Shown: piece after piece, positions 1 to 64,000 of the stretch
Layout of the letters: every line of letters begins with the position of its first letter
Position numbering within the stretch: position 1 is the first letter of the stretch
DNA from: Rhodohalobacter barkolensis
Lineage (GTDB): Bacteria > Bacteroidota > Rhodothermia > Balneolales > Balneolaceae
Direction of reading: 5' to 3'
DNA length: 64,000 nucleotides
NCBI RefSeq assembly: GCF_002834295.1
Contig: NZ_PISP01000001.1
Location: forward strand, 1,736,001-1,800,000
The notes under the pieces: generated by a model
What the model was told of the DNA's origin: nothing
What the model saw: only the letters and a program-made list of their open reading frames with translations
Databases searched by the model: none
Translations under genes and position numbers: made by a program

Positions 1-747
1 CCCCAAAATATCTCCTTTCAGTACAAAATCTCCTTTTGCTCTTGTCAATTTTGATCCATGCTTATAGACGCTCACCACGCCATTGCCATGTTGTAAATAG
101 ACCACATACCCATAGTTGATAGTCCAACCGGCATTCATCACTGTTCCATCAGCCAAAGCTACAAAGTCAGTTTCCGGCCTGGCTGCAATGTCAATACCAA
201 AATGACCATCCTCGGCATTATAGCCCTGTGTAAATCGGCCTTCAATAGGATAATCTGAAGGGAAATCCGGAGTTTCATTTAGCGATCCTGAAAAAATGAT
301 TTCGTTCTGAGAAAGCATTTCGAGCGTTCGTACGTTTGGAACTGATCCCCCCGCAGGAAAATATTCCTCCGACATGAGAACCTCGGCAGTCTGATCAACG
401 GCTAACATCGTATCCGCAGCCGATCTTAAAACATCTTTCATGTCATTAAGTTGTGTATCCCTGGCAACCAGAGAATCCTGTAATGACATTACACGTTCAG
501 AAATTTCAATTACATTCTGGCGCAGAGCATAGTCTTCTTTATACTGATAGAGCGATCCCAACGGTGTTGCAAAAAAAATAATGGTTGTGAAAAGCACCGA
601 TAGTAAAATGACAACCACCACCATTTTAACAATATCGCGTGCTCTCAATTTAAATGAGCTGGACCCATCCGGATCATGCTCGTCCAATACTACTACTGTA
701 ACATCGCCCTCACGTTCCGAAAAAATTCGTTTTATAAATTCCCACAT
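1..747 (-). CDS. M23-family metallopeptidase, membrane-anchored (C-terminus beyond window)
   Basis: I translated this frame by hand; it is open from an ATG at 747 down to base 1, giving 249 codons without a stop, so the C-terminal end lies outside the window. An N-terminal cytoplasmic stretch of about 35 residues is followed by one hydrophobic segment (about residues 38-60, rich in V, I, L, F), then a coiled-coil-like linker, then an M23 (LytM) domain. Visible M23 motifs are GHFGID (the HxxxD zinc ligands), ADGTVMNAG, and SVYKHG. The final HLH motif would lie past the edge. Family members are peptidoglycan endopeptidases or inactive activators acting in the periplasm. It begins 40 bp after the guaB stop on the same strand, so read-through from guaB is possible. 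Confidence 0.88.
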   Translation of the reverse strand, partial: MWEFIKRIFSEREGDVTVVVLDEHDPDGSSSFKLRARDIVKMVVVVILLSVLFTTIIFFATPLGSLYQYKEDYALRQNVIEISERVMSLQDSLVARDTQLNDMKDVLRSAADTMLAVDQTAEVLMSEEYFPAGGSVPNVRTLEMLSQNEIIFSGSLNETPDFPSDYPIEGRFTQGYNAEDGHFGIDIAARPETDFVALADGTVMNAGWTINYGYVVYLQHGNGVVSVYKHGSKLTRAKGDFVLKGDILG

Positions 748-787
748 GGAGTTATTACAGCTTTCAATTTATTTTTTACGGTCCTGA

Positions 788-2296
788 TCAGGATACTGAA
801 TAATTTGGTGCTTCTTTTGTGATCTGCACGGTATGCGGATGACTTTCCTTATAGCTCGCAGCTGAAATTTGTACAAATTCTGATTTTTTAAGTTCCTCAA
901 TAGTTTCAGCTCCAACATATCCCATTGCGGCCCTTAAACCACCAACCATTTGATGAACCACTTCACCCAGGTAACCTTTGTAGGGAACACGCCCCTCAAT
1001 ACCTTCCGGAACGAGCTTTAAATCATCCTCAACATCCTGGAAGTATCTATCCTTAGAACCTTTTCTCATGGCACTTATACTTCCCATGCCGCGATATGAC
1101 TTATATTTTCGTGATTCGTATATGATTGTCTCACCCGGACTCTCATCAACACCTGCAAACATCGAACCCATCATAACGGCATCTGCACCGCCGGCCAGGG
1201 CTTTAGGAATATCACCGGTTTGTTTAATACCGCCATCAGCAATTAAGCCAATGTTATTTTCGTTCGTGAATTCAGCAATTTCCATGATAGCCGACAGCTG
1301 TGGAACACCCACACCGGTAACTACCCGAGTGGTACAAATTGATCCCGGTCCAACGCCAACCTTTACCACATCAGCGCCGGCTTCAACAAGAGCTTCCGCC
1401 GCCGAGCGTGTTGCAATATTTCCACCAACAATATTTAAATCCTTGTATTTCCCTTTTATGTTCCGAACGGTATTCAATACTCCTTCAGAATGACCGTGAG
1501 CCGTATCAACAGTAACGATATCCACACCGGAATCAACCAGGGCATCAACACGGTCCATCGTATCCGGAGTTACCCCTACAGCAGCTCCAACCCGTAATCT
1601 CCCCATATCATCTTTACAAGCATGTGGGAAATTCATCTTCTTTTCAATGTCTTTAAATGTAATCAAACCTACCAGTATGTTATTGCTGTCCACAATTGGC
1701 AGCTTTTCAACTTTATACTCCTGAAGTATCTGCTCTGCTTCATCAAGAGTCGTTCCCTGCTTCGCTGTTACAAGATTTTCACTGGTCATAATATCACCCA
1801 GCTTTTTATCAACGTAATGCTCGAAGCGTAAATCCCGGTTTGTTACAATACCCACTAACTTATTATTGGTTTTCACAATGGGAATTCCGCCAATTTTGTG
1901 TTTACGCATTAAAGCGCGCGCATCTTTCACTGTTGCATCCGCAGGCAAGGTAACGGGATCCACAATCATTCCACTTTCACTTCTTTTCACAAGTCGAACC
2001 TGTTCTGCCTGATCCTCAATTGACATATTTTTGTGCAGCATGGCAATGCCTCCCTCTCTTGCAAGAGCAATAGCCATACGGTATTCTGAAACTGTATCCA
2101 TTGCCGCACTGAAAATAGGAGTCTGCAGTTTGAGAGTTGGAGTTAATTGAACAGAGATATCGACATCTCTTGGCAGAACTATAGAGTGATTTGGTACAAG
2201 CAGAACATCGTCGTACGTGAGGCCCTGACGTGTGATTCTTGAGAAGGGAGAGGAGTTATCCATGAATACATTTTCGCTTTGTTTACATTTTGGCAA
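788..2296 (-). CDS. guaB: Inosine-5'-monophosphate dehydrogenase
   Basis: Catalyses NAD-dependent oxidation of IMP to XMP, the committed step of GMP synthesis, in the cytoplasm as a tetramer/octamer. The 502-residue length is close to the bacterial norm. The N-terminal barrel half ([11 protein letters not shown]) is interrupted by a pair of CBS domains at about residues 105-225 and resumes with the IMPDH signature GPGSICTTR, whose Cys is residue 321 and forms the covalent E-XMP intermediate. The mobile-flap region near YRGMGSI is also present. The true start may be the internal Met at residue 12 (base 2263), because family members usually begin just before the [14 protein letters not shown] segment; neither start has a clear Shine-Dalgarno sequence. 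purB lies on the same strand upstream, giving a small purine gene neighbourhood. Confidence 0.97.
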
Positions 2297-2377
2297 AGAT
2301 AAGAAATCTTACTGAACTTCTTTACCTCAAATCTTCGAAAATCTACTCTCCCGTGTAAACTGAAGTTTAGATTTTGC

Positions 2378-2731
2378 TTATAACTTGTTCACCTTCAGTG
2401 ATTTCACAGCAGTATCTGAATCTGCTATTCCATCCAGATAACTGTTCACCCAAAAATCAACGCTCTCTCTTCTGCGCTGAACCCACTCTGAGTTTGTGCA
2501 AAACTGCCCTTTCAGTTCATCGATGTATCCCTTTACATCTTCTTCGATAACCAGTTTCAGCTCTCCGGGCAGGTCACTCCATCCCAGAAGAGCAAACATC
2601 TCTTCAATTTCACGATGCTCCGCTTCTGCTTTATGGAAAATCGTGTTAAGTACTGCTTCCTGACGGGTGACTTTGGATTTTTTTATTACTGCTTGCATCA
2701 TAGTTGTGTAGTTTGTTTTTGATTTATACAC
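2378..2731 (-). CDS. Conserved-looking hypothetical protein, 117 aa
   Basis: I do not recognise this family. The protein is hydrophilic and predicted helical throughout, with no signal peptide or membrane segment. An acidic central part (AEAEHREIEEMFALLGW) is followed by a helix ending in a single Cys and WVQRRRESVDFW. Translation could equally start at Met11 or Met12 (MMQAV), which would remove the first ten residues. It lies between purB and guaB on the same strand, separated from purB by a perfect 12-bp hairpin. The hairpin and the 80-bp gap before guaB suggest it may be separately expressed. No function is proposed. Confidence 0.7.
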   Translation of the reverse strand: MYKSKTNYTTMMQAVIKKSKVTRQEAVLNTIFHKAEAEHREIEEMFALLGWSDLPGELKLVIEEDVKGYIDELKGQFCTNSEWVQRRRESVDFWVNSYLDGIADSDTAVKSLKVNKL

Positions 2732-2742
2732 AACTTACAGCA

Positions 2743-2770
2743 ACGGGGTGACATCAATATGTCACCCCGT
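2743..2770. promoter_or_regulatory. Perfect 12-bp inverted repeat between purB and the 117-aa gene
   Basis: Arms ACGGGGTGACAT (2743-2754) and ATGTCACCCCGT (2759-2770) pair without mismatch around a CAAT loop. On the minus (coding) strand no U-tract follows, so it is not a standard terminator for purB. On the plus strand a T-run does follow (2777-2783), which would end antisense transcription. It could also be an operator or an RNA-stability hairpin ahead of the 117-aa gene. Confidence 0.5.
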
Positions 2771-2781
2771 TTAAACTTTTT

Positions 2782-4074
2782 TTATAATCCCGCTCTGGAG
2801 AATATTTCGTCAACTCTTCGGGTATGATGAGAAAGATCAAAAGCCTGCTCAATTTCGCTTTCAGATAGATTATCCAGAATGGTTTGATCTGTTTTTACGA
2901 GCTCTTGAAAATCGCGTTTTTCCTCCCAGGCTTTCATTGCCAAAGGTTGAACGGTATCATACGCAACTTCCCGGTTCAGCCCTTTATCAATCAACATGAG
3001 CAAGAGTCTTTGAGAAAACACCAGACCGTGAGTTTTTTCCATGTTTTCCAGCATATTCTCAGGATACACCATAAGATTTTCTATCACACCGGAAAATCTG
3101 TTCAGCATATAATCGAGCAGGATTGTAGCATCCGGCAGTATTATTCGCTCTACTGAGGAGTGAGAAATATCTCTTTCGTGCCACAGAGGCATATTTTCAT
3201 AAGCAGAAATCATATACCCACGCAGTACACGCGCACAACCGGTAATGTTTTCTGAACTGACAGGATTTCTTTTATGCGGCATCGCAGATGATCCCTTCTG
3301 CCCTTTTCTGAAAAACTCCTCCGCCTCACGAAGTTCTGTCCGTTGCAGATGACGAATTTCCACAGCAATTTTTTCCAAAGTACCGCCAATTACAGCTAAC
3401 GTAGCCATATAGTATGCATGCCGGTCGCGCTGGAGAGTCTGCGTTGATACAGGCGCCGGGGAAATACCGAGAATTTCACATGTATATTTTTCAACTTCCG
3501 GTGGAATATGTGCAAATGTACCTACAGCACCTGAAATTTTGCCGAACTCGACATCTTTAGCGGCCCTTTCAAATCGTTCAATATTTCGATTCATTTCGGC
3601 ATACCAAAGTGCACACTTTAGTCCAAACGTGGTGGGTTCGGCATGTACTCCGTGTGTTCGTCCCATCATCACGGTCAATTTATGTTCGTGTGCTTTTTCA
3701 GCAAGAGCCTTCACAAAACGGTTTAAACCTTCTGCGATCAATTTATTTGCTTGTTTGAGCCGATATCCGTTTGCGGTATCTACTACATCTGTAGAGGTGA
3801 GACCGTAATGAACCCATTTCTTTTCTTCACCAAGAGACTCCGAAACCGTTCGGGTAAACGCAACGACATCATGACGCGTCTTCTTTTCAATTTCTTTAAT
3901 ACGGTCGATATCAAAAGAGGCTTTTTCGTAAAGCTTGTCTACATCTTCTGATGGTATTTTTCCAATCTTACTCCAGGCCCTGCATGCCGCAAGTTCTACA
4001 TCTAACCACGCCTGAAATTGATTCTGTTCCGACCAAATATCGGTCATTTCCTTTCTGGAATATCGTTCAATCAT
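2782..4074 (-). CDS. purB: Adenylosuccinate lyase
   Basis: Acts twice in purine synthesis: it releases fumarate from SAICAR and from adenylosuccinate. At 430 residues it matches the shorter bacterial PurB class (Bacillus/Thermotoga type). The fumarase/aspartase superfamily signature [11 protein letters not shown] lies at residues 261-271 and holds the mobile-loop catalytic serine (S262 or S263). TSTDVVDTA and [11 protein letters not shown], the other two conserved superfamily blocks (the second with the catalytic His region), are also visible. The start MIERYSR is the usual family N-terminus. It is 9 bp downstream of the M48 protease gene on the same strand, so both may share a transcript. 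Confidence 0.97.
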
Positions 4075-4083
4075 AACTATTGT

Positions 4084-5574
4084 TTACTGTACTGGTATTT
4101 TGAGTAGGGTTCCGGGTTCAATCATTGTATCCAGTTCTACCTGGTTGATAATAGCAATATCTTCGTGCTCAATATCCATTGGAAGTTGATCCGGCAGATA
4201 TTGCCTGAAGGTTTTTCGCTGATCTGCCTGTACGACCTGAAGACGTACCGGTTGTATATTTAAAATCCTTTCATCTGTCAGACGGTCAAAACGGGAAGTC
4301 ACATATTGAAAATCTTCGATATGCGTAGGGAAATCTGACTCCAAACTATAATTTATAAATCTGTATACTCGATCTTGAAATTCCACGGCATAGACATGCA
4401 CACCCAGGCGATTTTCTTCCTGATCAATCGTACCTTCTGCTTGGTATGCTCTCCAGGTACCAGCACTTTGGGTTTCACCACTCTCCTGAAGTGTAAAACC
4501 TTCCTGGTTCGTAAACTGATTAACAGATTCTCTGGCAGATGAATTTTCTGAGTCAATTCGCATGATCATTACAGCTTCCCCCTCACCCTTTACTAAAACG
4601 ACCTGTGATGGCTGATTGACCAACTGCCACTGTTGAGGAATGGGATAGTAAAATTCAAGCTCCGGATGTACAAACCTACCGTCATCTTCATAACCTTGCC
4701 GAGGATTGTCACCAAAAACTATTCCGTCAAGCAGCTCCATGTAACGCTCAGTCCCATATTCAGTCTGCTCATAGCCTTGTTCTTTCCACTCGTTGGCCAA
4801 TCTTGGAATAGTTTGTTCTCTTTCTCCCGGATTCGGGTGAGTTGAAAGCATATTCGGAATGCTCTGCCCCGATTTTTCTGAAATTCGTCTCAAACTTGTA
4901 AAAAACTCAGAACCTTCTGCAGCAACATATTGCTTCATTGCTGAGTACTCTACACCCAGCCGATCAGATTCTCTCTCATGATCACGGCTGTAACTCATAA
5001 ACAGAAGCTGTGCAGCCTGGCCGCTTAAGTTCATCAGAGATTGCGCCGGAAGACCTAATAGCTCTTGACCCAAAATGGAACCGCCAATTACTGCTACCTG
5101 ACCTATCGTTTGAGAAAGTGCTCGCTGAGAGGCATGCCGACCGGCAACATGACCAATTTCGTGGCCCACTACTACGGCAAGTTGTGCTTCATTATTGAGA
5201 TGGGCCATCAAACCGCGAGTCACATAAATATATCCCCCCGGCAGGGCAAATGCGTTCACAACCGGGCTATCCAGCACCCTGAAGGTGAACTCTGTATTCT
5301 TAAACATATCTGCGGCATCTTCCCGTCTCATATGACTGACTTCCAGAAGCTCTCCTCCCAAGTCAGTCACATAGGTCGATAGCTCATCACTGTCATACAA
5401 TCCATATTGACTTATAATTTCCTGGTCAACATCCTGGCCTATTTGAACTTCCTGCTCCCAGGAATAAGCATAGGCCCGTTTATTACCGGAAACCGGATTT
5501 TGTTGAACAACACAGGATGAGGCAAATACAAAAACTGTTAAAAAAAGAATGAAACTCGTATAAAATCTTTTCAT
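4084..5574 (-). CDS. M48-family zinc metalloprotease, lipoprotein, with C-terminal LysM-like tail
   Basis: The N-terminus has a signal peptide ending in a lipobox (FASSC, Cys21), so the mature protein is expected to be lipid-anchored in the envelope. The catalytic HEIGH motif is at residues 138-142, followed by GRHASQ, and ESDRLGVEY supplies the third zinc ligand about 60 residues later. This is the BepA/LoiP/Oma1-like M48 arrangement, whose members process or degrade misassembled outer-membrane proteins. After about residue 280 comes a region without a recognised domain. The last 50 residues (RKTFRQYL... EPGTLLKIP) read like a LysM-type peptidoglycan-binding module. Specific substrate unknown. 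Confidence 0.9.
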   Translation of the reverse strand: MKRFYTSFILFLTVFVFASSCVVQQNPVSGNKRAYAYSWEQEVQIGQDVDQEIISQYGLYDSDELSTYVTDLGGELLEVSHMRREDAADMFKNTEFTFRVLDSPVVNAFALPGGYIYVTRGLMAHLNNEAQLAVVVGHEIGHVAGRHASQRALSQTIGQVAVIGGSILGQELLGLPAQSLMNLSGQAAQLLFMSYSRDHERESDRLGVEYSAMKQYVAAEGSEFFTSLRRISEKSGQSIPNMLSTHPNPGEREQTIPRLANEWKEQGYEQTEYGTERYMELLDGIVFGDNPRQGYEDDGRFVHPELEFYYPIPQQWQLVNQPSQVVLVKGEGEAVMIMRIDSENSSARESVNQFTNQEGFTLQESGETQSAGTWRAYQAEGTIDQEENRLGVHVYAVEFQDRVYRFINYSLESDFPTHIEDFQYVTSRFDRLTDERILNIQPVRLQVVQADQRKTFRQYLPDQLPMDIEHEDIAIINQVELDTMIEPGTLLKIPVQ

Positions 5575-5614
5575 AGCGATATTTTTTTTAAAAAATGAAC
5601 TTAGTTAGCCCTGA

Positions 5615-7507
5615 TCAAACTTGATCTATGATTACTCCATTCAAGTCTTGAAATTCATTTATCAGCTTATTTATGTGACTGTAAATAATATATAATGCGT
5701 ATGAGTCCATCGCGCAGTAGCGCCTCATTAAGGTAGGAATAATTTGGATTTCTTTTGGAGTCAACAAATTACTTTTCAAAGAAATATAAGCATTCATTGT
5801 GGCCTCACCATCATCAATCTGGTACGTTGGATGCTGCAGTAAACGATATGGATCAAAGTCTGCATCGTCATTTGAAAGCATTCCAAAATTGATTGAAGTA
5901 TCAAATATTTGAGCTGTCTCGTCCATTGGTATGTTTAAGTACTTCACAAGTTGAAGTACACTCTTTAGAATTTGTTTCAGCCCGATACTACCGCTCATAA
6001 AACGGTTATAATATCCTTCTCGTACCGATTTACTTAGATCAAAAATTCGATGCTCATTTGTGTTTCCTTCAACATAAAGCAAGTTTTTCAATATGCGTAT
6101 TTCATTTTCATATAACATGGAATTACGCTCCATCTCTTGAAGCAGATACCGGAGTGCCTGCGATTCAAAAGGCGAATATTGAATCAGCGAACCTTCGAAA
6201 ATAGAATCAATTGCTCCCAGCTTTCTGATAAACTCAACATGTGGATATCCGCTATCTACTTTATCATCAAGCCACTCGTGGTGTACAATCTCACCATTTT
6301 CAAATAGTGAATGGCAGGAATATTGAAAATAGATCGGGCTGTAAGCGCCACCGCCACGCTGCATTGGCAAAGCATAAGTTGCTGCTTCGAAATCAATAAA
6401 ATGAAGTGGAAAAGACAGGCTTTCAAAACCAAGGCGTGAAGGTTTTACCCATGCTGATGGGAGTTCTTTTTGATGGGCACTCAAGAATTGAAGTTCACGC
6501 CGTTGCTGAATGGTTATCGCAGGCTGATTCTTTCGTTTTACTTCTTCAAAACTACTAGAGTATTGGTTTAGTGGTACATCTTCCTGAAAATACTTACCGG
6601 CTTCTATTAGTTCTTGATTTCCATGCCCAATTAATTCAAAAACCTGCTCGTTTGGAAAGGTTTTATTTTTTCCTGAGAAAAACTCTCCCCAGCAATCAGA
6701 TATTTCATCCGACTCCGGTTTTCTAAATTTACAACGGCTGCACTCCTGATGAACCTCCACATTAAAATGGCTCCCATCACTCCAGTTTTCGGATACCAGA
6801 TCCTTCATAACATCCCGCACAGATCTCTCTGCAGCAAACGAATGTGCAACCGAGTCAGGAATAGCTAACCGTACAGATTCTGTAGCTTCGGTAGCCTCCA
6901 TTTTTGTAAATAGAGACGCCAATTCCTCTTTAACATTCTGAGATACGATCAAATTTTCAGACTCTGTGTTAGGAATCTGCTGCATTAGCTCAGGCATTCT
7001 GGCACTGTATCTCTTATCGGGGAAAAAGAGTTCAACATTCAATTTACTACTGCGAACAACTTTTCTTAAAACCTCCATTCTGTAGGCGGCTTTAACCAAA
7101 TACCCGGCTGTTGTTTTACTCAAAACCGGAACAGATATTTCACCCTGATGGATTCTCTTCTTTAACTTGCCATGAATTTGGACAATTGTAAATTCACTTC
7201 CATTTTTAACAAGTATCGGGATTCTGGTTAAAAAAATATTTTCCCGGATTACGGCTCCACAGATCGCAACATCATCCTCTTTCAACCATTTTTGAGTTTC
7301 TAACAGGGCGTCGCTTACGGAATCTGAAGTAAACTTTATGTTTGGGTATTGAAGTGCTACTGCATTTCGCAGCTGAAGCTTATTTCTTTGCTTAAATGGC
7401 AGGTAAGGTTTTCGTAATCCGGTACTCTTCTTTGCGTGATACAGTTTGAGCGGGCATGAAATGGATTTCAAAAAAAGTGAATCATTGATCTCCATTCGGT
7501 TTGCCAT
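5615..7507 (-). CDS. DUF2779 protein: Cas4/RecB-like Fe-S module fused to DEDD exonuclease-like domain
   Basis: The C-terminal half carries the DUF2779 hallmark HFIDFEA, with D372 and E374 in the arrangement of a DEDD (RNase T/DnaQ-like) exonuclease motif. The N-terminal half looks like a Cas4/AddB-type module. Cys18 (SCPLKLY), Cys256, Cys259 (CSRCKF) and Cys272 could ligate a 4Fe-4S cluster. However, where Cas4-like nucleases show a D then ExK, this protein reads RIPIL and VQIHGK, so the PD-(D/E)XK catalytic residues appear lost. It starts inside the murB stop codon (TAATG, one base shared), implying translational coupling. The biological role of the family is not established. Confidence 0.8.
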   Translation of the reverse strand: MANRMEINDSLFLKSISCPLKLYHAKKSTGLRKPYLPFKQRNKLQLRNAVALQYPNIKFTSDSVSDALLETQKWLKEDDVAICGAVIRENIFLTRIPILVKNGSEFTIVQIHGKLKKRIHQGEISVPVLSKTTAGYLVKAAYRMEVLRKVVRSSKLNVELFFPDKRYSARMPELMQQIPNTESENLIVSQNVKEELASLFTKMEATEATESVRLAIPDSVAHSFAAERSVRDVMKDLVSENWSDGSHFNVEVHQECSRCKFRKPESDEISDCWGEFFSGKNKTFPNEQVFELIGHGNQELIEAGKYFQEDVPLNQYSSSFEEVKRKNQPAITIQQRRELQFLSAHQKELPSAWVKPSRLGFESLSFPLHFIDFEAATYALPMQRGGGAYSPIYFQYSCHSLFENGEIVHHEWLDDKVDSGYPHVEFIRKLGAIDSIFEGSLIQYSPFESQALRYLLQEMERNSMLYENEIRILKNLLYVEGNTNEHRIFDLSKSVREGYYNRFMSGSIGLKQILKSVLQLVKYLNIPMDETAQIFDTSINFGMLSNDDADFDPYRLLQHPTYQIDDGEATMNAYISLKSNLLTPKEIQIIPTLMRRYCAMDSYALYIIYSHINKLINEFQDLNGVIIDQV

Positions 7508-8562
7508 TATTCTATTACATTTACTTCGGGAACCAACTCGATGCCAAAGAGGCTTTTAACTGATTCCTGAATGTTCATGGCGTGCTCGTAAACTTCTTCC
7601 CCTGTTGCTCCCCCATGATTTACCAAGACCAGTGCCTGATTTTTATAGGTGCCTACATTTCCCACTTTTTTCCCTTTCCATCCGGCTTGTTCAATGAGCC
7701 ATCCTGCCGGAATTTTCACTCTATTTTGATCGGCCGGAAATGAGGGGATATCAGAAAACTCATTTTTGAGATTTTCATACACCTCTTTGCTAACGATAGG
7801 GTTCTTAAAAAAACTGCCTGCATTCCCAATCAAAGCAGGGTCCGGTAATTTAGACCTACGAATAGAAACAACGGCGTCAAATACATCCTGAATCGTCGGT
7901 TGAGTCACATTTTCCGATTCAAAGTATTTGCGCAGCGCGTAATAGGAATCTTCAATTTTATGCGGGCCTTTCTCCAACCTCAGCGTTACATCTGTAACAA
8001 TTACTTTTCCCTTCAACTGATTTTTGAAAACACTGTCGCGGTATCCAAATTTACACTCTTCCGCATTAAACACTTTCATATTTCCCGTTTCCGGCATAAA
8101 CGCACTCAGCGATTGAAAAACGTCTTTGAGCTCCACCCCATATGCACCGATATTTTGGATGGGAGCCGCACCGGTTGTACCCGGAATCAAAGCTAAATTT
8201 TCAATTCCGCCATATCCGTTTTCTACACAAAACCTCACTAGATCGTGCCAAACCACACCTGCGCCGGCTTTAACCCAAACCTCTCTATCATTTACATCAA
8301 TTACTTCTATTCCGGGAATCAAAATTTTAAGCACAGGTTGCTTCAGATCAGACTTGATCAGAATATTACTCCCGCCTCCAAGTATAAAAGGTGATTTTTT
8401 ACGAAACAGCCCCTCATTATAAAGAGCTTTTAGCTGTTCTGCCTCTGCAATGGAATAAAAGATCTGAGCTTTAGCTTGAACCCCAAGAGTGTTATAAGGG
8501 GCCAGATCTATGTTTCTTTGTTCAATTGGGATGTTTTCAAATGTATTCAAATTGGCTGACAT
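7507..8562 (-). CDS. murB: UDP-N-acetylenolpyruvoylglucosamine reductase
   Basis: FAD- and NADPH-dependent reduction of UDP-GlcNAc-enolpyruvate to UDP-MurNAc, the second committed step of peptidoglycan synthesis. The 351-residue length and the insert in the C-terminal domain fit the type I (E. coli-like) enzymes. Visible blocks are the FAD-binding LGGGSNIL, IPGTTGAAPIQNIGAYG, FGYRDSVFK, and NAGSFFKNP with the catalytic Ser; the late PEV(N) segment carries the conserved Glu. It lies 2 bp after the CNNM gene and overlaps the DUF2779 start by one base, so the three genes look like one operon. Confidence 0.97.
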   Translation of the reverse strand: MSANLNTFENIPIEQRNIDLAPYNTLGVQAKAQIFYSIAEAEQLKALYNEGLFRKKSPFILGGGSNILIKSDLKQPVLKILIPGIEVIDVNDREVWVKAGAGVVWHDLVRFCVENGYGGIENLALIPGTTGAAPIQNIGAYGVELKDVFQSLSAFMPETGNMKVFNAEECKFGYRDSVFKNQLKGKVIVTDVTLRLEKGPHKIEDSYYALRKYFESENVTQPTIQDVFDAVVSIRRSKLPDPALIGNAGSFFKNPIVSKEVYENLKNEFSDIPSFPADQNRVKIPAGWLIEQAGWKGKKVGNVGTYKNQALVLVNHGGATGEEVYEHAMNIQESVKSLFGIELVPEVNVIE

Positions 8563-8564
8563 CT

Positions 8565-9956
8565 TTAAACTTCAGACTTACTCTTTTCTGACGGCATCGG
8601 TTTAACACGGAGCTTTTTAACCCTGTTATTTTTAACGGAGTGAACTGTCATTTCCAGGTTTTTATAAATCATGCGCTCTCCAACATTGGGGATGCGTTCG
8701 GTAAGGTGATAAACCAATCCCCCGAGTGTCTCAAACTCATCATCGTCTGATGAAATTGAGGTTTTTAGAATTTCATCCAAATCATCCAGGTCAATTTTGG
8801 CATCAAAAATATAGACGCCGTTTTTAAATCGGGTGAATAGTTTCTCTTCCTGGTCATCATATTCATCACCAATATCCCCTACAATTTCTTCAAGAATATC
8901 ATCCAGTGTTACAATTCCTTCAGTTCCGCCATACTCATCCACTACTATTGCAATGTGAGTTTTTTCATGCTGGAAGTCCCTCAACAGATCATCCAATTTT
9001 TTTGTAGCCGGAATAAAAAGTGCTTTTCTGGCTATCGTTTTCCAATTGATCAGATGGTCACCCATTGGCGTATAAATATACGGAAGCACATCTTTTGAAT
9101 AGATCACCCCGGAAATATTATCCAAGTCATTTTCAAATAGAGGCATTCTTGAAAGTCCCTTATCGCGTATCAGATCGATAACTTCTTCGAGTGTAGCTGA
9201 AACGGGAACTGCAACAATATTGACTCGAGATGTCATGATTTCGCGTACAGTGATATTTCCAAACTCAATGACATTTTCAATAATCTCACGCTCGTCCCCT
9301 TTCAGCGATCCTTCCTGCTCACTCATCTCGGCCATGGTCTTCAGATCCTGCGCCGTCATTTTATTATTTGGTTTAGGAAGTGTTCGTTCCAAACTCATCG
9401 TACTTTCAGCGATTAATTTGGAAACAGGTTTAAAAAAAATGAAATGCACATGTACAAACCCAACCATTCTTCTGCTTACCTTCAAAGGGTTATTAATGGC
9501 AATTACTTTTGGTGTGATTTCACTCAAAATCAGAATTGTAAATGTCAGTACTACAATCTCTACGGTATACACGATTACTTCCGAAAAACCATAGTAAGCT
9601 GCAATCTTTCCGGTAATAACTGCAGCCATAACTGAACTGAGAATATTTGCAAAAGTATTACCAATCAGGATAGTAGCAAGCAACCTTCTCGGCTTCTGCA
9701 GCATTTTTAAAATCTTGGCATCTTTAGAACCTTGCTCCCCTTTCGGCTTAAGCTGCTCTATTTGATTTGCTAACGAAAAAAAGGCCACTTCGGATCCGGA
9801 ATAGAGAGCACTGAGCAGGAGCCCAGCAATCATTATAATCAACTCAATTGATATTTCAGTAAAATTCAGATACTCTAACTGCGACCCTGCATTAAGTATA
9901 ATCTGATTGGAAATAAAGTGTATCGGATGACTTGGAGGTTCGTCGATCGTTTCCAA
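8565..9956 (-). CDS. CNNM/CBS-domain membrane protein (hemolysin/CorC/GldE-like family)
   Basis: The 463 residues divide into an N-terminal CNNM (DUF21) membrane domain of about four hydrophobic segments (residues 33-200, with the SGSEVAFFSL signature), a tandem CBS pair (about 215-350; VREIMTSRVNI and the DEYGGTEGIVTLDDILEE block), and a C-terminal CorC/HlyC domain. Family members are proposed Mg2+/Co2+ exporters, and in gliding Bacteroidota the related GldE is membrane-associated. The CBS-CorC boundary motif GDIGDEYD is intact. The listed start adds about 30 polar residues before the first helix; a later start is possible but none is obviously better. Confidence 0.9.
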   Translation of the reverse strand: METIDEPPSHPIHFISNQIILNAGSQLEYLNFTEISIELIIMIAGLLLSALYSGSEVAFFSLANQIEQLKPKGEQGSKDAKILKMLQKPRRLLATILIGNTFANILSSVMAAVITGKIAAYYGFSEVIVYTVEIVVLTFTILILSEITPKVIAINNPLKVSRRMVGFVHVHFIFFKPVSKLIAESTMSLERTLPKPNNKMTAQDLKTMAEMSEQEGSLKGDEREIIENVIEFGNITVREIMTSRVNIVAVPVSATLEEVIDLIRDKGLSRMPLFENDLDNISGVIYSKDVLPYIYTPMGDHLINWKTIARKALFIPATKKLDDLLRDFQHEKTHIAIVVDEYGGTEGIVTLDDILEEIVGDIGDEYDDQEEKLFTRFKNGVYIFDAKIDLDDLDEILKTSISSDDDEFETLGGLVYHLTERIPNVGERMIYKNLEMTVHSVKNNRVKKLRVKPMPSEKSKSEV

Positions 9957-10003
9957 AAAAAAGTACTTAATTAATGATTAAATGTGGTTGATTTAACAAT
10001 ATG

Positions 10004-10040
10004 AATAAAAAAAGGTGACGATCAAAGAGATCGCCACCTT
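10004..10040 (-). terminator. Intrinsic terminator downstream of ssb
   Basis: On the minus strand AAGGTGGCGATC and GATCGTCACCTT (10029-10040 and 10012-10023) form a 12-bp stem with one G-U pair around a 5-nt loop. A run of seven T follows, then TATTC. It sits 37 bp past the ssb stop. Confidence 0.85.
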
Positions 10041-10077
10041 AAAATACGAAATGTTAAGTCAATTAACCTGTACAGAA

Positions 10078-10524
10078 TTAGAATGGAAGATCGTCATCCA
10101 TATCATCAAATGAGTCATCCAATTCAGCTGACGGTGCAGTTGCTTTGTTTCCTCCACCTGAATTCTGTGAGGCATTTCCTCCGCCCTGATCTCCACGACT
10201 GTCAAGCATTTGCATATTGAATGCTTTGACTTCTGTGGTATATCGTTTTTGACCTTCTTTATCTTCCCACTCACGGGTCTCCAGTTTACCTTCAAAATAG
10301 ACCAAAGATCCTTTTTTCAGGTACTGCTGGCAAATTTCTGCCAAACGGTTCCAAACTACAACACGATGCCACTCGGTTTTCTCCTGCAGCTCTCCGTTTC
10401 TGTCCTTATATCTGTCGGTGGTTGCCACACTCATATTTGCAACTGCAGCATTTGACTGTGTGTAACGTACATCAGGATCTGCTCCCAATCTTCCGATTAT
10501 CATTACTTTATTTAATGAACTCAT
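10078..10524 (-). CDS. ssb: Single-stranded DNA-binding protein
   Basis: Binds ssDNA through an N-terminal OB fold (residues 1-110; [48 protein letters not shown]) and recruits repair and replication proteins through its acidic C-terminal tip. The tip here is DDDLPF, the canonical SSB-Ct form. A Gly/Asn/Ser/Gln-rich linker joins the two parts. 148 residues is typical. It follows the dap operon on the same strand with a 79-bp gap and its own terminator, so it probably has its own promoter in the gap. Confidence 0.97.
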
Positions 10525-10603
10525 AATTAATTGTCTTTTTTGTTAACGTTCTATCTATAAGAACAGAAATTTTTGTTTCCCTTACAGAATTTTTTCAAAA
10601 AGT

Positions 10604-11350
10604 TTATCGAAGAGCACTTTCCAGCTCAAGAGACGCGTCACTTCCTTCATCTCTATATTTAATAATTACAGGGCAGTACGCAGACAACTCCTGCCTTCTT
10701 GCCCACTCATTTTTAATTGGCCTCGAACCGGGTATCACAACGGCATTTTCAGGAATGGGTGCGCCTTTGCCAAGCATTACTTCATTAACACAGTCGTAAA
10801 CCGGAACAGATTTAGAAAGAGTTACTCCCGGAGCCAAAACAGCACCTTTTTTAACCAAAATCCCTTCAACAATCACAGCCCCAGCCCCGATGAAACAGTC
10901 ATCTTCAATTACAACAGGGCTCAAGCCAACCGGTTCGAGCACACCGCCAATTTGCACTCCGGCAGAAAGGTGAACGTTCTTTCCAATTTGAGCACAAGAA
11001 CCCACCAAGGCGTGGCTATCAATCATAGTGCCTTCATCAACGTACGCACCGATATTTATATATGCAGGCGGCATGATTATCACTCCTTTGGCAACATAAG
11101 CACCTCTCCTTACTGAGGATCCGCCCGGAACCAATCGCACACCCTCTTCAGCATCAAACATGCGCGGAGGAATATTATGCTTATCTACAAAACCGTCGTA
11201 TATGCCGGCATAATTTACATTATTTCCCTTTTTAAAAGCAGCTAATATTGCTTCCTTAACTTCAATATTTGCACTCCAGGTTTCACCTTCTTTTTCGGCG
11301 GCACGAACCGTTCCTTCTTCGAGCTGATCTAAAGTTTCTTCCCAATTCAT
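10604..11350 (-). CDS. dapD: 2,3,4,5-tetrahydropyridine-2,6-dicarboxylate N-succinyltransferase
   Basis: Transfers succinyl from succinyl-CoA to tetrahydrodipicolinate in the succinylase route to meso-diaminopimelate and lysine. It has the left-handed beta-helix built from hexapeptide repeats (about residues 65-200), with the DapD-specific GAYVDEGTMIDSHALVGSCAQ region and the EPVGLSPVVIEDD block. At 248 residues it is somewhat shorter than the 274-residue E. coli enzyme, mainly at the N-terminus. It starts one base after the dapA stop and is the last gene of lysC-dapB-dapA-dapD. The presence of dapD indicates the succinylase branch rather than direct aminotransferase DapL. Confidence 0.94.
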   Translation of the reverse strand: MNWEETLDQLEEGTVRAAEKEGETWSANIEVKEAILAAFKKGNNVNYAGIYDGFVDKHNIPPRMFDAEEGVRLVPGGSSVRRGAYVAKGVIIMPPAYINIGAYVDEGTMIDSHALVGSCAQIGKNVHLSAGVQIGGVLEPVGLSPVVIEDDCFIGAGAVIVEGILVKKGAVLAPGVTLSKSVPVYDCVNEVMLGKGAPIPENAVVIPGSRPIKNEWARRQELSAYCPVIIKYRDEGSDASLELESALR

Positions 11351-11351
11351 C

Positions 11352-12230
11352 TTATTTATTTATTTTTTTATACCAGTTCATAATTTCTGTATCCGACGTT
11401 TTTAGTCGTTTGTAGTGTTGAAAATCGTTAGCAGTAAGTGGTAATCGAAGTTCGGGACTTTCAATAATTCCCTTCTCATAGAGCAGAACTTTAGCCGGAA
11501 TTGGATTCGGAGCAGAAAATAGCATCTCAACCGCATGTTTCCAGACAAGAAAAAGTGACTCAGTATTTCCTGACAAACAGTATTCAACAAACTTTGCTGT
11601 CTCCTTTGGCCACACGTTAGACGCAACAGAGACCAATCCTGATGCCCCGGCTACCGACAAAAACGGCATTAATCCGTCATCTCCACTGAACATTGGAATA
11701 TCGGGCACCATTTCCCGAAAAGACTGAAAATCCGCCAGGTTACCACTCGCTTCTTTGATTGACCAAAAATTAGGATGCCCAGACAATTCACCCATCACGT
11801 TAGGAGGTATTTCAACTCCGGTTCGTGACGGTATGTTATAAATCATACACTGTTTTTCAGCTATATCCATCAACTCCCTGAACCAGATTTTTTGTCCTTC
11901 CGGGCCGGGTTTAGCATACAGTGGGGATACGATCAGAAAAGCATCCACTTTGTCGTTGCAATACTTTATCCAATCCTTCTGTTTACTGATCTGAAATCCG
12001 CCCACACCAGCCATAATAGGCACATGTAAATCCAATTCTTTTGCAAATCTTACAATCTCTTTTTGTTCCTCATCATCAAGAGCCAATCCTTCGCCGGTGC
12101 TACCAATTAAAAGAACACCGTTTCCGGCCTCTTCCTGTCTTCTGATAAGCTTTTCAAGATCCTCAAAATGAACCTCACCCGACTCTTTCATCGGTGTAAT
12201 GAGTGCTGTCCAAAGCGTAGTATTTTTCAT
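11352..12230 (-). CDS. dapA: 4-hydroxy-tetrahydrodipicolinate synthase
   Basis: Condenses pyruvate with aspartate semialdehyde, the first step specific to diaminopimelate/lysine. The 292-residue TIM barrel shows LIGSTGEGLAL near the N-terminus, MIYNIPSRTG with the catalytic-triad Tyr, and WSIKEASG with the Schiff-base Lys159. It overlaps the dapB stop by 4 bp (ATGA), indicating coupled translation. Confidence 0.96.
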   Translation of the reverse strand: MKNTTLWTALITPMKESGEVHFEDLEKLIRRQEEAGNGVLLIGSTGEGLALDDEEQKEIVRFAKELDLHVPIMAGVGGFQISKQKDWIKYCNDKVDAFLIVSPLYAKPGPEGQKIWFRELMDIAEKQCMIYNIPSRTGVEIPPNVMGELSGHPNFWSIKEASGNLADFQSFREMVPDIPMFSGDDGLMPFLSVAGASGLVSVASNVWPKETAKFVEYCLSGNTESLFLVWKHAVEMLFSAPNPIPAKVLLYEKGIIESPELRLPLTANDFQHYKRLKTSDTEIMNWYKKINK

Positions 12231-12901
12231 AATAATTCTGAAAATGCCTGATCAAAAATTGATGCGAAAGTATACACACCCGATTCAATTTGCGGATTCT
12301 TCATCAAGTATTCCGCTGTCCAAATTGCACCTTCTGCAAAAAGCTTTCGGCTATGCGCTTCATGTTTCAGATAAATGGACTCGTTCCGGGTTTGAATATG
12401 GAGATTGTGAATTCCCTTTACATCTCCCTGTCTGTCGGACGATATGGAAGCCTCTCTTCCCAGCCAATCCTGCCAAGACAAGGCGGTTCCACTCGGCGCA
12501 TCTTTTTTATGAACGTGATGCACTTCATGAATATGATATTCGGGATTTTGCATAAATGCACCGCCTTTACCAAAAATGTTTAATGCTTTCCGAATCAAAT
12601 TCATCCCTAAACTGAAGTTGGAGCCGATTACCCATGTCGAATCAATATCTTTCACCCGGTTAGGTAACTCTTTTGGCCAAGTGTATCCGGTGGTTCCCCA
12701 AACAGCAGGTATCCCGGATTCCAAAACTACTTCACTAACATCATTTGCTGCCTCGCCGGGCACAAAGATGATTGCAATGTCGGTTTCTTTTAATTTTTCA
12801 GGAGTCAGATTACTATTCGAATCAAAACAGACAGCTTTATCACCTAATAGTTCAGCAACAGCACTTCCTGTTTTTCCGGTTCCAATAACGGATACTTTCA
12901 T
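12227..12901 (-). CDS. dapB: 4-hydroxy-tetrahydrodipicolinate reductase
   Basis: NAD(P)H-dependent reduction of the DapA product. The 224-residue chain is short compared with the E. coli form (273) but near what Bacteroidota-type DapB shows. An N-terminal Rossmann motif (GTGKTGSAVAE, residues 7-17) and the signature region HEVHHVHKKDAPSGTAL with the catalytic His and Lys are present. WGTTGY and GSNFSLGMN are conserved nucleotide/substrate blocks. It starts 9 bp after the lysC stop. Confidence 0.95.
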   Translation of the reverse strand: MKVSVIGTGKTGSAVAELLGDKAVCFDSNSNLTPEKLKETDIAIIFVPGEAANDVSEVVLESGIPAVWGTTGYTWPKELPNRVKDIDSTWVIGSNFSLGMNLIRKALNIFGKGGAFMQNPEYHIHEVHHVHKKDAPSGTALSWQDWLGREASISSDRQGDVKGIHNLHIQTRNESIYLKHEAHSRKLFAEGAIWTAEYLMKNPQIESGVYTFASIFDQAFSELL

Positions 12902-12910
12902 AACTTGTGA

Positions 12911-14257
12911 TTAAATAAATCGTTGATGTAATTTTTGAACAACCTCATTCGAACTCTCCTGATGCACCAGAAAACAGAGATTGTGAGAACTTGCTCCATG
13001 GCATATTAAACGCACATTAATACCTTCCAAAGAGCTAAAAACCGGACCGCTGAGTCCCGAAGTAGTATGTAGGTTATTCCCAATTAATGCAATTATAGCC
13101 AGGTTATACTCTACCTCCACCTGACAAAAAGTTTTCAGTTCATGAATAACCTGTTCAGGTAGAAAATCTTTACCGGCTGTATTTGCATTTGTATCCAGCG
13201 TCAGGGAAACGCTTACCTCACTGGTCGTTACTAAATCCACACTAATTTTATGGTTTGACAGCACCTGAAAAAGACGAGCCAAAAATCCATGTCTGTGGAG
13301 CATATCCAGACTATGAACCGTTAAAAGAGTTTGATTTTTCCTCAAACTTATAGCCCGAATTGGCGGATTCTCTTTAGTCCTTTTCATGATCCATGTTCCC
13401 GGACGGTGCGGCTCAATACTCGATCCAACATACACGCGTATATTTTTCCTGATAGCAGGCACCATCGTAGCCGGATGTAGAACTTTAGCTCCAAAAACAG
13501 ACAGCTCTGCCGCTTCATCAAAACTAATTTCTGTGATTGGTTTTGCCTCTTTTACAATTCTCGGATCTGTTGTATACACAGCAGTTACATCTGTCCAGAT
13601 TTCTAAAACATCTGCATTCACAGCTTCCGCAAATAGAGCCGCTGAATAGTCACTTCCGCCACGACCAAGGGTCGTTGTAACACCGCTGCCAGACCTTCCT
13701 ATAAATCCCTGCGTGACAAAACATCGATTTTTCAGATGCGACAAAATTCGCTCTGATGCACGTTTTTCAATTTGGGAAATTTCCGGATCTGCTGATCCAT
13801 GATTTTGATCAGTAATAATAATTTCACGCGCATCCAGCCACTCCACTTTTTCACCCATCAATTCTTTTAAAACGGACGAAAATAGGACCGAGGATAATAA
13901 TTCCCCAAAAGAGAGTAACTCATCACTAAACTGTAGCGTGACAGGTTTTGATGATAATGCCTTCTCTTCCATCAAATCGAGTAAGGCTTCAACTTTTGGG
14001 CGTACTTCTTGAGTCTTTTCAAGATCTTCACATATTTGAATATGTTTCTCACGGATTTGATCCACCAGTTTTTTCCTGATGTCTCTGTCTTGACTCTCAA
14101 TTATTGAAGTAAGCAGATTTGTAGTTCCTGAAGTGGCACTGACAACAACAATTTTTTTATCAGAATCTGATTTAACAATGGAAGCACACCGTTTCATGGC
14201 TTCGTAGTTGGCCATGCTGGTACCGCCAAATTTGGCAACTTTAATCAAGTCGGGCAT
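12911..14257 (-). CDS. lysC: Aspartate kinase (monofunctional)
   Basis: Phosphorylates aspartate, feeding the dap genes that follow it. The 448-residue protein begins with the kinase signature VAKFGGTSM (residues 7-15) and contains GFIGRSGSGVTTTLGRGGSDYSAAL plus FGAKVLHPATM. Two ACT domains occupy about residues 305-448, so feedback inhibition, probably by lysine given the context, is expected. The 275-bp gap upstream (14258-14532), shared with a divergent gene, must hold the promoter; I looked there for a lysine riboswitch-like fold and did not find one. Confidence 0.95.
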   Translation of the reverse strand: MPDLIKVAKFGGTSMANYEAMKRCASIVKSDSDKKIVVVSATSGTTNLLTSIIESQDRDIRKKLVDQIREKHIQICEDLEKTQEVRPKVEALLDLMEEKALSSKPVTLQFSDELLSFGELLSSVLFSSVLKELMGEKVEWLDAREIIITDQNHGSADPEISQIEKRASERILSHLKNRCFVTQGFIGRSGSGVTTTLGRGGSDYSAALFAEAVNADVLEIWTDVTAVYTTDPRIVKEAKPITEISFDEAAELSVFGAKVLHPATMVPAIRKNIRVYVGSSIEPHRPGTWIMKRTKENPPIRAISLRKNQTLLTVHSLDMLHRHGFLARLFQVLSNHKISVDLVTTSEVSVSLTLDTNANTAGKDFLPEQVIHELKTFCQVEVEYNLAIIALIGNNLHTTSGLSGPVFSSLEGINVRLICHGASSHNLCFLVHQESSNEVVQKLHQRFI

Positions 14258-14532
14258 TTTTAAAATTCATTTTTTAACGGGGGCGAATATAGTGATTTAC
14301 ATTACCCAAATCACCAAAAGAGAGGAAATTCACTTTAAAATAACTACCTCTTTAACGAAATGTTTCTAAACTTAAGTTCGTTTGCACTAATAGCCAAGAT
14401 GCAAAAACCTTCTATCACAATGTATAGATTTATAAAAAAGATTTTGTATTTTGTTCGACTAATCAGATGGCGGTGTTTTAAAATATCGCTCTTGGAACAA
14501 GAAGTTTAATTTAATCAACCGGGTGATTATTC

Positions 14533-14625
14533 ATGCCAAGCGGAAAGAAAAGAAAAAGATCTAAAATTGCGAAACACAAACGGAAAAAGCGTCTGCGCAA
14601 AAACCGTCATAAGAAGAAAAAGTAA
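14533..14625 (+). CDS. AURKAIP1/COX24-type small basic protein (ribosomal mS38/bS22-like), 30 aa
   Basis: I read this short frame directly: ATG at 14533 to TAA at 14625, 30 residues. It begins MPSGKKRKRSKIAKHKR and is more than half Lys/Arg. This matches the COX24_C family of tiny basic proteins found across Bacteroidota; the related mitochondrial mS38 and mycobacterial bS22 are small-subunit ribosomal proteins, so a ribosome role is likely but inferred. It stands alone between a divergent lysC operon and a convergent gene, with its own intrinsic terminator 29 bp downstream, which supports real, independent expression. Confidence 0.88.
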   Translation: MPSGKKRKRSKIAKHKRKKRLRKNRHKKKK

Positions 14626-14653
14626 GTAAGCTAATCACTTACAGCAGAAATTC

Positions 14654-14680
14654 AGGGCACTCTTTGGGTGCCCTTTTTTT
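14654..14680 (+). terminator. Intrinsic terminator after the 30-aa basic protein
   Basis: Stem AGGGCAC (14654-14660) with GTGCCCT (14668-14674), a 7-nt loop, then seven T in a row. It ends the short 14533 transcript just before the convergent gene stop at 14684. Confidence 0.88.
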
Positions 14681-14683
14681 ATT

Positions 14684-15334
14684 TTAAGCTGCTGCTACTG
14701 CCACACTTCTGTCTGCAATTTTAATAATCCGATTTGCTTTGTACAGAAGATGCGTCAACTTACGACTCACATATTCATTAACCTCATTCAAGCTTTCAAG
14801 GTCAGTCATCGTAAACTGAAAGTACGATATAAGATTGATTGCGGTGAGATATTTCCCGTGAGAATCACCGTCAATTTCAAGGTGCCAGCGTGTAATGATG
14901 TCGTCACTAATCAGAAGTTCATTAACTTCTCTACTCACACGATCCATCCACTCACTCGCTTTTTGGATACGATAATTTGTATCCCCATTGGTTTGATTCG
15001 GCTGACTCTTACGTTCATCGAAATGCCAAACCAATTCAACATCAATAGAGGGTGATATATTCACCTCTGTCAAATGTTTTTCTTTCAGCATCGGATGTTT
15101 ATCCGTACCGTTCAGCTGATTCGCAAGATTTGCTTCGCGAAAGCTGTCCCAATCAAAATTAATATCAAGCTGTTTCAGATGGTTCGTAGAATCTTTCAGA
15201 TCAATGACAATCTCCAGGCCTGCAGCATTTATTCTGGATTCTTCCCATGTTTTGAATTTTACGACGTTTATATTTCTCTTGTTCAGCAGGCTATTTATTT
15301 TGTTTACTACCGATTGAAAAATAGGATATTGCAT
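14684..15334 (-). CDS. Hypothetical protein, 216 aa
   Basis: No family recognised. The protein is soluble, of mixed charge, and without signal peptide or membrane segment. Parts alternate hydrophobic and charged residues as in beta strands (LEIVIDLKDS, VELVWHF), with a helical C-terminal half (LESLNEVNEYVSRKLTHLLYKANRIIKIADR). A run of Ala/Val ends the chain. It is divergent from the RqcH-like gene with only 43 bp between the two start codons, so the promoters must overlap or lie inside the genes. Confidence 0.75.
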   Translation of the reverse strand: MQYPIFQSVVNKINSLLNKRNINVVKFKTWEESRINAAGLEIVIDLKDSTNHLKQLDINFDWDSFREANLANQLNGTDKHPMLKEKHLTEVNISPSIDVELVWHFDERKSQPNQTNGDTNYRIQKASEWMDRVSREVNELLISDDIITRWHLEIDGDSHGKYLTAINLISYFQFTMTDLESLNEVNEYVSRKLTHLLYKANRIIKIADRSVAVAAA

Positions 15335-15377
15335 ATTTCTACTCGCACAGGTTTAGTCAACATTTTCTCTCACTCGA

Positions 15378-16961
15378 ATGAATAACTTTTACGCTTTAAT
15401 ATATCTAACAGAAGAGTTAAAACCCAAATTTTTGGGTCGGGAATTTGAGTTCAGCTACTCTCCTCACAAAGATGTGTGGGAAGGTTATTTCAGTTCAGAA
15501 AATCAATCCGATCGATTAATATTTAGTTCTAATCCCTCAGAAACAGCATTTTTTTCTGATAAATACCGGGGAGCAAAAAAAGCCAACGTCACAGAATTTT
15601 TTGAGAGGCTAAAAAATCAGAAAATTTTAACGCTTAATTTGGCTGATGGGGATAGAATTCTCACCATCCATTTTGAAAACGATCTCAAATTGATTTTCCA
15701 GCTATTTGGCAACAAACCCAATGTCTTCTTAATTGATGATGGCATTATTGTTGAATCATTTAAAGGCAGTGATGGGATTCTCGGACAACCTGAACCAAAA
15801 CCGCGCCCACCAAAAAAGAAAACCTTTCCGGATAAAGAGCTGTCTGCCAAACGAACCATACTCCATTTTTATCCCGCATTTCCACGCCATTTGGTTCAGC
15901 CCGTTATTGATCACTATGACCTTGATAATAAAGAGATGAATGAGGTTAAGAGTGTGGCAGATGAGATTGTTGATGCCATGTTAAACCGAGCAGAATTCAG
16001 AATATTGAAGGACGGCAATCTTTGTCTTATTCCTAATGACCTGCTGCCAATTGAAAATATTGAAACGTTTGATAATGTAAACGATGCCATCAGGTTTGCT
16101 TACTACAAAACATCCCGCGAACGAAGGCTCTCTTCCCGAATACAAACATTTAAGCCTAAGCTGGAGGAGACACTCAAACGTAATGAATCTACAATCGAAC
16201 AGCTGGAGGATGCCGAGAAAGGATTTGAAAGAGCGGAAAAATATGAGGAGTTCGGTCACCTGCTGATGTCGCATGCCCATGAAAAAGTGGATGAGGGAAC
16301 AGAATTCATTACTGTTCAAAATTTTTACGACGACAACGAACCCGTCGAAATTCCATTAAAACCGAATCTAAACATTGCAGAAAACGCACAGCGTTATTAC
16401 GATAAATCAGCCAAAGCAATCCGAAGTGTTGAGGAATCTAAAAACAGGCTCAAAAAGCTGAAACAAGAGACCAAAAAGCTAAAATCGATCATCCGTTCAT
16501 TCAATGAAATTGAAAAAATTTATGAGTTTGACGACTGGTATAAAGAGAACGAGGAGGAACTGAAAAAACTCGGAGTACTGTCTAAAGCCAAGCAAGTCAC
16601 CTCACTTCCCTACAAGCGAACAACCGTTGATGGCTACGAGGTATGGATTGGTAAAAATGCGAAGAGCAACGATCGCCTAACTACGGATGCCCATAAAGAG
16701 GATATTTGGTTGCACGCACGCGGTGTAGGAGGTTCACATGTTGTGATTCGTATGAACAACCAGAAAGAGATGCCGCCTAAACATGTTATTTTAAAAGCCG
16801 CTTCCATTGCTGCATGGCATTCGAAAGCTAAGGGCAGTAAATTAGCTCCGGTAATCGTTACTAAGCGAAAATACGTTACAAAGCCTAAAGGTTCGGCAAC
16901 CGGTGCAGTCAGGGTTCAGCGTGAGGATGTTGAAATGGTAAAACCACAAAAAGATTTTTAA
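15378..16961 (+). CDS. rqcH: NFACT-family protein, RqcH/Rqc2-like
   Basis: RqcH binds peptidyl-tRNA on split 50S ribosomes and directs C-terminal alanine tailing in ribosome-associated quality control. The NFACT-N domain (residues 1-about 240) includes a GDR step with D92-R93, consistent with the DR motif needed for tailing. A long coiled coil spans about 255-385, and the NFACT-R domain (about 395-520) has DIWLHARGVGGSHVVI with D442 and H446. Length (527) is near that of B. subtilis RqcH (about 570). The stop codon shares a base with the aroK start (TAATG), so it heads an operon with shikimate genes, which is functionally unrelated company. The symbol rests on family motifs. Confidence 0.88.
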   Translation: MNNFYALIYLTEELKPKFLGREFEFSYSPHKDVWEGYFSSENQSDRLIFSSNPSETAFFSDKYRGAKKANVTEFFERLKNQKILTLNLADGDRILTIHFENDLKLIFQLFGNKPNVFLIDDGIIVESFKGSDGILGQPEPKPRPPKKKTFPDKELSAKRTILHFYPAFPRHLVQPVIDHYDLDNKEMNEVKSVADEIVDAMLNRAEFRILKDGNLCLIPNDLLPIENIETFDNVNDAIRFAYYKTSRERRLSSRIQTFKPKLEETLKRNESTIEQLEDAEKGFERAEKYEEFGHLLMSHAHEKVDEGTEFITVQNFYDDNEPVEIPLKPNLNIAENAQRYYDKSAKAIRSVEESKNRLKKLKQETKKLKSIIRSFNEIEKIYEFDDWYKENEEELKKLGVLSKAKQVTSLPYKRTTVDGYEVWIGKNAKSNDRLTTDAHKEDIWLHARGVGGSHVVIRMNNQKEMPPKHVILKAASIAAWHSKAKGSKLAPVIVTKRKYVTKPKGSATGAVRVQREDVEMVKPQKDF

Positions 16962-17506
16962 TGTTAGAAAACTTACTATCTCAACCACTTTTCCTATGTG
17001 GCATGATGGGATCAGGGAAATCTACGATTGGGAAAGCTCTTGCTCATAAACTTTCTGTGCCCTATCACGATCTTGACGATATTATTGAGCAGGAAAGCAG
17101 TTTAACTATTCCAGAGATATTTAACCAAAAAGGTGAAGATGCTTTTAGGCAGCTTGAACAAGAGCTTATTATTCGTATATCTCAAACCGCAGAAGGTATC
17201 TTCTCTCTTGGCGGAGGTGCTTTACAAAACCAGCAAGTTACGGATCACGTTAAATTACAGGGATGGCTTGTTTTTATAGAGTGTAGTGCAGATACACTCT
17301 ATAGTCGATTAAAGAACAGTTCTGATCGTCCGATGATTGCGAACCTAAATGAACAGGAGCTGAAAAAGAAAATCCAATCCCTCCTGAATCAAAGACTACC
17401 CTACTATAAACAGGCACATTTCAGTATAAAAAATGACCAGGACAGTGTTGATGACACAATTAATGAGTTGATTAAAAAGTTAAAGTTCTATGAGCAAAAG
17501 TATTGA
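16961..17506 (+). CDS. aroK: Shikimate kinase
   Basis: ATP-dependent phosphorylation of shikimate in the chorismate pathway. The Walker A motif GMMGSGKST is at residues 14-22. DLDDIIE supplies the conserved substrate-binding Asp, FRQLE the Arg, and LGGGA the shikimate-binding Gly-rich loop. 181 residues is standard. Its end overlaps aroB by 17 bp, so the two are translationally linked. Confidence 0.96.
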   Translation: MLENLLSQPLFLCGMMGSGKSTIGKALAHKLSVPYHDLDDIIEQESSLTIPEIFNQKGEDAFRQLEQELIIRISQTAEGIFSLGGGALQNQQVTDHVKLQGWLVFIECSADTLYSRLKNSSDRPMIANLNEQELKKKIQSLLNQRLPYYKQAHFSIKNDQDSVDDTINELIKKLKFYEQKY

Positions 17507-18581
17507 GGTTAAAACTTCACAAAAGAATTATACAGTATTAGTAGGAAGTGACATATTTGAGGATCAGATTAAAGAGGTCGCCGATTCCTTTAACGGTGAT
17601 AATCTCTTTGTACTGGTTGATGAAAATGTAGAAAAATATCACTCAGACCTCATCAACAAATCCTTTGAAGAAACAGGTAAAAACTTCTTCCTGATGACTG
17701 TTCCCGAGGGTGAAAAAAGCAAATCTGTCTCTTTTTGGAACACCTGTATTGAATTCCTATTGGAGAATGGTGTTCGGCGGAACACACCCGTTTTTGTGAT
17801 CGGCGGCGGTGTAACCGGAGATGTAGGTGGATTCGCGGCTGCTTCTGCCCTTCGTGGTGTGCCATTGATTCACGTCCCGACAACTGTATTAGCCATGGTA
17901 GACAGTTCCATTGGAGGAAAGACCGGTGTCAATCATTCAACCGGAAAAAATTTAATCGGGGCTTTCTACCAGCCATACAAAGTAATTGCTGATATCTCCT
18001 TCCTGAATACTCTTCCGCGAGATGAATGGACGAACGGACTCAGTGAAATATTGAAATATGGTGCCATTGAACAAGTTGATATTTTTGATAAGGCAGAAAT
18101 TTTTCTCCAACATAAAATTGAAGAAATCAGCAAAGACAAGCTCATTGATTTGATCACGGACTGTATTCAGATCAAAGCTGATATTGTGGAAAAGGATGAA
18201 TTTGAGGGGAATATCCGGGCCTATTTAAATTTTGGACATACATTTGCTCACGCACTCGAAAAGGAATGTAGTTATCAATCGATCAGCCATGGAGAAGCTG
18301 TATACTTAGGCATGTTGGCTGCTATTGAGCTTTCTAACCACTTTGGCGCAAAATTAAACCCTGATAAACTCCTTAAATTTCGGTCTTTATATCATTACAG
18401 AGTTTCAAAAGAAGAGTTATCTTTAGAAGATTTGACAGACCACATGAAATTCGACAAAAAACGTACCAGTCAGTACATTCGTTTCGTTTTACTTGATGAA
18501 TGGCAGTCTCCCATTCTGAAGGAAGTCCGGTCAGACGATGTCATTCATCAAGCTTGGAAAGTCGCATTAGACGAACTTTGA
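17490..18581 (+). CDS. aroB: 3-dehydroquinate synthase
   Basis: Converts DAHP to 3-dehydroquinate, the second shikimate-pathway step, using NAD+ and a divalent metal. The 363-residue protein shows the NAD-binding GGGVTGDVGGFAA, the block VPTTVLAMVDSSIGGKTGVN, and the metal ligands in LNFGHTFAHALE and the following HGEAV. It begins inside the aroK 3' end (17-bp overlap). Confidence 0.97.
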   Translation: MSKSIEVKTSQKNYTVLVGSDIFEDQIKEVADSFNGDNLFVLVDENVEKYHSDLINKSFEETGKNFFLMTVPEGEKSKSVSFWNTCIEFLLENGVRRNTPVFVIGGGVTGDVGGFAAASALRGVPLIHVPTTVLAMVDSSIGGKTGVNHSTGKNLIGAFYQPYKVIADISFLNTLPRDEWTNGLSEILKYGAIEQVDIFDKAEIFLQHKIEEISKDKLIDLITDCIQIKADIVEKDEFEGNIRAYLNFGHTFAHALEKECSYQSISHGEAVYLGMLAAIELSNHFGAKLNPDKLLKFRSLYHYRVSKEELSLEDLTDHMKFDKKRTSQYIRFVLLDEWQSPILKEVRSDDVIHQAWKVALDEL

Positions 18582-18609
18582 ATTTTACATTTAAACCCTA
18601 ACTACCTCG

Positions 18610-21600
18610 TTGATTTATCGATGGATATATAACATTTGGAGATTTTTCTTAATCTCCGTTTCCATAGCTGCAGGGCTTATTCTCTCTCTTCTGTTAGTGG
18701 TTATTGGTGTAATTCAACTCCCTCAATCAAAAGATTATCTTAAAACTGAAATTGAAAACACCTTCAATGAACAGTTTGAGGGCACTCTCAATATAAGCTC
18801 CATTGATGGATTTTTGCCTTTCCAAATCAATTTTAGAGGAGGGCAATTTTTTGCAGCCGGAGATATTTCTCAACCTGCAATTTCTTTCGAAAACGCCAAT
18901 GTAGCCGTTAACTGGTGGGACCTTCTTCAAAAAAACCTATCTATAGAGTCCTTTGAACTGCACGAACCTGCAATCCAAATTTCTCAAAATGATGATGGGT
19001 TGAATATCGCCCAAATATTTATTCAGCGGCCAAGGGATGAAGACCGGGAATCTGAGGATGATCAAGCGCCATTTTATGAAGATGTCAGGATTTTTGATGA
19101 GATAGATCTTTTCGCACCAAGACTTTCTATAATTAACGGGTCTCTTCTCACGTCAGCTGGTGTGGAAATTCCGGATGAATTACATCTGCCCACTCCGTTA
19201 AATATTCAGCATTTGAACACAGATCTTTTTCTTGAGATTACTGAATCGCAGCTATTTGCAGATATTTCAAATTTCAGTGCAGTATTGCCGGATACACCAT
19301 ATCAATGGGTTCGAATTGAAGGCCAGTTTTATAACAATGATCGCTTTTTTGAAGTAAATGGCTTGAATATCAGTACTGCTGAAAGTAATCTGGATCTTAG
19401 TTTTGAAGCACAGCCGGTTTCAATCTTCAGACAAAGCAGTACCATAGCTGACCAACTAAGAGATGCTGAGTATCAGATTACCGTAAACACAAGTACCTTT
19501 TCAAACGACTTTGCAACACTATTTGTCCCTCAGGTCCCGGATCTGGATGAAGATTTCAGTTTAGAACTTCAGGCAGAAGGTACCGCAGAAGAGCTATGGA
19601 TAGATCGTTTTCAAGCCTCATTTGGTGAATCTGCTATCATCGCTACGGCAAACCTGAATAATATCTTATCATCGGAGCTCAGTTATGACGCACAAATTGA
19701 AAATATTGTGCTACAACCCGACCAGCTTCAATGGGTTTCTGACAACTACATAAATCAGTTTGATACACAACTTTACCAAAATGCCATCATACGAGGTGAC
19801 ATTTATGGGAATATGCAGGAAACCACTACAGACTTTTCCCTGGAAACCGAGGCCGGTTCAATGATGGTTGATCTGTTTTTAAATCACCGGGAAGATTCAG
19901 GTTATGAACTGCTCGCTGAACTCGATTCATTGAATATCTCCCCTATCCTTAAAGATTCCGTTTCAACATCTATGCTCAATGGCCGGATCGCCCTGTCGGG
20001 AAGTGGTTTTGATCAAAATGCCGCATTTACATCCTCAGCCGACCTTTCAGGAAGCGTATATAAGGACTATGATTTTCAACAAATTATGGGCGAGTTCGAT
20101 TATGCCGACCGGCAACTTTCCTATTCGTTGCGAGCTGAAGATCAAAACGGCTCAATTGAGGTAAATGGCAAATATAATCCGACGGTTGAATATCCGAATT
20201 TCACTGCAGAAGGCAGTGTACAGAATCTGAATTTCGCAACCTATACCGACTACTTTCAAGATGGAGAATCGGATTTTAATGCTACTTTTTCGGCCAATGT
20301 GAGGGGTAATACACTCGATACTGTCCATGGCCGAATCAGTGTTGAGGTTGATGAATCCGTCATCGGTCCCGATACACTACGCGCTCATCAACTGTACGCA
20401 GATCTGAGTGCTCCCGATCAGCAGCCAAGAGTTCTTCGATTTACCAGTTCCTTTTTTGATGGTGAAATTGAGGGTACCATTGCCCCTTCCACCATCCGCA
20501 ACCTGGGATTCTATTGGGGAAACTATTTGCAAGATCGTATTCGCCGGGAAGTCCTTTTTGATCGCGAGTTTACACTGGCAGATTTCAAACTTACTGACGG
20601 AGAGTTTGAATATCCCGAACTTGATCTATCCCTCCAGCTTTCTGTAAAAGATCTGAACCTGCTGCGGCACTATTTACCTGAACTGCCGGAAATGGAGAGT
20701 CGTGCTCGATTAACAGCATCGTTAAATGCATCCGAAGAAAATCTGTTGATGTCGGGAACACTTTTTGAAGAGAACTTCCAGGCCGGAGACATTTCAGCAC
20801 AAAATCTTAATACATCGGTATCGGCTGAGTTTAATCATGGTGAATCTATCAGAGATTTTGGGAATTTGGACCTTCAGATCAATAGTGGAGAAGTAAACTG
20901 GGATGAGATGACCTTCTACGACAGTTATCTCAATTTTTCAATGCGGAATGACTCACTACAGCTTCAACAGCAGTTTGTTCTTGATGACAATCTTGAATTT
21001 CAATCTTCTCTAACCGGTGCACTGAGCGAGGGAATGTTTGAAGTGATTATTAATAATCTTCAAATTGGATCTCCTCAATATAATTGGCGTTCTGAAGGTG
21101 AGTCCCAGTTAATTTACACGGATGATAAAAAGCTCACATTTAATGATGTGCGGCTTACAAGTGATGAGGACCTCCTGGCTATTAACGGAGTATTCAGCGA
21201 GGCGTTTGAAGACTCTGTAGATTTTAAAATTGATAACTTTGATCTGTCCCGGATTTCTGATCTGATTGGCGGACGCATCACATTTTCAGGTATTTTGAAC
21301 GGTGAATTTATTACCAGATCTCTGACCCAAATTCCCAGTATACAAGGCGAAATAAATGTTGATGAAGTTCGCGTCAACGAGCGTCTTATTGGAGACATGG
21401 AATTGATCAGTGAATTTAACTCCGAAGAAGAAAGATTCGATACAAGTGTTCGAGTCTCTACAGATCCTGATAAATATTCGAACTATTTAAGCCAGAATGA
21501 TAATATTGGGCAAGATCTCAGGCTGGATGGATACTTTAGAGTTCCCAATGAGATGACATCTACCGACGAAGAACTTTACTATTTTGATGCCGACCTGAGG

Positions 21601-23334
21601 GAGATTGATCTCTGGATTTTAACTTTTATAGTCCCCAATATTATTGAAGAAATGGAAGGGGCAGCACAAGGAACAGGCTTTATATCCGGCACTCGTTCAG
21701 ATTTTGATTTTAATTCAGACTTCAGTGTAGATGAAGCCGTTGGGACACCTTTTTTCACCAATGTTGAATATCAACTGGAAGGCGGTGTTAATTTCAACAA
21801 ATCTGATGGACTTACTTTCAATGAAGTTCTCCTTACCGATCACAGAGGAGGAGAAGGTACATTAACGGGGACGGTGGATTTGAATGACTTTCAGCCGGGG
21901 ACATTCATGGATTTGACAATTGATCTGAATAATCTGCAATTCATGAATAATCCTTATGATCCAGACATTCCTTTTTATGGTAGTTTATACGGAACCGGAC
22001 AGGCTCAAATCAGCGGGTCAAATACGAGTCCCTTCTTACGCACAAATGGAACCGTTTCTCTTTCCTCAGATTCAAGAATTTCAATTCCCCTGGAAGAAGA
22101 AACCGAATTTGAACAAGACAGACGTTTTATACAGTTTGTAGATACGTTCGATCTTTCTGTTTTGGCCGAAAATATACGCAGACAGGCAGAGGAAGATGAA
22201 GAAAACGGATCTACTCCTGAAGAGCTTACTTTTGTGGAATTATTCACAATGGACGTTCAGTTCGAAGCCGATGACCCAATCAATGTGCAGCTTATTTTTG
22301 ATCCCGTAACAAACGAAATTCTGAATGCAGATGGCACAGGCCAGGTCCGTATTCTGCTTCAGGATCAGGATGTGAGTATGTTTGGGAGATTCAATATTCA
22401 GAGCGGAGATTATCAATTTGTAAGTGGAGATATCTTTACGCGCCGTTTTACACTTCAGGAAGGTGGAGCTATCAGCTGGCAGGGAGATCTCGTTGATGCA
22501 GGACTGGACGTAACTGCTGTTTACCGTGCCCGGCCGGTCATTTCTACCCTGCTTTCTTCAAATGCAGCATCTTTTTCTCCGGAAAGCGGACAACGAATTC
22601 CAATAGAACTGGTTCTCCAAATTGGAGGTACAATTACTCAGGTTGAAAATGATTTCTTTTTCAGGGTGCCAACCGGTATCGAAGGAACCATGGACCCGAC
22701 ACTTTCTTCTCAGATCAACAATTTGAATCAGAATGAGGAAGAAAAATTAATACAGGCAACCAGTATACTGCTAAGTGGAAACTTTATTCCTTCAAGCCAG
22801 GCTCAGGGACTCAGTTTGGGTGAAGGATTTTCGGGTACAGCCGCTGTAGTAAATCCACTTTTATCCAGTCAGGTGATTAATCCGCTTCTCTCCAATCAAA
22901 TAAACTCCCTTTTAAGAAGCGATATCACGTTTGATATTGACCTGAATTTAACGGCGTTCAATGAAGTGGACCTGGGTGTGGCTTTAAGACTGTTCGACGA
23001 CCGGGTCGTGTTGCGACGTGAAGGACAAATTACCGGCGAACAGAGTGATATTGGTGATTTGGGTGCAACTTATCGAATTAATCGTACCTTCTCACTTACA
23101 GCGTTTCACCGACAGGACCCCACATTAAGCTACACAAGCAACGTTGACACACGTCAAACACAGGAAATGAATGGAGTCGGTTTAGAGGCACAAGTCCAAT
23201 TCAATACGTGGCAACAGTTTAAGCATCGAATAACGAACGCTTTTAGGGGAATTTTCGGTTTAAATAAAAGGGATGAAGAATCAGAGTCTTCTGATGACAA
23301 CGACGACAATTCAGTCGACGGAAATAATGAATGA
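18610..23334 (+). CDS. TamB-like translocation/assembly (AsmA-like, DUF490) protein, 1574 aa
   Basis: One N-terminal hydrophobic helix (about residues 10-36) anchors a very long, beta-rich periplasmic chain, and the last 350 residues form the TamB C-terminal (DUF490) region, with IQSGDYQF, GGTITQVENDFFF and SQINNLNQNEEEK repeats typical of these bridge-like lipid-transfer proteins. In-frame Met starts are absent near the N-terminus; the listed start is TTG at 18610, with a stop 15 bp upstream, so it must start at a non-ATG codon or lose the anchor. The final 25 residues are acidic and low in complexity. It sits 28 bp after aroB and 12 bp before rnr. A BamA-type barrel two genes downstream could be a partner (inference). 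Confidence 0.9.
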   Translation: MIYRWIYNIWRFFLISVSIAAGLILSLLLVVIGVIQLPQSKDYLKTEIENTFNEQFEGTLNISSIDGFLPFQINFRGGQFFAAGDISQPAISFENANVAVNWWDLLQKNLSIESFELHEPAIQISQNDDGLNIAQIFIQRPRDEDRESEDDQAPFYEDVRIFDEIDLFAPRLSIINGSLLTSAGVEIPDELHLPTPLNIQHLNTDLFLEITESQLFADISNFSAVLPDTPYQWVRIEGQFYNNDRFFEVNGLNISTAESNLDLSFEAQPVSIFRQSSTIADQLRDAEYQITVNTSTFSNDFATLFVPQVPDLDEDFSLELQAEGTAEELWIDRFQASFGESAIIATANLNNILSSELSYDAQIENIVLQPDQLQWVSDNYINQFDTQLYQNAIIRGDIYGNMQETTTDFSLETEAGSMMVDLFLNHREDSGYELLAELDSLNISPILKDSVSTSMLNGRIALSGSGFDQNAAFTSSADLSGSVYKDYDFQQIMGEFDYADRQLSYSLRAEDQNGSIEVNGKYNPTVEYPNFTAEGSVQNLNFATYTDYFQDGESDFNATFSANVRGNTLDTVHGRISVEVDESVIGPDTLRAHQLYADLSAPDQQPRVLRFTSSFFDGEIEGTIAPSTIRNLGFYWGNYLQDRIRREVLFDREFTLADFKLTDGEFEYPELDLSLQLSVKDLNLLRHYLPELPEMESRARLTASLNASEENLLMSGTLFEENFQAGDISAQNLNTSVSAEFNHGESIRDFGNLDLQINSGEVNWDEMTFYDSYLNFSMRNDSLQLQQQFVLDDNLEFQSSLTGALSEGMFEVIINNLQIGSPQYNWRSEGESQLIYTDDKKLTFNDVRLTSDEDLLAINGVFSEAFEDSVDFKIDNFDLSRISDLIGGRITFSGILNGEFITRSLTQIPSIQGEINVDEVRVNERLIGDMELISEFNSEEERFDTSVRVSTDPDKYSNYLSQNDNIGQDLRLDGYFRVPNEMTSTDEELYYFDADLREIDLWILTFIVPNIIEEMEGAAQGTGFISGTRSDFDFNSDFSVDEAVGTPFFTNVEYQLEGGVNFNKSDGLTFNEVLLTDHRGGEGTLTGTVDLNDFQPGTFMDLTIDLNNLQFMNNPYDPDIPFYGSLYGTGQAQISGSNTSPFLRTNGTVSLSSDSRISIPLEEETEFEQDRRFIQFVDTFDLSVLAENIRRQAEEDEENGSTPEELTFVELFTMDVQFEADDPINVQLIFDPVTNEILNADGTGQVRILLQDQDVSMFGRFNIQSGDYQFVSGDIFTRRFTLQEGGAISWQGDLVDAGLDVTAVYRARPVISTLLSSNAASFSPESGQRIPIELVLQIGGTITQVENDFFFRVPTGIEGTMDPTLSSQINNLNQNEEEKLIQATSILLSGNFIPSSQAQGLSLGEGFSGTAAVVNPLLSSQVINPLLSNQINSLLRSDITFDIDLNLTAFNEVDLGVALRLFDDRVVLRREGQITGEQSDIGDLGATYRINRTFSLTAFHRQDPTLSYTSNVDTRQTQEMNGVGLEAQVQFNTWQQFKHRITNAFRGIFGLNKRDEESESSDDNDDNSVDGNNE

Positions 23335-23346
23335 TAAAAATATAAA

Positions 23347-25503
23347 ATGAGTAAAAAAGACAGATTAAGTTCTTTAGAAAAGAGAATCATAGAAATTTTA
23401 AAATCGTATCCGGATGCTTCTATTCCAATACCATTGCTGATGGATGCACTTTCACTTCCTAAAAAAGGTGAAAAGAAAATCAAGAAAGCTGTTAACCGGC
23501 TCAAACAGCTTGACCACGTGTTTGTTACCAAAGGAAATTTAGTCCGCTTAAATGAAGCCGTGGAAGATGACGATAACGTATACACTGGAATTCTGGACGT
23601 TACCAGCCACGGAGACGGTTATGTAGTTGTTGAGGGAAGAGATCAGGATATCAAAATATCCCAACGATTTATGAGCACCGCCCTGAATGGTGATACCGTA
23701 AAGGTAAAACTGACCGGCTACCATAAAAAGAGTAACAAACCGATGGGGAAAATTGAGGACGTGGTAAAACGTGCCGATTCCCTTATGGTGGGTACACTGA
23801 AAGAAGTTGCCAAGAATACTTTTTTAATAGAAACAGATCCTCAATCTTCCAGAATTAACTTTTTTGTTGATCCTAAGGATATGAATGGTGCCAATCCGGG
23901 CGATAAAGTAACGTTCAGGCTTATTCAGTGGGAAGATGTTCGTGGTTACCCGCAAGCTAAAATTCAACAATCCTTCGGGCCCGCCGGTAGTAATGAGGCG
24001 AATGTTCTTTCCATTTTAGCAGAAAAACAATTTGAATCATCATTCCCGCCGGAAGTTGAAAAATTTGCTGAAGAGATTCCCGATCGTATTACTGAAGATG
24101 AGATCAAACGCCGAAAGGATATGCGGGATGAAGTGGTTTTAACCATCGACCCTGCCGATGCGAAGGATTTTGACGATGGGCTGAGCATTCAAATTTTGAA
24201 CAACGGAAACTACTATCTGGGGGTTCATATAGCTGATGTTACTCACTACATGCCTCGCAGTACTGTATTAGACGATGAAGCAATTGAAAGGGGAACGAGT
24301 GTTTATTTGGTAGACCGTGTAATCCCTATGCTGCCTGAATATCTGAGTAACGGCGTATGCAGCCTTCGTCCCCACGAAGATAAGCTTGCATTCAGCTGCT
24401 TCATGGAGATTGCTCCAAATGGCAAACTGATTGATTACTCGATAGAAGAGACAGTAATCCATTCCAAACAACGATTTGTTTATGAGGAAGTACAGGAAAT
24501 TTTAGACGGTAAAGTTGACCACCAGTTTAAAAATGAACTGAAAATTCTGGAGAAACTCGCAAAAACCCTTCTCGACAAACGATTCAAACAGGGCTCCATA
24601 AACTTTGAGACACCCGAACCAAAATTTGTTCTGGACGACCAGGGTAAACCTGTTGATGTAATTGTGAAGGAGCGGATTTTTGCTCATCGCTTAATCGAGG
24701 AATGTATGCTGATGGCTAACAAAACCGTTGCCGTACATGTCGATACACTCCGCAAAAAAGTGAGAGGAAATAAGACAGCAAAGAGCGACCATCCGTTCTT
24801 GTATCGTGTTCACGGCGAACCGGATTTAGAAAAGCTCAATAATATCAAGGAAACTGCAAAACCTCTCGGTATTCACTTTGATCTGAAAGGTGGTATTTCA
24901 GCCAAAAATATAAATGACTTGTTAAAGCAGGTTGAAGACACCTCTCTGGAAAATATAATCAACGGGTTAATGCTGCGATCGATGGCAAAGGCAGAGTATT
25001 CACCAAAAAATATTGGACATTTCGGCCTTGGGTTTAAACACTACGCACACTTTACAAGCCCGATACGTCGTTATCCCGATGTAATCGTTCATCGACTTTT
25101 GAAACGCTACAGTTCGGGTGCAAGTGAATACACTTATGACCAACTTGTGGAGTTAGGCGAACATTGCAGTGAAAAAGAACGTTACGCCGTAGAAGCTGAA
25201 CGAGATTCCGTAAAACTTAAACAAGTTGAGTTTCTGTCTGACAGATTAGGCGAAAGTTTTGAAGGAACAATCAGCGGTGTTACGGAGAATGGTTTATACG
25301 TTCAAATAAATGACATATACTGTGAAGGCATGGTACGCGTTAGCGATTTAAATGATGACTATTATGTTTATCATCCCAAAATGCACTGTCTGATTGGAAG
25401 ATCTAAAGGTAAAAAGTATCGCCTCGGTGATACAATAAATGTAAAAGTTACCAAAACTGATCTCGAAAAAAGACAGATCGACCTTACCCTCAGCGGTAAC
25501 TAA
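23347..25503 (+). CDS. rnr: Ribonuclease R
   Basis: Processive 3'-5' exoribonuclease able to digest structured RNA. Order of domains: an N-terminal winged helix (about residues 8-75, Lys-rich), two cold-shock/OB domains, the RNB catalytic domain (about 245-580) with DPADAKDFDDGLSI holding the metal-binding Asp residues and the FTSPIRRYPDV block, and a C-terminal S1 domain (about 635-715). Length 718 is normal. It starts 12 bp after the TamB-like gene. Confidence 0.96.
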   Translation: MSKKDRLSSLEKRIIEILKSYPDASIPIPLLMDALSLPKKGEKKIKKAVNRLKQLDHVFVTKGNLVRLNEAVEDDDNVYTGILDVTSHGDGYVVVEGRDQDIKISQRFMSTALNGDTVKVKLTGYHKKSNKPMGKIEDVVKRADSLMVGTLKEVAKNTFLIETDPQSSRINFFVDPKDMNGANPGDKVTFRLIQWEDVRGYPQAKIQQSFGPAGSNEANVLSILAEKQFESSFPPEVEKFAEEIPDRITEDEIKRRKDMRDEVVLTIDPADAKDFDDGLSIQILNNGNYYLGVHIADVTHYMPRSTVLDDEAIERGTSVYLVDRVIPMLPEYLSNGVCSLRPHEDKLAFSCFMEIAPNGKLIDYSIEETVIHSKQRFVYEEVQEILDGKVDHQFKNELKILEKLAKTLLDKRFKQGSINFETPEPKFVLDDQGKPVDVIVKERIFAHRLIEECMLMANKTVAVHVDTLRKKVRGNKTAKSDHPFLYRVHGEPDLEKLNNIKETAKPLGIHFDLKGGISAKNINDLLKQVEDTSLENIINGLMLRSMAKAEYSPKNIGHFGLGFKHYAHFTSPIRRYPDVIVHRLLKRYSSGASEYTYDQLVELGEHCSEKERYAVEAERDSVKLKQVEFLSDRLGESFEGTISGVTENGLYVQINDIYCEGMVRVSDLNDDYYVYHPKMHCLIGRSKGKKYRLGDTINVKVTKTDLEKRQIDLTLSGN

Positions 25504-25521
25504 TAAAAACAACTGTTACAT

Positions 25522-28500
25522 ATGCAGCTTAGATACAAAATCCTACTGGCTTTTCTGCTCACACTTTTTGTCGGCACAACAATTACAGAACAGCTTTTTG
25601 CCCAATATTTCTTTTTTGGCAAAAATCGTGTCCAGTACGACACTTTCGACTGGAGATTCATTGAGACTGATCATTTTGATATCTATTACTACGATTCGAA
25701 AAACTACCATCTGGCACAATTCACTGCCGAAACGGTAGAATCGTCTCTGAAGCAACTGAATCAGGATTTTGACGACCAGCTGACGGATCGCATCCCGGTC
25801 ATCATATACGACTCTCACAGCGACTTCTCTCAGACCAATGTTGTACGTCTTCCTGTGGATGCGCAGGGAATTGGTGGTGTTACCGACAAATTTAAAAATC
25901 GGATGACTCAGCCGTTTATGGGCGACTATGCCGATTTTAGGCGCACACTTCAGCACGAACTGCTGCACGCTTATATCAATGATGTCTACTACGGTGGAAA
26001 TGTTCAATCCATTATGAGAAACAATATTCAGCTACAGTTTCCTCTTTGGTTCGAAGAAGGGCTGGCTGAGTATTTGGCGCTTGGATGGGATACACAAACG
26101 GACATGTATATCAGGGATGCAATTTTAAATAATTACCTCCCGCCTATCCAGCAACTTGGAGGATTTTTTGCGTATCGAGGTGGACAGGCTTTTTGGTACT
26201 ATATTGAAGATCAGTATGGACGACCTAAAATCACAGAAATTCTTCAGCGGATTAAATCAACCCGTAATATTCGGCAGTCGCTGGTACAATCCCTGGGACT
26301 GGAAATTGACGAACTCTCTGAGAGATGGCACGAGTATTGGAGACAGCGTTATTTTCCCGAAGTGGCTGAACGTCAATCTCTGAACAGTGTCGCAACTCAA
26401 ATTACTACAAGAGCTCGATCCGGTTCTTACAATACAAGTCCGGCCATTTCGCCAAGAGGTGACAAAATTGCAATGATTTCCAATCGTCGGGGAATATTCG
26501 ATGTAATTGTTGTGGATGCGAACAGTGGTGAAAGAATCAAGACCATTGTAAGCGGTGCGGATAACCCAATGTTTGAAGAGTTAAACATTTTAAATCCAAA
26601 CCTCAGCTGGTCTCCGGATGGTACTAAAATCACCCTTTCAAGTAAATCTCAGGGATCTTACAACCTGGCAATTGTAGACTATGAAACACTGGATAGTGAA
26701 ACAATCCGATTTCCAAGCGTTGATGCAATCAATTCTGTAGCATGGTCTCCTGACGGAAATAAAATTGCATTTGACGGGAATATTGGGCCCTATCAAAATA
26801 TATTCGTTTACAATCTCCAAACCGGTGATTTTCAGACAATAACCAATGATGTGTTCAGCGATGTTGAACCCGCCTGGGGTCCCGACTCAGAAACAATTTA
26901 TTTTGTATCCAATCGAGGTTCTGTTTTAGAACCACAAACGGCAAAAGCCGGTTTTTCAATTATGCAGGATAATTCATTTTATGAAACTGACCTGTACAGA
27001 ATACAATTGGGAAATAACCAAATAGAGCGGCTTACAAATACACCTGATTGGTCAGAAAATCAGCCTACACTTACACAAGATGGCCGAATGCTCTTTGTAT
27101 CTGATCAAAACGGTATCCCGAATATTTATGATTACGACCTGGATAGCCGCACAGTCTTTCCAATAACAGACCTGCAGTCGGGTGTGATGCAGATCTCAAT
27201 ATCCAATGACGGTACACGGCTTGCTTTTAACTCACTGAACAGTGGTTACCCGGACATATTTATGATTCGTTCTCCATTTGATAGAAGAATGAATCGGCAA
27301 CTCACACCCAATACCTGGGCACAAGAACGAGCTGCAACAACTCCGGGCGAGCGCGTACCTGCCATTTCATATGCGCAGGAGATGATTCATAATCGGCCCA
27401 ACGGCAATGTGGTTACAACCAGAGTACTTCAGGATGCCCCAATTACCGGCCACGAACGTATGATCGATAGCCGAAGAGATACGACTGAACAAGATACTAC
27501 CCGGCAAACAGATTCAGACCGGATCGATTTCAGAAATTATCAATTTGGTGAAGCTGTTGTCCAGGATACTACCTTAGAGCTTCGGGACGATCCCCGAAAA
27601 TTTGAACCGACTGCTAATACAACTGAAGAAGGTTTGTATCAGCCAAAAGAGTACCGTTTAAGTTTTACTCCCGATTTTAGCTATGCTGCCGGACAAATCA
27701 GTACTTATTATGGTACCTCAGCTTTTGCGTTTGTAACACTTACCGACCTTTTTGGTGATCATGAACTTTCATTTGGTTCAAATCTCGTATTTGACCTCCG
27801 AAATAGTGACTATACATTTCAGTACGGTTATCTGAAAAACCGAACCAATTTCTTTACCTCCTTTTTCCATCAATCCCGAAACTTTCAAACATTCAGCGGT
27901 GAACTTCTACGCTTCAGAACTTTCGGTGCTTCTGTAGATTTCCAATATCCTCTGAATCGCTATCAAAGAGTAGATTATGGTGTTTCCGGAATTGGTCTGG
28001 CAAGGGATTTCAGTTCTGTTAGCGGAGTGGGAAATCAAAATTTGAATAACGAACGAAGTTACTTTCTTTACCCTCAGGTAACTTTTACAGGAGATTATAC
28101 AATACCCGGATTTATAACTCCCCGAGGAGGTAACCGATACTCCGTAAGATTATCGGCAAGTCCTCCACTCTCTTCAGAAACCCCACAGTTTGCCACACTT
28201 CTGGGTGATTATCGTCAGTACATAGATTTGGGCTCACAGTATTCTATTTCTCTTCGTGGAGCCGGTGCTGTTTCCTATGGACGTGATTCTCAAACTTTTT
28301 TCATGGGTGGTATGCTGGGCTGGATAAATCAGCGTTGGTCTGATGCTGAAATACCATTTGAAAGATTGGCAGACACCTTTTTCACACTACCGGCCACACC
28401 ACTTAGAGGACACGAATTCAACACTATTTTTGGCGATAAATTCACCTTGATTAATGCTGAATTCAGATTCCCGCTGTTCGCAGCTGTATTACCCGGTCCT

Positions 28501-28890
28501 GTACCCATCCTGCCTCTTTGGAATATAACGGCCGTTGCCTTTGTGGACGCGGGTGCTGCCTGGGGATTTGAAGTACCATATTCACGATTCGTAGACCAGA
28601 CTGGAGAACCCATCGTCTATTTCGAAAATTCTCCCGGCTTAGATTGGAAAGTGGGTACCAAACGAAATGAATTCATCAATCCTCAAACCGGGCTTTTAAG
28701 AGAAGGAGAGCCTCAGGAGGGTGATATACCGGCGAGTTTTGTTGACGGTGATATCCTCATTGGCGCCGGATTTGGATTGCGTACGATTTTACTCGGGCTG
28801 CCTTTCAGATATGATATTGGCTGGCCATATGAGAGTTCCGGTTTTGGCAGTAAACCGATTCATTACTTCTCTATTGGAATCGATTTTTAA
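25522..28890 (+). CDS. Secreted fusion: HEXXH peptidase-like + PD40 beta-propeller + Omp85-type barrel
   Basis: A signal peptide ends near residue 28 (TTITEQLFAQ). Residues about 45-270 resemble peptidase MA-like gluzincins: HELLH at 145-149 and, 30 residues on, WFEEGLAEY with E179 as probable third zinc ligand. Residues about 290-620 carry repeated PD40/TolB blades (LSWSPDGTKI, VAWSPDGNKI, PAWGPDSETI). After a low-complexity linker (about 640-710), residues 720-1122 alternate as beta strands with a terminal IGIDF, as in BamA/TamA-type barrels ending in Phe. The combination suggests an outer-membrane surface or periplasm-facing machine; no specific substrate can be named. It lies 18 bp after rnr and ends at a terminator. 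Confidence 0.85.
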   Translation: MQLRYKILLAFLLTLFVGTTITEQLFAQYFFFGKNRVQYDTFDWRFIETDHFDIYYYDSKNYHLAQFTAETVESSLKQLNQDFDDQLTDRIPVIIYDSHSDFSQTNVVRLPVDAQGIGGVTDKFKNRMTQPFMGDYADFRRTLQHELLHAYINDVYYGGNVQSIMRNNIQLQFPLWFEEGLAEYLALGWDTQTDMYIRDAILNNYLPPIQQLGGFFAYRGGQAFWYYIEDQYGRPKITEILQRIKSTRNIRQSLVQSLGLEIDELSERWHEYWRQRYFPEVAERQSLNSVATQITTRARSGSYNTSPAISPRGDKIAMISNRRGIFDVIVVDANSGERIKTIVSGADNPMFEELNILNPNLSWSPDGTKITLSSKSQGSYNLAIVDYETLDSETIRFPSVDAINSVAWSPDGNKIAFDGNIGPYQNIFVYNLQTGDFQTITNDVFSDVEPAWGPDSETIYFVSNRGSVLEPQTAKAGFSIMQDNSFYETDLYRIQLGNNQIERLTNTPDWSENQPTLTQDGRMLFVSDQNGIPNIYDYDLDSRTVFPITDLQSGVMQISISNDGTRLAFNSLNSGYPDIFMIRSPFDRRMNRQLTPNTWAQERAATTPGERVPAISYAQEMIHNRPNGNVVTTRVLQDAPITGHERMIDSRRDTTEQDTTRQTDSDRIDFRNYQFGEAVVQDTTLELRDDPRKFEPTANTTEEGLYQPKEYRLSFTPDFSYAAGQISTYYGTSAFAFVTLTDLFGDHELSFGSNLVFDLRNSDYTFQYGYLKNRTNFFTSFFHQSRNFQTFSGELLRFRTFGASVDFQYPLNRYQRVDYGVSGIGLARDFSSVSGVGNQNLNNERSYFLYPQVTFTGDYTIPGFITPRGGNRYSVRLSASPPLSSETPQFATLLGDYRQYIDLGSQYSISLRGAGAVSYGRDSQTFFMGGMLGWINQRWSDAEIPFERLADTFFTLPATPLRGHEFNTIFGDKFTLINAEFRFPLFAAVLPGPVPILPLWNITAVAFVDAGAAWGFEVPYSRFVDQTGEPIVYFENSPGLDWKVGTKRNEFINPQTGLLREGEPQEGDIPASFVDGDILIGAGFGLRTILLGLPFRYDIGWPYESSGFGSKPIHYFSIGIDF

Positions 28891-28900
28891 TCAGCCAAAA

Positions 28901-28932
28901 AAAAAAGCCTCTTTTTGTAAAGAGGCTTTTTT
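28901..28932. terminator. Bidirectional intrinsic terminator
   Basis: AAAAGCCTCTTT pairs with AAAGAGGCTTTT around a short TTGT loop, flanked by an A-run on the left and a T-run on the right, so it works on both strands. It separates the convergent 1122-aa gene and the bacilliredoxin gene. Confidence 0.9.
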
Positions 28933-28954
28933 AATTTATTGAGCTAAATCTAAT

Positions 28955-29401
28955 TTACTCTGCATCTTCACCTGAAAATGCATTGTAAACCATCAGGAGG
29001 TCTTCAGCCACCTCTTCCTTTGTTCGCCCTTCAATTCTATGGCGGGGAATCATGGCTTTAATTTCTCCATCCACAAAAAAGGCAAACGCCGGTGATGATG
29101 GTGGGTACTCACTAAAGTATTCTCTCGCACGAGCTGTCGCTTCTTTATCCTGACCGGCGAAAACTGTAACCATGTGATTGGGCTTATTTTCTGCTTTCTC
29201 TAATGAGAGTCCGACGGCCGGACGTGCATTACCCGCAGCACAGCCACAAACAGAGTTAATAACCATCAGCATGGTTCCCTGGTTATACTCCTTCATAATT
29301 CTGTCAACATCTTCGGGTGTTTTTAGTTCTTCTACACCTAAATCCGTAAGTTCTTCGCGCATCCACGAAGTATCAGGACCTACTCCAAATCCAAATTGCA
29401 T
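28955..29401 (-). CDS. Bacilliredoxin (BrxA/BrxB, YphP/YqiW family)
   Basis: The 148-residue thioredoxin-like fold carries the unusual CGC motif (C52-G53-C54 in SVCGCAAG) that defines this family. The known Bacillus proteins remove bacillithiol from S-bacillithiolated proteins. Other conserved parts are PAVGLSLE, TVFAGQDKEAT and YPPSSPAFAFFVDGE. The gene is monocistronic, bounded by a terminator. Whether this organism makes bacillithiol cannot be seen here; no bsh gene is in the window. Confidence 0.92.
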   Translation of the reverse strand: MQFGFGVGPDTSWMREELTDLGVEELKTPEDVDRIMKEYNQGTMLMVINSVCGCAAGNARPAVGLSLEKAENKPNHMVTVFAGQDKEATARAREYFSEYPPSSPAFAFFVDGEIKAMIPRHRIEGRTKEEVAEDLLMVYNAFSGEDAE

Positions 29402-29540
29402 AGTTGATTGATTTTTAAATGCTAAATTTTATTTGACCAAATATAACGATATTTCATTACAATATTTGAAGCCGGCAAAACGATTTAACTTTACACTTTG
29501 CCGACTATAATTGATCTCTTAATTTACTGAACGACAATTT

Positions 29541-30353
29541 ATGAGAATCCGTTTTCAAAGTTTACTTTTTCTTCCATTTCTTTTTTTAGTTATTTCTTGC
29601 GGAAGTACAAAAGAATTCAGCCCGGCTCAACTCGATTCCACACTGACCATAGATGGAAACTTGTCTGATTGGAGCACTTCACAAACTCTGTTTGATGATC
29701 GTGAACAAGCCAATTACTACTCTGCCTACGATGATGACTTTCTCTATCTGTTTGTTGATGTGAGAAGTGCTCTAAAAGACGCATCCATCAGAAGGTCAGG
29801 TTTAATCGTTTACCTTAGTGATGATGAGTCGACCCGAAAAAGCATTGGCGTCAGTTTCCCGCCCGGCACCTTCAATATGTTGAGAGAATTTCCCGGTGCA
29901 TTTGATTCATTTACACGTGAAGGCGATTGGCTAAATAAGCCGGAAAATCAGGAGCTGATGGAAAATTTAAATGAGGAACTTTTTGAAAGAGTAATGATCG
30001 TTCAGAGATCTGGTGGTGAGGGAGATGCATCCTATGGTTTTGTTGATGTATCTCAGCTCGAAGTTGATGGAATGGAAATTGCAATAAATACGGATAGCCG
30101 AACCATAGGACTTGAGATGAAAATACCCAGAGACGGTTCCTCCATATATGGGTTTAGCGGAAATAGCGTTTGGCTTGGATTTGCTATTGAACCACCCGAT
30201 TTCCGGATTCAAGAAGATAGTGAGTATTCAGCTGCATCATCCCAAAGAGATCGATATGGAAACCGCCAACAACCTCGCCAAAGAACACGCCCTAATATTG
30301 CAAGAAGTTTAGGGGAAATGGAAAGGTGGCACATTGTCGAGTTTGATGACTGA
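29541..30353 (+). CDS. Lipoprotein with CBM9/DOMON-like domain, 270 aa
   Basis: The signal peptide ends in a lipobox (FLVISCGS, Cys about residue 20). Residues about 35-215 look like a carbohydrate-binding family 9-type beta sandwich: IDGNLSDWS, then YYSAYDDDFLYLFVDVRS, and a later IGLEMKIPRDG. This fold is often used to bind sugars or as an accessory of envelope proteins, but the ligand here is unknown. The C-terminus is rich in Arg, Gln and Pro. It is 54 bp upstream of another small lipoprotein gene and probably co-transcribed. Confidence 0.8.
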   Translation: MRIRFQSLLFLPFLFLVISCGSTKEFSPAQLDSTLTIDGNLSDWSTSQTLFDDREQANYYSAYDDDFLYLFVDVRSALKDASIRRSGLIVYLSDDESTRKSIGVSFPPGTFNMLREFPGAFDSFTREGDWLNKPENQELMENLNEELFERVMIVQRSGGEGDASYGFVDVSQLEVDGMEIAINTDSRTIGLEMKIPRDGSSIYGFSGNSVWLGFAIEPPDFRIQEDSEYSAASSQRDRYGNRQQPRQRTRPNIARSLGEMERWHIVEFDD

Positions 30354-30407
30354 CGTTTTTTTTAATTTGAGTACCCGATTTATTTCCGAGAATAAAATCC
30401 TGGTATT

Positions 30408-30911
30408 ATGAAATTCATCTACATCACAATAATCTCTATACTGATATTCTCCGGTTGTTCACTTTTTGGAAATGATGATGAACCCGCTGAGATTCTGTTT
30501 ACAGTACAAAACTTTTCCTCAGATGAATTATCCATTACAACAACAGGTACTAAGAACGGGCTGAACCTTTCTGAAAGTGATTTTACAGGTAACAATAGTG
30601 AAGGCTTAGGATCAACAAATAGCTTCAGTACTGATAATGATGGATTGATGACTGTGTCATTCACCTTTATAAATGAAAACAACATACTGTCTGAAGGAGA
30701 GTTTGAAATAGATCTGAGAGAAGATTGGCAGTGGAGTGTAAACTTTCAAATCGGCACTGCTGATTACAATCCACTTGATACCTGCTTTGGATGCCAATTT
30801 TACGAAAGTTTTGAATTGAATCCCGAATCACTCAACAGTTCTGAAAGTGAAGCAGATTCTCTTTATGTCATACTAGGTGGAAATTTTATCAGTGAACCTG
30901 TGGTCTATTGA
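30408..30911 (+). CDS. Small lipoprotein, 167 aa
   Basis: A lipoprotein signal peptide (ILIFSGCSLFG, Cys17) is followed by an acidic, Ser/Asn-rich chain rich in predicted beta strands; a CFGC pair is seen near residue 127. No family recognised. It follows the CBM9-like lipoprotein gene and ends at a bidirectional terminator. Confidence 0.75.
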   Translation: MKFIYITIISILIFSGCSLFGNDDEPAEILFTVQNFSSDELSITTTGTKNGLNLSESDFTGNNSEGLGSTNSFSTDNDGLMTVSFTFINENNILSEGEFEIDLREDWQWSVNFQIGTADYNPLDTCFGCQFYESFELNPESLNSSESEADSLYVILGGNFISEPVVY

Positions 30912-30945
30912 TCTATTCAACTTCAACTGCGGAATCACCTTGAAA

Positions 30946-30979
30946 CAAAAAAGGCGTCTGAAAACAGACGCCTTTTTTA
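30946..30979. terminator. Bidirectional intrinsic terminator
   Basis: Arms AAGGCGTCTG (30951-30960) and CAGACGCCTT (30965-30974) pair perfectly round an AAAA loop, with A-run before and T-run after. It separates the lipoprotein gene from convergent sodA. Confidence 0.92.
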
Positions 30980-30999
30980 TTGTTAAGTTTTAAGATGAC

Positions 31000-31608
31000 T
31001 TATTTAGCATCTTGATAATTCTTCTCGACCTGATCCCAGTTAACTACATTCCAGAATGCATCCAGATAGTCAGGTCGTCGGTTTTGATAATTCAGATAGT
31101 AAGCGTGCTCCCAAACATCTACTCCCAAAATTGGAGTTAGTCCACTCATGTAAGGGCTGTCCTGGTTGGCTGTTGACTGAACAACCAGTTCGCCTGAATC
31201 ATCAACACATAACCAACCCCAGCCGGATCCAAACTGAGAGGCAGCTGTAGAAGAGAATTCTTCTTTGAATTTATCAAAGCTTCCAAACTTTTTATCGATT
31301 GCTTTAGCAACATCTCCGGTTGGATTTCCACCACCGTTGGGTGACATGACCTTCCAAAAAAGATTGTGGTTGGCATATCCGCCGCCACTGTTAATTACTG
31401 CTTGTTTCTTATCTGCCGGAACTTCGTCAATTCGTCTCAGCACTTCTTCAATTTCAAGATCAGCAAAATCATGACCTTCGAGAGCAGCATTCAATTTATT
31501 TGTATACCCCTGGTGATGCTTACCATGGTGAATTTTCATTGTTTGTTCATCGATATGCGGCTCAAGCGCATCGTAATCATAGGGTAGATCGGGTAGTTCG
31601 AATGACAT
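31000..31608 (-). CDS. sodA: Superoxide dismutase (Fe/Mn family)
   Basis: Dismutates superoxide with a Fe or Mn centre. The 202-residue protein shows the metal ligands: His27 ([12 protein letters not shown]), a second His in the [11 protein letters not shown] block, and [19 protein letters not shown] holding the Asp and last His. No signal peptide is present, so it is cytoplasmic. Metal preference cannot be fixed by eye. Monocistronic, terminator-bounded. Confidence 0.96.
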
Positions 31609-31813
31609 AAAATATCTCTGTTTAAATTAAAGTTCTTATTTTTGATAACATGCTCCATCGCATAGTGTTATCGTTCTATATGTAAGAATAAAAAATTAAA
31701 GAGGTAAAACGTTCCAACAAAATTTAAATCTTATTTGGTATTTTGTTTGATGTTGGGAGCCTTAGATAGCTAACTTCAGTCTTATTGCAGTTTTAAATAA
31801 CCAAATAGTTCTT

Positions 31814-33265
31814 ATGAGTTTTGATTACGATGTGATTATAATCGGCAGTGGTCCGGCAGGATTTTCATGTGCCATGCAAAGTACCAAGTTCGACAAAAAA
31901 GTATTAATCGTAGAGGCCGATGATAACCATCTTGGTGGCACTTGGTTGAATAAGGGAACCGTACCCAGTAAAGCACTTCGTGAAGCTGCAGACTTAATTC
32001 AGGATTTTCACACTCAGTTCGGTGATGAAAAAGGCCGTAAGCCATTTGAGCGATTCAGAATGGAAGACCTTCTCAGTTATAAAAAGAGTGCACTTGATAG
32101 TAAAAACAGAAAGGTAAAGACCGATTTAATTAAAAATGAGGTGGAAACAGCTCGTGGTTGGGGAGAAATTGTAGATGAGCACACCGTTACGGTAAAAGAC
32201 AGCCTTAATAAAACAACAACGTATACAACTGAAAACATTTTAATTGCGACCGGGAGCAGACCTGAAGAGCCTAAAAACTTCAACATTGACCATAGCAGTG
32301 TTTTAGACTATAACTCTATACTGAATATTACCCACATTCCCAGACGATTGGTCATTGTTGGCAGTGGCGTCATCTCTTTTGAGTATGCTACAATTTTTGC
32401 TTCATTGGGAACTCGCATCACGATTCTTAATGACTCCGATGAATTTCTTCCATTTTTAGACCACGAAATAAGAGATGATGTGTTCAAGGTTTTAAAAAAG
32501 AAAGGCATCATTATTCACACCCTATCGAAGGTAAAAGAAGTAAAACCCAATCCACTTCGAACGTGTATGGAAGTAGTTTTCCGAAGTGAACTGGAAGACC
32601 GGCTTCAGGTTTTAGAATCTGATCATATTCTGTATGTAGGCGGTAAAATCCCAAATACAGATAATCTTTTTGATTCAACTCTGAATATCGATTTGAATGA
32701 TGAAGGATATATAAACACCGACCATCACTATCGTACCGCAGTTAAAAATATCTATGCTGCCGGTGATGTTACCGGAGATCCGACTTCAGCCTCAGCATCT
32801 TTTGTTCAGGGAAGGTTAGCCGCTTGCAGTATGTTTGATATTCCATCAGAATCACCAACCGGTGATATTCCCTATGGAATTTACTCTATTCCTGAAATTT
32901 CCGGAATTGGACTTACGGAAGAGCAGGCTCATGATATGGGAATAGATGTGACTGTGGGTCGAGCTTACTACAAAAACCTGACCTATGCAGATATCAATCA
33001 CAGGACAGACGGTATGCTGAAACTGGTTTTTAAAACCGACGATCTGAAATTGTTGGGTGTTCACATTTTTGGCGACCATGCCACAGACCTGATTCATTTA
33101 GGGCAAAGCATCATGGCACAGGATGGAACGATAAAATATTTTATTGAGCACGTTCTTAACTATCCAACCTACTCAGAAGCTTATCGAGTAGCGGCTTTCA
33201 ATGGAGTGAACAGAGTGTATAAGGCGGGTGTGAAATACAAAAATATTTTAAACAATAAGTCTTAA
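31814..33265 (+). CDS. sthA: SthA-like soluble NAD(P)+ transhydrogenase (FAD disulfide-reductase family)
   Basis: Transfers hydride between NADPH and NAD+. The N-terminal FAD motif is IIIGSGPAGFSCA (residues 8-20), a second Rossmann motif is VIVGSGVISFEYA (about 175-187), and the C-terminal dimerisation domain includes the HXXXXE-like region near VLNYPTYSEAYR. At the position of the redox-active disulfide it reads GGTWLNKGTVPSK: both Cys are absent (W and T). E. coli SthA likewise lacks the pair, keeping only one Cys, which supports transhydrogenase over lipoamide dehydrogenase. Length 483 agrees. It is divergent from sodA with a 205-bp gap. Confidence 0.88.
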   Translation: MSFDYDVIIIGSGPAGFSCAMQSTKFDKKVLIVEADDNHLGGTWLNKGTVPSKALREAADLIQDFHTQFGDEKGRKPFERFRMEDLLSYKKSALDSKNRKVKTDLIKNEVETARGWGEIVDEHTVTVKDSLNKTTTYTTENILIATGSRPEEPKNFNIDHSSVLDYNSILNITHIPRRLVIVGSGVISFEYATIFASLGTRITILNDSDEFLPFLDHEIRDDVFKVLKKKGIIIHTLSKVKEVKPNPLRTCMEVVFRSELEDRLQVLESDHILYVGGKIPNTDNLFDSTLNIDLNDEGYINTDHHYRTAVKNIYAAGDVTGDPTSASASFVQGRLAACSMFDIPSESPTGDIPYGIYSIPEISGIGLTEEQAHDMGIDVTVGRAYYKNLTYADINHRTDGMLKLVFKTDDLKLLGVHIFGDHATDLIHLGQSIMAQDGTIKYFIEHVLNYPTYSEAYRVAAFNGVNRVYKAGVKYKNILNNKS

Positions 33266-33273
33266 GTACTTCC

Positions 33274-33308
33274 AAAAAACCGCTGTGGTGTTATCACAGC
33301 GGTTTTAA
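33274..33308. terminator. Intrinsic terminator, sthA side, convergent with DUF429 gene
   Basis: AACCGCTGTG (33278-33287) pairs with CACAGCGGTT (33295-33304) round a 7-nt loop. Six A precede and a TTTT run follows, so it can serve both directions. Confidence 0.88.
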
Positions 33309-33313
33309 TTTAT

Positions 33314-34018
33314 CTACACAAAATGGATAGCTTTCTTCAATCCTTTTGAATCAACGGGAGGGTCATTGGGAATGGTTTTAATTCCCTTTTCAACAGAATG
33401 CTTGGATGCCAAAGCTAATGCCATGGAGTCTACAATATCATCCTCTTCAACCTGATTTCTTCGGTACTCCTCTTTGATATCCCGGAAAAAATCATCTGCA
33501 ATTTCTTCATGATTTACGATTAGGCTCAACCGGTGTCTTAACCCTTTTTTCGTATTCTTTTTCTGATAGATCATGCCACCGTTTAGATTCATAAAAATCA
33601 GCTCAGGATGGCTTTCCAATACGCTTTCTCTCAAATCCTCGTGTTCAGATAAAATCTGATCCAGTATTCTGATTTTAGGTGTAATATTCCAGGCTTGTAC
33701 CGTGAGCTTCTTTTCTGTGTAATCGTAACTCTGCATATTCGCTTCCACATAAGAAGGTGCATGCAAAGCCGGGCGAATCGGAGGACTAAATACGCTTGAA
33801 GCATATTCCGCACCCAGTTTTTCTCTCAGTTTACGGTCACATTCCCGGGTATACACTTCATCTTCAAGGCCGATCGGCATATCAATGAAAACTCGATCAA
33901 ATTCAAGGAGAGCATCCTTAAAGTCATCGTTATTCTCTAAAATTCTGTACTCAGGATTCTCATCAAAAGTGATCAGGATCCACCCTGCCTTGCAACCGTC
34001 AATTCCTGCTGTTTTCAA
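33314..34018 (-). CDS. DUF429 protein (predicted RNase H-like fold)
   Basis: The N-terminus AGIDGCKAGWI is the DUF429 signature, with the Asp of the RNase H-like fold; VFIDMPIGLED holds the second acidic position and the C-terminal DDIVDSMALALAS supplies two further Asp. FSPPIRPALHA is another conserved block of the family. The biochemical function of DUF429 proteins is unsettled; nuclease activity is a fold-based prediction. It is 11 bp downstream of aspS, so it probably shares that transcript. Confidence 0.85.
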   Translation of the reverse strand: MKTAGIDGCKAGWILITFDENPEYRILENNDDFKDALLEFDRVFIDMPIGLEDEVYTRECDRKLREKLGAEYASSVFSPPIRPALHAPSYVEANMQSYDYTEKKLTVQAWNITPKIRILDQILSEHEDLRESVLESHPELIFMNLNGGMIYQKKNTKKGLRHRLSLIVNHEEIADDFFRDIKEEYRRNQVEEDDIVDSMALALASKHSVEKGIKTIPNDPPVDSKGLKKAIHFV

Positions 34019-34029
34019 ATCAGTTTCTT

Positions 34030-35805
34030 TTAATTATTTGCTGTTTTTCGAAGAGAAATATGGAGTTCCTTCAACTGCTCCTCACTCACTTCACTCGGGC
34101 TGCTATCCATCGGGCTTTGAGCTTTCTGATTTTTAGGAAATGCTATTACATCCCTTAAACTTCCGGCACCGGACATTAACATAACAATCCGATCCAAGCC
34201 TAACGCAATACCACCATGTGGTGGAGCACCATATTTAAAAGCATCCAATAAGAAGCCAAACTTCTCTTCTGCTTCTTCTTCATCGATGCCTAATAACGAA
34301 AACATCTGCTGCTGTAGTTCCGGAGTATGAATTCGAATAGATCCACCTCCTATTTCGTTTCCATTTAAAACCAGATCGTAAGCTCTTGCTTTCACCGATT
34401 TCGGGTCCGATTCAAGTTTATCCAAATCCTCTTCTTTTGGTGAGGTAAATGGATGATGAAGTGCATGGTAGCGTAAATCCTCTTTCGACCACTCAACCAG
34501 AGGAAAATCCGTTACCCATAAAAACTTAGTCTGATCTCTATCGATCAGATCAAATTGATTACCGATAATAAGTCGCAGGCCACCCATCTGTTTGTAGACG
34601 TCAGGTGTAGGACCGGCTAAAATCAAAACAAGGTCACCCTCTTTAGCTCCGGAAGTTTCAGCCATATTTTTCATTGTTTCATCATCCAGAAACTTTCCGA
34701 CGCTACAGGTTATTTCGCCTTCATTCAGTTTCATAAAGATCATTCCGGCTGCACCCGTTTCAGAAGTCACTTTGTCGGTCAGGCGATCTAATGCTCCTCT
34801 TCCCATGCTTCCCTCTCCCGGTACCGTGATTGATAACACACGACCACCTTTATCCACTGTAGAGTTAAAAATCTTAAACCCCGATTCAGCTACATCATCA
34901 GAAATATCATGGATCTCTACATCAAAACGAAGATCAGGTTTATCTGAACCATAGGTCTTCATTGCATCATCATAAGACATTCTTGGAAATGGAGTCTTTA
35001 ACTCTACTCCAAGATGATCCTTCCAGATATTGGCCATCAATGCTTCATGTTCCGTGTAAATTACCTCTTCATCAACAAAAGACATCTCGACATCCACCTG
35101 TGTGAATTCAGGCTGACGATCTGCCCTTAGGTCTTCATCGCGGAAGCACTTCACAATTTGGAAATATCGATCAAAACCGGAAACCATAAGCAACTGCTTA
35201 TACGTTTGAGGGCTTTGAGGCAGAGCAAAGAATTTACCGGCATTTACCCGGCTTGGAACCAGGTAATCTCGAGCCCCTTCAGGAGTGGATTTCATTAAAA
35301 CCGGAGTCTCAACTTCTGTGAATTTTCTGTCGTGATAAAAATTCCGAATCGTATGATAGACTTCAGAGCGTAGAATCAGATTTTTCTGAAGTTCTGCTCT
35401 CCTTAAGTCCAAATAACGGTACTTGAGACGAGTCTCTTCATTGGTTTTCAGATCATCCTTAATTTCAAACGGAGGAGTTTGAGCTTTTGAGTAGACTTTT
35501 AACTCACTCACTTCAACCTCTAATTCACCCGTTTTCATGTCGGGATTAACCGTCTCATCACTTCTATTAATAACTTTCCCTCTCACGCCGATGACATATT
35601 CAGACCGCAAATCTTCTGCCATAGAATGCAGTGCACTGTTCGTTTCATCAAACACGATTTGAGTAATCCCATACCGATCTCTCAGGTCGATAAAAATCAA
35701 TCCTCCTAAATCCCGGCGTTTTGAAACCCATCCATTTAAAACTACTTCTTTTCCTTTATTTTCAATTGTAAGTTCACCACAGGTATGGGTTCGTAACCAA
35801 CTCAT
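34030..35805 (-). CDS. aspS: Aspartyl-tRNA synthetase
   Basis: Charges tRNA-Asp. Domain order: N-terminal OB anticodon-binding domain (residues 1-105; WVSKRRDLGGLIFIDLRDRYG), class II catalytic core with motif 2 (FRDEDLRADRQPEFTQVDVE) and motif 3 near the end (GLDRIVML), and the bacterial GAD insertion domain (about 285-420). Length 591 fits bacterial AspRS. Whether it is discriminating or also charges tRNA-Asn cannot be seen; no gatCAB gene is in this window. Confidence 0.97.
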   Translation of the reverse strand: MSWLRTHTCGELTIENKGKEVVLNGWVSKRRDLGGLIFIDLRDRYGITQIVFDETNSALHSMAEDLRSEYVIGVRGKVINRSDETVNPDMKTGELEVEVSELKVYSKAQTPPFEIKDDLKTNEETRLKYRYLDLRRAELQKNLILRSEVYHTIRNFYHDRKFTEVETPVLMKSTPEGARDYLVPSRVNAGKFFALPQSPQTYKQLLMVSGFDRYFQIVKCFRDEDLRADRQPEFTQVDVEMSFVDEEVIYTEHEALMANIWKDHLGVELKTPFPRMSYDDAMKTYGSDKPDLRFDVEIHDISDDVAESGFKIFNSTVDKGGRVLSITVPGEGSMGRGALDRLTDKVTSETGAAGMIFMKLNEGEITCSVGKFLDDETMKNMAETSGAKEGDLVLILAGPTPDVYKQMGGLRLIIGNQFDLIDRDQTKFLWVTDFPLVEWSKEDLRYHALHHPFTSPKEEDLDKLESDPKSVKARAYDLVLNGNEIGGGSIRIHTPELQQQMFSLLGIDEEEAEEKFGFLLDAFKYGAPPHGGIALGLDRIVMLMSGAGSLRDVIAFPKNQKAQSPMDSSPSEVSEEQLKELHISLRKTANN

Positions 35806-35905
35806 AAATTTCTTTGATTTAATCTGTTTAAAATCGTTTTCTAATTAAGTCTGCTAAAATAAACAATATTGTAACCATTCGCTTATACACTGACGGAAGT
35901 TTTTT

Positions 35906-36334
35906 ATGGCTTATATCTTAATCCTCAATCTCTTTTCCTCCTTTTTCCTGTGCGGATTAATATGGACTGTGCAGTTGGTGCATTATCCCTTGTTTAGCTT
36001 TTTAGATCCCGAACGTTTTACAGAAGCATCGGCATTTCACAGGCAAAAGATTTCATACATTGTAGTGCCGGTTATGTTGACTGAGTTATTTACCTCAATC
36101 TGGTTATCCCTTTTTTCTACGTCACACATGTTCATTCATATTTCCGGCCTTATCGCAGTATTGTTGATTTGGAGCATCACATTCTTACTGCAGGTTCCAC
36201 TGCACGCCTACCTTTCAGATCACTACGATAAAAAATTGATTCAAAGGCTGGTTCGCTCCAATTGGTGGAGGACCCTTCTTTGGTCTGTAAAATCTGGATT
36301 GGGTATTTGGTTATTAAGCCAATATCTAATTTAA
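35906..36334 (+). CDS. Small integral membrane protein, 142 aa, four predicted helices
   Basis: Hydrophobic segments at about residues 4-25, 50-70, 75-97 and 118-138 suggest four membrane helices. VQLVHYPLF in helix 1 and FHRQKISYIVVPVMLTEL are conserved-looking polar patches; the His and Glu inside the membrane may be functional. It lacks a signal peptide. I do not know the family and assign no function. It is divergent from aspS with a 100-bp gap. Confidence 0.8.
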   Translation: MAYILILNLFSSFFLCGLIWTVQLVHYPLFSFLDPERFTEASAFHRQKISYIVVPVMLTELFTSIWLSLFSTSHMFIHISGLIAVLLIWSITFLLQVPLHAYLSDHYDKKLIQRLVRSNWWRTLLWSVKSGLGIWLLSQYLI

Positions 36335-36458
36335 TTAACAGTTATCACTATAAAAGAGTAATTAGTTAGAAACCAATAATTTTCTATTTAATATTCTTTA
36401 CTTTTTCAAATAAAAAAGTATATTCATAGTCCTTCACAACGAAAGTTGGATATGGTAC

Positions 36459-37100
36459 ATGAATAAAATCAAGGTTTTAATTACTGAAAATTTTGATATC
36501 TACAGACGAGGTTTACAGACCATACTTTCTGAAACTTCAACCGTTGCAGATGTAAAAGCTGTAAAGACTGCCAAGGAACTGTTCCAAGAGTTTAAAAAAT
36601 CTCCAGAAGCAATCTGTGTTGTCTCCTCAAATATCGAAGGATCAAATATTCATGATTTGATGCAGCGCCTTCAAAAGATTCAACCCGCCCCAAAAGTAAT
36701 TGTCCTCACCTACTCAACAGATATTAACCACCTCAATCAATCCCTGAAGGCGGGAGTAAATGGATATTTGATGAAGAGCTGCACTGCAAAAGAATTGGAA
36801 TCAGCAATTATTGATGTAAATAACGGCACGAAGGCATTTAGCAAATCCGTATCACAAATCATGGCTGATAAATATGCCGATCAAGCCAAAAAACCATCGG
36901 CCGGTAATAAGTTAACCAAACGCGAGACTGAGGTTTTAAAACTTATTGTAGAAGGCTACACCAGTCCGGAAATTGCCAAGATGCTTTATATCAGTCCAAG
37001 AACGGTAGAGACTCATCGTGCAAATCTCATGAATAAATTGAAAATCAAAAACACTGCAGCCCTTGTTCGGTATGCGCTTGAAAGAACTGAGATTGGCTGA
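36459..37100 (+). CDS. NarL/FixJ-type response regulator with degenerate receiver
   Basis: The C-terminal LuxR HTH is intact (about residues 148-208; LTKRETEVLKLIVEGYTSPEIAKMLYISPRTVETHR is split between helices of the usual family spacing). The N-terminal half is a receiver fold, but the expected phospho-acceptor Asp is replaced: the strand reads CVVSSNIEG, with Ser56 where NarL has Asp. The acidic pair is also reduced to E10-N11. The switch Thr (VLTYS) and Lys (LMKS) remain. No histidine kinase gene is adjacent. It is followed 120 bp on by a strong terminator, so it is probably single-gene. It may be phosphorylation-independent. Confidence 0.9.
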   Translation: MNKIKVLITENFDIYRRGLQTILSETSTVADVKAVKTAKELFQEFKKSPEAICVVSSNIEGSNIHDLMQRLQKIQPAPKVIVLTYSTDINHLNQSLKAGVNGYLMKSCTAKELESAIIDVNNGTKAFSKSVSQIMADKYADQAKKPSAGNKLTKRETEVLKLIVEGYTSPEIAKMLYISPRTVETHRANLMNKLKIKNTAALVRYALERTEIG

Positions 37101-37221
37101 CTTTTACCGATCTACGTATTTTCACGTAGATAAAATTACCCGCTTCTACTTATTGCACGGTCGGCTTGATAAAAGTAATTTACTATTGCAAATGGGGTAA
37201 TAGCCGTCTGTAGATGATATT

Positions 37222-37258
37222 TAGCAGCTCTCTTTGATCGGAGGGCTGCTAATTTTTT
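37222..37258 (+). terminator. Intrinsic terminator after the LuxR-type regulator
   Basis: TAGCAGCTCTC and GAGGGCTGCTA form an 11-bp stem with one G-U pair round TTTGATCG, followed by AATTTTTT. A smaller 8-bp palindrome (ATCTACGT and ACGTAGAT, 37110-37131) precedes it just after the regulator stop. Confidence 0.82.
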
Positions 37259-37312
37259 ATCTGGATACTTCTCACCGTTTACAAACAGGCATAATTCAAA
37301 ATCAGAAATCAT

Positions 37313-37555
37313 ATGCCCATCTCCCGTCAGCAAGAGGTCAAAGTTCAAAACTGGCTGCGCAATCACGCTCCAATCAATTCATGCACCTTTTGCGGGATCA
37401 ACAACTGGGTGGTAGGTGACATCATTGCTCCAACGGTTACCTTTCAGGGTGAAAATCTCGATATCAGTGGTGACAGCCGGCCCATGGTGCAGATCATTTG
37501 CGGGAACTGTGCAAAAATTGAACTGTTTGATGCGAGTATGATTGGCTTGATTTGA
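37313..37555 (+). CDS. Small zinc-ribbon protein, 80 aa
   Basis: The protein has two CxxC pairs, CTFCG at about residue 24 and CGNC about 40 residues later, the spacing of a zinc ribbon. The rest (VVGDIIAPTVTFQGENLDIS and IELFDASMIGL) looks beta-rich and well composed for a coding region. The family resembles small conserved zinc-ribbon proteins of unknown role. It has its own upstream terminator and stands 180 bp before the island boundary. Function unknown. Confidence 0.7.
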   Translation: MPISRQQEVKVQNWLRNHAPINSCTFCGINNWVVGDIIAPTVTFQGENLDISGDSRPMVQIICGNCAKIELFDASMIGLI

Positions 37556-37698
37556 TCAATTCTTTAAAATCAGCTCTCACGTAAATTTCAAAAGAGAAAA
37601 ATTCCTTCAGCAGCCAATGCTCAATTAATCAGTCATCGTCCCGTTGCGATTCCCAAAAAACCTTGGAGTTAGAAAAAAGGCTCTCCCTCCATTAAATA

Positions 37699-37737
37699 TA
37701 AAAACCCAAACTCATCGGATGAATTTGGGTTTTTCTT
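37699..37737 (-). terminator. Stranded tRNA terminator on the left flank of the island
   Basis: AAAACCCAAA (37701-37710) pairs with TTTGGGTTTT (37724-37733), and an inner TCAT/ATGA stem with loop CGG closes it. On the minus strand a T-run follows (TTTTTATATTTAA). It sits one base left of attL, where the 3' flank of the tRNA would have been before the island inserted, so it is probably the tRNA operon's original terminator. Confidence 0.78.
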
Positions 37738-37738
37738 T

Positions 37739-37754
37739 TGTATCGTGGGGCGGA
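37739..37754. repeat. attL: left 16-bp direct repeat
   Basis: TGTATCGTGGGGCGGA is identical to 47526-47541, which lies in the 3' end of the CAU tRNA gene. After one mismatch (T for C) two more bases match, then the sequences diverge, so this is a tRNA 3'-end fragment and not a tRNA gene. Confidence 0.9.
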
Positions 37755-37869
37755 TTTACGCCACATTCTTACACTTACCTAAAAAGTGTGCTATTATCAC
37801 ATTTAAATGTACTTTTTAAATATTTTTGTGAAATTTTCTTCTCGGAAAAGTGAGTAAATACAAAAAATG

Positions 37870-37946
37870 TTGTACCATTGTTGTACCTATTTCACAGTAT
37901 CGAAAACACGATACATAAATTCTAGACAGGTACAACATGGGTACAA
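37870..37946. promoter_or_regulatory. Left arm-type integrase sites, one pair spanning the integrase start codon
   Basis: TTGTACC occurs at 37870-37876 and 37881-37887, 11 bp apart in direct orientation. The reverse GGTACAA occurs at 37929-37935 and 37940-37946, again 11 bp apart, and covers the integrase ATG (37937). This symmetric phased layout fits arm-type binding sites of a tyrosine recombinase, and its overlap with the start suggests self-repression (inference). Confidence 0.65.
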
Positions 37947-39175
37947 CATATCATTTTTACCTCCGCAAGGATAAAGAAAGAGCCAATGGTGAATGTCCGA
38001 TTTATCTAAGAATAACAAAGAACCGAAAATCCAGATATAACAGTACTGGCATTTACGTTTTACCTAAGCATTGGAATGATGAAAAAGAAGTCATCAGAAA
38101 AACACATCGTAATGCAAAAAGTCTCAACAGTATATTAGAACGGGAGCAAAATAAAGCCGAAACAATTCAAGACGAATTAGGGGTATTTGGTAAAGACTCT
38201 GCAAAGACTATTCAGGAAAGACTTAAGCAACAGGAAAGCGGAGACTTCTTTGAACTGGCAAGTACTTACGAAAAAGAATTACAGGAGCGTAAAAAACTAT
38301 CAACTGTCAAAACGTTAGGTGTAGTATTAAACAAACTGGAAGCCTTTGAAGGTGACAGGGCGCTTCCACTCAAACATATCGATGCAGAATACTTAGAAAG
38401 GTTTGAGGGCTTCTTAAAACGCAAATACAAAAACCGTTCTACAACTATCAATAAAAACTTTGAGCCTATTCGGGCGATTATAAGAAAAGCCTTACAAAAA
38501 CATTTAATATCGATAGACCCATTCATCAATTTTAAAGGAGCAAAAAGAGGAAAACCAAAGCCTAAGACAAAACTTACTATCGAACAAATTAGAGCTATTG
38601 AGCAAACAACTCTAAATACAAACTCTAACCTCTGGAATACCAGAAACTATTTTATGTTTTCCTTTTATAGTGCCGGTATTCGATTTGGTGATCTTTGTTG
38701 TTTGAAATGGAAAGACGTAAAAGGCGATCAGCTTTCCTACCAGATGAATAAGAATGATAAAGTCTTCACAATTGATATGAATAAATACCAAAAAAATATT
38801 CTGGAGCATTATTCTGAGGATAAAAAGAAAGATCAATTCATTTTTCCAATTCTAAATAATCACAAAGACTATTCAGACCCAATTTTTTTAAGAGAACAAA
38901 TCGGCAACAAAAATGTACTCATCAATAAATGGCTTAGAAAAATTGCGGAAAAAGTGAATGAAAGACTGGAAAAAGAAGAATCAAAAGTACCATCTATCGA
39001 TGGAATTTCTTTTCATGTTGCCAGACATAGCTTTGCTCAATACGCAGTCGAAAAAGGCTTAAGTATTTATGAAGTGATGCAAACATTAAGACATTCACAG
39101 ATCAAGACTACTCAAAGATACTTGAAAGGGTTGGATGAACAGCTGGCAGATAAAGCAATGAAGAAGGTATTTTAA
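37937..39175 (+). CDS. Tyrosine recombinase/integrase (Phage_int_SAM_5-type)
   Basis: The 412-residue protein has an N-terminal arm-binding domain (residues 1-about 75, TYHFYLRKDKERANGECPI), a SAM-like core-binding domain (about 100-210) and a catalytic domain. Catalytic residues seen: Arg in GIRFGDLCCL, the HVARH box, His in LRHSQIKTTQ, and the nucleophile Tyr in QRYLKGL. It is the organisation of Bacteroidota integrases. The ATG lies inside a pair of inverted recombinase-type sites. The next gene begins right after its stop (TAAATG). It surely mediates integration at the tRNA. Confidence 0.95.
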   Translation: MGTTYHFYLRKDKERANGECPIYLRITKNRKSRYNSTGIYVLPKHWNDEKEVIRKTHRNAKSLNSILEREQNKAETIQDELGVFGKDSAKTIQERLKQQESGDFFELASTYEKELQERKKLSTVKTLGVVLNKLEAFEGDRALPLKHIDAEYLERFEGFLKRKYKNRSTTINKNFEPIRAIIRKALQKHLISIDPFINFKGAKRGKPKPKTKLTIEQIRAIEQTTLNTNSNLWNTRNYFMFSFYSAGIRFGDLCCLKWKDVKGDQLSYQMNKNDKVFTIDMNKYQKNILEHYSEDKKKDQFIFPILNNHKDYSDPIFLREQIGNKNVLINKWLRKIAEKVNERLEKEESKVPSIDGISFHVARHSFAQYAVEKGLSIYEVMQTLRHSQIKTTQRYLKGLDEQLADKAMKKVF

Positions 39176-40045
39176 ATGGCGGAAGCAATTTACACTGTTG
39201 ATGATTGGAAAAGTGGTTTGATTCACGAGCATTTAAAGAAGAGGGAATTGCCTCAAGTTATACTGGATGAAGTTAAAAATGTTGGGTTTCTGAATGAATT
39301 GCTTTACAGAAAAAAATTCATACTCGAAAAAGACTATGATGAGATTAAAAGCATTATGAAAGATGTCTTTTTCCGTGTACTAGATCACAACGTTCAACAA
39401 AGACTTGATTTTTTTAAACCAAAATTGAAAGAAGCCTATCGCCCCAAACAGCTTTTAGATGAACGTATAAAAGAATTACAGAATACGTTTGACAAAGCAG
39501 ACTCTCATTACCGAGAAGAAGCTTTAAAAGGTGGGTGGAGTGAAATTGGCATTGATAGCGAAACTTACAAAAAGATCAATGATGAAAAATATAAAAGCAT
39601 ACCGGTTTCATTAATCCAGTTCACTCCTAAAAGACAATTTGAAAGGCTCGGTGGTTTTCACCCTCATTTCACAGATAAATACTACCAAATGCAAAATATC
39701 ACATTCGATGTTTCTGAGGTATTTAGGTTTAGAGAAAGACTCATTGAATTCAGGAGTGGAAAAGATATTTCTCAAATCAACAAATACCCTGCCCCTTTTG
39801 AGATAGCCAAGCTTTTTAAAGACCAATCAAAAGTAAAGAGATCAGATTATTCTACTGAAGATTATACCTTCGTTATGAAATATGCGATGGAAAATGATAC
39901 TCAAGGAAATGTATCTAAATTAATAAGGCAAATAACTGAAGCTAAGAATTGTCCAAAAGTTATCTCAAAGAATAAAGAAACCAACTCTAATACACTTCGT
40001 CGATGGATTGAGTTTTATGATACCAAAGCGGGTATCAAACGCTAG
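39176..40045 (+). CDS. Hypothetical protein following the integrase, 289 aa
   Basis: No family recognised. It is abutted by the integrase stop (no gap), implying coupled expression. The protein is highly charged, Lys/Glu-rich and soluble, without membrane segments or Cys clusters beyond isolated residues. A basic motif KRQFERLGGFHPHF near residue 150 and RRWIEFYDTKAGIKR at the end could bind nucleic acid (guess only). It may be an accessory factor of recombination. Confidence 0.75.
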   Translation: MAEAIYTVDDWKSGLIHEHLKKRELPQVILDEVKNVGFLNELLYRKKFILEKDYDEIKSIMKDVFFRVLDHNVQQRLDFFKPKLKEAYRPKQLLDERIKELQNTFDKADSHYREEALKGGWSEIGIDSETYKKINDEKYKSIPVSLIQFTPKRQFERLGGFHPHFTDKYYQMQNITFDVSEVFRFRERLIEFRSGKDISQINKYPAPFEIAKLFKDQSKVKRSDYSTEDYTFVMKYAMENDTQGNVSKLIRQITEAKNCPKVISKNKETNSNTLRRWIEFYDTKAGIKR

Positions 40046-40076
40046 TGAAGCTCTGATAAAAGCAGTTTTTTAATTT

Positions 40077-40131
40077 TCCTGCTTTCTTCCTGCTATTCCT
40101 TCTATTGTCTCCTGCTATGTTTCCTTTCTAT
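40077..40131. repeat. Helically phased TCCTGCT repeats upstream of the HTH gene
   Basis: TCCTGCT occurs at 40077, 40088 and 40110, that is 11 and 22 bp apart, with degenerate TCCTTCTAT at 40097 and TCCTTTCTAT at 40122. The whole 55-bp stretch is pyrimidine-rich on the plus strand and sits between the 289-aa gene and the HTH gene. It resembles iterons or an operator for a phased DNA-binding protein. Confidence 0.5.
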
Positions 40132-40169
40132 CGTGTAGGTAAATGAAATAGGAAAAAGCCCTACACATT

Positions 40170-40457
40170 ATGCAAGCTTACATTCCAGATGAAGCAACAT
40201 TGGAAAAGGTCATAGCCAAAGTTACTAGAAGAGTAGTCATAGAAATTCTTCCTGATGTTATCAGAAAGGCAACCCGAAAAGAGTGGTTGACTACTGATGA
40301 TGTAATGGAAATTCTGGATTGCTCAAGAAGACATGTTCAATATCTGAGAGACAGTAAGCAACTCACCTTTTCTCAAAATGGGAGGACGATCAGATATCAT
40401 TTCGATGATCTGGAATCATTCATGAATTCCCATAAAGTAGAATCCGAGAGAGCATAA
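40170..40457 (+). CDS. HTH protein, excisionase/MerR-type (HTH_17-like)
   Basis: Residues about 38-88 form a winged helix of the excisionase (HTH_17) kind: WLTTDDVMEILDCSRRHVQYLRDSKQ followed by a strand and RTIRYHFDDLESFM. The N-terminal 35 residues are a helix. In integrative elements of Bacteroidota such proteins act as recombination directionality factors or local regulators. The phased TCCTGCT repeats directly upstream are a plausible binding site. Confidence 0.85.
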   Translation: MQAYIPDEATLEKVIAKVTRRVVIEILPDVIRKATRKEWLTTDDVMEILDCSRRHVQYLRDSKQLTFSQNGRTIRYHFDDLESFMNSHKVESERA

Positions 40458-40508
40458 GATAGGATTACTTCTCAATTCATTTTCGGGCACTGCTGGAGAG
40501 CAACCCGA

Positions 40509-40575
40509 CCACACGGAGAAAGCCAAGAGGTTAAATATGCCTCTTGGCACTCTTTAAACACCTTTCTCTGTGTGG
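40509..40575. repeat. Nested hairpin A
   Basis: Outer arms CCACACGGAGAAAG (40509-40522) and CTTTCTCTGTGTGG (40562-40575) pair over 14 bp with one G-U. Inside, GCCAAGAGG (40522-40530) pairs with CCTCTTGGC (40540-40548) round a 9-nt AT-rich loop. Confidence 0.75.
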
Positions 40576-40626
40576 AAAAACTCATTCAAATGTCTTTTAA
40601 GAATCCATATGTGGATTAAGACTAAG

Positions 40627-40664
40627 GCGTACCGCGGGGTACTATCCTTGTCCCCGCGGTACGC
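40627..40664. repeat. Perfect 13-bp GC-rich hairpin C
   Basis: GCGTACCGCGGGG (40627-40639) and CCCCGCGGTACGC (40652-40664) pair exactly around the 12-nt loop TACTATCCTTGT. It stands out in an AT-rich island. A smaller AATCCA/TGGATT hairpin lies just before it (40602-40617). Confidence 0.85.
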
Positions 40665-40697
40665 GGATCTCTGATAGGACTCTGAGCTAAATAAATA

Positions 40698-40738
40698 GGC
40701 GGACAAGCAACTCGATGTTGCTTGTGCGACTTCCCGCC
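40698..40738. repeat. Hairpin D ahead of the HUH gene
   Basis: ACAAGCAAC (40703-40711) pairs with GTTGCTTGT (40717-40725) round TCGAT; outer GGCGG (40698-40702) can pair with CCGCC (40734-40738). It ends 24 bp before the HUH start codon. Confidence 0.75.
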
Positions 40739-40761
40739 GAATCTCAAAAAATGACAATCAA

Positions 40762-41157
40762 ATGAATTATGAAAGGAACTACAAACTACAAAGGGAATAC
40801 ACGGAATGGCTTTCCAAAGAACGTTGGGACTATTTCTTCACTGGAACATTCAAATTTGAAGGTATCACTCCTAACGGCGCACGTAGGGCAGCTGAACGAT
40901 TTTTTCGAGGATTCCCTACCAAGGAACTTGTGGTTCTTTTCATCGAATCGGGAAGTTTATATGGAAAGGTTCATCTGCACGGTCTGTTACGTTTCCGTAT
41001 CGATAGAAAACCTTCAGCTGAAACTATTTGGAGAGGATGGTTCGACAAATATGGACGTGCCAAAGTGGAAGTTCCTAAATCCTCAGAAGACGTTTCAAGC
41101 TACTGTTGTAAGTATGTCACGAAAGAAATGAAAGATGAAACCTTTATAGTCTTATGA
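40762..41157 (+). CDS. Small HUH-type (rolling-circle replication-associated) endonuclease, 131 aa
   Basis: Three motifs of rolling-circle initiators appear in order and spacing: motif 1 FFTGTF (residues 25-30), motif 2 HLH (H71 and H73, in KVHLHGLLRF), and motif 3 with Y114-x2-K117 in SSYCCKYVTKE. This matches the microvirus VP4/REP_ORF2-G2P-like single-Tyr HUH family, whose members nick one strand at an origin and start replication. At 131 residues it is little more than the catalytic core, with no helicase. A tandem hairpin cluster lies immediately upstream. The next gene overlaps its stop by 4 bp (ATGA). Confidence 0.78.
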   Translation: MNYERNYKLQREYTEWLSKERWDYFFTGTFKFEGITPNGARRAAERFFRGFPTKELVVLFIESGSLYGKVHLHGLLRFRIDRKPSAETIWRGWFDKYGRAKVEVPKSSEDVSSYCCKYVTKEMKDETFIVL

Positions 41158-41414
41158 AAGCAGAAAACGAACAACTTGCAAAACTATACAGACAAACAGG
41201 AAGGTGGGTAAATGATACTCCTGTGAATGAAGAAAACCATTGGTGTTCACGTTGTAAAAACCGATTGGGAAAGACAGAAAAGATTTCTTTTACAGTTTAT
41301 GGTTTACTTTGGAAGCCGTTTAGATTTGAGTATCACCCAGTATGCTTAATTAAGGCTCTTAATGAATGGGAAAATAATCTAAAAGAAAAGAAACATCTTT
41401 CTGATGCTGAATAA
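41154..41414 (+). CDS. Small putative zinc-binding protein, 86 aa
   Basis: Overlaps the HUH gene by 4 bp, so it is translationally coupled. HWCSRCKNRLG and the later YHPVCL supply a CxxC plus His/Cys that could bind zinc (HxCxxC... HxxC). It has no membrane segment and is charged toward the C-terminus. Coupling to the HUH gene suggests a replication accessory role (inference); no family recognised. Confidence 0.72.
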   Translation: MKAENEQLAKLYRQTGRWVNDTPVNEENHWCSRCKNRLGKTEKISFTVYGLLWKPFRFEYHPVCLIKALNEWENNLKEKKHLSDAE

Positions 41415-41537
41415 ATCATTTAATGCCCATTTCTAACCTTTTATTCATTGATTTTAGCCATTCAAATTTGACATCAAAAAGGCTAAAAGTGCCTTTTAAA
41501 TGACATTTAACCGTTAACATTAACAATAGTAAGTAAA

Positions 41538-41756
41538 ATGGAACAAGTAGAAGAAATCAAATGCCCATTATGTGATGAGTCCTTTCGAGATAAAAGGGGA
41601 TTAACCTCTCATGCAAGAAATAAGCATGACTTGGAAAAGGATGAAGTCTTTGAAAAAATGACCCAGAAAGAGCAGGAAAAGAAAGAATGGAAAATACTTG
41701 GAGGAATTGGGACAATTTTTCTAGCTCTAATTACACTGGGGAAATTCTCAAAATAA
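41538..41756 (+). CDS. C2H2 zinc-finger protein with C-terminal membrane helix, 72 aa
   Basis: C9-x2-C12-x12-H25-x4-H30 (KCPLCDESFRDKRGLTSHARNKH) matches a classical C2H2 finger including the hydrophobic Phe and Leu between. A Glu/Lys-rich helix then leads to a hydrophobic segment (about 51-67; ILGGIGTIFLALITLG), probably one membrane helix. Such a finger on a membrane tether is uncommon in bacteria. It is separate from the 86-aa gene by 123 bp. Function unknown; DNA binding at the membrane is a guess. Confidence 0.68.
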   Translation: MEQVEEIKCPLCDESFRDKRGLTSHARNKHDLEKDEVFEKMTQKEQEKKEWKILGGIGTIFLALITLGKFSK

Positions 41757-42056
41757 CCTGGTACTAAATTAGTAGATTGCAAAATCTGCTATAAAATACA
41801 TTCTTCGATAAAAATAACCTTCTGTTTCCCCAAAAGATTTTTAAAAAGATCCATCGTATCTATCCTGTAAATAAGCTACAGTCTATTCGGGAAACATCCT
41901 TTTAATTTTAGTTAGCTATTTTCTAAGTATTTAGGTTATTTTGGCATAATTACTTACAAAATGTGTTTTTACTAACAATTTTGCAGCTTAAAAGACCTAT
42001 TTACGGTCTAAGCCATATCAGAGTAAGAATCTTAAAAGAAAAGGATTAAGACATAG
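41757..42056. other. AT-rich intergenic region upstream of the restriction operon
   Basis: 300 bp without an ORF or recognised repeat. It is very AT-rich and likely carries the promoter of the mod-res-nuclease operon. A weak hairpin (AGACC and GGTCT, about 41994-42010) is the only structure I see. Confidence 0.5.
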
Positions 42057-44081
42057 ATGAAACTTTACGAGACACTAGAGAAACAGCTCAAAAACGAACC
42101 TAATTTTGTAAGTGATAATGGGATTTTGAAAAAGTGGGTGATCTTAAACAAAGCACAAAACTTTGACCAAGACTTGATAGCTATGTTATTGGAGAACCAA
42201 GAGTTGAAACAGAAATTTTTCATGGATATAGAAGGGACATTGGTCTTCAACCAGAACCTTTTTATGGATTTTCTCGAACAGAAAAACTATTTGAACGATA
42301 GCTACACCCAGTATAGAAATAAAGTTGGATTCGCCATTGGTGATAAACATCTGAAGCAACGAAATGAAATTTCATTAGTATGGCCTTTTAAAGACTGTGT
42401 ACTAGAGGGTGGGCAAAGCCGTGAAGAACAAGAACGAGAGGAAATTTTTTTTAACGAAATACTAGCCCAAGATGAGATAACTCAGTTGTTAGAGCCTAAA
42501 GTACTGTCTAAAGCCAAAGTCTTTTTTGAAGGAGGTGAAAAACCATTCAGTAGTTTTAAACGTGATGCCGAATATAATAAGAAAAGAGGGTTGCCAGAAA
42601 ACACAATTACTGACAATCTACTTATTAAAGGAAATAACCTAATGGCATTACACTCACTAAAAAGAGAGTTTTTCGGAAAGGTAAAGTTGATTTACATAGA
42701 CCCTCCATTTAACACAGGAAAGGATGAATTTAATTATAACGACAGATTCAATCATTCAACTTGGCTTACATTCATGAAAAATAGGTTGCAGGCCGCTAAA
42801 GAATTGCTTAAAGAAGATGGAATAATGGTTGTCCATGTTGGTAATGAAGAAGCAGCTTACATTCAGGTTCTTTTAGATGAAGTTTTTAATAGAGAGAACT
42901 ACCTGAATCATATAACTATGAGTACGAATCCGCCCTCTGGTTTCAAAGCCACAAGTTCGAAAATATTCTCGACTGCAAATCACATATTCTTTTACGGCAA
43001 AAATTTAGAGCATTCAGAATTAAATAAACTTCATGTTCCTAAAGGATATGATACTGCATACAAATACTATTTGATCAATCCTGAAGATGACTTTTCAAAA
43101 TGGAAATACTGTAACATTATTGATGAAATTGCCAGAAGACTAGGATATGAAGACACAAAAACTCTTAAAAAATCTGTAAGCAAATCTGAGTTATTAAAAA
43201 AGACTGCTAATTTTGCTCATAAGAATAATAATAGAGTATTTCGTACTGCTGCAGTTGGTGGTGGAGCTAGGAAAAAAAGAAAGAAAACAATTGAAAAATC
43301 GAAAGAGAATAGAGGTGTTGTTATGCAACATCCCGGGGAAGATGTCGAGGGGTTTTATATATTAAATGGAGAAATGATCATTTTTTGGTCTAATACATAT
43401 AAGGAGATAGATGGCGAATTATTGCCAGGGCAATCATTAACTGATGTATGGACTGATATTGGATTTACTGGAATTTCAAGTGAAGGAGGAGTAACTCTAA
43501 AAAATGGTAAAAAACCTGAGTTACTTCTTAAAAGAATTTTAGACTTGGCTTCTGAGCCTGGTGATATCGTTCTAGACTATCATTTAGGTAGTGGTACAAC
43601 TGCTGGAGTTGCAATGAAAATGCAGAGACAATTTATTGGAATTGAGCAATTACACTATGGTAAAAATGACAGTTTAATACGCTTAAAAAACGTAATTAAT
43701 GGTGATAAATCAGGAGTATCAAAATACAAAGATGTTAATTGGAAAGGCGGGGGCTCTTTCACATATTTTCAACTCAAAAAATATAATCAACATTTTATTG
43801 AAGAGATTGAAGAAGCAAAAGACACCAAGGAATTATTGAAAATTTGGGAGGATATGAAAGCTAAAAGTTTTATGAAATATAATGTGGATATTAAAAAGCA
43901 GGAACAGCATATAGAAGACTTTAAAGCACTCAGTCTTGATGATCAGAAGAAACACCTTTGTGAACTGCTCGATAAAAACCAACTGTATGTCAATCTTTCA
44001 TCTCTTTACGATAAAGACTTTTTATCCTCAGATACAGAAAAGTTAGTTACACAAGACTTTTACCAACTTAAAACTAAGTAA
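42057..44081 (+). CDS. mod: Type III restriction-modification methyltransferase subunit
   Basis: N6-adenine methyltransferase that also sets target specificity for the type III complex. Motif IV DPPF is at residues 215-218 (IYIDPPFNTGKDEF) and the SAM-binding motif I follows later, DYHLGSGTT from residue 507, giving the beta-class order. The variable region between (about 260-490) is the likely target-recognition domain. Length 674 is ordinary for Mod. Its stop is 4 bp before the res start. The AT-rich composition differs from chromosomal neighbours. I cannot predict the recognised sequence. Confidence 0.93.
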   Translation: MKLYETLEKQLKNEPNFVSDNGILKKWVILNKAQNFDQDLIAMLLENQELKQKFFMDIEGTLVFNQNLFMDFLEQKNYLNDSYTQYRNKVGFAIGDKHLKQRNEISLVWPFKDCVLEGGQSREEQEREEIFFNEILAQDEITQLLEPKVLSKAKVFFEGGEKPFSSFKRDAEYNKKRGLPENTITDNLLIKGNNLMALHSLKREFFGKVKLIYIDPPFNTGKDEFNYNDRFNHSTWLTFMKNRLQAAKELLKEDGIMVVHVGNEEAAYIQVLLDEVFNRENYLNHITMSTNPPSGFKATSSKIFSTANHIFFYGKNLEHSELNKLHVPKGYDTAYKYYLINPEDDFSKWKYCNIIDEIARRLGYEDTKTLKKSVSKSELLKKTANFAHKNNNRVFRTAAVGGGARKKRKKTIEKSKENRGVVMQHPGEDVEGFYILNGEMIIFWSNTYKEIDGELLPGQSLTDVWTDIGFTGISSEGGVTLKNGKKPELLLKRILDLASEPGDIVLDYHLGSGTTAGVAMKMQRQFIGIEQLHYGKNDSLIRLKNVINGDKSGVSKYKDVNWKGGGSFTYFQLKKYNQHFIEEIEEAKDTKELLKIWEDMKAKSFMKYNVDIKKQEQHIEDFKALSLDDQKKHLCELLDKNQLYVNLSSLYDKDFLSSDTEKLVTQDFYQLKTK

Positions 44082-44085
44082 CCTT

Positions 44086-46644
44086 ATGCCTTTTTTGTAC
44101 GATACCATTATAAGGGAATTTGGTAAACGAGAGATTGAACGAACTGAAGTGCCAAAGATTATTTTAGACAATCTTCGCCCAAAATTCAGTCCAAGGCCAT
44201 ATCAAGTTGAAGCCTTTCGACGCTTTGTTCTTTGCTACAATGAAGATTTTAAAGGCAAACCTTACAAACCATTACACTTGTTGTATAATATGGCAACTGG
44301 GAGTGGTAAGACACTGATAATGGCGGGTCTAATTTTATACTTGTACGAAAAAGGACATCGAAATTTTTTGTTCTTTGTAAACAGCAGTAACATTATTAAA
44401 AAAACTAAAGACAATTTTCTAAATCCACAATCCAGTAAATACCTCTTTAGTAGAAAAGTTGTACACGATAGTAGAGAGATACTTATCAAGGAAGTAAAGA
44501 ATTTTGAAGAGGCCGACTCAGAGAACATTAATATCAAGTTCACAACAATTCAACAATTACATATTGACCTTGATAATACTAAAGAGAACAGTATCACCAT
44601 TGAAGATTTTAAAAATAAAAAAGTGGCTCTCATTGCAGATGAAGCTCATCATTTGAATTCAGCTACTCGAAACAATGGTAATATGTTTGATAGTTGGGAG
44701 GGTACGGTAATGAATATATTAAAAGCTAATTTTGACAATATCCTACTAGAGTTTACCGCAACGCTTGATTATGAAAATCGTGAGATAGCTGATAAATACA
44801 AAGATAAAGTTATTTACAAATACGATTTAGCTCAGTTCAGATTGGATAAATATTCCAAAGAAATAAATCTAGTCCGGTCACTATATGACGAGAAAGAACG
44901 GATGATTCAGGCATTAGTATTAAACCTATATCGTCAGGAATTAGCAACATCATGCAACATCAACCTCAAACCTGTAATTCTTTTTAAAGCGAAAAGAACA
45001 ATAGCAGAGTCAGAGCAGAACAAAATTAATTTTCACCGGTTGATTGATGAATTTTCTCAAGATATGGTGGAGAATATTCAACAAACATCTACTGTGCCAA
45101 TTGTTCAAAAAGCTTTTCAATTTTTCCAAAGGAATGGGCTATCAAACAACAAAATAGCAAAAAGAATTAAAGCTAACTTTAAAGAGGAAAATTGCATTAG
45201 CGCCAATAATGATGCTGAAACTGAAAAAAATCAGATTTTACTAAATACTTTAGAGGATGAAAATAACCCTATTCGTGCTGTCTTTGCTGTTAAGAAATTA
45301 AACGAAGGTTGGGACGTATTGAATTTGTTTGATATTGTAAGACTTTATGAAGGACGAGACGGACGGGCAGGTAATCCGGGCAATACTACCATTTCTGAAG
45401 CTCAACTTATAGGTAGAGGGGCAAGATATTTTCCTTTTACTTTAGAAGAAGGACAGAACCCATATAAAAGAAAATTCGATAATGATGTTTCTAACGACTT
45501 AAAAATACTTGAAGAGCTCTATTATCACACCAAGGAGGATAGTAGATACATCTCTGAGCTAAAGCAAGCACTCGTTTACACTGGAATCTATGAAGACGAA
45601 AGTAATTTGGAAACCAAGCAGTTGACACTGAAAGATGAGTTCAAGCAAACTAATTTCTACAAAACTGGCAAAGTTTTTTACAACAGAAAAATTGAAAAAA
45701 GCTATGACAATGTTAAATCATTTAACGATTTAGGTGTAAAGAAAAAGAATCACAAACATACACTTTCATCAGGCTTTGGTAAAATGACAGCTCTTTTCAT
45801 CAAAGATGATAATGACATTGACTCAGATGAATTTGAATCGAAAGATATATTGGTTAATGATATTCCAAAACATATTGTCCGTTTTGCATTATCACAAAAT
45901 CCTTTTTTCTATTTTGATAATCTTGTTAAATATTTTCCAAATCTCGGATCCTTATCCAATCTCATAGCGAATGAAAATTATCTTTCCGACTTGGAAATAA
46001 CATTTAACGGTACAAAAAACCGGTTGGCAAATATTGATAATGAGGATTATTTATCTGCCATAAACGGATTATTAGAGTCAATAGAGTTAGATATTAAATC
46101 TAATCTTAATGAATATGAGGGTTCAGATTACATAGAGGATTACCTACATAAAGTTTTTAAAAACAAGGAAATTAACGTGAGTAAAAATTCTGAACGATCC
46201 TATGGACAAGAAGACTTTGTTTCTGATAAACCCTGGTATGTGTTTAATGCAAATTATGGTACTAGTGAGGAAAAAGAATTCGTAAAAATGTTCGCCAGGC
46301 GCTTTAAATATTTAGAAAACAAATATCATAATATCTACCTAATACGAAATGAACGTCAATTGAAAATATTTGATGATTCAGGGCAAAGATTTGAGCCGGA
46401 CTTCATTTTATTCTGCAAACAAAAAAATGGAGAAGAACTAACTTATCAAGTATTTATAGAACCTAAAGGAGCGCATCTTATTGCTAATGACAAGTGGAAA
46501 GAAAGTTTCTTAAAGAAAATTCGTCAAGAAAAGAAAACTATAAAAATCGACACTGATAAATACTTAATAACTGGTGTTCCGTTTTATAATAATGCCAATG
46601 AAAACGAATTTATTGACAGTCTAAATTCAGTAATAGATTTATGA
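44086..46644 (+). CDS. res: Type III restriction enzyme subunit (helicase-nuclease)
   Basis: SF2 ATPase that cleaves unmodified DNA with Mod. Walker A GSGKT is at residues 72-76 in NMATGSGKT, the DEAH box at 185-188, and a helicase C-like part with IGRGARYFPF near residue 440. The C-terminal nuclease is PD-(D/E)XK: D772 in FEPDFILF and E792-x-K794 in IEPKG. All catalytic elements are intact, so it should be active. It overlaps the next gene by 4 bp (ATGA). Confidence 0.93.
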   Translation: MPFLYDTIIREFGKREIERTEVPKIILDNLRPKFSPRPYQVEAFRRFVLCYNEDFKGKPYKPLHLLYNMATGSGKTLIMAGLILYLYEKGHRNFLFFVNSSNIIKKTKDNFLNPQSSKYLFSRKVVHDSREILIKEVKNFEEADSENINIKFTTIQQLHIDLDNTKENSITIEDFKNKKVALIADEAHHLNSATRNNGNMFDSWEGTVMNILKANFDNILLEFTATLDYENREIADKYKDKVIYKYDLAQFRLDKYSKEINLVRSLYDEKERMIQALVLNLYRQELATSCNINLKPVILFKAKRTIAESEQNKINFHRLIDEFSQDMVENIQQTSTVPIVQKAFQFFQRNGLSNNKIAKRIKANFKEENCISANNDAETEKNQILLNTLEDENNPIRAVFAVKKLNEGWDVLNLFDIVRLYEGRDGRAGNPGNTTISEAQLIGRGARYFPFTLEEGQNPYKRKFDNDVSNDLKILEELYYHTKEDSRYISELKQALVYTGIYEDESNLETKQLTLKDEFKQTNFYKTGKVFYNRKIEKSYDNVKSFNDLGVKKKNHKHTLSSGFGKMTALFIKDDNDIDSDEFESKDILVNDIPKHIVRFALSQNPFFYFDNLVKYFPNLGSLSNLIANENYLSDLEITFNGTKNRLANIDNEDYLSAINGLLESIELDIKSNLNEYEGSDYIEDYLHKVFKNKEINVSKNSERSYGQEDFVSDKPWYVFNANYGTSEEKEFVKMFARRFKYLENKYHNIYLIRNERQLKIFDDSGQRFEPDFILFCKQKNGEELTYQVFIEPKGAHLIANDKWKESFLKKIRQEKKTIKIDTDKYLITGVPFYNNANENEFIDSLNSVIDL

Positions 46645-47375
46645 CACTTAATTCAAGAAAAGATTATATAGACAGTGAAGCTTCTCAAGGTTCAAAAAGT
46701 AACTCTTTAGAGCTTGCTCATCAATTTGTAAAAGAGATTCATTCAGATATTGCTCCACTACTTCAAGAATGTATTATCTTTGATTCAGAAAAAACTTTAG
46801 GAAATGCGCCTGCTGTTGAAATTCCAAATGACAAACTAGCAATCGCACCTGATATCAGATGTACAACTCATGAAGGGAATGTATTTTGGTTTGAAGTCAA
46901 AGATAAGTCTCAAAGATTCTATTACCCAGATACTGGTGCAGATTTATTTCAAGTATATGGTTGGTATAATATAAATAAACACTATAGCGAGCCGGTTTTT
47001 GTACTTTTCAAAGACCCGCCATTTGATAGCTGCATTCCAAAAACCCCTAGTGAAAAAAACTTAGAAAAATTTAAACCCCGTTGGTCAAAATTCAACGGCA
47101 AACCTTATGGAGCATGGTTAAGCCAGTTACTTGAATTAAATAATAATTATCCAAGAATATTTAATGAGAGATCTCGCAATCAACAAATGCCTATTCTGTA
47201 CTTTTTAATTAGTCAAATGCAACCAGTAACAAGTTGGCAAGCATTGATTGATGAAGTAGATGGAAAAAATATTCCAGATGTTAAGGAAACTTTTGAAGCT
47301 TACCACAATCGAACGAACAAGTTATTGGATGAGGATAAGGTCAGAGGCATAATAGCCGCACTATTTAGTAAATAA
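46641..47375 (+). CDS. Third gene of the type III operon: PD-(D/E)XK nuclease-like protein, 244 aa
   Basis: Translationally coupled to res by ATGA. The middle of the protein shows a clear PD-(D/E)XK-type core: D71 in IAPDIRC, then after 13 residues E85-x-K87 in FWFEVKDKS, preceded by a helix with E24. The tail (about 90-244) has many aromatic residues and no other motif I know. Classic type III systems have only mod and res, so this gene is an addition. It may be a second nuclease, an inhibitor, or an anti-phage module. Confidence 0.78.
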   Translation: MTLNSRKDYIDSEASQGSKSNSLELAHQFVKEIHSDIAPLLQECIIFDSEKTLGNAPAVEIPNDKLAIAPDIRCTTHEGNVFWFEVKDKSQRFYYPDTGADLFQVYGWYNINKHYSEPVFVLFKDPPFDSCIPKTPSEKNLEKFKPRWSKFNGKPYGAWLSQLLELNNNYPRIFNERSRNQQMPILYFLISQMQPVTSWQALIDEVDGKNIPDVKETFEAYHNRTNKLLDEDKVRGIIAALFSK

Positions 47376-47450
47376 TGGCCACTGCAGCTATTGTAAACAC
47401 TTATTCCTAGATTACAACTCATAGAGAGAGAAAGAATAGTCGATATTTTG

Positions 47451-47468
47451 TTTTACCATTGTTGTACC
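47451..47468. promoter_or_regulatory. Right arm-type integrase sites
   Basis: TTTTACC (47451-47457) and TTGTACC (47462-47468) are again 11 bp apart, and the 18-bp string TACCATTGTTGTACCTAT is identical at 37873-37890 and 47454-47471. This mirrors the left arm. Confidence 0.65.
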
Positions 47469-47481
47469 TATCCTGAATAAA

Positions 47482-47520
47482 AAAGCCTTAAACAGCTATT
47501 ATTTAGCTACTTAAGGCTTT
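47482..47520. terminator. Terminator near the right island end, replacing the tRNA terminator
   Basis: AAAGCCTTAA (47482-47491) pairs with TTAAGGCTTT (47511-47520), with inner AGCTA and TAGCT. On the minus strand a run of T follows (TTTTTTATT), fitting termination of the tRNA transcript. It lies on the island side of attR. Confidence 0.85.
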
Positions 47521-47525
47521 AATTA

Positions 47526-47541
47526 TGTATCGTGGGGCGGA
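47526..47541. repeat. attR: right 16-bp direct repeat within the tRNA 3' end
   Basis: TGTATCGTGGGGCGGA is identical to 37739-37754. It covers the discriminator, acceptor 3' strand and part of the T-stem of the adjacent minus-strand tRNA, the classic integration site of tyrosine recombinases. Confidence 0.9.
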
Positions 47542-47601
47542 CTTGAACCGCCGACCTCCGGGTTATGAATCCGACGCTCTAACCAGCTGAGCTACCACGA
47601 C
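47528..47601 (-). tRNA. tRNA-Met(CAU), 74 nt, integration target
   Basis: The reverse complement reads GTCGTGG-TA-GCTC-D loop-GAGC, anticodon loop TTCATAA (CAU), variable loop AGGTC, T-loop TTCAAGT, acceptor CCACGAT plus A. All stems close, except an A-C pair at 31-39 and a G-U at 1-72. No CCA is encoded. Elongator Met is more likely than Ile2 (lysidine) but this cannot be settled by eye. Confidence 0.85.
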
Positions 47602-47638
47602 ATAACATCAACAATTTCAAACTACATCATAAATAATC

Positions 47639-47720
47639 TATCGTGGGACGGACTTGAACCGACGTCCCGAATGCTTTCGGGATATGAATCCGACGCTCTA
47701 ACCAGCTGAGCTACCACGAC
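47639..47720 (-). tRNA. Second CAU tRNA with palindromic variable region (possibly pseudo-tRNA), 82 nt
   Basis: The first 38 nt are identical to the neighbouring tRNA-Met. After the anticodon the sequence has AAGCATTCGGGAC in place of a 5-nt variable loop, creating a TCCCGAA/TTCGGGA palindrome that competes with the anticodon stem. The T-stem has one mismatch (GTCGG with CCGTC) and 31-39 is again A-C. It may be a functional odd tRNA or a disrupted copy. Confidence 0.65.
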
Positions 47721-47986
47721 ATAAATGTGTAAAATCAATAAAATGACATTCACACTTCGTTTTCAAGAGAGCATCAAATATATCACTTTTTTTACATAAA
47801 GTTGAAACCGAAAACCCCACTTTTTTTGATTTTTCCAATCCGAGTAAATCAAACTGTAAGGGAAGTGAAAAAACTTACTTTATCTTGACTGCATATCGAG
47901 GTATTTTAGCAAGTCATAAATAAATACGAAACACGCACTGCAACTCTACTTGCAGAGCAAAAAAATATGCAAATCACTCTTTACTG

Positions 47987-49453
47987 ATGGCTAAAAATAT
48001 TACAGACAGAAAGGACGACTACTCACAATGGTATTTGGATGTGGTAAGAGAAGCCAAGCTGGCTGACCATTCACCTGTTCGAGGCTCAATGATTATTCGT
48101 CCCAACGGATTTGCTTTGTGGGAAAATATGAAAAAGGCATTGGATCAGATGTTTAAGGATACCGGACATGAAAATGCCTACTTTCCGCTGTTTATACCTA
48201 AATCTTTTCTTTCAAAAGAAGCCCAGCATGTTGAAGGTTTTGCAAAAGAGTGTGCCGTAGTTACTCATAGCCGGCTTAAGAGTGTAGATGGTGGCGTGGA
48301 AGTTGATCCCGATTCACGCCTGGAAGAAGAACTCATTGTTCGCCCTACATCAGAAACGATTATCTGGGATGCATATGGCAAATGGATTCAATCCTACCGC
48401 GATCTTCCGATACTAATCAATCAATGGGCAAATGTGGTTCGCTGGGAGATGAGAACCCGACTATTTCTCCGAACGATGGAATTTCTGTGGCAGGAAGGAC
48501 ATACGGCTCATGCAACCGAAGAAGAAGCCGTTGAAGAGACTACCAGAATGCTGGGTGTATACAAAACTTTTGCTGAAGAGTTTATGGCAATGCCGGTCAA
48601 AACAGGGGTGAAAACAGCCAATGAACGTTTTGCAGGCGCTGTTGACACGTATTGTATTGAAGCACTTATGCAAGATGGAAAAGCACTTCAAGCTGGTACT
48701 TCACATTTTCTCGGGCAGAATTTCGCAAAGGCATTTGATGTGAAATTTCAGGATCAGGATGGAGAACACAAATATGTCTGGGCTACAAGCTGGGGGGTCT
48801 CCACGCGTTTGATCGGTGGCTTGATTATGACCCACTCTGATGACAATGGACTGGTTCTTCCTCCAAAGCTTGCTCCTCATCAAGTTGTGGTTGTACCCAT
48901 CTACCGAGATAATGAACAAAGAGAAAATGTGTTAAATTATGCGGAACCAATTATCCAGGAGTTAAAGGCAAAAGGAATCTCCGTAAAACTTGACAATCGA
49001 GACAACTTTAAACCGGGCTGGAAATTTGCACAGCATGAAGCCGAGGGTACTCCGCTCCGAATAGCCATTGGACCACGTGATGTTGAAAATCAAAATCTTG
49101 AGCTGGCTCGACGAGATACCTTGGAAAAAAGCATCGTCCCTCTGGCAGGTATAACTGATTATATTGAGGAACTTCTCGAAACTATTCAGAACGACTTGTT
49201 CAATACAGCTAAAAAACGAATGGACGAATCAACCCGCAATGTTGATACGTACGAAGATTTCAAAAATGAGATTGAAAAAGGTGGATTTATTTACGCACAT
49301 TGGGATGGAACCGCTGAAACAGAAGAGAAGATCAAAGAAGAAACAAAAGCTACAATTCGTTTGATTCCGATCGATGAAGATCCGGTTCCCGGAGAATGCA
49401 TGGTTACCGGAAAACCTTCTGAAAGACGGGTACTCTTTGCCAGATCTTATTAA
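47987..49453 (+). CDS. proS: Prolyl-tRNA synthetase, short (archaeal/eukaryote-like) form
   Basis: Charges tRNA-Pro. At 488 residues it lacks the editing insertion of the long bacterial ProS and ends in a zinc-type C-terminal extension, so it belongs to the ProS type 3 group. Class II motif 1 region [16 protein letters not shown], motif 2 [25 protein letters not shown], and [23 protein letters not shown] are visible. The 266-bp gap upstream (47721-47986) separates it from the tRNA genes and holds nothing I recognise. Start [12 protein letters not shown] is typical. It leads the nnr-vanZ operon. Confidence 0.96.
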
Positions 49454-49459
49454 TCAAGT

Positions 49460-50968
49460 ATGAGTATAGATCCTGAAATACCGAAACAACTCCAACTCTA
49501 TAGTGCAGAACAGTCTCGAAATATAGACCGGGAAACCATAGAGCATTTTGGTATTGATGGTTTTACACTGATGGAGATTGCAGCCAAAGGGGCAGCGGAT
49601 CACATTCAAAAAGAGTTCGGCTTAAATAAAACCGGACTCTTTGTTTGTGGAAAAGGAAATAATGCCGGAGATGCATTAGCTGCCGCTCGATATCTCACTG
49701 AAAATGCAGATCATAAAGTTATTCTGTTTTTCGTATTTGGAATGGAAGATTTAAGTCCAAACACTCAACGTAATTTCGCGCTGCTTCAAAAGCTGGCAGA
49801 AAAGGGTTCTGATATTGAATTTATCTCGGATCTCGATGAATCTCTGGTGAACAGCACTGACTACATCATTGATGGAATATTTGGTACCGGCCTTTCAAGT
49901 GAGATTCGCGAGCCTGTGGCATCCTACATCAAGATCATCAATGATTCAGAAAAACCTGTCATATCTATGGATGTCCCGTCAGGATTGCATCCAGACAGCG
50001 GAGTGCCGCTCGGGACTTCCATTCAGGCAGATATTACCTGCTCTTTTGGGACTCAAAAAATGGGTCACTTCTTCAACCCGGGGAAAGAGTTTGCAGGAAG
50101 AGTAGTCTATGTGGATCTTCCTTTCCCAAGACATCTTCGGAAAAGCACCATCACCGTTATTAACAACGAACTGTCTGAGGCCCTGCCAAGTAACGAAAGG
50201 AAAGCAGATCATAAATATCAATCCGGTGTAGTGCACTTGATTGCAGGATCGAAAGGGCTGGTCGGTGCGGCTATAATGGCTGCCAAAAGCGCCTGGAAGA
50301 GCGGTGCCGGTTCAGTGATTTTATATGCTCCGGAAAATTTAATCCCCATCTACGAATCTGTACTACCCCACATTATTAAAGTGCCTTTACCGGGCAATGA
50401 TCATTTTATCCCTGATCACATCGACACTATTTTAGAAAAAATATCCAATAAACCGGGAATTTTGCTGATAGGTCCCGGAATCGGTTTATCTGTTGAAACA
50501 AAACGATTTGTTTCCAACCTTTTATTAAGGTATCAAGGCCCTGCTGTTATTGATGCAGATGCACTTTCCGAATGGGAAAACCTAAAAAGTCAGCCGGACA
50601 ATAAAAAGAGAAACTGGATCTTGACACCTCACGCAGGGGAAGCAAGTAAATTCTTGGGTTTAAAATTTAAAAATGACTCTGAACGTTTCAATACCTCTAA
50701 AGAGTTTTCAGATGAAAATAGTGTCTCACTTTTAATGAAAGGAAACCCCACATTTTATCACTCGGTTGGAAAATCATTTGTAACCGGATACGATACAACA
50801 CCTTTTACTCGTGCAGGTTTTGGTGATGTCCTTGCCGGAACAATTGCAACAAAATGGGGAATAACTGACAACATCTACTTATCCCCAGTGATGGCATTAT
50901 TGGAAGGATATGATACCTATTCAAAAAAAGAGTATACACCGCCTTTTGGCCCTGAACACCTGCTATGA
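49460..50968 (+). CDS. nnr: Bifunctional NAD(P)H-hydrate epimerase / ADP-dependent dehydratase
   Basis: Repairs damaged (hydrated) NAD(P)H. The N-terminal YjeF_N epimerase domain occupies about residues 1-215 (GKGNNAGDALAAARYL, IDGIFGTGLSSEIREP). The C-terminal ribokinase-like dehydratase domain spans about 225-500 (IAGSKGLVGAAIMAAKSAWKSGAG, GPGIGLS, LTPHAGEASKFLG, GFGDVLAGTIA). Length 502 is normal for the fused form. It is 6 bp after proS and overlaps vanZ by 4 bp. Confidence 0.95.
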   Translation: MSIDPEIPKQLQLYSAEQSRNIDRETIEHFGIDGFTLMEIAAKGAADHIQKEFGLNKTGLFVCGKGNNAGDALAAARYLTENADHKVILFFVFGMEDLSPNTQRNFALLQKLAEKGSDIEFISDLDESLVNSTDYIIDGIFGTGLSSEIREPVASYIKIINDSEKPVISMDVPSGLHPDSGVPLGTSIQADITCSFGTQKMGHFFNPGKEFAGRVVYVDLPFPRHLRKSTITVINNELSEALPSNERKADHKYQSGVVHLIAGSKGLVGAAIMAAKSAWKSGAGSVILYAPENLIPIYESVLPHIIKVPLPGNDHFIPDHIDTILEKISNKPGILLIGPGIGLSVETKRFVSNLLLRYQGPAVIDADALSEWENLKSQPDNKKRNWILTPHAGEASKFLGLKFKNDSERFNTSKEFSDENSVSLLMKGNPTFYHSVGKSFVTGYDTTPFTRAGFGDVLAGTIATKWGITDNIYLSPVMALLEGYDTYSKKEYTPPFGPEHLL

Positions 50969-51366
50969 TCAAAAAAATCCTGACGTTTCTATTTCAGAAC
51001 AGACGACTTATCTATGGACTGTTTTTTCTGATAACCATCTCAATTCTGGCTTTAACCCTACTCCCCCCCGAGAATTTAGGCAGTAACCGGCTATTTCAGT
51101 ATGATAAGGTTGGACACTTTATGATGTTTTTTTCCTGGACTCTGGTTTTCGGTCTGCTTTACATTTCCATTAAAAAAGAGAAAAGCAACCTAATCATTGT
51201 TTTCTTTGCAGGTGCTTTCTTCGGTATAATAGTCGAAATTTTACAGGTAGTATTGCCTTTTGGGCGATCTTTAGAATTCTATGATGCCATTGCCGATATA
51301 TTGGGTACATTTTCGGCAACATTTATGTTAATGTTGATTAAACGTAACTATCTGCTTAAAAAATGA
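50965..51366 (+). CDS. VanZ-family membrane protein
   Basis: 133 residues with about four membrane helices. The DKVGHFMMFFSW motif and the later GRSLEFYDAIADILGTFSAT block are VanZ family marks. Function of the family outside teicoplanin resistance is uncertain. Overlaps the nnr end by 4 bp (ATGA). Confidence 0.88.
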   Translation: MIKKILTFLFQNRRLIYGLFFLITISILALTLLPPENLGSNRLFQYDKVGHFMMFFSWTLVFGLLYISIKKEKSNLIIVFFAGAFFGIIVEILQVVLPFGRSLEFYDAIADILGTFSATFMLMLIKRNYLLKK

Positions 51367-51483
51367 TTGTAATTTAAAACGAACTCCATTATAATATCAC
51401 ACCGTGATTCTACGTTGGATAATTAGCCGTAAATCGTTTATACTTGACATAAGCGTTTGTAATCTCAAAAACCCCTTAGAACG

Positions 51484-52140
51484 ATGACTGAAAGAAAAAA
51501 ACCGGATGCTGACTTACGAAATTACTACACAGTATTTTGGGAGTTAGGTCTGCTTGCTGCATTGGTTATTTTCATTATTGCTGTAAGAATGGATTTGACA
51601 AGTGAAAATCCAGAAGAGTATACAATGGATGAACAGGAAGTTGTGGAAATGGAAGAAATTATCCAGACCCGCCAAATTGAAACACCTCCACCACCACCGA
51701 GACCACCGGTCCCTGTTGAGGTTCCAAATGATGAAATTATTGAAGATGTAGACATTGATATTTCTGCCGACCTTGACCTTGGAGGTCAATTGGATCAACC
51801 GCCACCGCCACCACCTGAAGAAGAAGAGGAAGAAGAAGATTTCTTTGTAGTTGTAGAGGAAATGCCAGAACTGATTGGCGGACTTGCCGAACTTCAAAGC
51901 AAAATTAATTATCCGGAAATGGCTCGACGTGCCGGAATTGAAGGACGTGTTTACATTCAGTTTATTGTAAACGAGGAAGGAGAGGTTGAAAATCCACAGG
52001 TCATTCGCGGTATTGGCGGTGGTGCTGATGAAGAAGCACTCCGTGTAGTAAGTGAAGCTAAATTTAAGCCGGGTATGCAGCGAGGACGTCCGGTTCGAGT
52101 TCAGTACAGTTTACCGATCTTCTTTAGATTGCAGAATTAA
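51484..52140 (+). CDS. TonB-family energy transducer
   Basis: 218 residues: one N-terminal membrane helix (about 17-37), a Pro-rich spacer (PPPPPRPPVP and PPPPPPEEEEEEE), and a C-terminal TonB domain (about 130-217; YPEMARRAGIEGRVYIQFIVNEEGEVENPQVIRGIG). It transmits the proton-motive force to outer-membrane receptors with ExbBD partners not in this window. The acidic second half of the spacer is unusual. A terminator follows. Confidence 0.93.
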   Translation: MTERKKPDADLRNYYTVFWELGLLAALVIFIIAVRMDLTSENPEEYTMDEQEVVEMEEIIQTRQIETPPPPPRPPVPVEVPNDEIIEDVDIDISADLDLGGQLDQPPPPPPEEEEEEEDFFVVVEEMPELIGGLAELQSKINYPEMARRAGIEGRVYIQFIVNEEGEVENPQVIRGIGGGADEEALRVVSEAKFKPGMQRGRPVRVQYSLPIFFRLQN

Positions 52141-52161
52141 TCTTAAGTCAGAACAATATTT

Positions 52162-52196
52162 AAAGGCGTTTCAGTAGTACTGAAACGCCTTTTTTT
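52162..52196. terminator. Bidirectional terminator after tonB
   Basis: AAAGGCGTTTCAG pairs with CTGAAACGCCTTT round TAGTA, then TTTTTTT. It separates tonB from the convergent NUDIX gene. Confidence 0.93.
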
Positions 52197-52200
52197 ATTT

Positions 52201-52671
52201 CTAGTCGCTTTTTTTCAGGTATTCCTGAATGACTTTCACCAAATTTTGGTACCCTACCCTGTCTAAGGCTTCAGTTCCCTCAACCCACTTCAGTTCTGTA
52301 ATACCCTCTTCTTTTTGGGGTGTTAAGCTATCAGTTTGTGTTGACTGCATTGAGAACCAATAGGTTTTCTTACCAATCTTTTCTCCGTTCACTTCATACT
52401 CGTGATAAGTTTCACAAAGAAACTCTCTGATCCTTGGCAATGGAACACCCACCTCCTCAGCCACCTCTCTTACTGCACACTCCTCAATAGACTCCCCCTC
52501 TTCCAACTTTCCCTTTGGAAGATCCCAGATCCCGTTTCTTTTTATCAATAAAATAGTTGGGGGCGACTTCTCATCATTGAAAAGTACACCCCCTGCCGCT
52601 TCGATTATCTCCAAAATTCTAATCCTTCGATTCCTTTTCTTCTCCGTCTCCTTTTTTCTTTTCGTCAGCAT
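52201..52671 (-). CDS. NUDIX hydrolase
   Basis: Contains an intact Nudix box, GKLEEGESIEECAVREVAEEVG, of form Gx5Ex7REUxEExGU, so it should hydrolyse a nucleoside-diphosphate-linked substrate that cannot be named. The longest frame overlaps the DUF1844 gene by 53 bp and adds a Lys/Arg-rich N-terminus. An alternative TTG start at 52614 follows an AAGGA Shine-Dalgarno-like site at 8 nt and would give 137 residues; it is quite plausible. I list the longer frame. Confidence 0.86.
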   Translation of the reverse strand: MLTKRKKETEKKRNRRIRILEIIEAAGGVLFNDEKSPPTILLIKRNGIWDLPKGKLEEGESIEECAVREVAEEVGVPLPRIREFLCETYHEYEVNGEKIGKKTYWFSMQSTQTDSLTPQKEEGITELKWVEGTEALDRVGYQNLVKVIQEYLKKSD

Positions 52672-52945
52672 AATTTAACCGGAGATTTGTGAGGGTTTGC
52701 TCTAAATATTCACTCACCTCTTTGGGGAGATTGCCTTTGGTAAATTGCTGAAGCATATTCAGTGTATCAATCGCGAACTTAGCTGAGCTCATATCCCGCT
52801 CTGTTTTTTCAGTTTGGGGATTCTGAATCTTACCCATTCCCATCATAGCAATCTGCTGATGTTGCTGGATAAGCATTACAAATAATAGCTGTTGTTGCTG
52901 CTCCGGGCTTAGATTATCCGGTGTTTTTTGATTTTCTTTACTCAT
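52619..52945 (-). CDS. DUF1844 protein
   Basis: 108 residues: a Gln-rich N-terminus (LSPEQQQQLLFVMLIQQHQQIAMMGMGKI) and a helical middle (AKFAIDTLNMLQQFTKGNLPKEVSEYLEQTLTNLRLNYA) match DUF1844. Function is unknown. The C-terminal 15 residues are Lys/Glu-rich. It is the first gene of a two-gene unit with NUDIX. Confidence 0.85.
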   Translation of the reverse strand: MSKENQKTPDNLSPEQQQQLLFVMLIQQHQQIAMMGMGKIQNPQTEKTERDMSSAKFAIDTLNMLQQFTKGNLPKEVSEYLEQTLTNLRLNYADEKKKGDGEEKESKD

Positions 52946-53042
52946 GACTACTGTTTAATTCTAGATTACAATTCAATGCGATCAAATCAATAAGAGTTTG
53001 TATACTTATATGAACCTGAAAATACAAAATTCAACAGACTAA

Positions 53043-54254
53043 ATGGCTACCATTCAACCATTCAAGGGATGGCTTCCAGAGCCTAAACATGCCGATGAGA
53101 TCGCATGTGTCCCTTACGACGTAATTAATACTGAAGAAGCAAAGGAACTTGCTCAAAGAAAACCAAATAGTTATCTGCACGTAATTCGACCGGAAATTGA
53201 CCTTCCCGAAGGAACAGCTTTTAATGACGACCGGGTTTACGAAAAAGGAGCTGAAAATTTAAAGTCACTGCTAAAGTCTGACTTGTTCGAACAGGATGAA
53301 AAACCTGCAATCTATATCTATCAGATGGAGACCGATAATCACACTCAAACCGGTGTGTTTACTTGTGCCTCGGTTCAGGACTATGACGATGATACGATAC
53401 TAAAACATGAGCTGACCCGTCCTGACAAGGAGGATGATCGAACCAAACACATTCTCACACAGGAAGCACACGCAGAACCGGTTATGCTTACCTTTCGTGA
53501 CTCTGAGGACATCTCGTTTCAAATTGAAAAAGTAACATTGACTAACCCTCCGCATATTGAACATGAAGGTGAAGGCGGTGTTACTCACAGAATCTGGAAA
53601 ACTTACACTACCGCCGATTTTGTAAAAGGGTTTGCCGAAATTGAAAACTTGTATATTGCTGACGGTCACCACCGATGTAAAAGTGCATCAAGGGTAGCGG
53701 AACAGCTCAGAAAAGAGCGCAATGTATTTCTGGGTGAAGCGGAATTTGAATACTTCCCGGTAGTTCTATTTCCCATGACTCAAATGAAAATTTTACCCTA
53801 TAACAGGGTTATCAAATCTGTATCTGAGAAAAAGTTCAATGAGATAGAGAAAAAATATAATTTAGTTCAAACCAATCAAAAATCCCCGGATGAGAAAGGT
53901 AGCATCTCTATCTACTACTCCGGTAAATGGTGGAGTATGAAACTTCCGGAATCAATATCAAAGAAAATCTCTGCCTCATTGGATGTAGCTCGATTACAAG
54001 ATGGGTTTTTAAGCCCCGAATTTGGTATAGAAAATCCCCGGACAGACAAAAACATTAGTTTTGTAGGTGGAATAAGGGGAACAAAAGAGCTCGAAAAGCT
54101 CGTTGATTCAGGTAAATATGATCTGGCAATCAGCATGTATCCTACAGCTATTCAGGAGCTTCTGGATGTTTCTGATGCAGGTGAGCTTATGCCGCCAAAG
54201 TCTACCTGGTTCGAGCCAAAAATTAAATCCGGTTTAATCGTACACACATTTTAA
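53043..54254 (+). CDS. DUF1015-family protein
   Basis: 403 residues with the family start ATIQPFKGWLPEP, VPYDVINTEEA, and the conserved DGHHRCKSA block near residue 205. Function is unknown. It lies 13 bp upstream of serC, a neighbourhood shared in many Bacteroidota-like genomes, suggesting a link with serine biosynthesis (inference). Confidence 0.9.
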   Translation: MATIQPFKGWLPEPKHADEIACVPYDVINTEEAKELAQRKPNSYLHVIRPEIDLPEGTAFNDDRVYEKGAENLKSLLKSDLFEQDEKPAIYIYQMETDNHTQTGVFTCASVQDYDDDTILKHELTRPDKEDDRTKHILTQEAHAEPVMLTFRDSEDISFQIEKVTLTNPPHIEHEGEGGVTHRIWKTYTTADFVKGFAEIENLYIADGHHRCKSASRVAEQLRKERNVFLGEAEFEYFPVVLFPMTQMKILPYNRVIKSVSEKKFNEIEKKYNLVQTNQKSPDEKGSISIYYSGKWWSMKLPESISKKISASLDVARLQDGFLSPEFGIENPRTDKNISFVGGIRGTKELEKLVDSGKYDLAISMYPTAIQELLDVSDAGELMPPKSTWFEPKIKSGLIVHTF

Positions 54255-54267
54255 AAACATTATCATT

Positions 54268-55344
54268 ATGAAAAGAGTACACAATTTTAGCGCAGGCCCG
54301 GCAACACTTCCTTTATCAGTTTTAGAAAAGGTTCAGAATGAATTGATCGACTATAAGGAAAAAGGCGCCTCTATCATTGAAATGAGTCATCGAAGCCCAG
54401 AGTACACAGAAGTAAATCGTCAGGCTGTGGAAAGGGTAAAAGAAATTACGGGTGCCGATGACGATTGGGAAGTCCTGTTTCTGCAGGGAGGAGCAAGCAG
54501 TCAATTTATGATGGTTGCCCACAATTTCCTGAATATGGATCGAACCGCGAACTATATCGATACCGGTACATGGTCTGCCAAAGCCATTAAAGAGGCCAAA
54601 TTATTCGGTAATGTGCATACCTCATTTTCAGGTAAAGAAGGTGCATACGGTCATATTCCGACAAATGATGAACTCACATTTGCAGAAGAGGCAATCTATA
54701 CCCACTTCACAAGTAATAATACTGTTGCAGGAACACAGTTTGCTGCAGAACCCAAAAGTTCTTCTCCACTTGTTTGTGATGCATCATCTGACTTTTTATC
54801 TCATTCTCTTGATCTGGATAAGTTTGGTTTAATCTATGCGGGTGCTCAAAAAAATGTTGGGCCGGCAGGTGTCACGGTAGTTATGATTCGAAAATCTTTC
54901 CTCGAGAAACAGCGCTCGGAAGCTATCCCGACTATTCTCAACTATAAAACCCATGTGGAAAAACTGTTCAATACTCCACCTGTTTTTGCAGTTTACATAC
55001 TTAACTATGTTCTGGAGTGGATACAGGAGAAAGGCGGACTTTCCTACTTTGAGAAATTCAGCAACGAAAAATCAGGTCTGATCTACTCAGAAATTGATCA
55101 GGATGATTTTTACAGAGGTACCGTCGAAAAAGAAGCCCGCTCTAAAATGAATATCACTTTCAGGTTGCCATCAGAAGATCTTGAGAAAAAGTTTATTTCT
55201 GAAGCAGCTTCTCAAAATCTTATGAATCTGAAAGGACATCGAAGCGTCGGTGGAATTCGCGCCAGTATTTATAACGCTTGCGAAATGGATAGTGTAAAAG
55301 CACTCGTAGATTTTATGGGCGAGTTCCGATCTAAAAACGGATAA
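54268..55344 (+). CDS. serC: Phosphoserine aminotransferase
   Basis: PLP-dependent transamination of 3-phosphohydroxypyruvate to phosphoserine. The 358-residue protein starts VHNFSAGPATLP and shows FLQGGASSQFMM, VCDASSDFLSHSLDL, and the PLP-Lys region GLIYAGAQKNVGPAGVTVV. RASIYNACEMDSV near the end is also a signature. It follows DUF1015 in the same unit. Confidence 0.96.
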   Translation: MKRVHNFSAGPATLPLSVLEKVQNELIDYKEKGASIIEMSHRSPEYTEVNRQAVERVKEITGADDDWEVLFLQGGASSQFMMVAHNFLNMDRTANYIDTGTWSAKAIKEAKLFGNVHTSFSGKEGAYGHIPTNDELTFAEEAIYTHFTSNNTVAGTQFAAEPKSSSPLVCDASSDFLSHSLDLDKFGLIYAGAQKNVGPAGVTVVMIRKSFLEKQRSEAIPTILNYKTHVEKLFNTPPVFAVYILNYVLEWIQEKGGLSYFEKFSNEKSGLIYSEIDQDDFYRGTVEKEARSKMNITFRLPSEDLEKKFISEAASQNLMNLKGHRSVGGIRASIYNACEMDSVKALVDFMGEFRSKNG

Positions 55345-55357
55345 TTAATGACACTTC

Positions 55358-55390
55358 ATTCATCGGGTGGCTCACCGTCATCCGATGAAT
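55358..55390. terminator. Probable terminator between convergent serC and rhomboid gene
   Basis: ATTCATCGG (55358-55366) pairs with CCGATGAAT (55382-55390), with an inner GGTG/CACC stem. The T-run after it is short, so confidence is moderate. Confidence 0.5.
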
Positions 55391-55400
55391 TTTCCTGATT

Positions 55401-55997
55401 TTAAATCAGTCCAAAAAGTGTCAGAATATGATCTACGCTATTCGGAATAAAGAAAATAAGGTAAAGAATCCCCCAGATTGCACCGGCAATATGAGCTTCG
55501 TGATTCACATTTCCTCCCTCCCGCTTACTCTCAAACACGCTGTACAGTAAGAACATAATCCCAAAGATCCAGGCGGGGATGGGTATGGGGAGCAGAATGA
55601 TTATAATTTTTTCTGTCGGATAGAGAAAAATATACCCAAACAGTATACTTTCTACTGCACCGGATGCCCCAAGGGTAGCATAATTTGGATTTTCCCGATG
55701 GCGAACTAACGAGGGTATTGCAGAAAAGGCCAACCCGGAAAAATAGAGCGCGAGATAATGATAAATGCCGAGTGTCTGCTCTATCACTACCCCAAAAAAG
55801 AAGAGTACAAACATATTGACCAACAGATGTCCTATACCGGCATGCAAAAAACCTGAAGTGATAATCTCATACCAGGTTCCTTCCCTGACTGTTCGGTATG
55901 GCCTGAGCATTCCCAAATCCATAATTTTGGGATTGACATATAATGCTATAAAAGAGATGAAACCTGTGATTGCAATAAGTGTAAGAGTAACCGTCAT
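55401..55997 (-). CDS. Rhomboid-family intramembrane serine protease
   Basis: 198 residues, about six membrane helices. The catalytic dyad is visible: Ser112 in LGASGAVES and His169 in NHEAHIAGAIWG. It also has HLLVNMFVLFFFG with the conserved His and Asn in helix 2. It cleaves membrane proteins within the bilayer; the substrate is unknown. Confidence 0.93.
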   Translation of the reverse strand: MTVTLTLIAITGFISFIALYVNPKIMDLGMLRPYRTVREGTWYEIITSGFLHAGIGHLLVNMFVLFFFGVVIEQTLGIYHYLALYFSGLAFSAIPSLVRHRENPNYATLGASGAVESILFGYIFLYPTEKIIIILLPIPIPAWIFGIMFLLYSVFESKREGGNVNHEAHIAGAIWGILYLIFFIPNSVDHILTLFGLI

Positions 55998-56139
55998 AAA
56001 TGATCTCTGTTTTGAAAGGAATCATGAATATAACAAATCCGGATTTCTTTAAAGCATGAACTTCTATTTACTGTATTTTTCTTAATCCTTTAAATTGCTA
56101 ATTTCACACATCTCGTACCCCAAACTAATCAACCAAAGC

Positions 56140-56817
56140 ATGTACCGGGTTTTTAAACAATTACTACTCCTCTCTTTTGCAGTCTTATTTATTTCGTCCT
56201 GTGGAATTACCCGAAAAGGTTCCGCACCCGATCGTGCGGATTACTCTGATTTTTCACCCGGTTCAGCAATTGAGTCCGGTGTAGCCAGCTGGTACGGCCC
56301 TAACTTTCATGGAAAACTTACTGCAAACGGTGAAACCTACAATATGGATGGTTTAACTGCGGCACATCGAAGTCTTCCATTTAACACAGTTGTTCAGGTC
56401 GAAAATAAAGGAAATGGTAAAACTGTTATTGTCAGAATTAACGACAGGGGGCCCTATGCAGATAATAGAATTATAGATTTATCCCGCAAAGCTGCGCGGG
56501 AAATTGACATGATTGATGCCGGTACTGCGAATGTAGAAGTTTTCCTGGTTGAAGAGGGGGATCGGCCTTTGTCTGATCAAAACCTAGGCAGTATTGAAAC
56601 GTTTACCGTACAACTTGCATCATTTAATTCCCGTAATGAAGCTGAAAATTTTCTAAACCAAATATCAGGTGCAAGAGTTGAGACTGTACCTGTTGCCGGT
56701 GATACCGTTTACAGAATTTACTATGGCACATATGATGATCCCGATGATGCCCGCTCTGCCATGCAACGCCTCAGACAGCAAGGGTTTGATGGTTTTGTGA
56801 AGCAGACACAGAACTAA
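56140..56817 (+). CDS. rlpA: RlpA-family lipoprotein with SPOR domain
   Basis: The start is set at 56140 (MYRVFKQLLLL), because from there a lipobox (FISSCG) follows with proper spacing; an upstream in-frame ATG at 56095 would put 15 residues before the signal peptide. The double-psi barrel occupies about residues 45-130 (GVASWYGPNFHGKLTANGE, AHRSLPFNT, NDRGPY), and the SPOR domain about 150-225 (FTVQLASFNSRNEAENFL). RlpA acts at the divisome on denuded peptidoglycan. Confidence 0.9.
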   Translation: MYRVFKQLLLLSFAVLFISSCGITRKGSAPDRADYSDFSPGSAIESGVASWYGPNFHGKLTANGETYNMDGLTAAHRSLPFNTVVQVENKGNGKTVIVRINDRGPYADNRIIDLSRKAAREIDMIDAGTANVEVFLVEEGDRPLSDQNLGSIETFTVQLASFNSRNEAENFLNQISGARVETVPVAGDTVYRIYYGTYDDPDDARSAMQRLRQQGFDGFVKQTQN

Positions 56818-56889
56818 TTTTTTCTCAAATCATGGATTGATTTTTCATCGATTAGGGTTAACATGCCATAACTCAAATTAATCAAGCTC

Positions 56890-58368
56890 ATGAAGAAAGA
56901 TATCATCGTAATTGGAAGTGGTTTTGGCGGTCTCGCCACAGCTTCCAGGCTATTATCAAAGGGACATAATGTAACTATTTTTGAAAAACGTGATAAACCC
57001 GGTGGCCGTGCCTACGTCTATGAAATAGACGGATTCAAGTTTGACGGAGGACCTACAGTCATCACAGCCCCTTTTATGTTTGATGACATCTATGCCGCGG
57101 CAGGCAAAAAGCGTGAAGACTACTTTAAGCTGGTACCATGCGATCCGTTTTATAGAATTTTTGATCACAAGGGGGTGCCATTTGACTATAACAACGATCA
57201 CGAATTTATTCTCTCTGAAATCGACAAACGAAATCCGGATGATAAGGCCGGCTATGAAGAGTTTATCAAAACTACAAAACCGATTTTTGAAAAAGGTTTC
57301 GTGGAATTAGCAGACAAGCCATTTCTGAAGTTTACAGATATGCTTAAAGTAGCTCCCGATCTTATCAAGCTGCAGTCGCATAAATCTGTTTATAAATATG
57401 TATCGCAATTTATTGAAGATGAATTCCTCAGAAGAGCTTTCTCATTTCACCCGCTTTTGGTTGGTGGGAACCCTTTTGATACCACTTCTATCTACTCAAT
57501 GATCCACTACCTGGAACGAGAATGGGGCGTACACTACGCAATGGGCGGTACCGGCTCTATCGTTAATGGAATGGTTAAGTTGATTGAAGAGCAGGGTGGC
57601 ACAGTAAATCTGAATGCAGAAATTGATGAAATATTAGTTGAAAACGGAAAAGCGAAAGGTATTCGACTAAAAAATGGTGAGATCCATCATGCTGATGTTG
57701 TCGTAAGCAATGCAGATGTAGCTTTTACCTATAAAAACCTGATAGACAAAAAACATCGAAAGAAATATACTGATCGGAAAATTGAGCGTACCAAGTATAG
57801 TATGTCACTATTTGTGATCTATTTCGGTACAAAAAAACGCTATAACGACACCAATCTGGAGCACCACAACATCATCCTAAGCGAACGATACAAAGGATTA
57901 CTTGAGGACATTTTTGACAATAAAAAGCTATCTGAAGATTTCTCTCTCTATCTTCACATGCCCACAAAAACAGATCCATCCATGGCACCTGAGGGTCACG
58001 AAGCGTTTTATGTATTATCCCCTGTTCCACACTTGGATGGCGACACGGATTGGAATGAGATGGCTCCAAAATACCGGAACGCCATCATGCAATTTTTAGA
58101 GGATAACTACCTGCCTGATCTTCAGGAAAATATTGTAGCCGAACACTACATCGACCCGATTCATTTTCAAAATGATCTAAACAGTTTTAAAGGATCAGCT
58201 TTTTCAGTTGAACCCATCCTTACTCAATCGGCATGGTTCAGGCCTCATAACAGAAGTGAAGATGTAGACGATCTATACTTTGTAGGTGCAGGAACTCATC
58301 CGGGAGCCGGACTGCCCGGTGTACTCTCATCGGCAAAAATTGCTGAAGATTTGATCGAGAAACAGTAA
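56890..58368 (+). CDS. crtI: Phytoene desaturase (CrtI-type)
   Basis: Desaturates phytoene in carotenoid synthesis. The FAD motif [18 protein letters not shown] (residues 5-22), [14 protein letters not shown], and the C-terminal [18 protein letters not shown] define the CrtI family. Length 492 is typical. No other crt gene is in this window, so it is isolated. It ends at a terminator. Confidence 0.93.
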
Positions 58369-58388
58369 CACACAAAATTGATATCCCA

Positions 58389-58424
58389 AAAAAAAGCCTG
58401 CCATTTAAAATGACAGGCTTTTTT
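58389..58424. terminator. Bidirectional terminator between crtI and the transaldolase gene
   Basis: AAAAGCCTG pairs with CAGGCTTTT, with partial ATTT/AAAT pairing inside, A-run left and T-run right. Confidence 0.88.
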
Positions 58425-58436
58425 AAATCTATCCAA

Positions 58437-59093
58437 TTACTTGAGCGATTTCTGTAAATCGTCCCAATCTGCTAAAAACTTCTCAAGCCCAATATCAGTT
58501 AGTGGATGTTTCAGCAGTTGTTCAATCACTTTTAGAGGCATGGTAGCGACGTCAGCACCCAGCCTGGCACTTTCAAGTAGATGCATTGGATGACGGATAC
58601 TTGCGGCCAGTATCTCCGTATCATAACCATAATTGTCATATACGAGACGTATATCCGCAATCAGATCCATTCCCTCGCTCGAGATGTCATCCAGACGACC
58701 GATAAAAGGTGAGATGTATGTTGCCCCTGCCTTTGCGGCGATAAGGGCTTGAGAGGCAGAAAAACAGAGTGTGCAATTTGTCTTGATCCCTTCGTCGCTA
58801 AACGTTTTGATCGCTTTAATTCCATCTTTAATCAAAGGAACTTTTACAACCACATTATCAGCGATGGATGCAATTTTTCTGCCCTCTTCAACTATTTCAT
58901 CATAGGTTGTTGATATCACTTCAGCTGAAACATCACCCTCAACAATATTACAAATTTTGGCAATATGTCCTTCAAAGTCACTCACACCAATTTTAGCGCA
59001 TAGGCTTGGGTTTGTGGTCACTCCATCAAGTACACCTAAATCGTTGGCTTCTTTAATTTCGTCGAGGTCGGCTGTGTCGATAAAAAATTTCAT
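58437..59093 (-). CDS. Transaldolase / fructose-6-phosphate aldolase family
   Basis: 218 residues, small single-domain class (TalB-like, Fsa group). [39 protein letters not shown] with the catalytic Lys, and [15 protein letters not shown] are visible. Transaldolase and F6P aldolase cannot be told apart by eye, so no symbol is given. Monocistronic. Confidence 0.92.
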
Positions 59094-59223
59094 AGGGGAA
59101 TTTTGTTAAAGGATAATTGTTTTAACTAATATAAAGAATGTTATAAACTCGTACAGGAAAACAGTTTATAGATCATCAACAATTTGCTATTTTAAAGTAA
59201 ATATTAACAGAAATTGAACAGTT

Positions 59224-59523
59224 ATGAGTAATTCAGGAAAAGGATTTACGCTCGGTTTTATTACCGGAACTTTGGTTGGTTCAGCAGTGGCATTGCTTTA
59301 CGCTCCGGATTCGGGCAGTAATACAAGAGGAAAAATTTCGTATCAAGTAAGCAATTACGTTGACGAACTTAATAAGTTAATTAATCAGTTGAAAAATGAA
59401 CGTGAAAAAATTGCTTCAGATGCTAAGCAAAAAGGTGATGATGTGGTATCTGATGCAAAAAAACGAGCCGATGATTTAATAAAAGAGGCCGAGGCTTTAC
59501 TCGAAAATATTGAGAAAAAGTAG
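59224..59523 (+). CDS. YtxH-domain protein
   Basis: 99 residues. A Gly-rich hydrophobic N-terminus (FTLGFITGTLVGSAVALLYAPDSG) is the YtxH motif, followed by a long Lys/Glu/Asp coiled coil (residues 40-97). Family members are linked to stress in other bacteria, without a known mechanism. A terminator follows. Confidence 0.86.
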   Translation: MSNSGKGFTLGFITGTLVGSAVALLYAPDSGSNTRGKISYQVSNYVDELNKLINQLKNEREKIASDAKQKGDDVVSDAKKRADDLIKEAEALLENIEKK

Positions 59524-59548
59524 CCGGCCTTTTTAGTACAGCTTTATA

Positions 59549-59584
59549 ATAAAAAAGCCCTGATGAAAATCAGGGCTTTTTTGT
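59549..59584. terminator. Bidirectional terminator between ytxH gene and rpoC
   Basis: AAAAAAGCCCTGAT pairs with ATCAGGGCTTTTTT round GAAA, an unusually strong 14-bp stem. It ends the rpoBC transcript on the minus strand. Confidence 0.95.
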
Positions 59585-59586
59585 TT

Positions 59587-63888
<4,302 letters not shown>

Positions 63889-63894
63889 GGGTAA

Positions 63895-63901
63895 TCCTCC
63901 C
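63895..63901 (-). promoter_or_regulatory. Shine-Dalgarno site fixing the rpoC start
   Basis: GGGAGGA on the minus strand lies 6 nt before TTG 63888, whereas the longer candidate start at 63903 has no upstream match. Strong SD sites are rare in the rest of the window. Confidence 0.8.
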
Positions 63902-63928
63902 AATTTGATTTATTTAACAGAACAAACG

Positions 63929-64000
63929 TTAGTCAATGTGAATTTCGAGTCCAAGACCCATTAATTCACGGAGTAATACTTTAAACGATTCAGGTATATC
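63929..64000 (-). CDS. rpoB: RNA polymerase subunit beta, C-terminal end (partial)
   Basis: The last 23 residues (DIPESFKVLLRELMGLGLEI then HID) match the conserved RpoB C-terminus. The rest is beyond the window. Upstream of rpoC as in all bacteria. Confidence 0.95.
   Translation of the reverse strand, partial: DIPESFKVLLRELMGLGLEIHID

What the first reader, a model, noticed from the sequence alone, without database searches (positions are those of the whole stretch)
37739..47541. Compact tRNA-integrated element carrying HUH endonuclease and three-gene type III restriction locus
A 16-bp direct repeat identical to a tRNA 3' end delimits about 9.8 kb with integrase at one end. The element combines a tyrosine recombinase, a HTH protein, a hairpin cluster and a minimal HUH protein, and has no conjugation or virion genes. 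This gene set looks like an integrated plasmid or satellite with its own rolling-circle step, using defence as cargo. It is the strongest candidate for an undescribed element family in the window.
Basis: partly seen in the sequence, partly recalled or inferred. Interest (0 to 1): 0.7.

Follow-up and report, generated by a model that had tools for sequence, protein, structure and literature searches.

The report
Rolling-circle, defence-carrying tRNA-integrated satellite-like element
A 9.8-kb piece of foreign DNA sits at the end of a tRNA gene; it carries its own integrase, a tiny rolling-circle-type replication protein and an anti-phage restriction system, and relatives at other tRNA genes keep the same movement genes but carry other defence genes, on a chassis shared with elements that hold phage-particle genes.

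Summary
Confirmed and extended. A 16-bp repeat that occurs only twice in the 3.6-Mb genome bounds 9,787 bp at a tRNA-Met 3' end. A same-genus genome has the empty site with one repeat copy. Three complete relatives, in two other genomes of the family (Balneolaceae by inference), lie at tRNA-Leu (two) and tRNA-Arg, each bounded by 16-21 bp of its own tRNA. All share int - int-adjacent gene - HTH_17 - hairpin cluster - minimal HUH Rep, then differing cargo: type III RM, HEC-01, retron VI or unassigned; a decayed fifth copy carries Dsr1-like genes.

Their integrases group with those of elements that keep int and HTH_17 at tRNA sites but fill the replication slot with primase/helicase-type genes, phage-type initiators or a larger Rep; at least four of these 14 carry terminase or capsid genes. 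The layout matches PICMI/PICI phage satellites with a HUH Rep in the primase's place. Best reading: a defence-carrying, PICMI-like satellite that excises, replicates by rolling circle from the hairpin locus and is packaged by a helper phage. Element, family and swaps are shown; nicking, replication and packaging are inferred. Main rival: a mobilizable element whose Rep is its relaxase. New variant of a known kind.

The parts
37739..37754 (+). left attachment repeat (16 bp copy of the tRNA-Met 3' end)
   Evidence: 2 exact copies in the whole assembly
37868..37949 (+). paired TTGTACC sites in inverted arrangement before int, candidate integrase arm sites
   Evidence: (D10, I6); most structured window of the element in the scan, z -8.2 at 37840; role inferred
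37937..39175 (+). tyrosine recombinase / integrase (412 aa)
   Evidence: PF00589 7.9e-17, PF13102, PF17293; 67-72% identical in 3 other copies
39176..40045 (+). int-adjacent gene (289 aa), no family over a cut-off; stands where iolg/icg stands in PICMIs
   Evidence: starts at the base after int; 28-31% identical to the counterparts in the 3 other copies, 29% to that of L064; only sub-threshold matches; position in PICMI from PMC10803314
40170..40457 (+). HTH_17 (AlpA/excisionase-type) regulator
   Evidence: PF12728 1.1e-11; tblastn match in 12 of 14 related integrase regions
40480..40740 (+). hairpin cluster (perfect 13-bp stem with loop at 40627-40664), candidate rolling-circle double- and single-strand origins
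   Evidence: z -9.05; stem found; 8 pairs with changes on both sides against 2.5 in shuffles, 0 of 500
40762..41157 (+). minimal HUH Rep (131 aa), motifs FTGTF / HLHG / YCCKY
41154..41414 (+). 86-aa Cys/His-rich protein overlapping the end of the Rep gene
   Evidence: tblastn counterparts in L012, L013, L014; a 61-aa ORF in the same place in L011
41538..41756 (+). 72-aa C2H2-type protein with a hydrophobic C-terminal stretch
   Evidence: PF00096 3.1e-5, 24.6 bits, just under its 25.2 cut-off; counterparts in L011-L013
42057..44081 (+). type III methyltransferase (Mod)
   Evidence: PF12564, PF01555; PADLOC MTase_III 7.9e-182
44086..46644 (+). type III restriction subunit (Res)
   Evidence: PF04851; PADLOC REase_III 2.9e-140
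46641..47375 (+). third cargo gene (244 aa), orphan; PD...E-x-K by eye only
   Evidence: no Pfam, PHROG, NCBIfam or PADLOC match listed; 1 of 385 phylum genomes, itself
47449..47471 (+). right-end TTGTACC arm-type sites, 96% identical to 37868-37890
   Evidence: D10
47526..47541 (+). right attachment repeat at the tRNA-Met 3' end
47527..47601 (-). target tRNA-Met(cat)

Best explanation
It is an integrated, defence-carrying, phage-satellite-like element. Steps: (1) the tyrosine integrase recombines at a tRNA 3' end through the repeated core and TTGTACC arm sites; (2) the HTH_17 protein and the int-adjacent protein act as activator and excision partners, as AlpA and iolg do in PICMIs; (3) on the excised circle the 131-aa HUH Rep nicks one strand at the hairpin locus beside its gene and starts rolling-circle replication with host polymerase and helicase, the other hairpins serving as lagging-strand origin, so that no primase gene is needed; (4) the multimers are packaged by a helper phage, most likely tailed; (5) the distal, exchangeable defence module protects the host from other phages. 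Shown: ends, empty site, conserved module, insertions at different tRNA genes, cargo differences, relation to elements with packaging genes, selection on the hairpins. Inferred: nicking, rolling-circle replication, the role of the HTH and int-adjacent proteins, packaging by a helper. I put the integrative element with HUH replicon and swappable cargo at about 0.85; the confidence given is for the whole statement, satellite transfer included.
For: Ends: 16-bp repeat, exactly 2 in the assembly; empty site in G404 with one copy. Family: complete copies in G227 (two) and G368, int 67-72% and HUH 70-73% identical, each bounded by 16, 19 or 21 bp of its own tRNA (Arg, Leu, Leu) and with TTGTACC sites near both ends. 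The two G227 copies are 94% (int) and 91% (HTH to the C2H2 gene) identical in nucleotides but differ in the int-adjacent gene and cargo. Cargo: type III RM, HEC-01, retron VI RT+HTH, Dsr1-like in the decayed L014, unassigned in L012. Chassis: 18 integrases at E<=1e-100 in 13 of 92 family genomes; of the 14 other than the four HUH copies, 12 have the HTH by tblastn and 10 a tRNA downstream; 9 of those 10 have an 11-24 bp repeat at the tRNA end (no chance control). At least 4 of the 14 carry terminase or head genes: L054 terS, L059 capsid, L063 terS + capsid + protease, L066 terS + terL. The int-adjacent protein of L064, whose replication gene is BT4734 + PriCT_2 primase-type, is a homologue of the window's (29%, 8e-14). 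PICMIs have int - iolg - alpA (PF12728 or PF05930) - DUF3987 primase - distal defence genes, and their paper reads replication as rolling-circle and packaging as concatemers (PMC10803314, passages); DUF3987 is in relatives L055 and L060. Rep: first 7 Foldseek rows are circovirus or geminivirus Reps, best E 2.7e-3, none <= 0.001; relative in L069 passes PF23343, 32.1 bits. Origin; HTH-to-Rep gap 303-320 nt in 4 of 4 copies. Integrase tree: HUH copies form one side of a branch, 88/86.
Against: No nick, circle, excision or particle was observed. No terS, capsid or known packaging signal was found in the HUH copies. No relative of the Rep or of the integrase was found in viral contigs; the Rep has none in plasmids and one weak partial hit in phages. 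Zot and HK97-capsid families are absent from 4 of 4 carrier genomes, so no resident helper of those kinds is seen. The window Rep itself is below the PF23343 cut-off, and many non-Rep folds score as high as viral Reps in VIA-align. The big-hairpin loop is TCTATCCTTGT in 2 copies, ACTATCCTTGT in the window and TCAATCTTTAT in the fourth. One covariation measure is weak: 14 further pair types against 11.8 shuffled, reached by 30 of 500. L064 has a 302-nt HTH gap without a HUH gene (not folded). L069, with a Rep, has 3 nt between HTH and Rep and no window at z <= -5. The HUH clade's tree support is below the starred level, with long neighbouring branches.
Confidence: 0.55

Rival explanations
1. 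A non-canonical integrative mobilizable element: the HUH protein is a relaxase (perhaps also the replication initiator) that nicks an oriT in the hairpin region, and the element moves through a conjugative helper's pore.
For: [quoted passage not shown] Many known IMEs integrate at gene 3' ends with tyrosine recombinases (same passages). The element has no packaging gene. Distant Rep relatives (26-27%) in Clostridia MAGs have an integrase-like stretch nearby in L009 and L010.
Against: The int/HTH chassis is shared with elements carrying terminase or capsid genes. No coupling-protein or mobilization family was hit in the nine proteins. In the 4 carrier genomes the coupling-protein family PF02534 has no match over its cut-off (one at 19.1 bits against 20.1 in the window's own genome) and relaxase PF03432 none; divergent helpers would be missed. 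By the same review the few Bacteroidetes IMEs then known carry canonical relaxases.
Confidence: 0.2
2. An integrated rolling-circle plasmid with only accidental horizontal transfer: integrase, Rep and origin keep it able to exist as a circle, and defence genes pay for its upkeep.
For: Integrase, Rep, hairpin origin and cargo are nearly all that is present; the fold hits include the plasmid Rep RepB of pMV158.
Against: No relative of the Rep in 72,556 plasmid records. Same-order HTH and int-adjacent genes as in elements with phage genes. Copies at different tRNA genes in three genera argue for active transfer.
Confidence: 0.15
3. A dead genomic island: the recombination and Rep genes are relics and only the restriction system matters to the host.
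For: The fifth copy L014 is decayed: integrase and HTH not found, Rep N-terminus lost, cargo kept.
Against: In the window, L011, L012 and L013 the reading frames of int, HTH and Rep are open with catalytic motifs kept, and both ends are intact; hairpin stems show compensating changes.
Confidence: 0.08

Closest known systems
PICMI (phage-inducible chromosomal minimalist islands, Vibrionaceae; PMC10803314, passages read)
   Same: Gene order integrase - int-contiguous gene - AlpA-type HTH (PF12728) - replication gene - distal defence cargo; direct-repeat ends (17 bp in PICMI115); no capsid-remodelling genes
   Different: HUH Rep instead of DUF3987 primase; tRNA sites instead of fis; other phylum; induction and packaging untested here
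PICI and cf-PICI satellites (PMC6092414, passages read; cf-PICI only as mentioned in PMC10803314)
   Same: Integrase at one end, alpA-type regulator, replication module, accessory or defence genes; the integrase's relatives include cf-PICI-like L063
   Different: No pri/rep primase, terS or capsid gene; no helper known
RS1phi, satellite of phage CTXphi (PMC7567579, passages read)
   Same: A satellite that carries its own replication initiator (rstA); that it works by rolling circle for a filamentous helper is recalled
   Different: By the passage integrates at dif through host recombinases and is largely a part of CTXphi; no own integrase, AlpA-type gene or defence cargo (recalled)
Non-canonical IMEs with rolling-circle-type relaxases (PMC5704250, passages read)
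   Same: Tyrosine integrase plus a Rep-related HUH protein, no pilus genes
   Different: No Rep_Trans, Rep_2 or Viral_Rep family hit; AlpA-type HTH and satellite kin
AICEs such as pSAM2 (recalled)
   Same: tRNA integration, excisionase-type HTH and a rolling-circle Rep
   Different: No FtsK/TraB-type translocase; RepSA match only E 0.36
P2-like phages and P4-like satellites as carriers of defence hotspots (PMC9122126, abstract start seen in listing)
   Same: Variable anti-phage cargo on a fixed mobile chassis
   Different: Different chassis and replication genes (recalled)

Membership tests
PICMI | integrase (PF00589) and AlpA-type HTH (PF05930 or PF12728) | tested here: met
   PF00589 7.9e-17 and PF12728 1.1e-11, both over cut-off; model definition in PMC10803314
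PICMI | primase DUF3987/DUF5906 | tested here: not met
   no such family in the nine proteins; DUF3987 is present in relatives L055 and L060
PICMI | integration downstream of fis | tested here: not met
   tRNA-Met site, next gene a proline-tRNA-ligase-like ORF by eye
PICMI | induced, replicated and packaged as concatemer by a helper phage | not testable with these tools
   needs culture and phage
PICI | pri/rep replication module | tested here: not met
   HUH Rep only
PICI | no structural or lytic genes, size of about 10-15 kb | tested here: met
   9,787 bp, no such families hit
cf-PICI | own capsid and packaging genes | tested here: not met
   present in relative L063
non-canonical IME | Rep-related relaxase of a family known from IMEs | tested here: inconclusive
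   HUH motifs present; no Rep_Trans, Rep_2 or Viral_Rep hit
non-canonical IME | oriT and transfer through a conjugative helper | not testable with these tools
   needs mating assay; PF02534 over cut-off in 0 of 4 and PF03432 in 0 of 4 carriers
HUH endonuclease superfamily | HUH motif with catalytic Tyr downstream | tested here: met
   H71-L-H73 and Y114/Y118 invariant in 4 of 4
HUH endonuclease superfamily | Rep-type fold | tested here: inconclusive
   model pLDDT 81.6; first 7 Foldseek rows viral Reps, best E 2.7e-3; VIA Z 8.7 to 2x3g but unrelated folds up to 8.2
REP_ORF2-G2P (PF23343) | score over the curated cut-off | tested here: inconclusive
   own score 22.9 against 27.8 bits; its 37%-identical relative in L069 passes with 32.1
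type III restriction-modification | Mod with N6/N4 methylase domain and Res helicase-nuclease | tested here: met

The most novel reading that the evidence does not exclude
A family of phage satellites that replaced primase-based replication by a stand-alone ~130-aa HUH Rep with a multi-hairpin origin, and so replicates by plasmid- or ssDNA-phage-like rolling circle before being packaged by a tailed (or even an ssDNA) helper phage: a satellite chassis whose replication module and defence module are both swappable.
Probability: 0.45. Interest if true: 0.75.

Novelty: new variant of a known kind. Interest (0 to 1): 0.58.

Why it matters
It would extend PICMI/PICI-type satellites to the Balneolaceae; among the rows listed in my nine paper searches (open-licence PMC only, capped lists) I saw no report of that. 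It would also show that the replication slot of an integrase-AlpA-type satellite can be filled by a minimal HUH Rep. It offers a compact trap for defence genes: the region between the Cys/His genes and the tRNA held a different defence or unassigned cluster in each of five copies. And it makes the border between satellites, mobilizable elements and rolling-circle plasmids testable in one small system.

Tried and rejected
Structured RNA as the explanation of the hairpin cluster: no Rfam match there at E<=1; of five matches in the region only the two tRNAs passed their gathering scores. Filamentous-phage helper: Zot PF05707 in 0 of 4 carrier genomes; that model rings in 5 of 14 control genomes, mostly archaea and thermophiles, and would miss divergent forms. 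Resident HK97 helper prophage: PF05065 in 0 of 4. Resident conjugative helper: PF02534 over cut-off in 0 of 4, PF03432 in 0 of 4. Relatives in viral contigs, plasmids or phages: none beyond one weak partial phage hit, Vibrio phage XacF13 at E 0.03 (the integrase was searched in viral contigs only). Third restriction gene: no family, no plasmid relative, one chance PDB hit at E 0.96, 1 of 385 genomes, itself; the single-sequence model has pLDDT 35.9 and was not used. The int-adjacent protein has a 15-bit match to DISARM DrmD (cut-off 950), taken as chance. VIA-align was not specific: 2x3g, an archaeal-virus protein, 8.7 and Helitron 8.1, but ribosome chains and others at 8.0-8.2; that 2x3g is a minimal viral Rep is recalled. 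Weak profile hits G432 and G042 were looked at: L033 has a Rep-like frame near a contig end and no integrase match to the window's; L034 has an HTH-like frame, an integrase (28%) and a broken Rep-like frame near tRNA-Arg; both are noted and not counted as members. Distant Rep relatives in three Clostridia-type MAGs (26-27%) were not followed beyond. The likeness of the loop CCTTG to pC194/phiX174 nick sites is recalled and not tested. The count of 4 of 14 with terminase or head genes is a lower bound: not every protein of the 14 regions was scanned, L056 and L067 end at contig edges soon after int, and L061 has its HTH about 7.6 kb from int and was not resolved. The further scan of ten proteins from L055, L057, L058, L060, L062, L064 and L065 added no head or packaging family. 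The best exact repeat of L062 lay outside the tRNA and is not counted. In the fold z-scan 13 loci were scanned (not L014, L056, L061, L064-L067), with 15 shuffles per window, so those z values are rough.

Full report
OBSERVATION. The 16-bp repeat TGTATCGTGGGGCGGA is at 37739-37754 and 47526-47541, and nowhere else in the 3.6-Mb assembly (2 forward, 0 reverse, reversed-pattern control 0). The right copy is the 3' end of tRNA-Met(cat) 47527-47601, minus strand. A second pair of repeats lies inside the ends: TTGTACC-type sites at 37868-37890 and 47449-47471, 96% alike, placed like integrase arm sites. The element has 33.9% GC against 40.1% and 41.0% in its flanks.

EMPTY SITE. In G404, a genome of the same genus, the left-flank gene, a terminator-like stretch, one tRNA-Met and the gene to its right follow each other without the element; the in-silico joined window site aligns to it with a single repeat copy. 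G235 has the same gene order, also without the element at this place, but about 370 bp lie between gene and tRNA.

GENES. int 37937-39175; a 289-aa gene that starts at the next base; HTH_17; about 300 nt of hairpins; a 131-aa HUH protein; 86-aa and 72-aa Cys/His-type proteins; then type III mod and res and an orphan 244-aa gene. The HUH protein has FTGTF, HLHG and YCCKY, invariant in four copies. Its model (pLDDT 81.6) gives circovirus and geminivirus Reps as the first seven Foldseek rows (best E 2.7e-3, none at 0.001 or lower). A second aligner puts an archaeal-virus protein first (2x3g, Z 8.7), but unrelated ferredoxin-like folds score nearly as high. Its own PF23343 score is below the cut-off, but the 37%-identical protein of L069 passes it. 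Motifs, fold and this link together carry the name.

FAMILY. The Rep was found in 4 of 394 genomes of the phylum, the window's own included, 6 of 92 of the family by profile, two of them weak, and 7 of 244 of the class. The seventh is G528, in another family, with an integrase fragment, an HTH_17 gene (51.5 bits) and a 137-aa Rep in the same order; there only 3 nt separate HTH and Rep. A pattern scan of genome contigs gave four loci: G081's contig and three distant ones (26-27%) in Clostridia-type MAGs. Three complete copies besides the window's: L011 and L012 (both in G227) and L013 (G368). They end at tRNA-Leu, tRNA-Arg and tRNA-Leu with repeats of 19, 16 and 21 bp that match their own tRNA, and keep TTGTACC sites near both ends. 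L014 (G081) is decayed but lies beside the same tRNA-Met and neighbour gene as the window's.

CARGO. Window: type III RM. L011: HEC-01A/B plus a 1224-aa protein with a weak nSTAND3 match under its cut-off. L013: retron VI RT and HTH plus two proteins without a family. L014: SIR2-type and Dsr1-like. L012: HNH-type and unassigned genes. L011 and L012 sit in one genome and are 94% (int) and 91% (HTH to the C2H2 gene) identical in nucleotides, yet the int-adjacent gene and the cargo share no DNA match. This is direct evidence of module exchange.

CHASSIS. An integrase profile at E<=1e-100 hit 18 places in 13 of 92 family genomes. Apart from the four HUH copies, all 14 remaining regions were fetched. 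An HTH like the window's was found by tblastn in 12 of 14 and a tRNA downstream in 10 of 14; 9 of those 10 have an 11-24 bp repeat at the tRNA end (no chance control, and the shortest are weak). Replication genes seen near the HTH: DUF3987 + BT4734 (L055, L060), AAA_25 + BT4734 (L057, L058), BT4734 + PriCT_2 (L064, L065), phage-type initiators (L059, L063, L066), or a 294-aa HUH Rep (L062, PF23343 67.2 bits). At least four of 14 carry packaging or head genes: L054 terS, L059 capsid, L063 terS + capsid + protease in 8.9 kb, L066 terS + terL; a further scan of ten proteins of other regions added none, and not all proteins were scanned. L055 and L057 have nearly identical integrases but different replication genes, so the replication slot is exchanged too. 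The window's int-adjacent protein is homologous to that of L064 (29%, 8e-14). In the integrase tree the four HUH copies are one side of a branch (88/86, below the starred level) among these rows.

COMPARISON WITH PICMI. From passages of PMC10803314: PICMI115 has int, iolg (overlapping int, needed for excision), alpA, a primase and two further genes, 17-bp repeats, and no capsid-remodelling genes. Some PICMIs carry RM, retron, DRT or PARIS systems between prim and fis. The PICMI search model uses PF12728 among its AlpA profiles and DUF3987 among its primase profiles. The window's order is the same with the HUH Rep in the primase's place and a tRNA in place of fis. Those two defining features are not met, so it is not filed as a PICMI; it is proposed to work like one. 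A satellite with its own initiator of another kind exists: RS1phi of CTXphi carries rstA (PMC7567579, passages).

ORIGIN. The 304 nt before the Rep fold as ssDNA at -66.3 kcal/mol, z -9.05, 0 of 100 shuffles. On four copies, 55 named pairs are 91.7% paired and 8 pairs show changes on both sides against 2.5 +/- 1.4 in shuffles (0 of 500) and at most 3 in slid controls; further pair types are less telling (14 against 11.8, 30 of 500). Two of the four copies are close kin, so the independent evidence is smaller than it looks. In the scan the HTH-Rep gap holds the most structured window in L011, L012 and L013, and the second in the window, after the int arm sites. L054, L055, L057, L058, L060 and L063 have no window at z <= -5; L059 has one, far from its HTH; L062 (large Rep) has two, one at the start of its Rep; L069 has none despite its Rep. 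The perfect 13-bp stem at 40627-40664 is my candidate nick region; its loop is alike in three copies and differs in L012.

MECHANISM AND LIMITS. Integration is shown by sequence. That HTH and int-adjacent proteins drive excision, that the Rep nicks the hairpin locus, that a hairpin serves as lagging-strand origin, and that a phage packages the product are inferences from PICMI and rolling-circle plasmids. No circle, particle or helper was seen: viral-contig scans were empty, and in the four carriers neither HK97-capsid or Zot families nor, over cut-off, coupling-protein or relaxase families were found. The IME reading, well precedented in Streptococcus (PMC5704250), remains open.

LITERATURE. 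Nine searches listed, among the rows shown, no paper on a satellite of this layout with a HUH Rep or on satellites in Balneolaceae; only open-licence PMC papers are held, and I read passages of six papers (PMC10803314, PMC12324425, PMC6092414, PMC5704250, PMC11389934, PMC7567579), none in full.

Noticed in passing
L063 1757-10656 (G394, oriented as fetched): 8.9-kb tRNA-Leu element with int, HTH_17, replication initiator, terS, HK97-type capsid, head protease and a kinase-like gene: a cf-PICI-like satellite in this family.
   Followed up: partly
L013 10383-13879: Retron VI RT and HTH followed by two genes (413 and 353 aa) with no Pfam or PADLOC match; possible partners.
   Followed up: partly
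L011 12156-15830: 1224-aa protein with weak nSTAND3 match next to HEC-01A/B, no PADLOC match: candidate defence NTPase.
   Followed up: partly
L012 9874-15984: Six cargo genes in the defence slot (HNH-type, 651-aa and others), mostly without a family match: candidate unknown defence cluster.
   Followed up: partly
L013 3985-5488: A second tyrosine integrase beside tRNA-Met directly left of the HUH element: neighbouring elements at adjacent tRNA sites.
   Followed up: no
L034 7864-10352 (G042): HTH-like frame - integrase (28%) - broken Rep-like frame next to tRNA-Arg: a distant, decayed relative of the same plan.
   Followed up: partly
L062 4655-5839 (G227, oriented int forward): Same chassis with a 294-aa REP_ORF2-G2P Rep: HUH Reps may have entered this slot more than once.
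   Followed up: partly
L009 and L010, about 10001-11570: Clostridia-type MAGs with a distant Rep (26%) followed by an integrase-like stretch: the Rep-integrase pairing may reach other phyla.
   Followed up: no
window 41538-41756: 72-aa protein: C2H2-type finger plus hydrophobic C-terminal stretch, kept in the four complete copies; role unknown.
   Followed up: no
window 47527-47721: Two tandem tRNA-Met genes; G404 and G235 have one detectable copy each at this place.
   Followed up: partly
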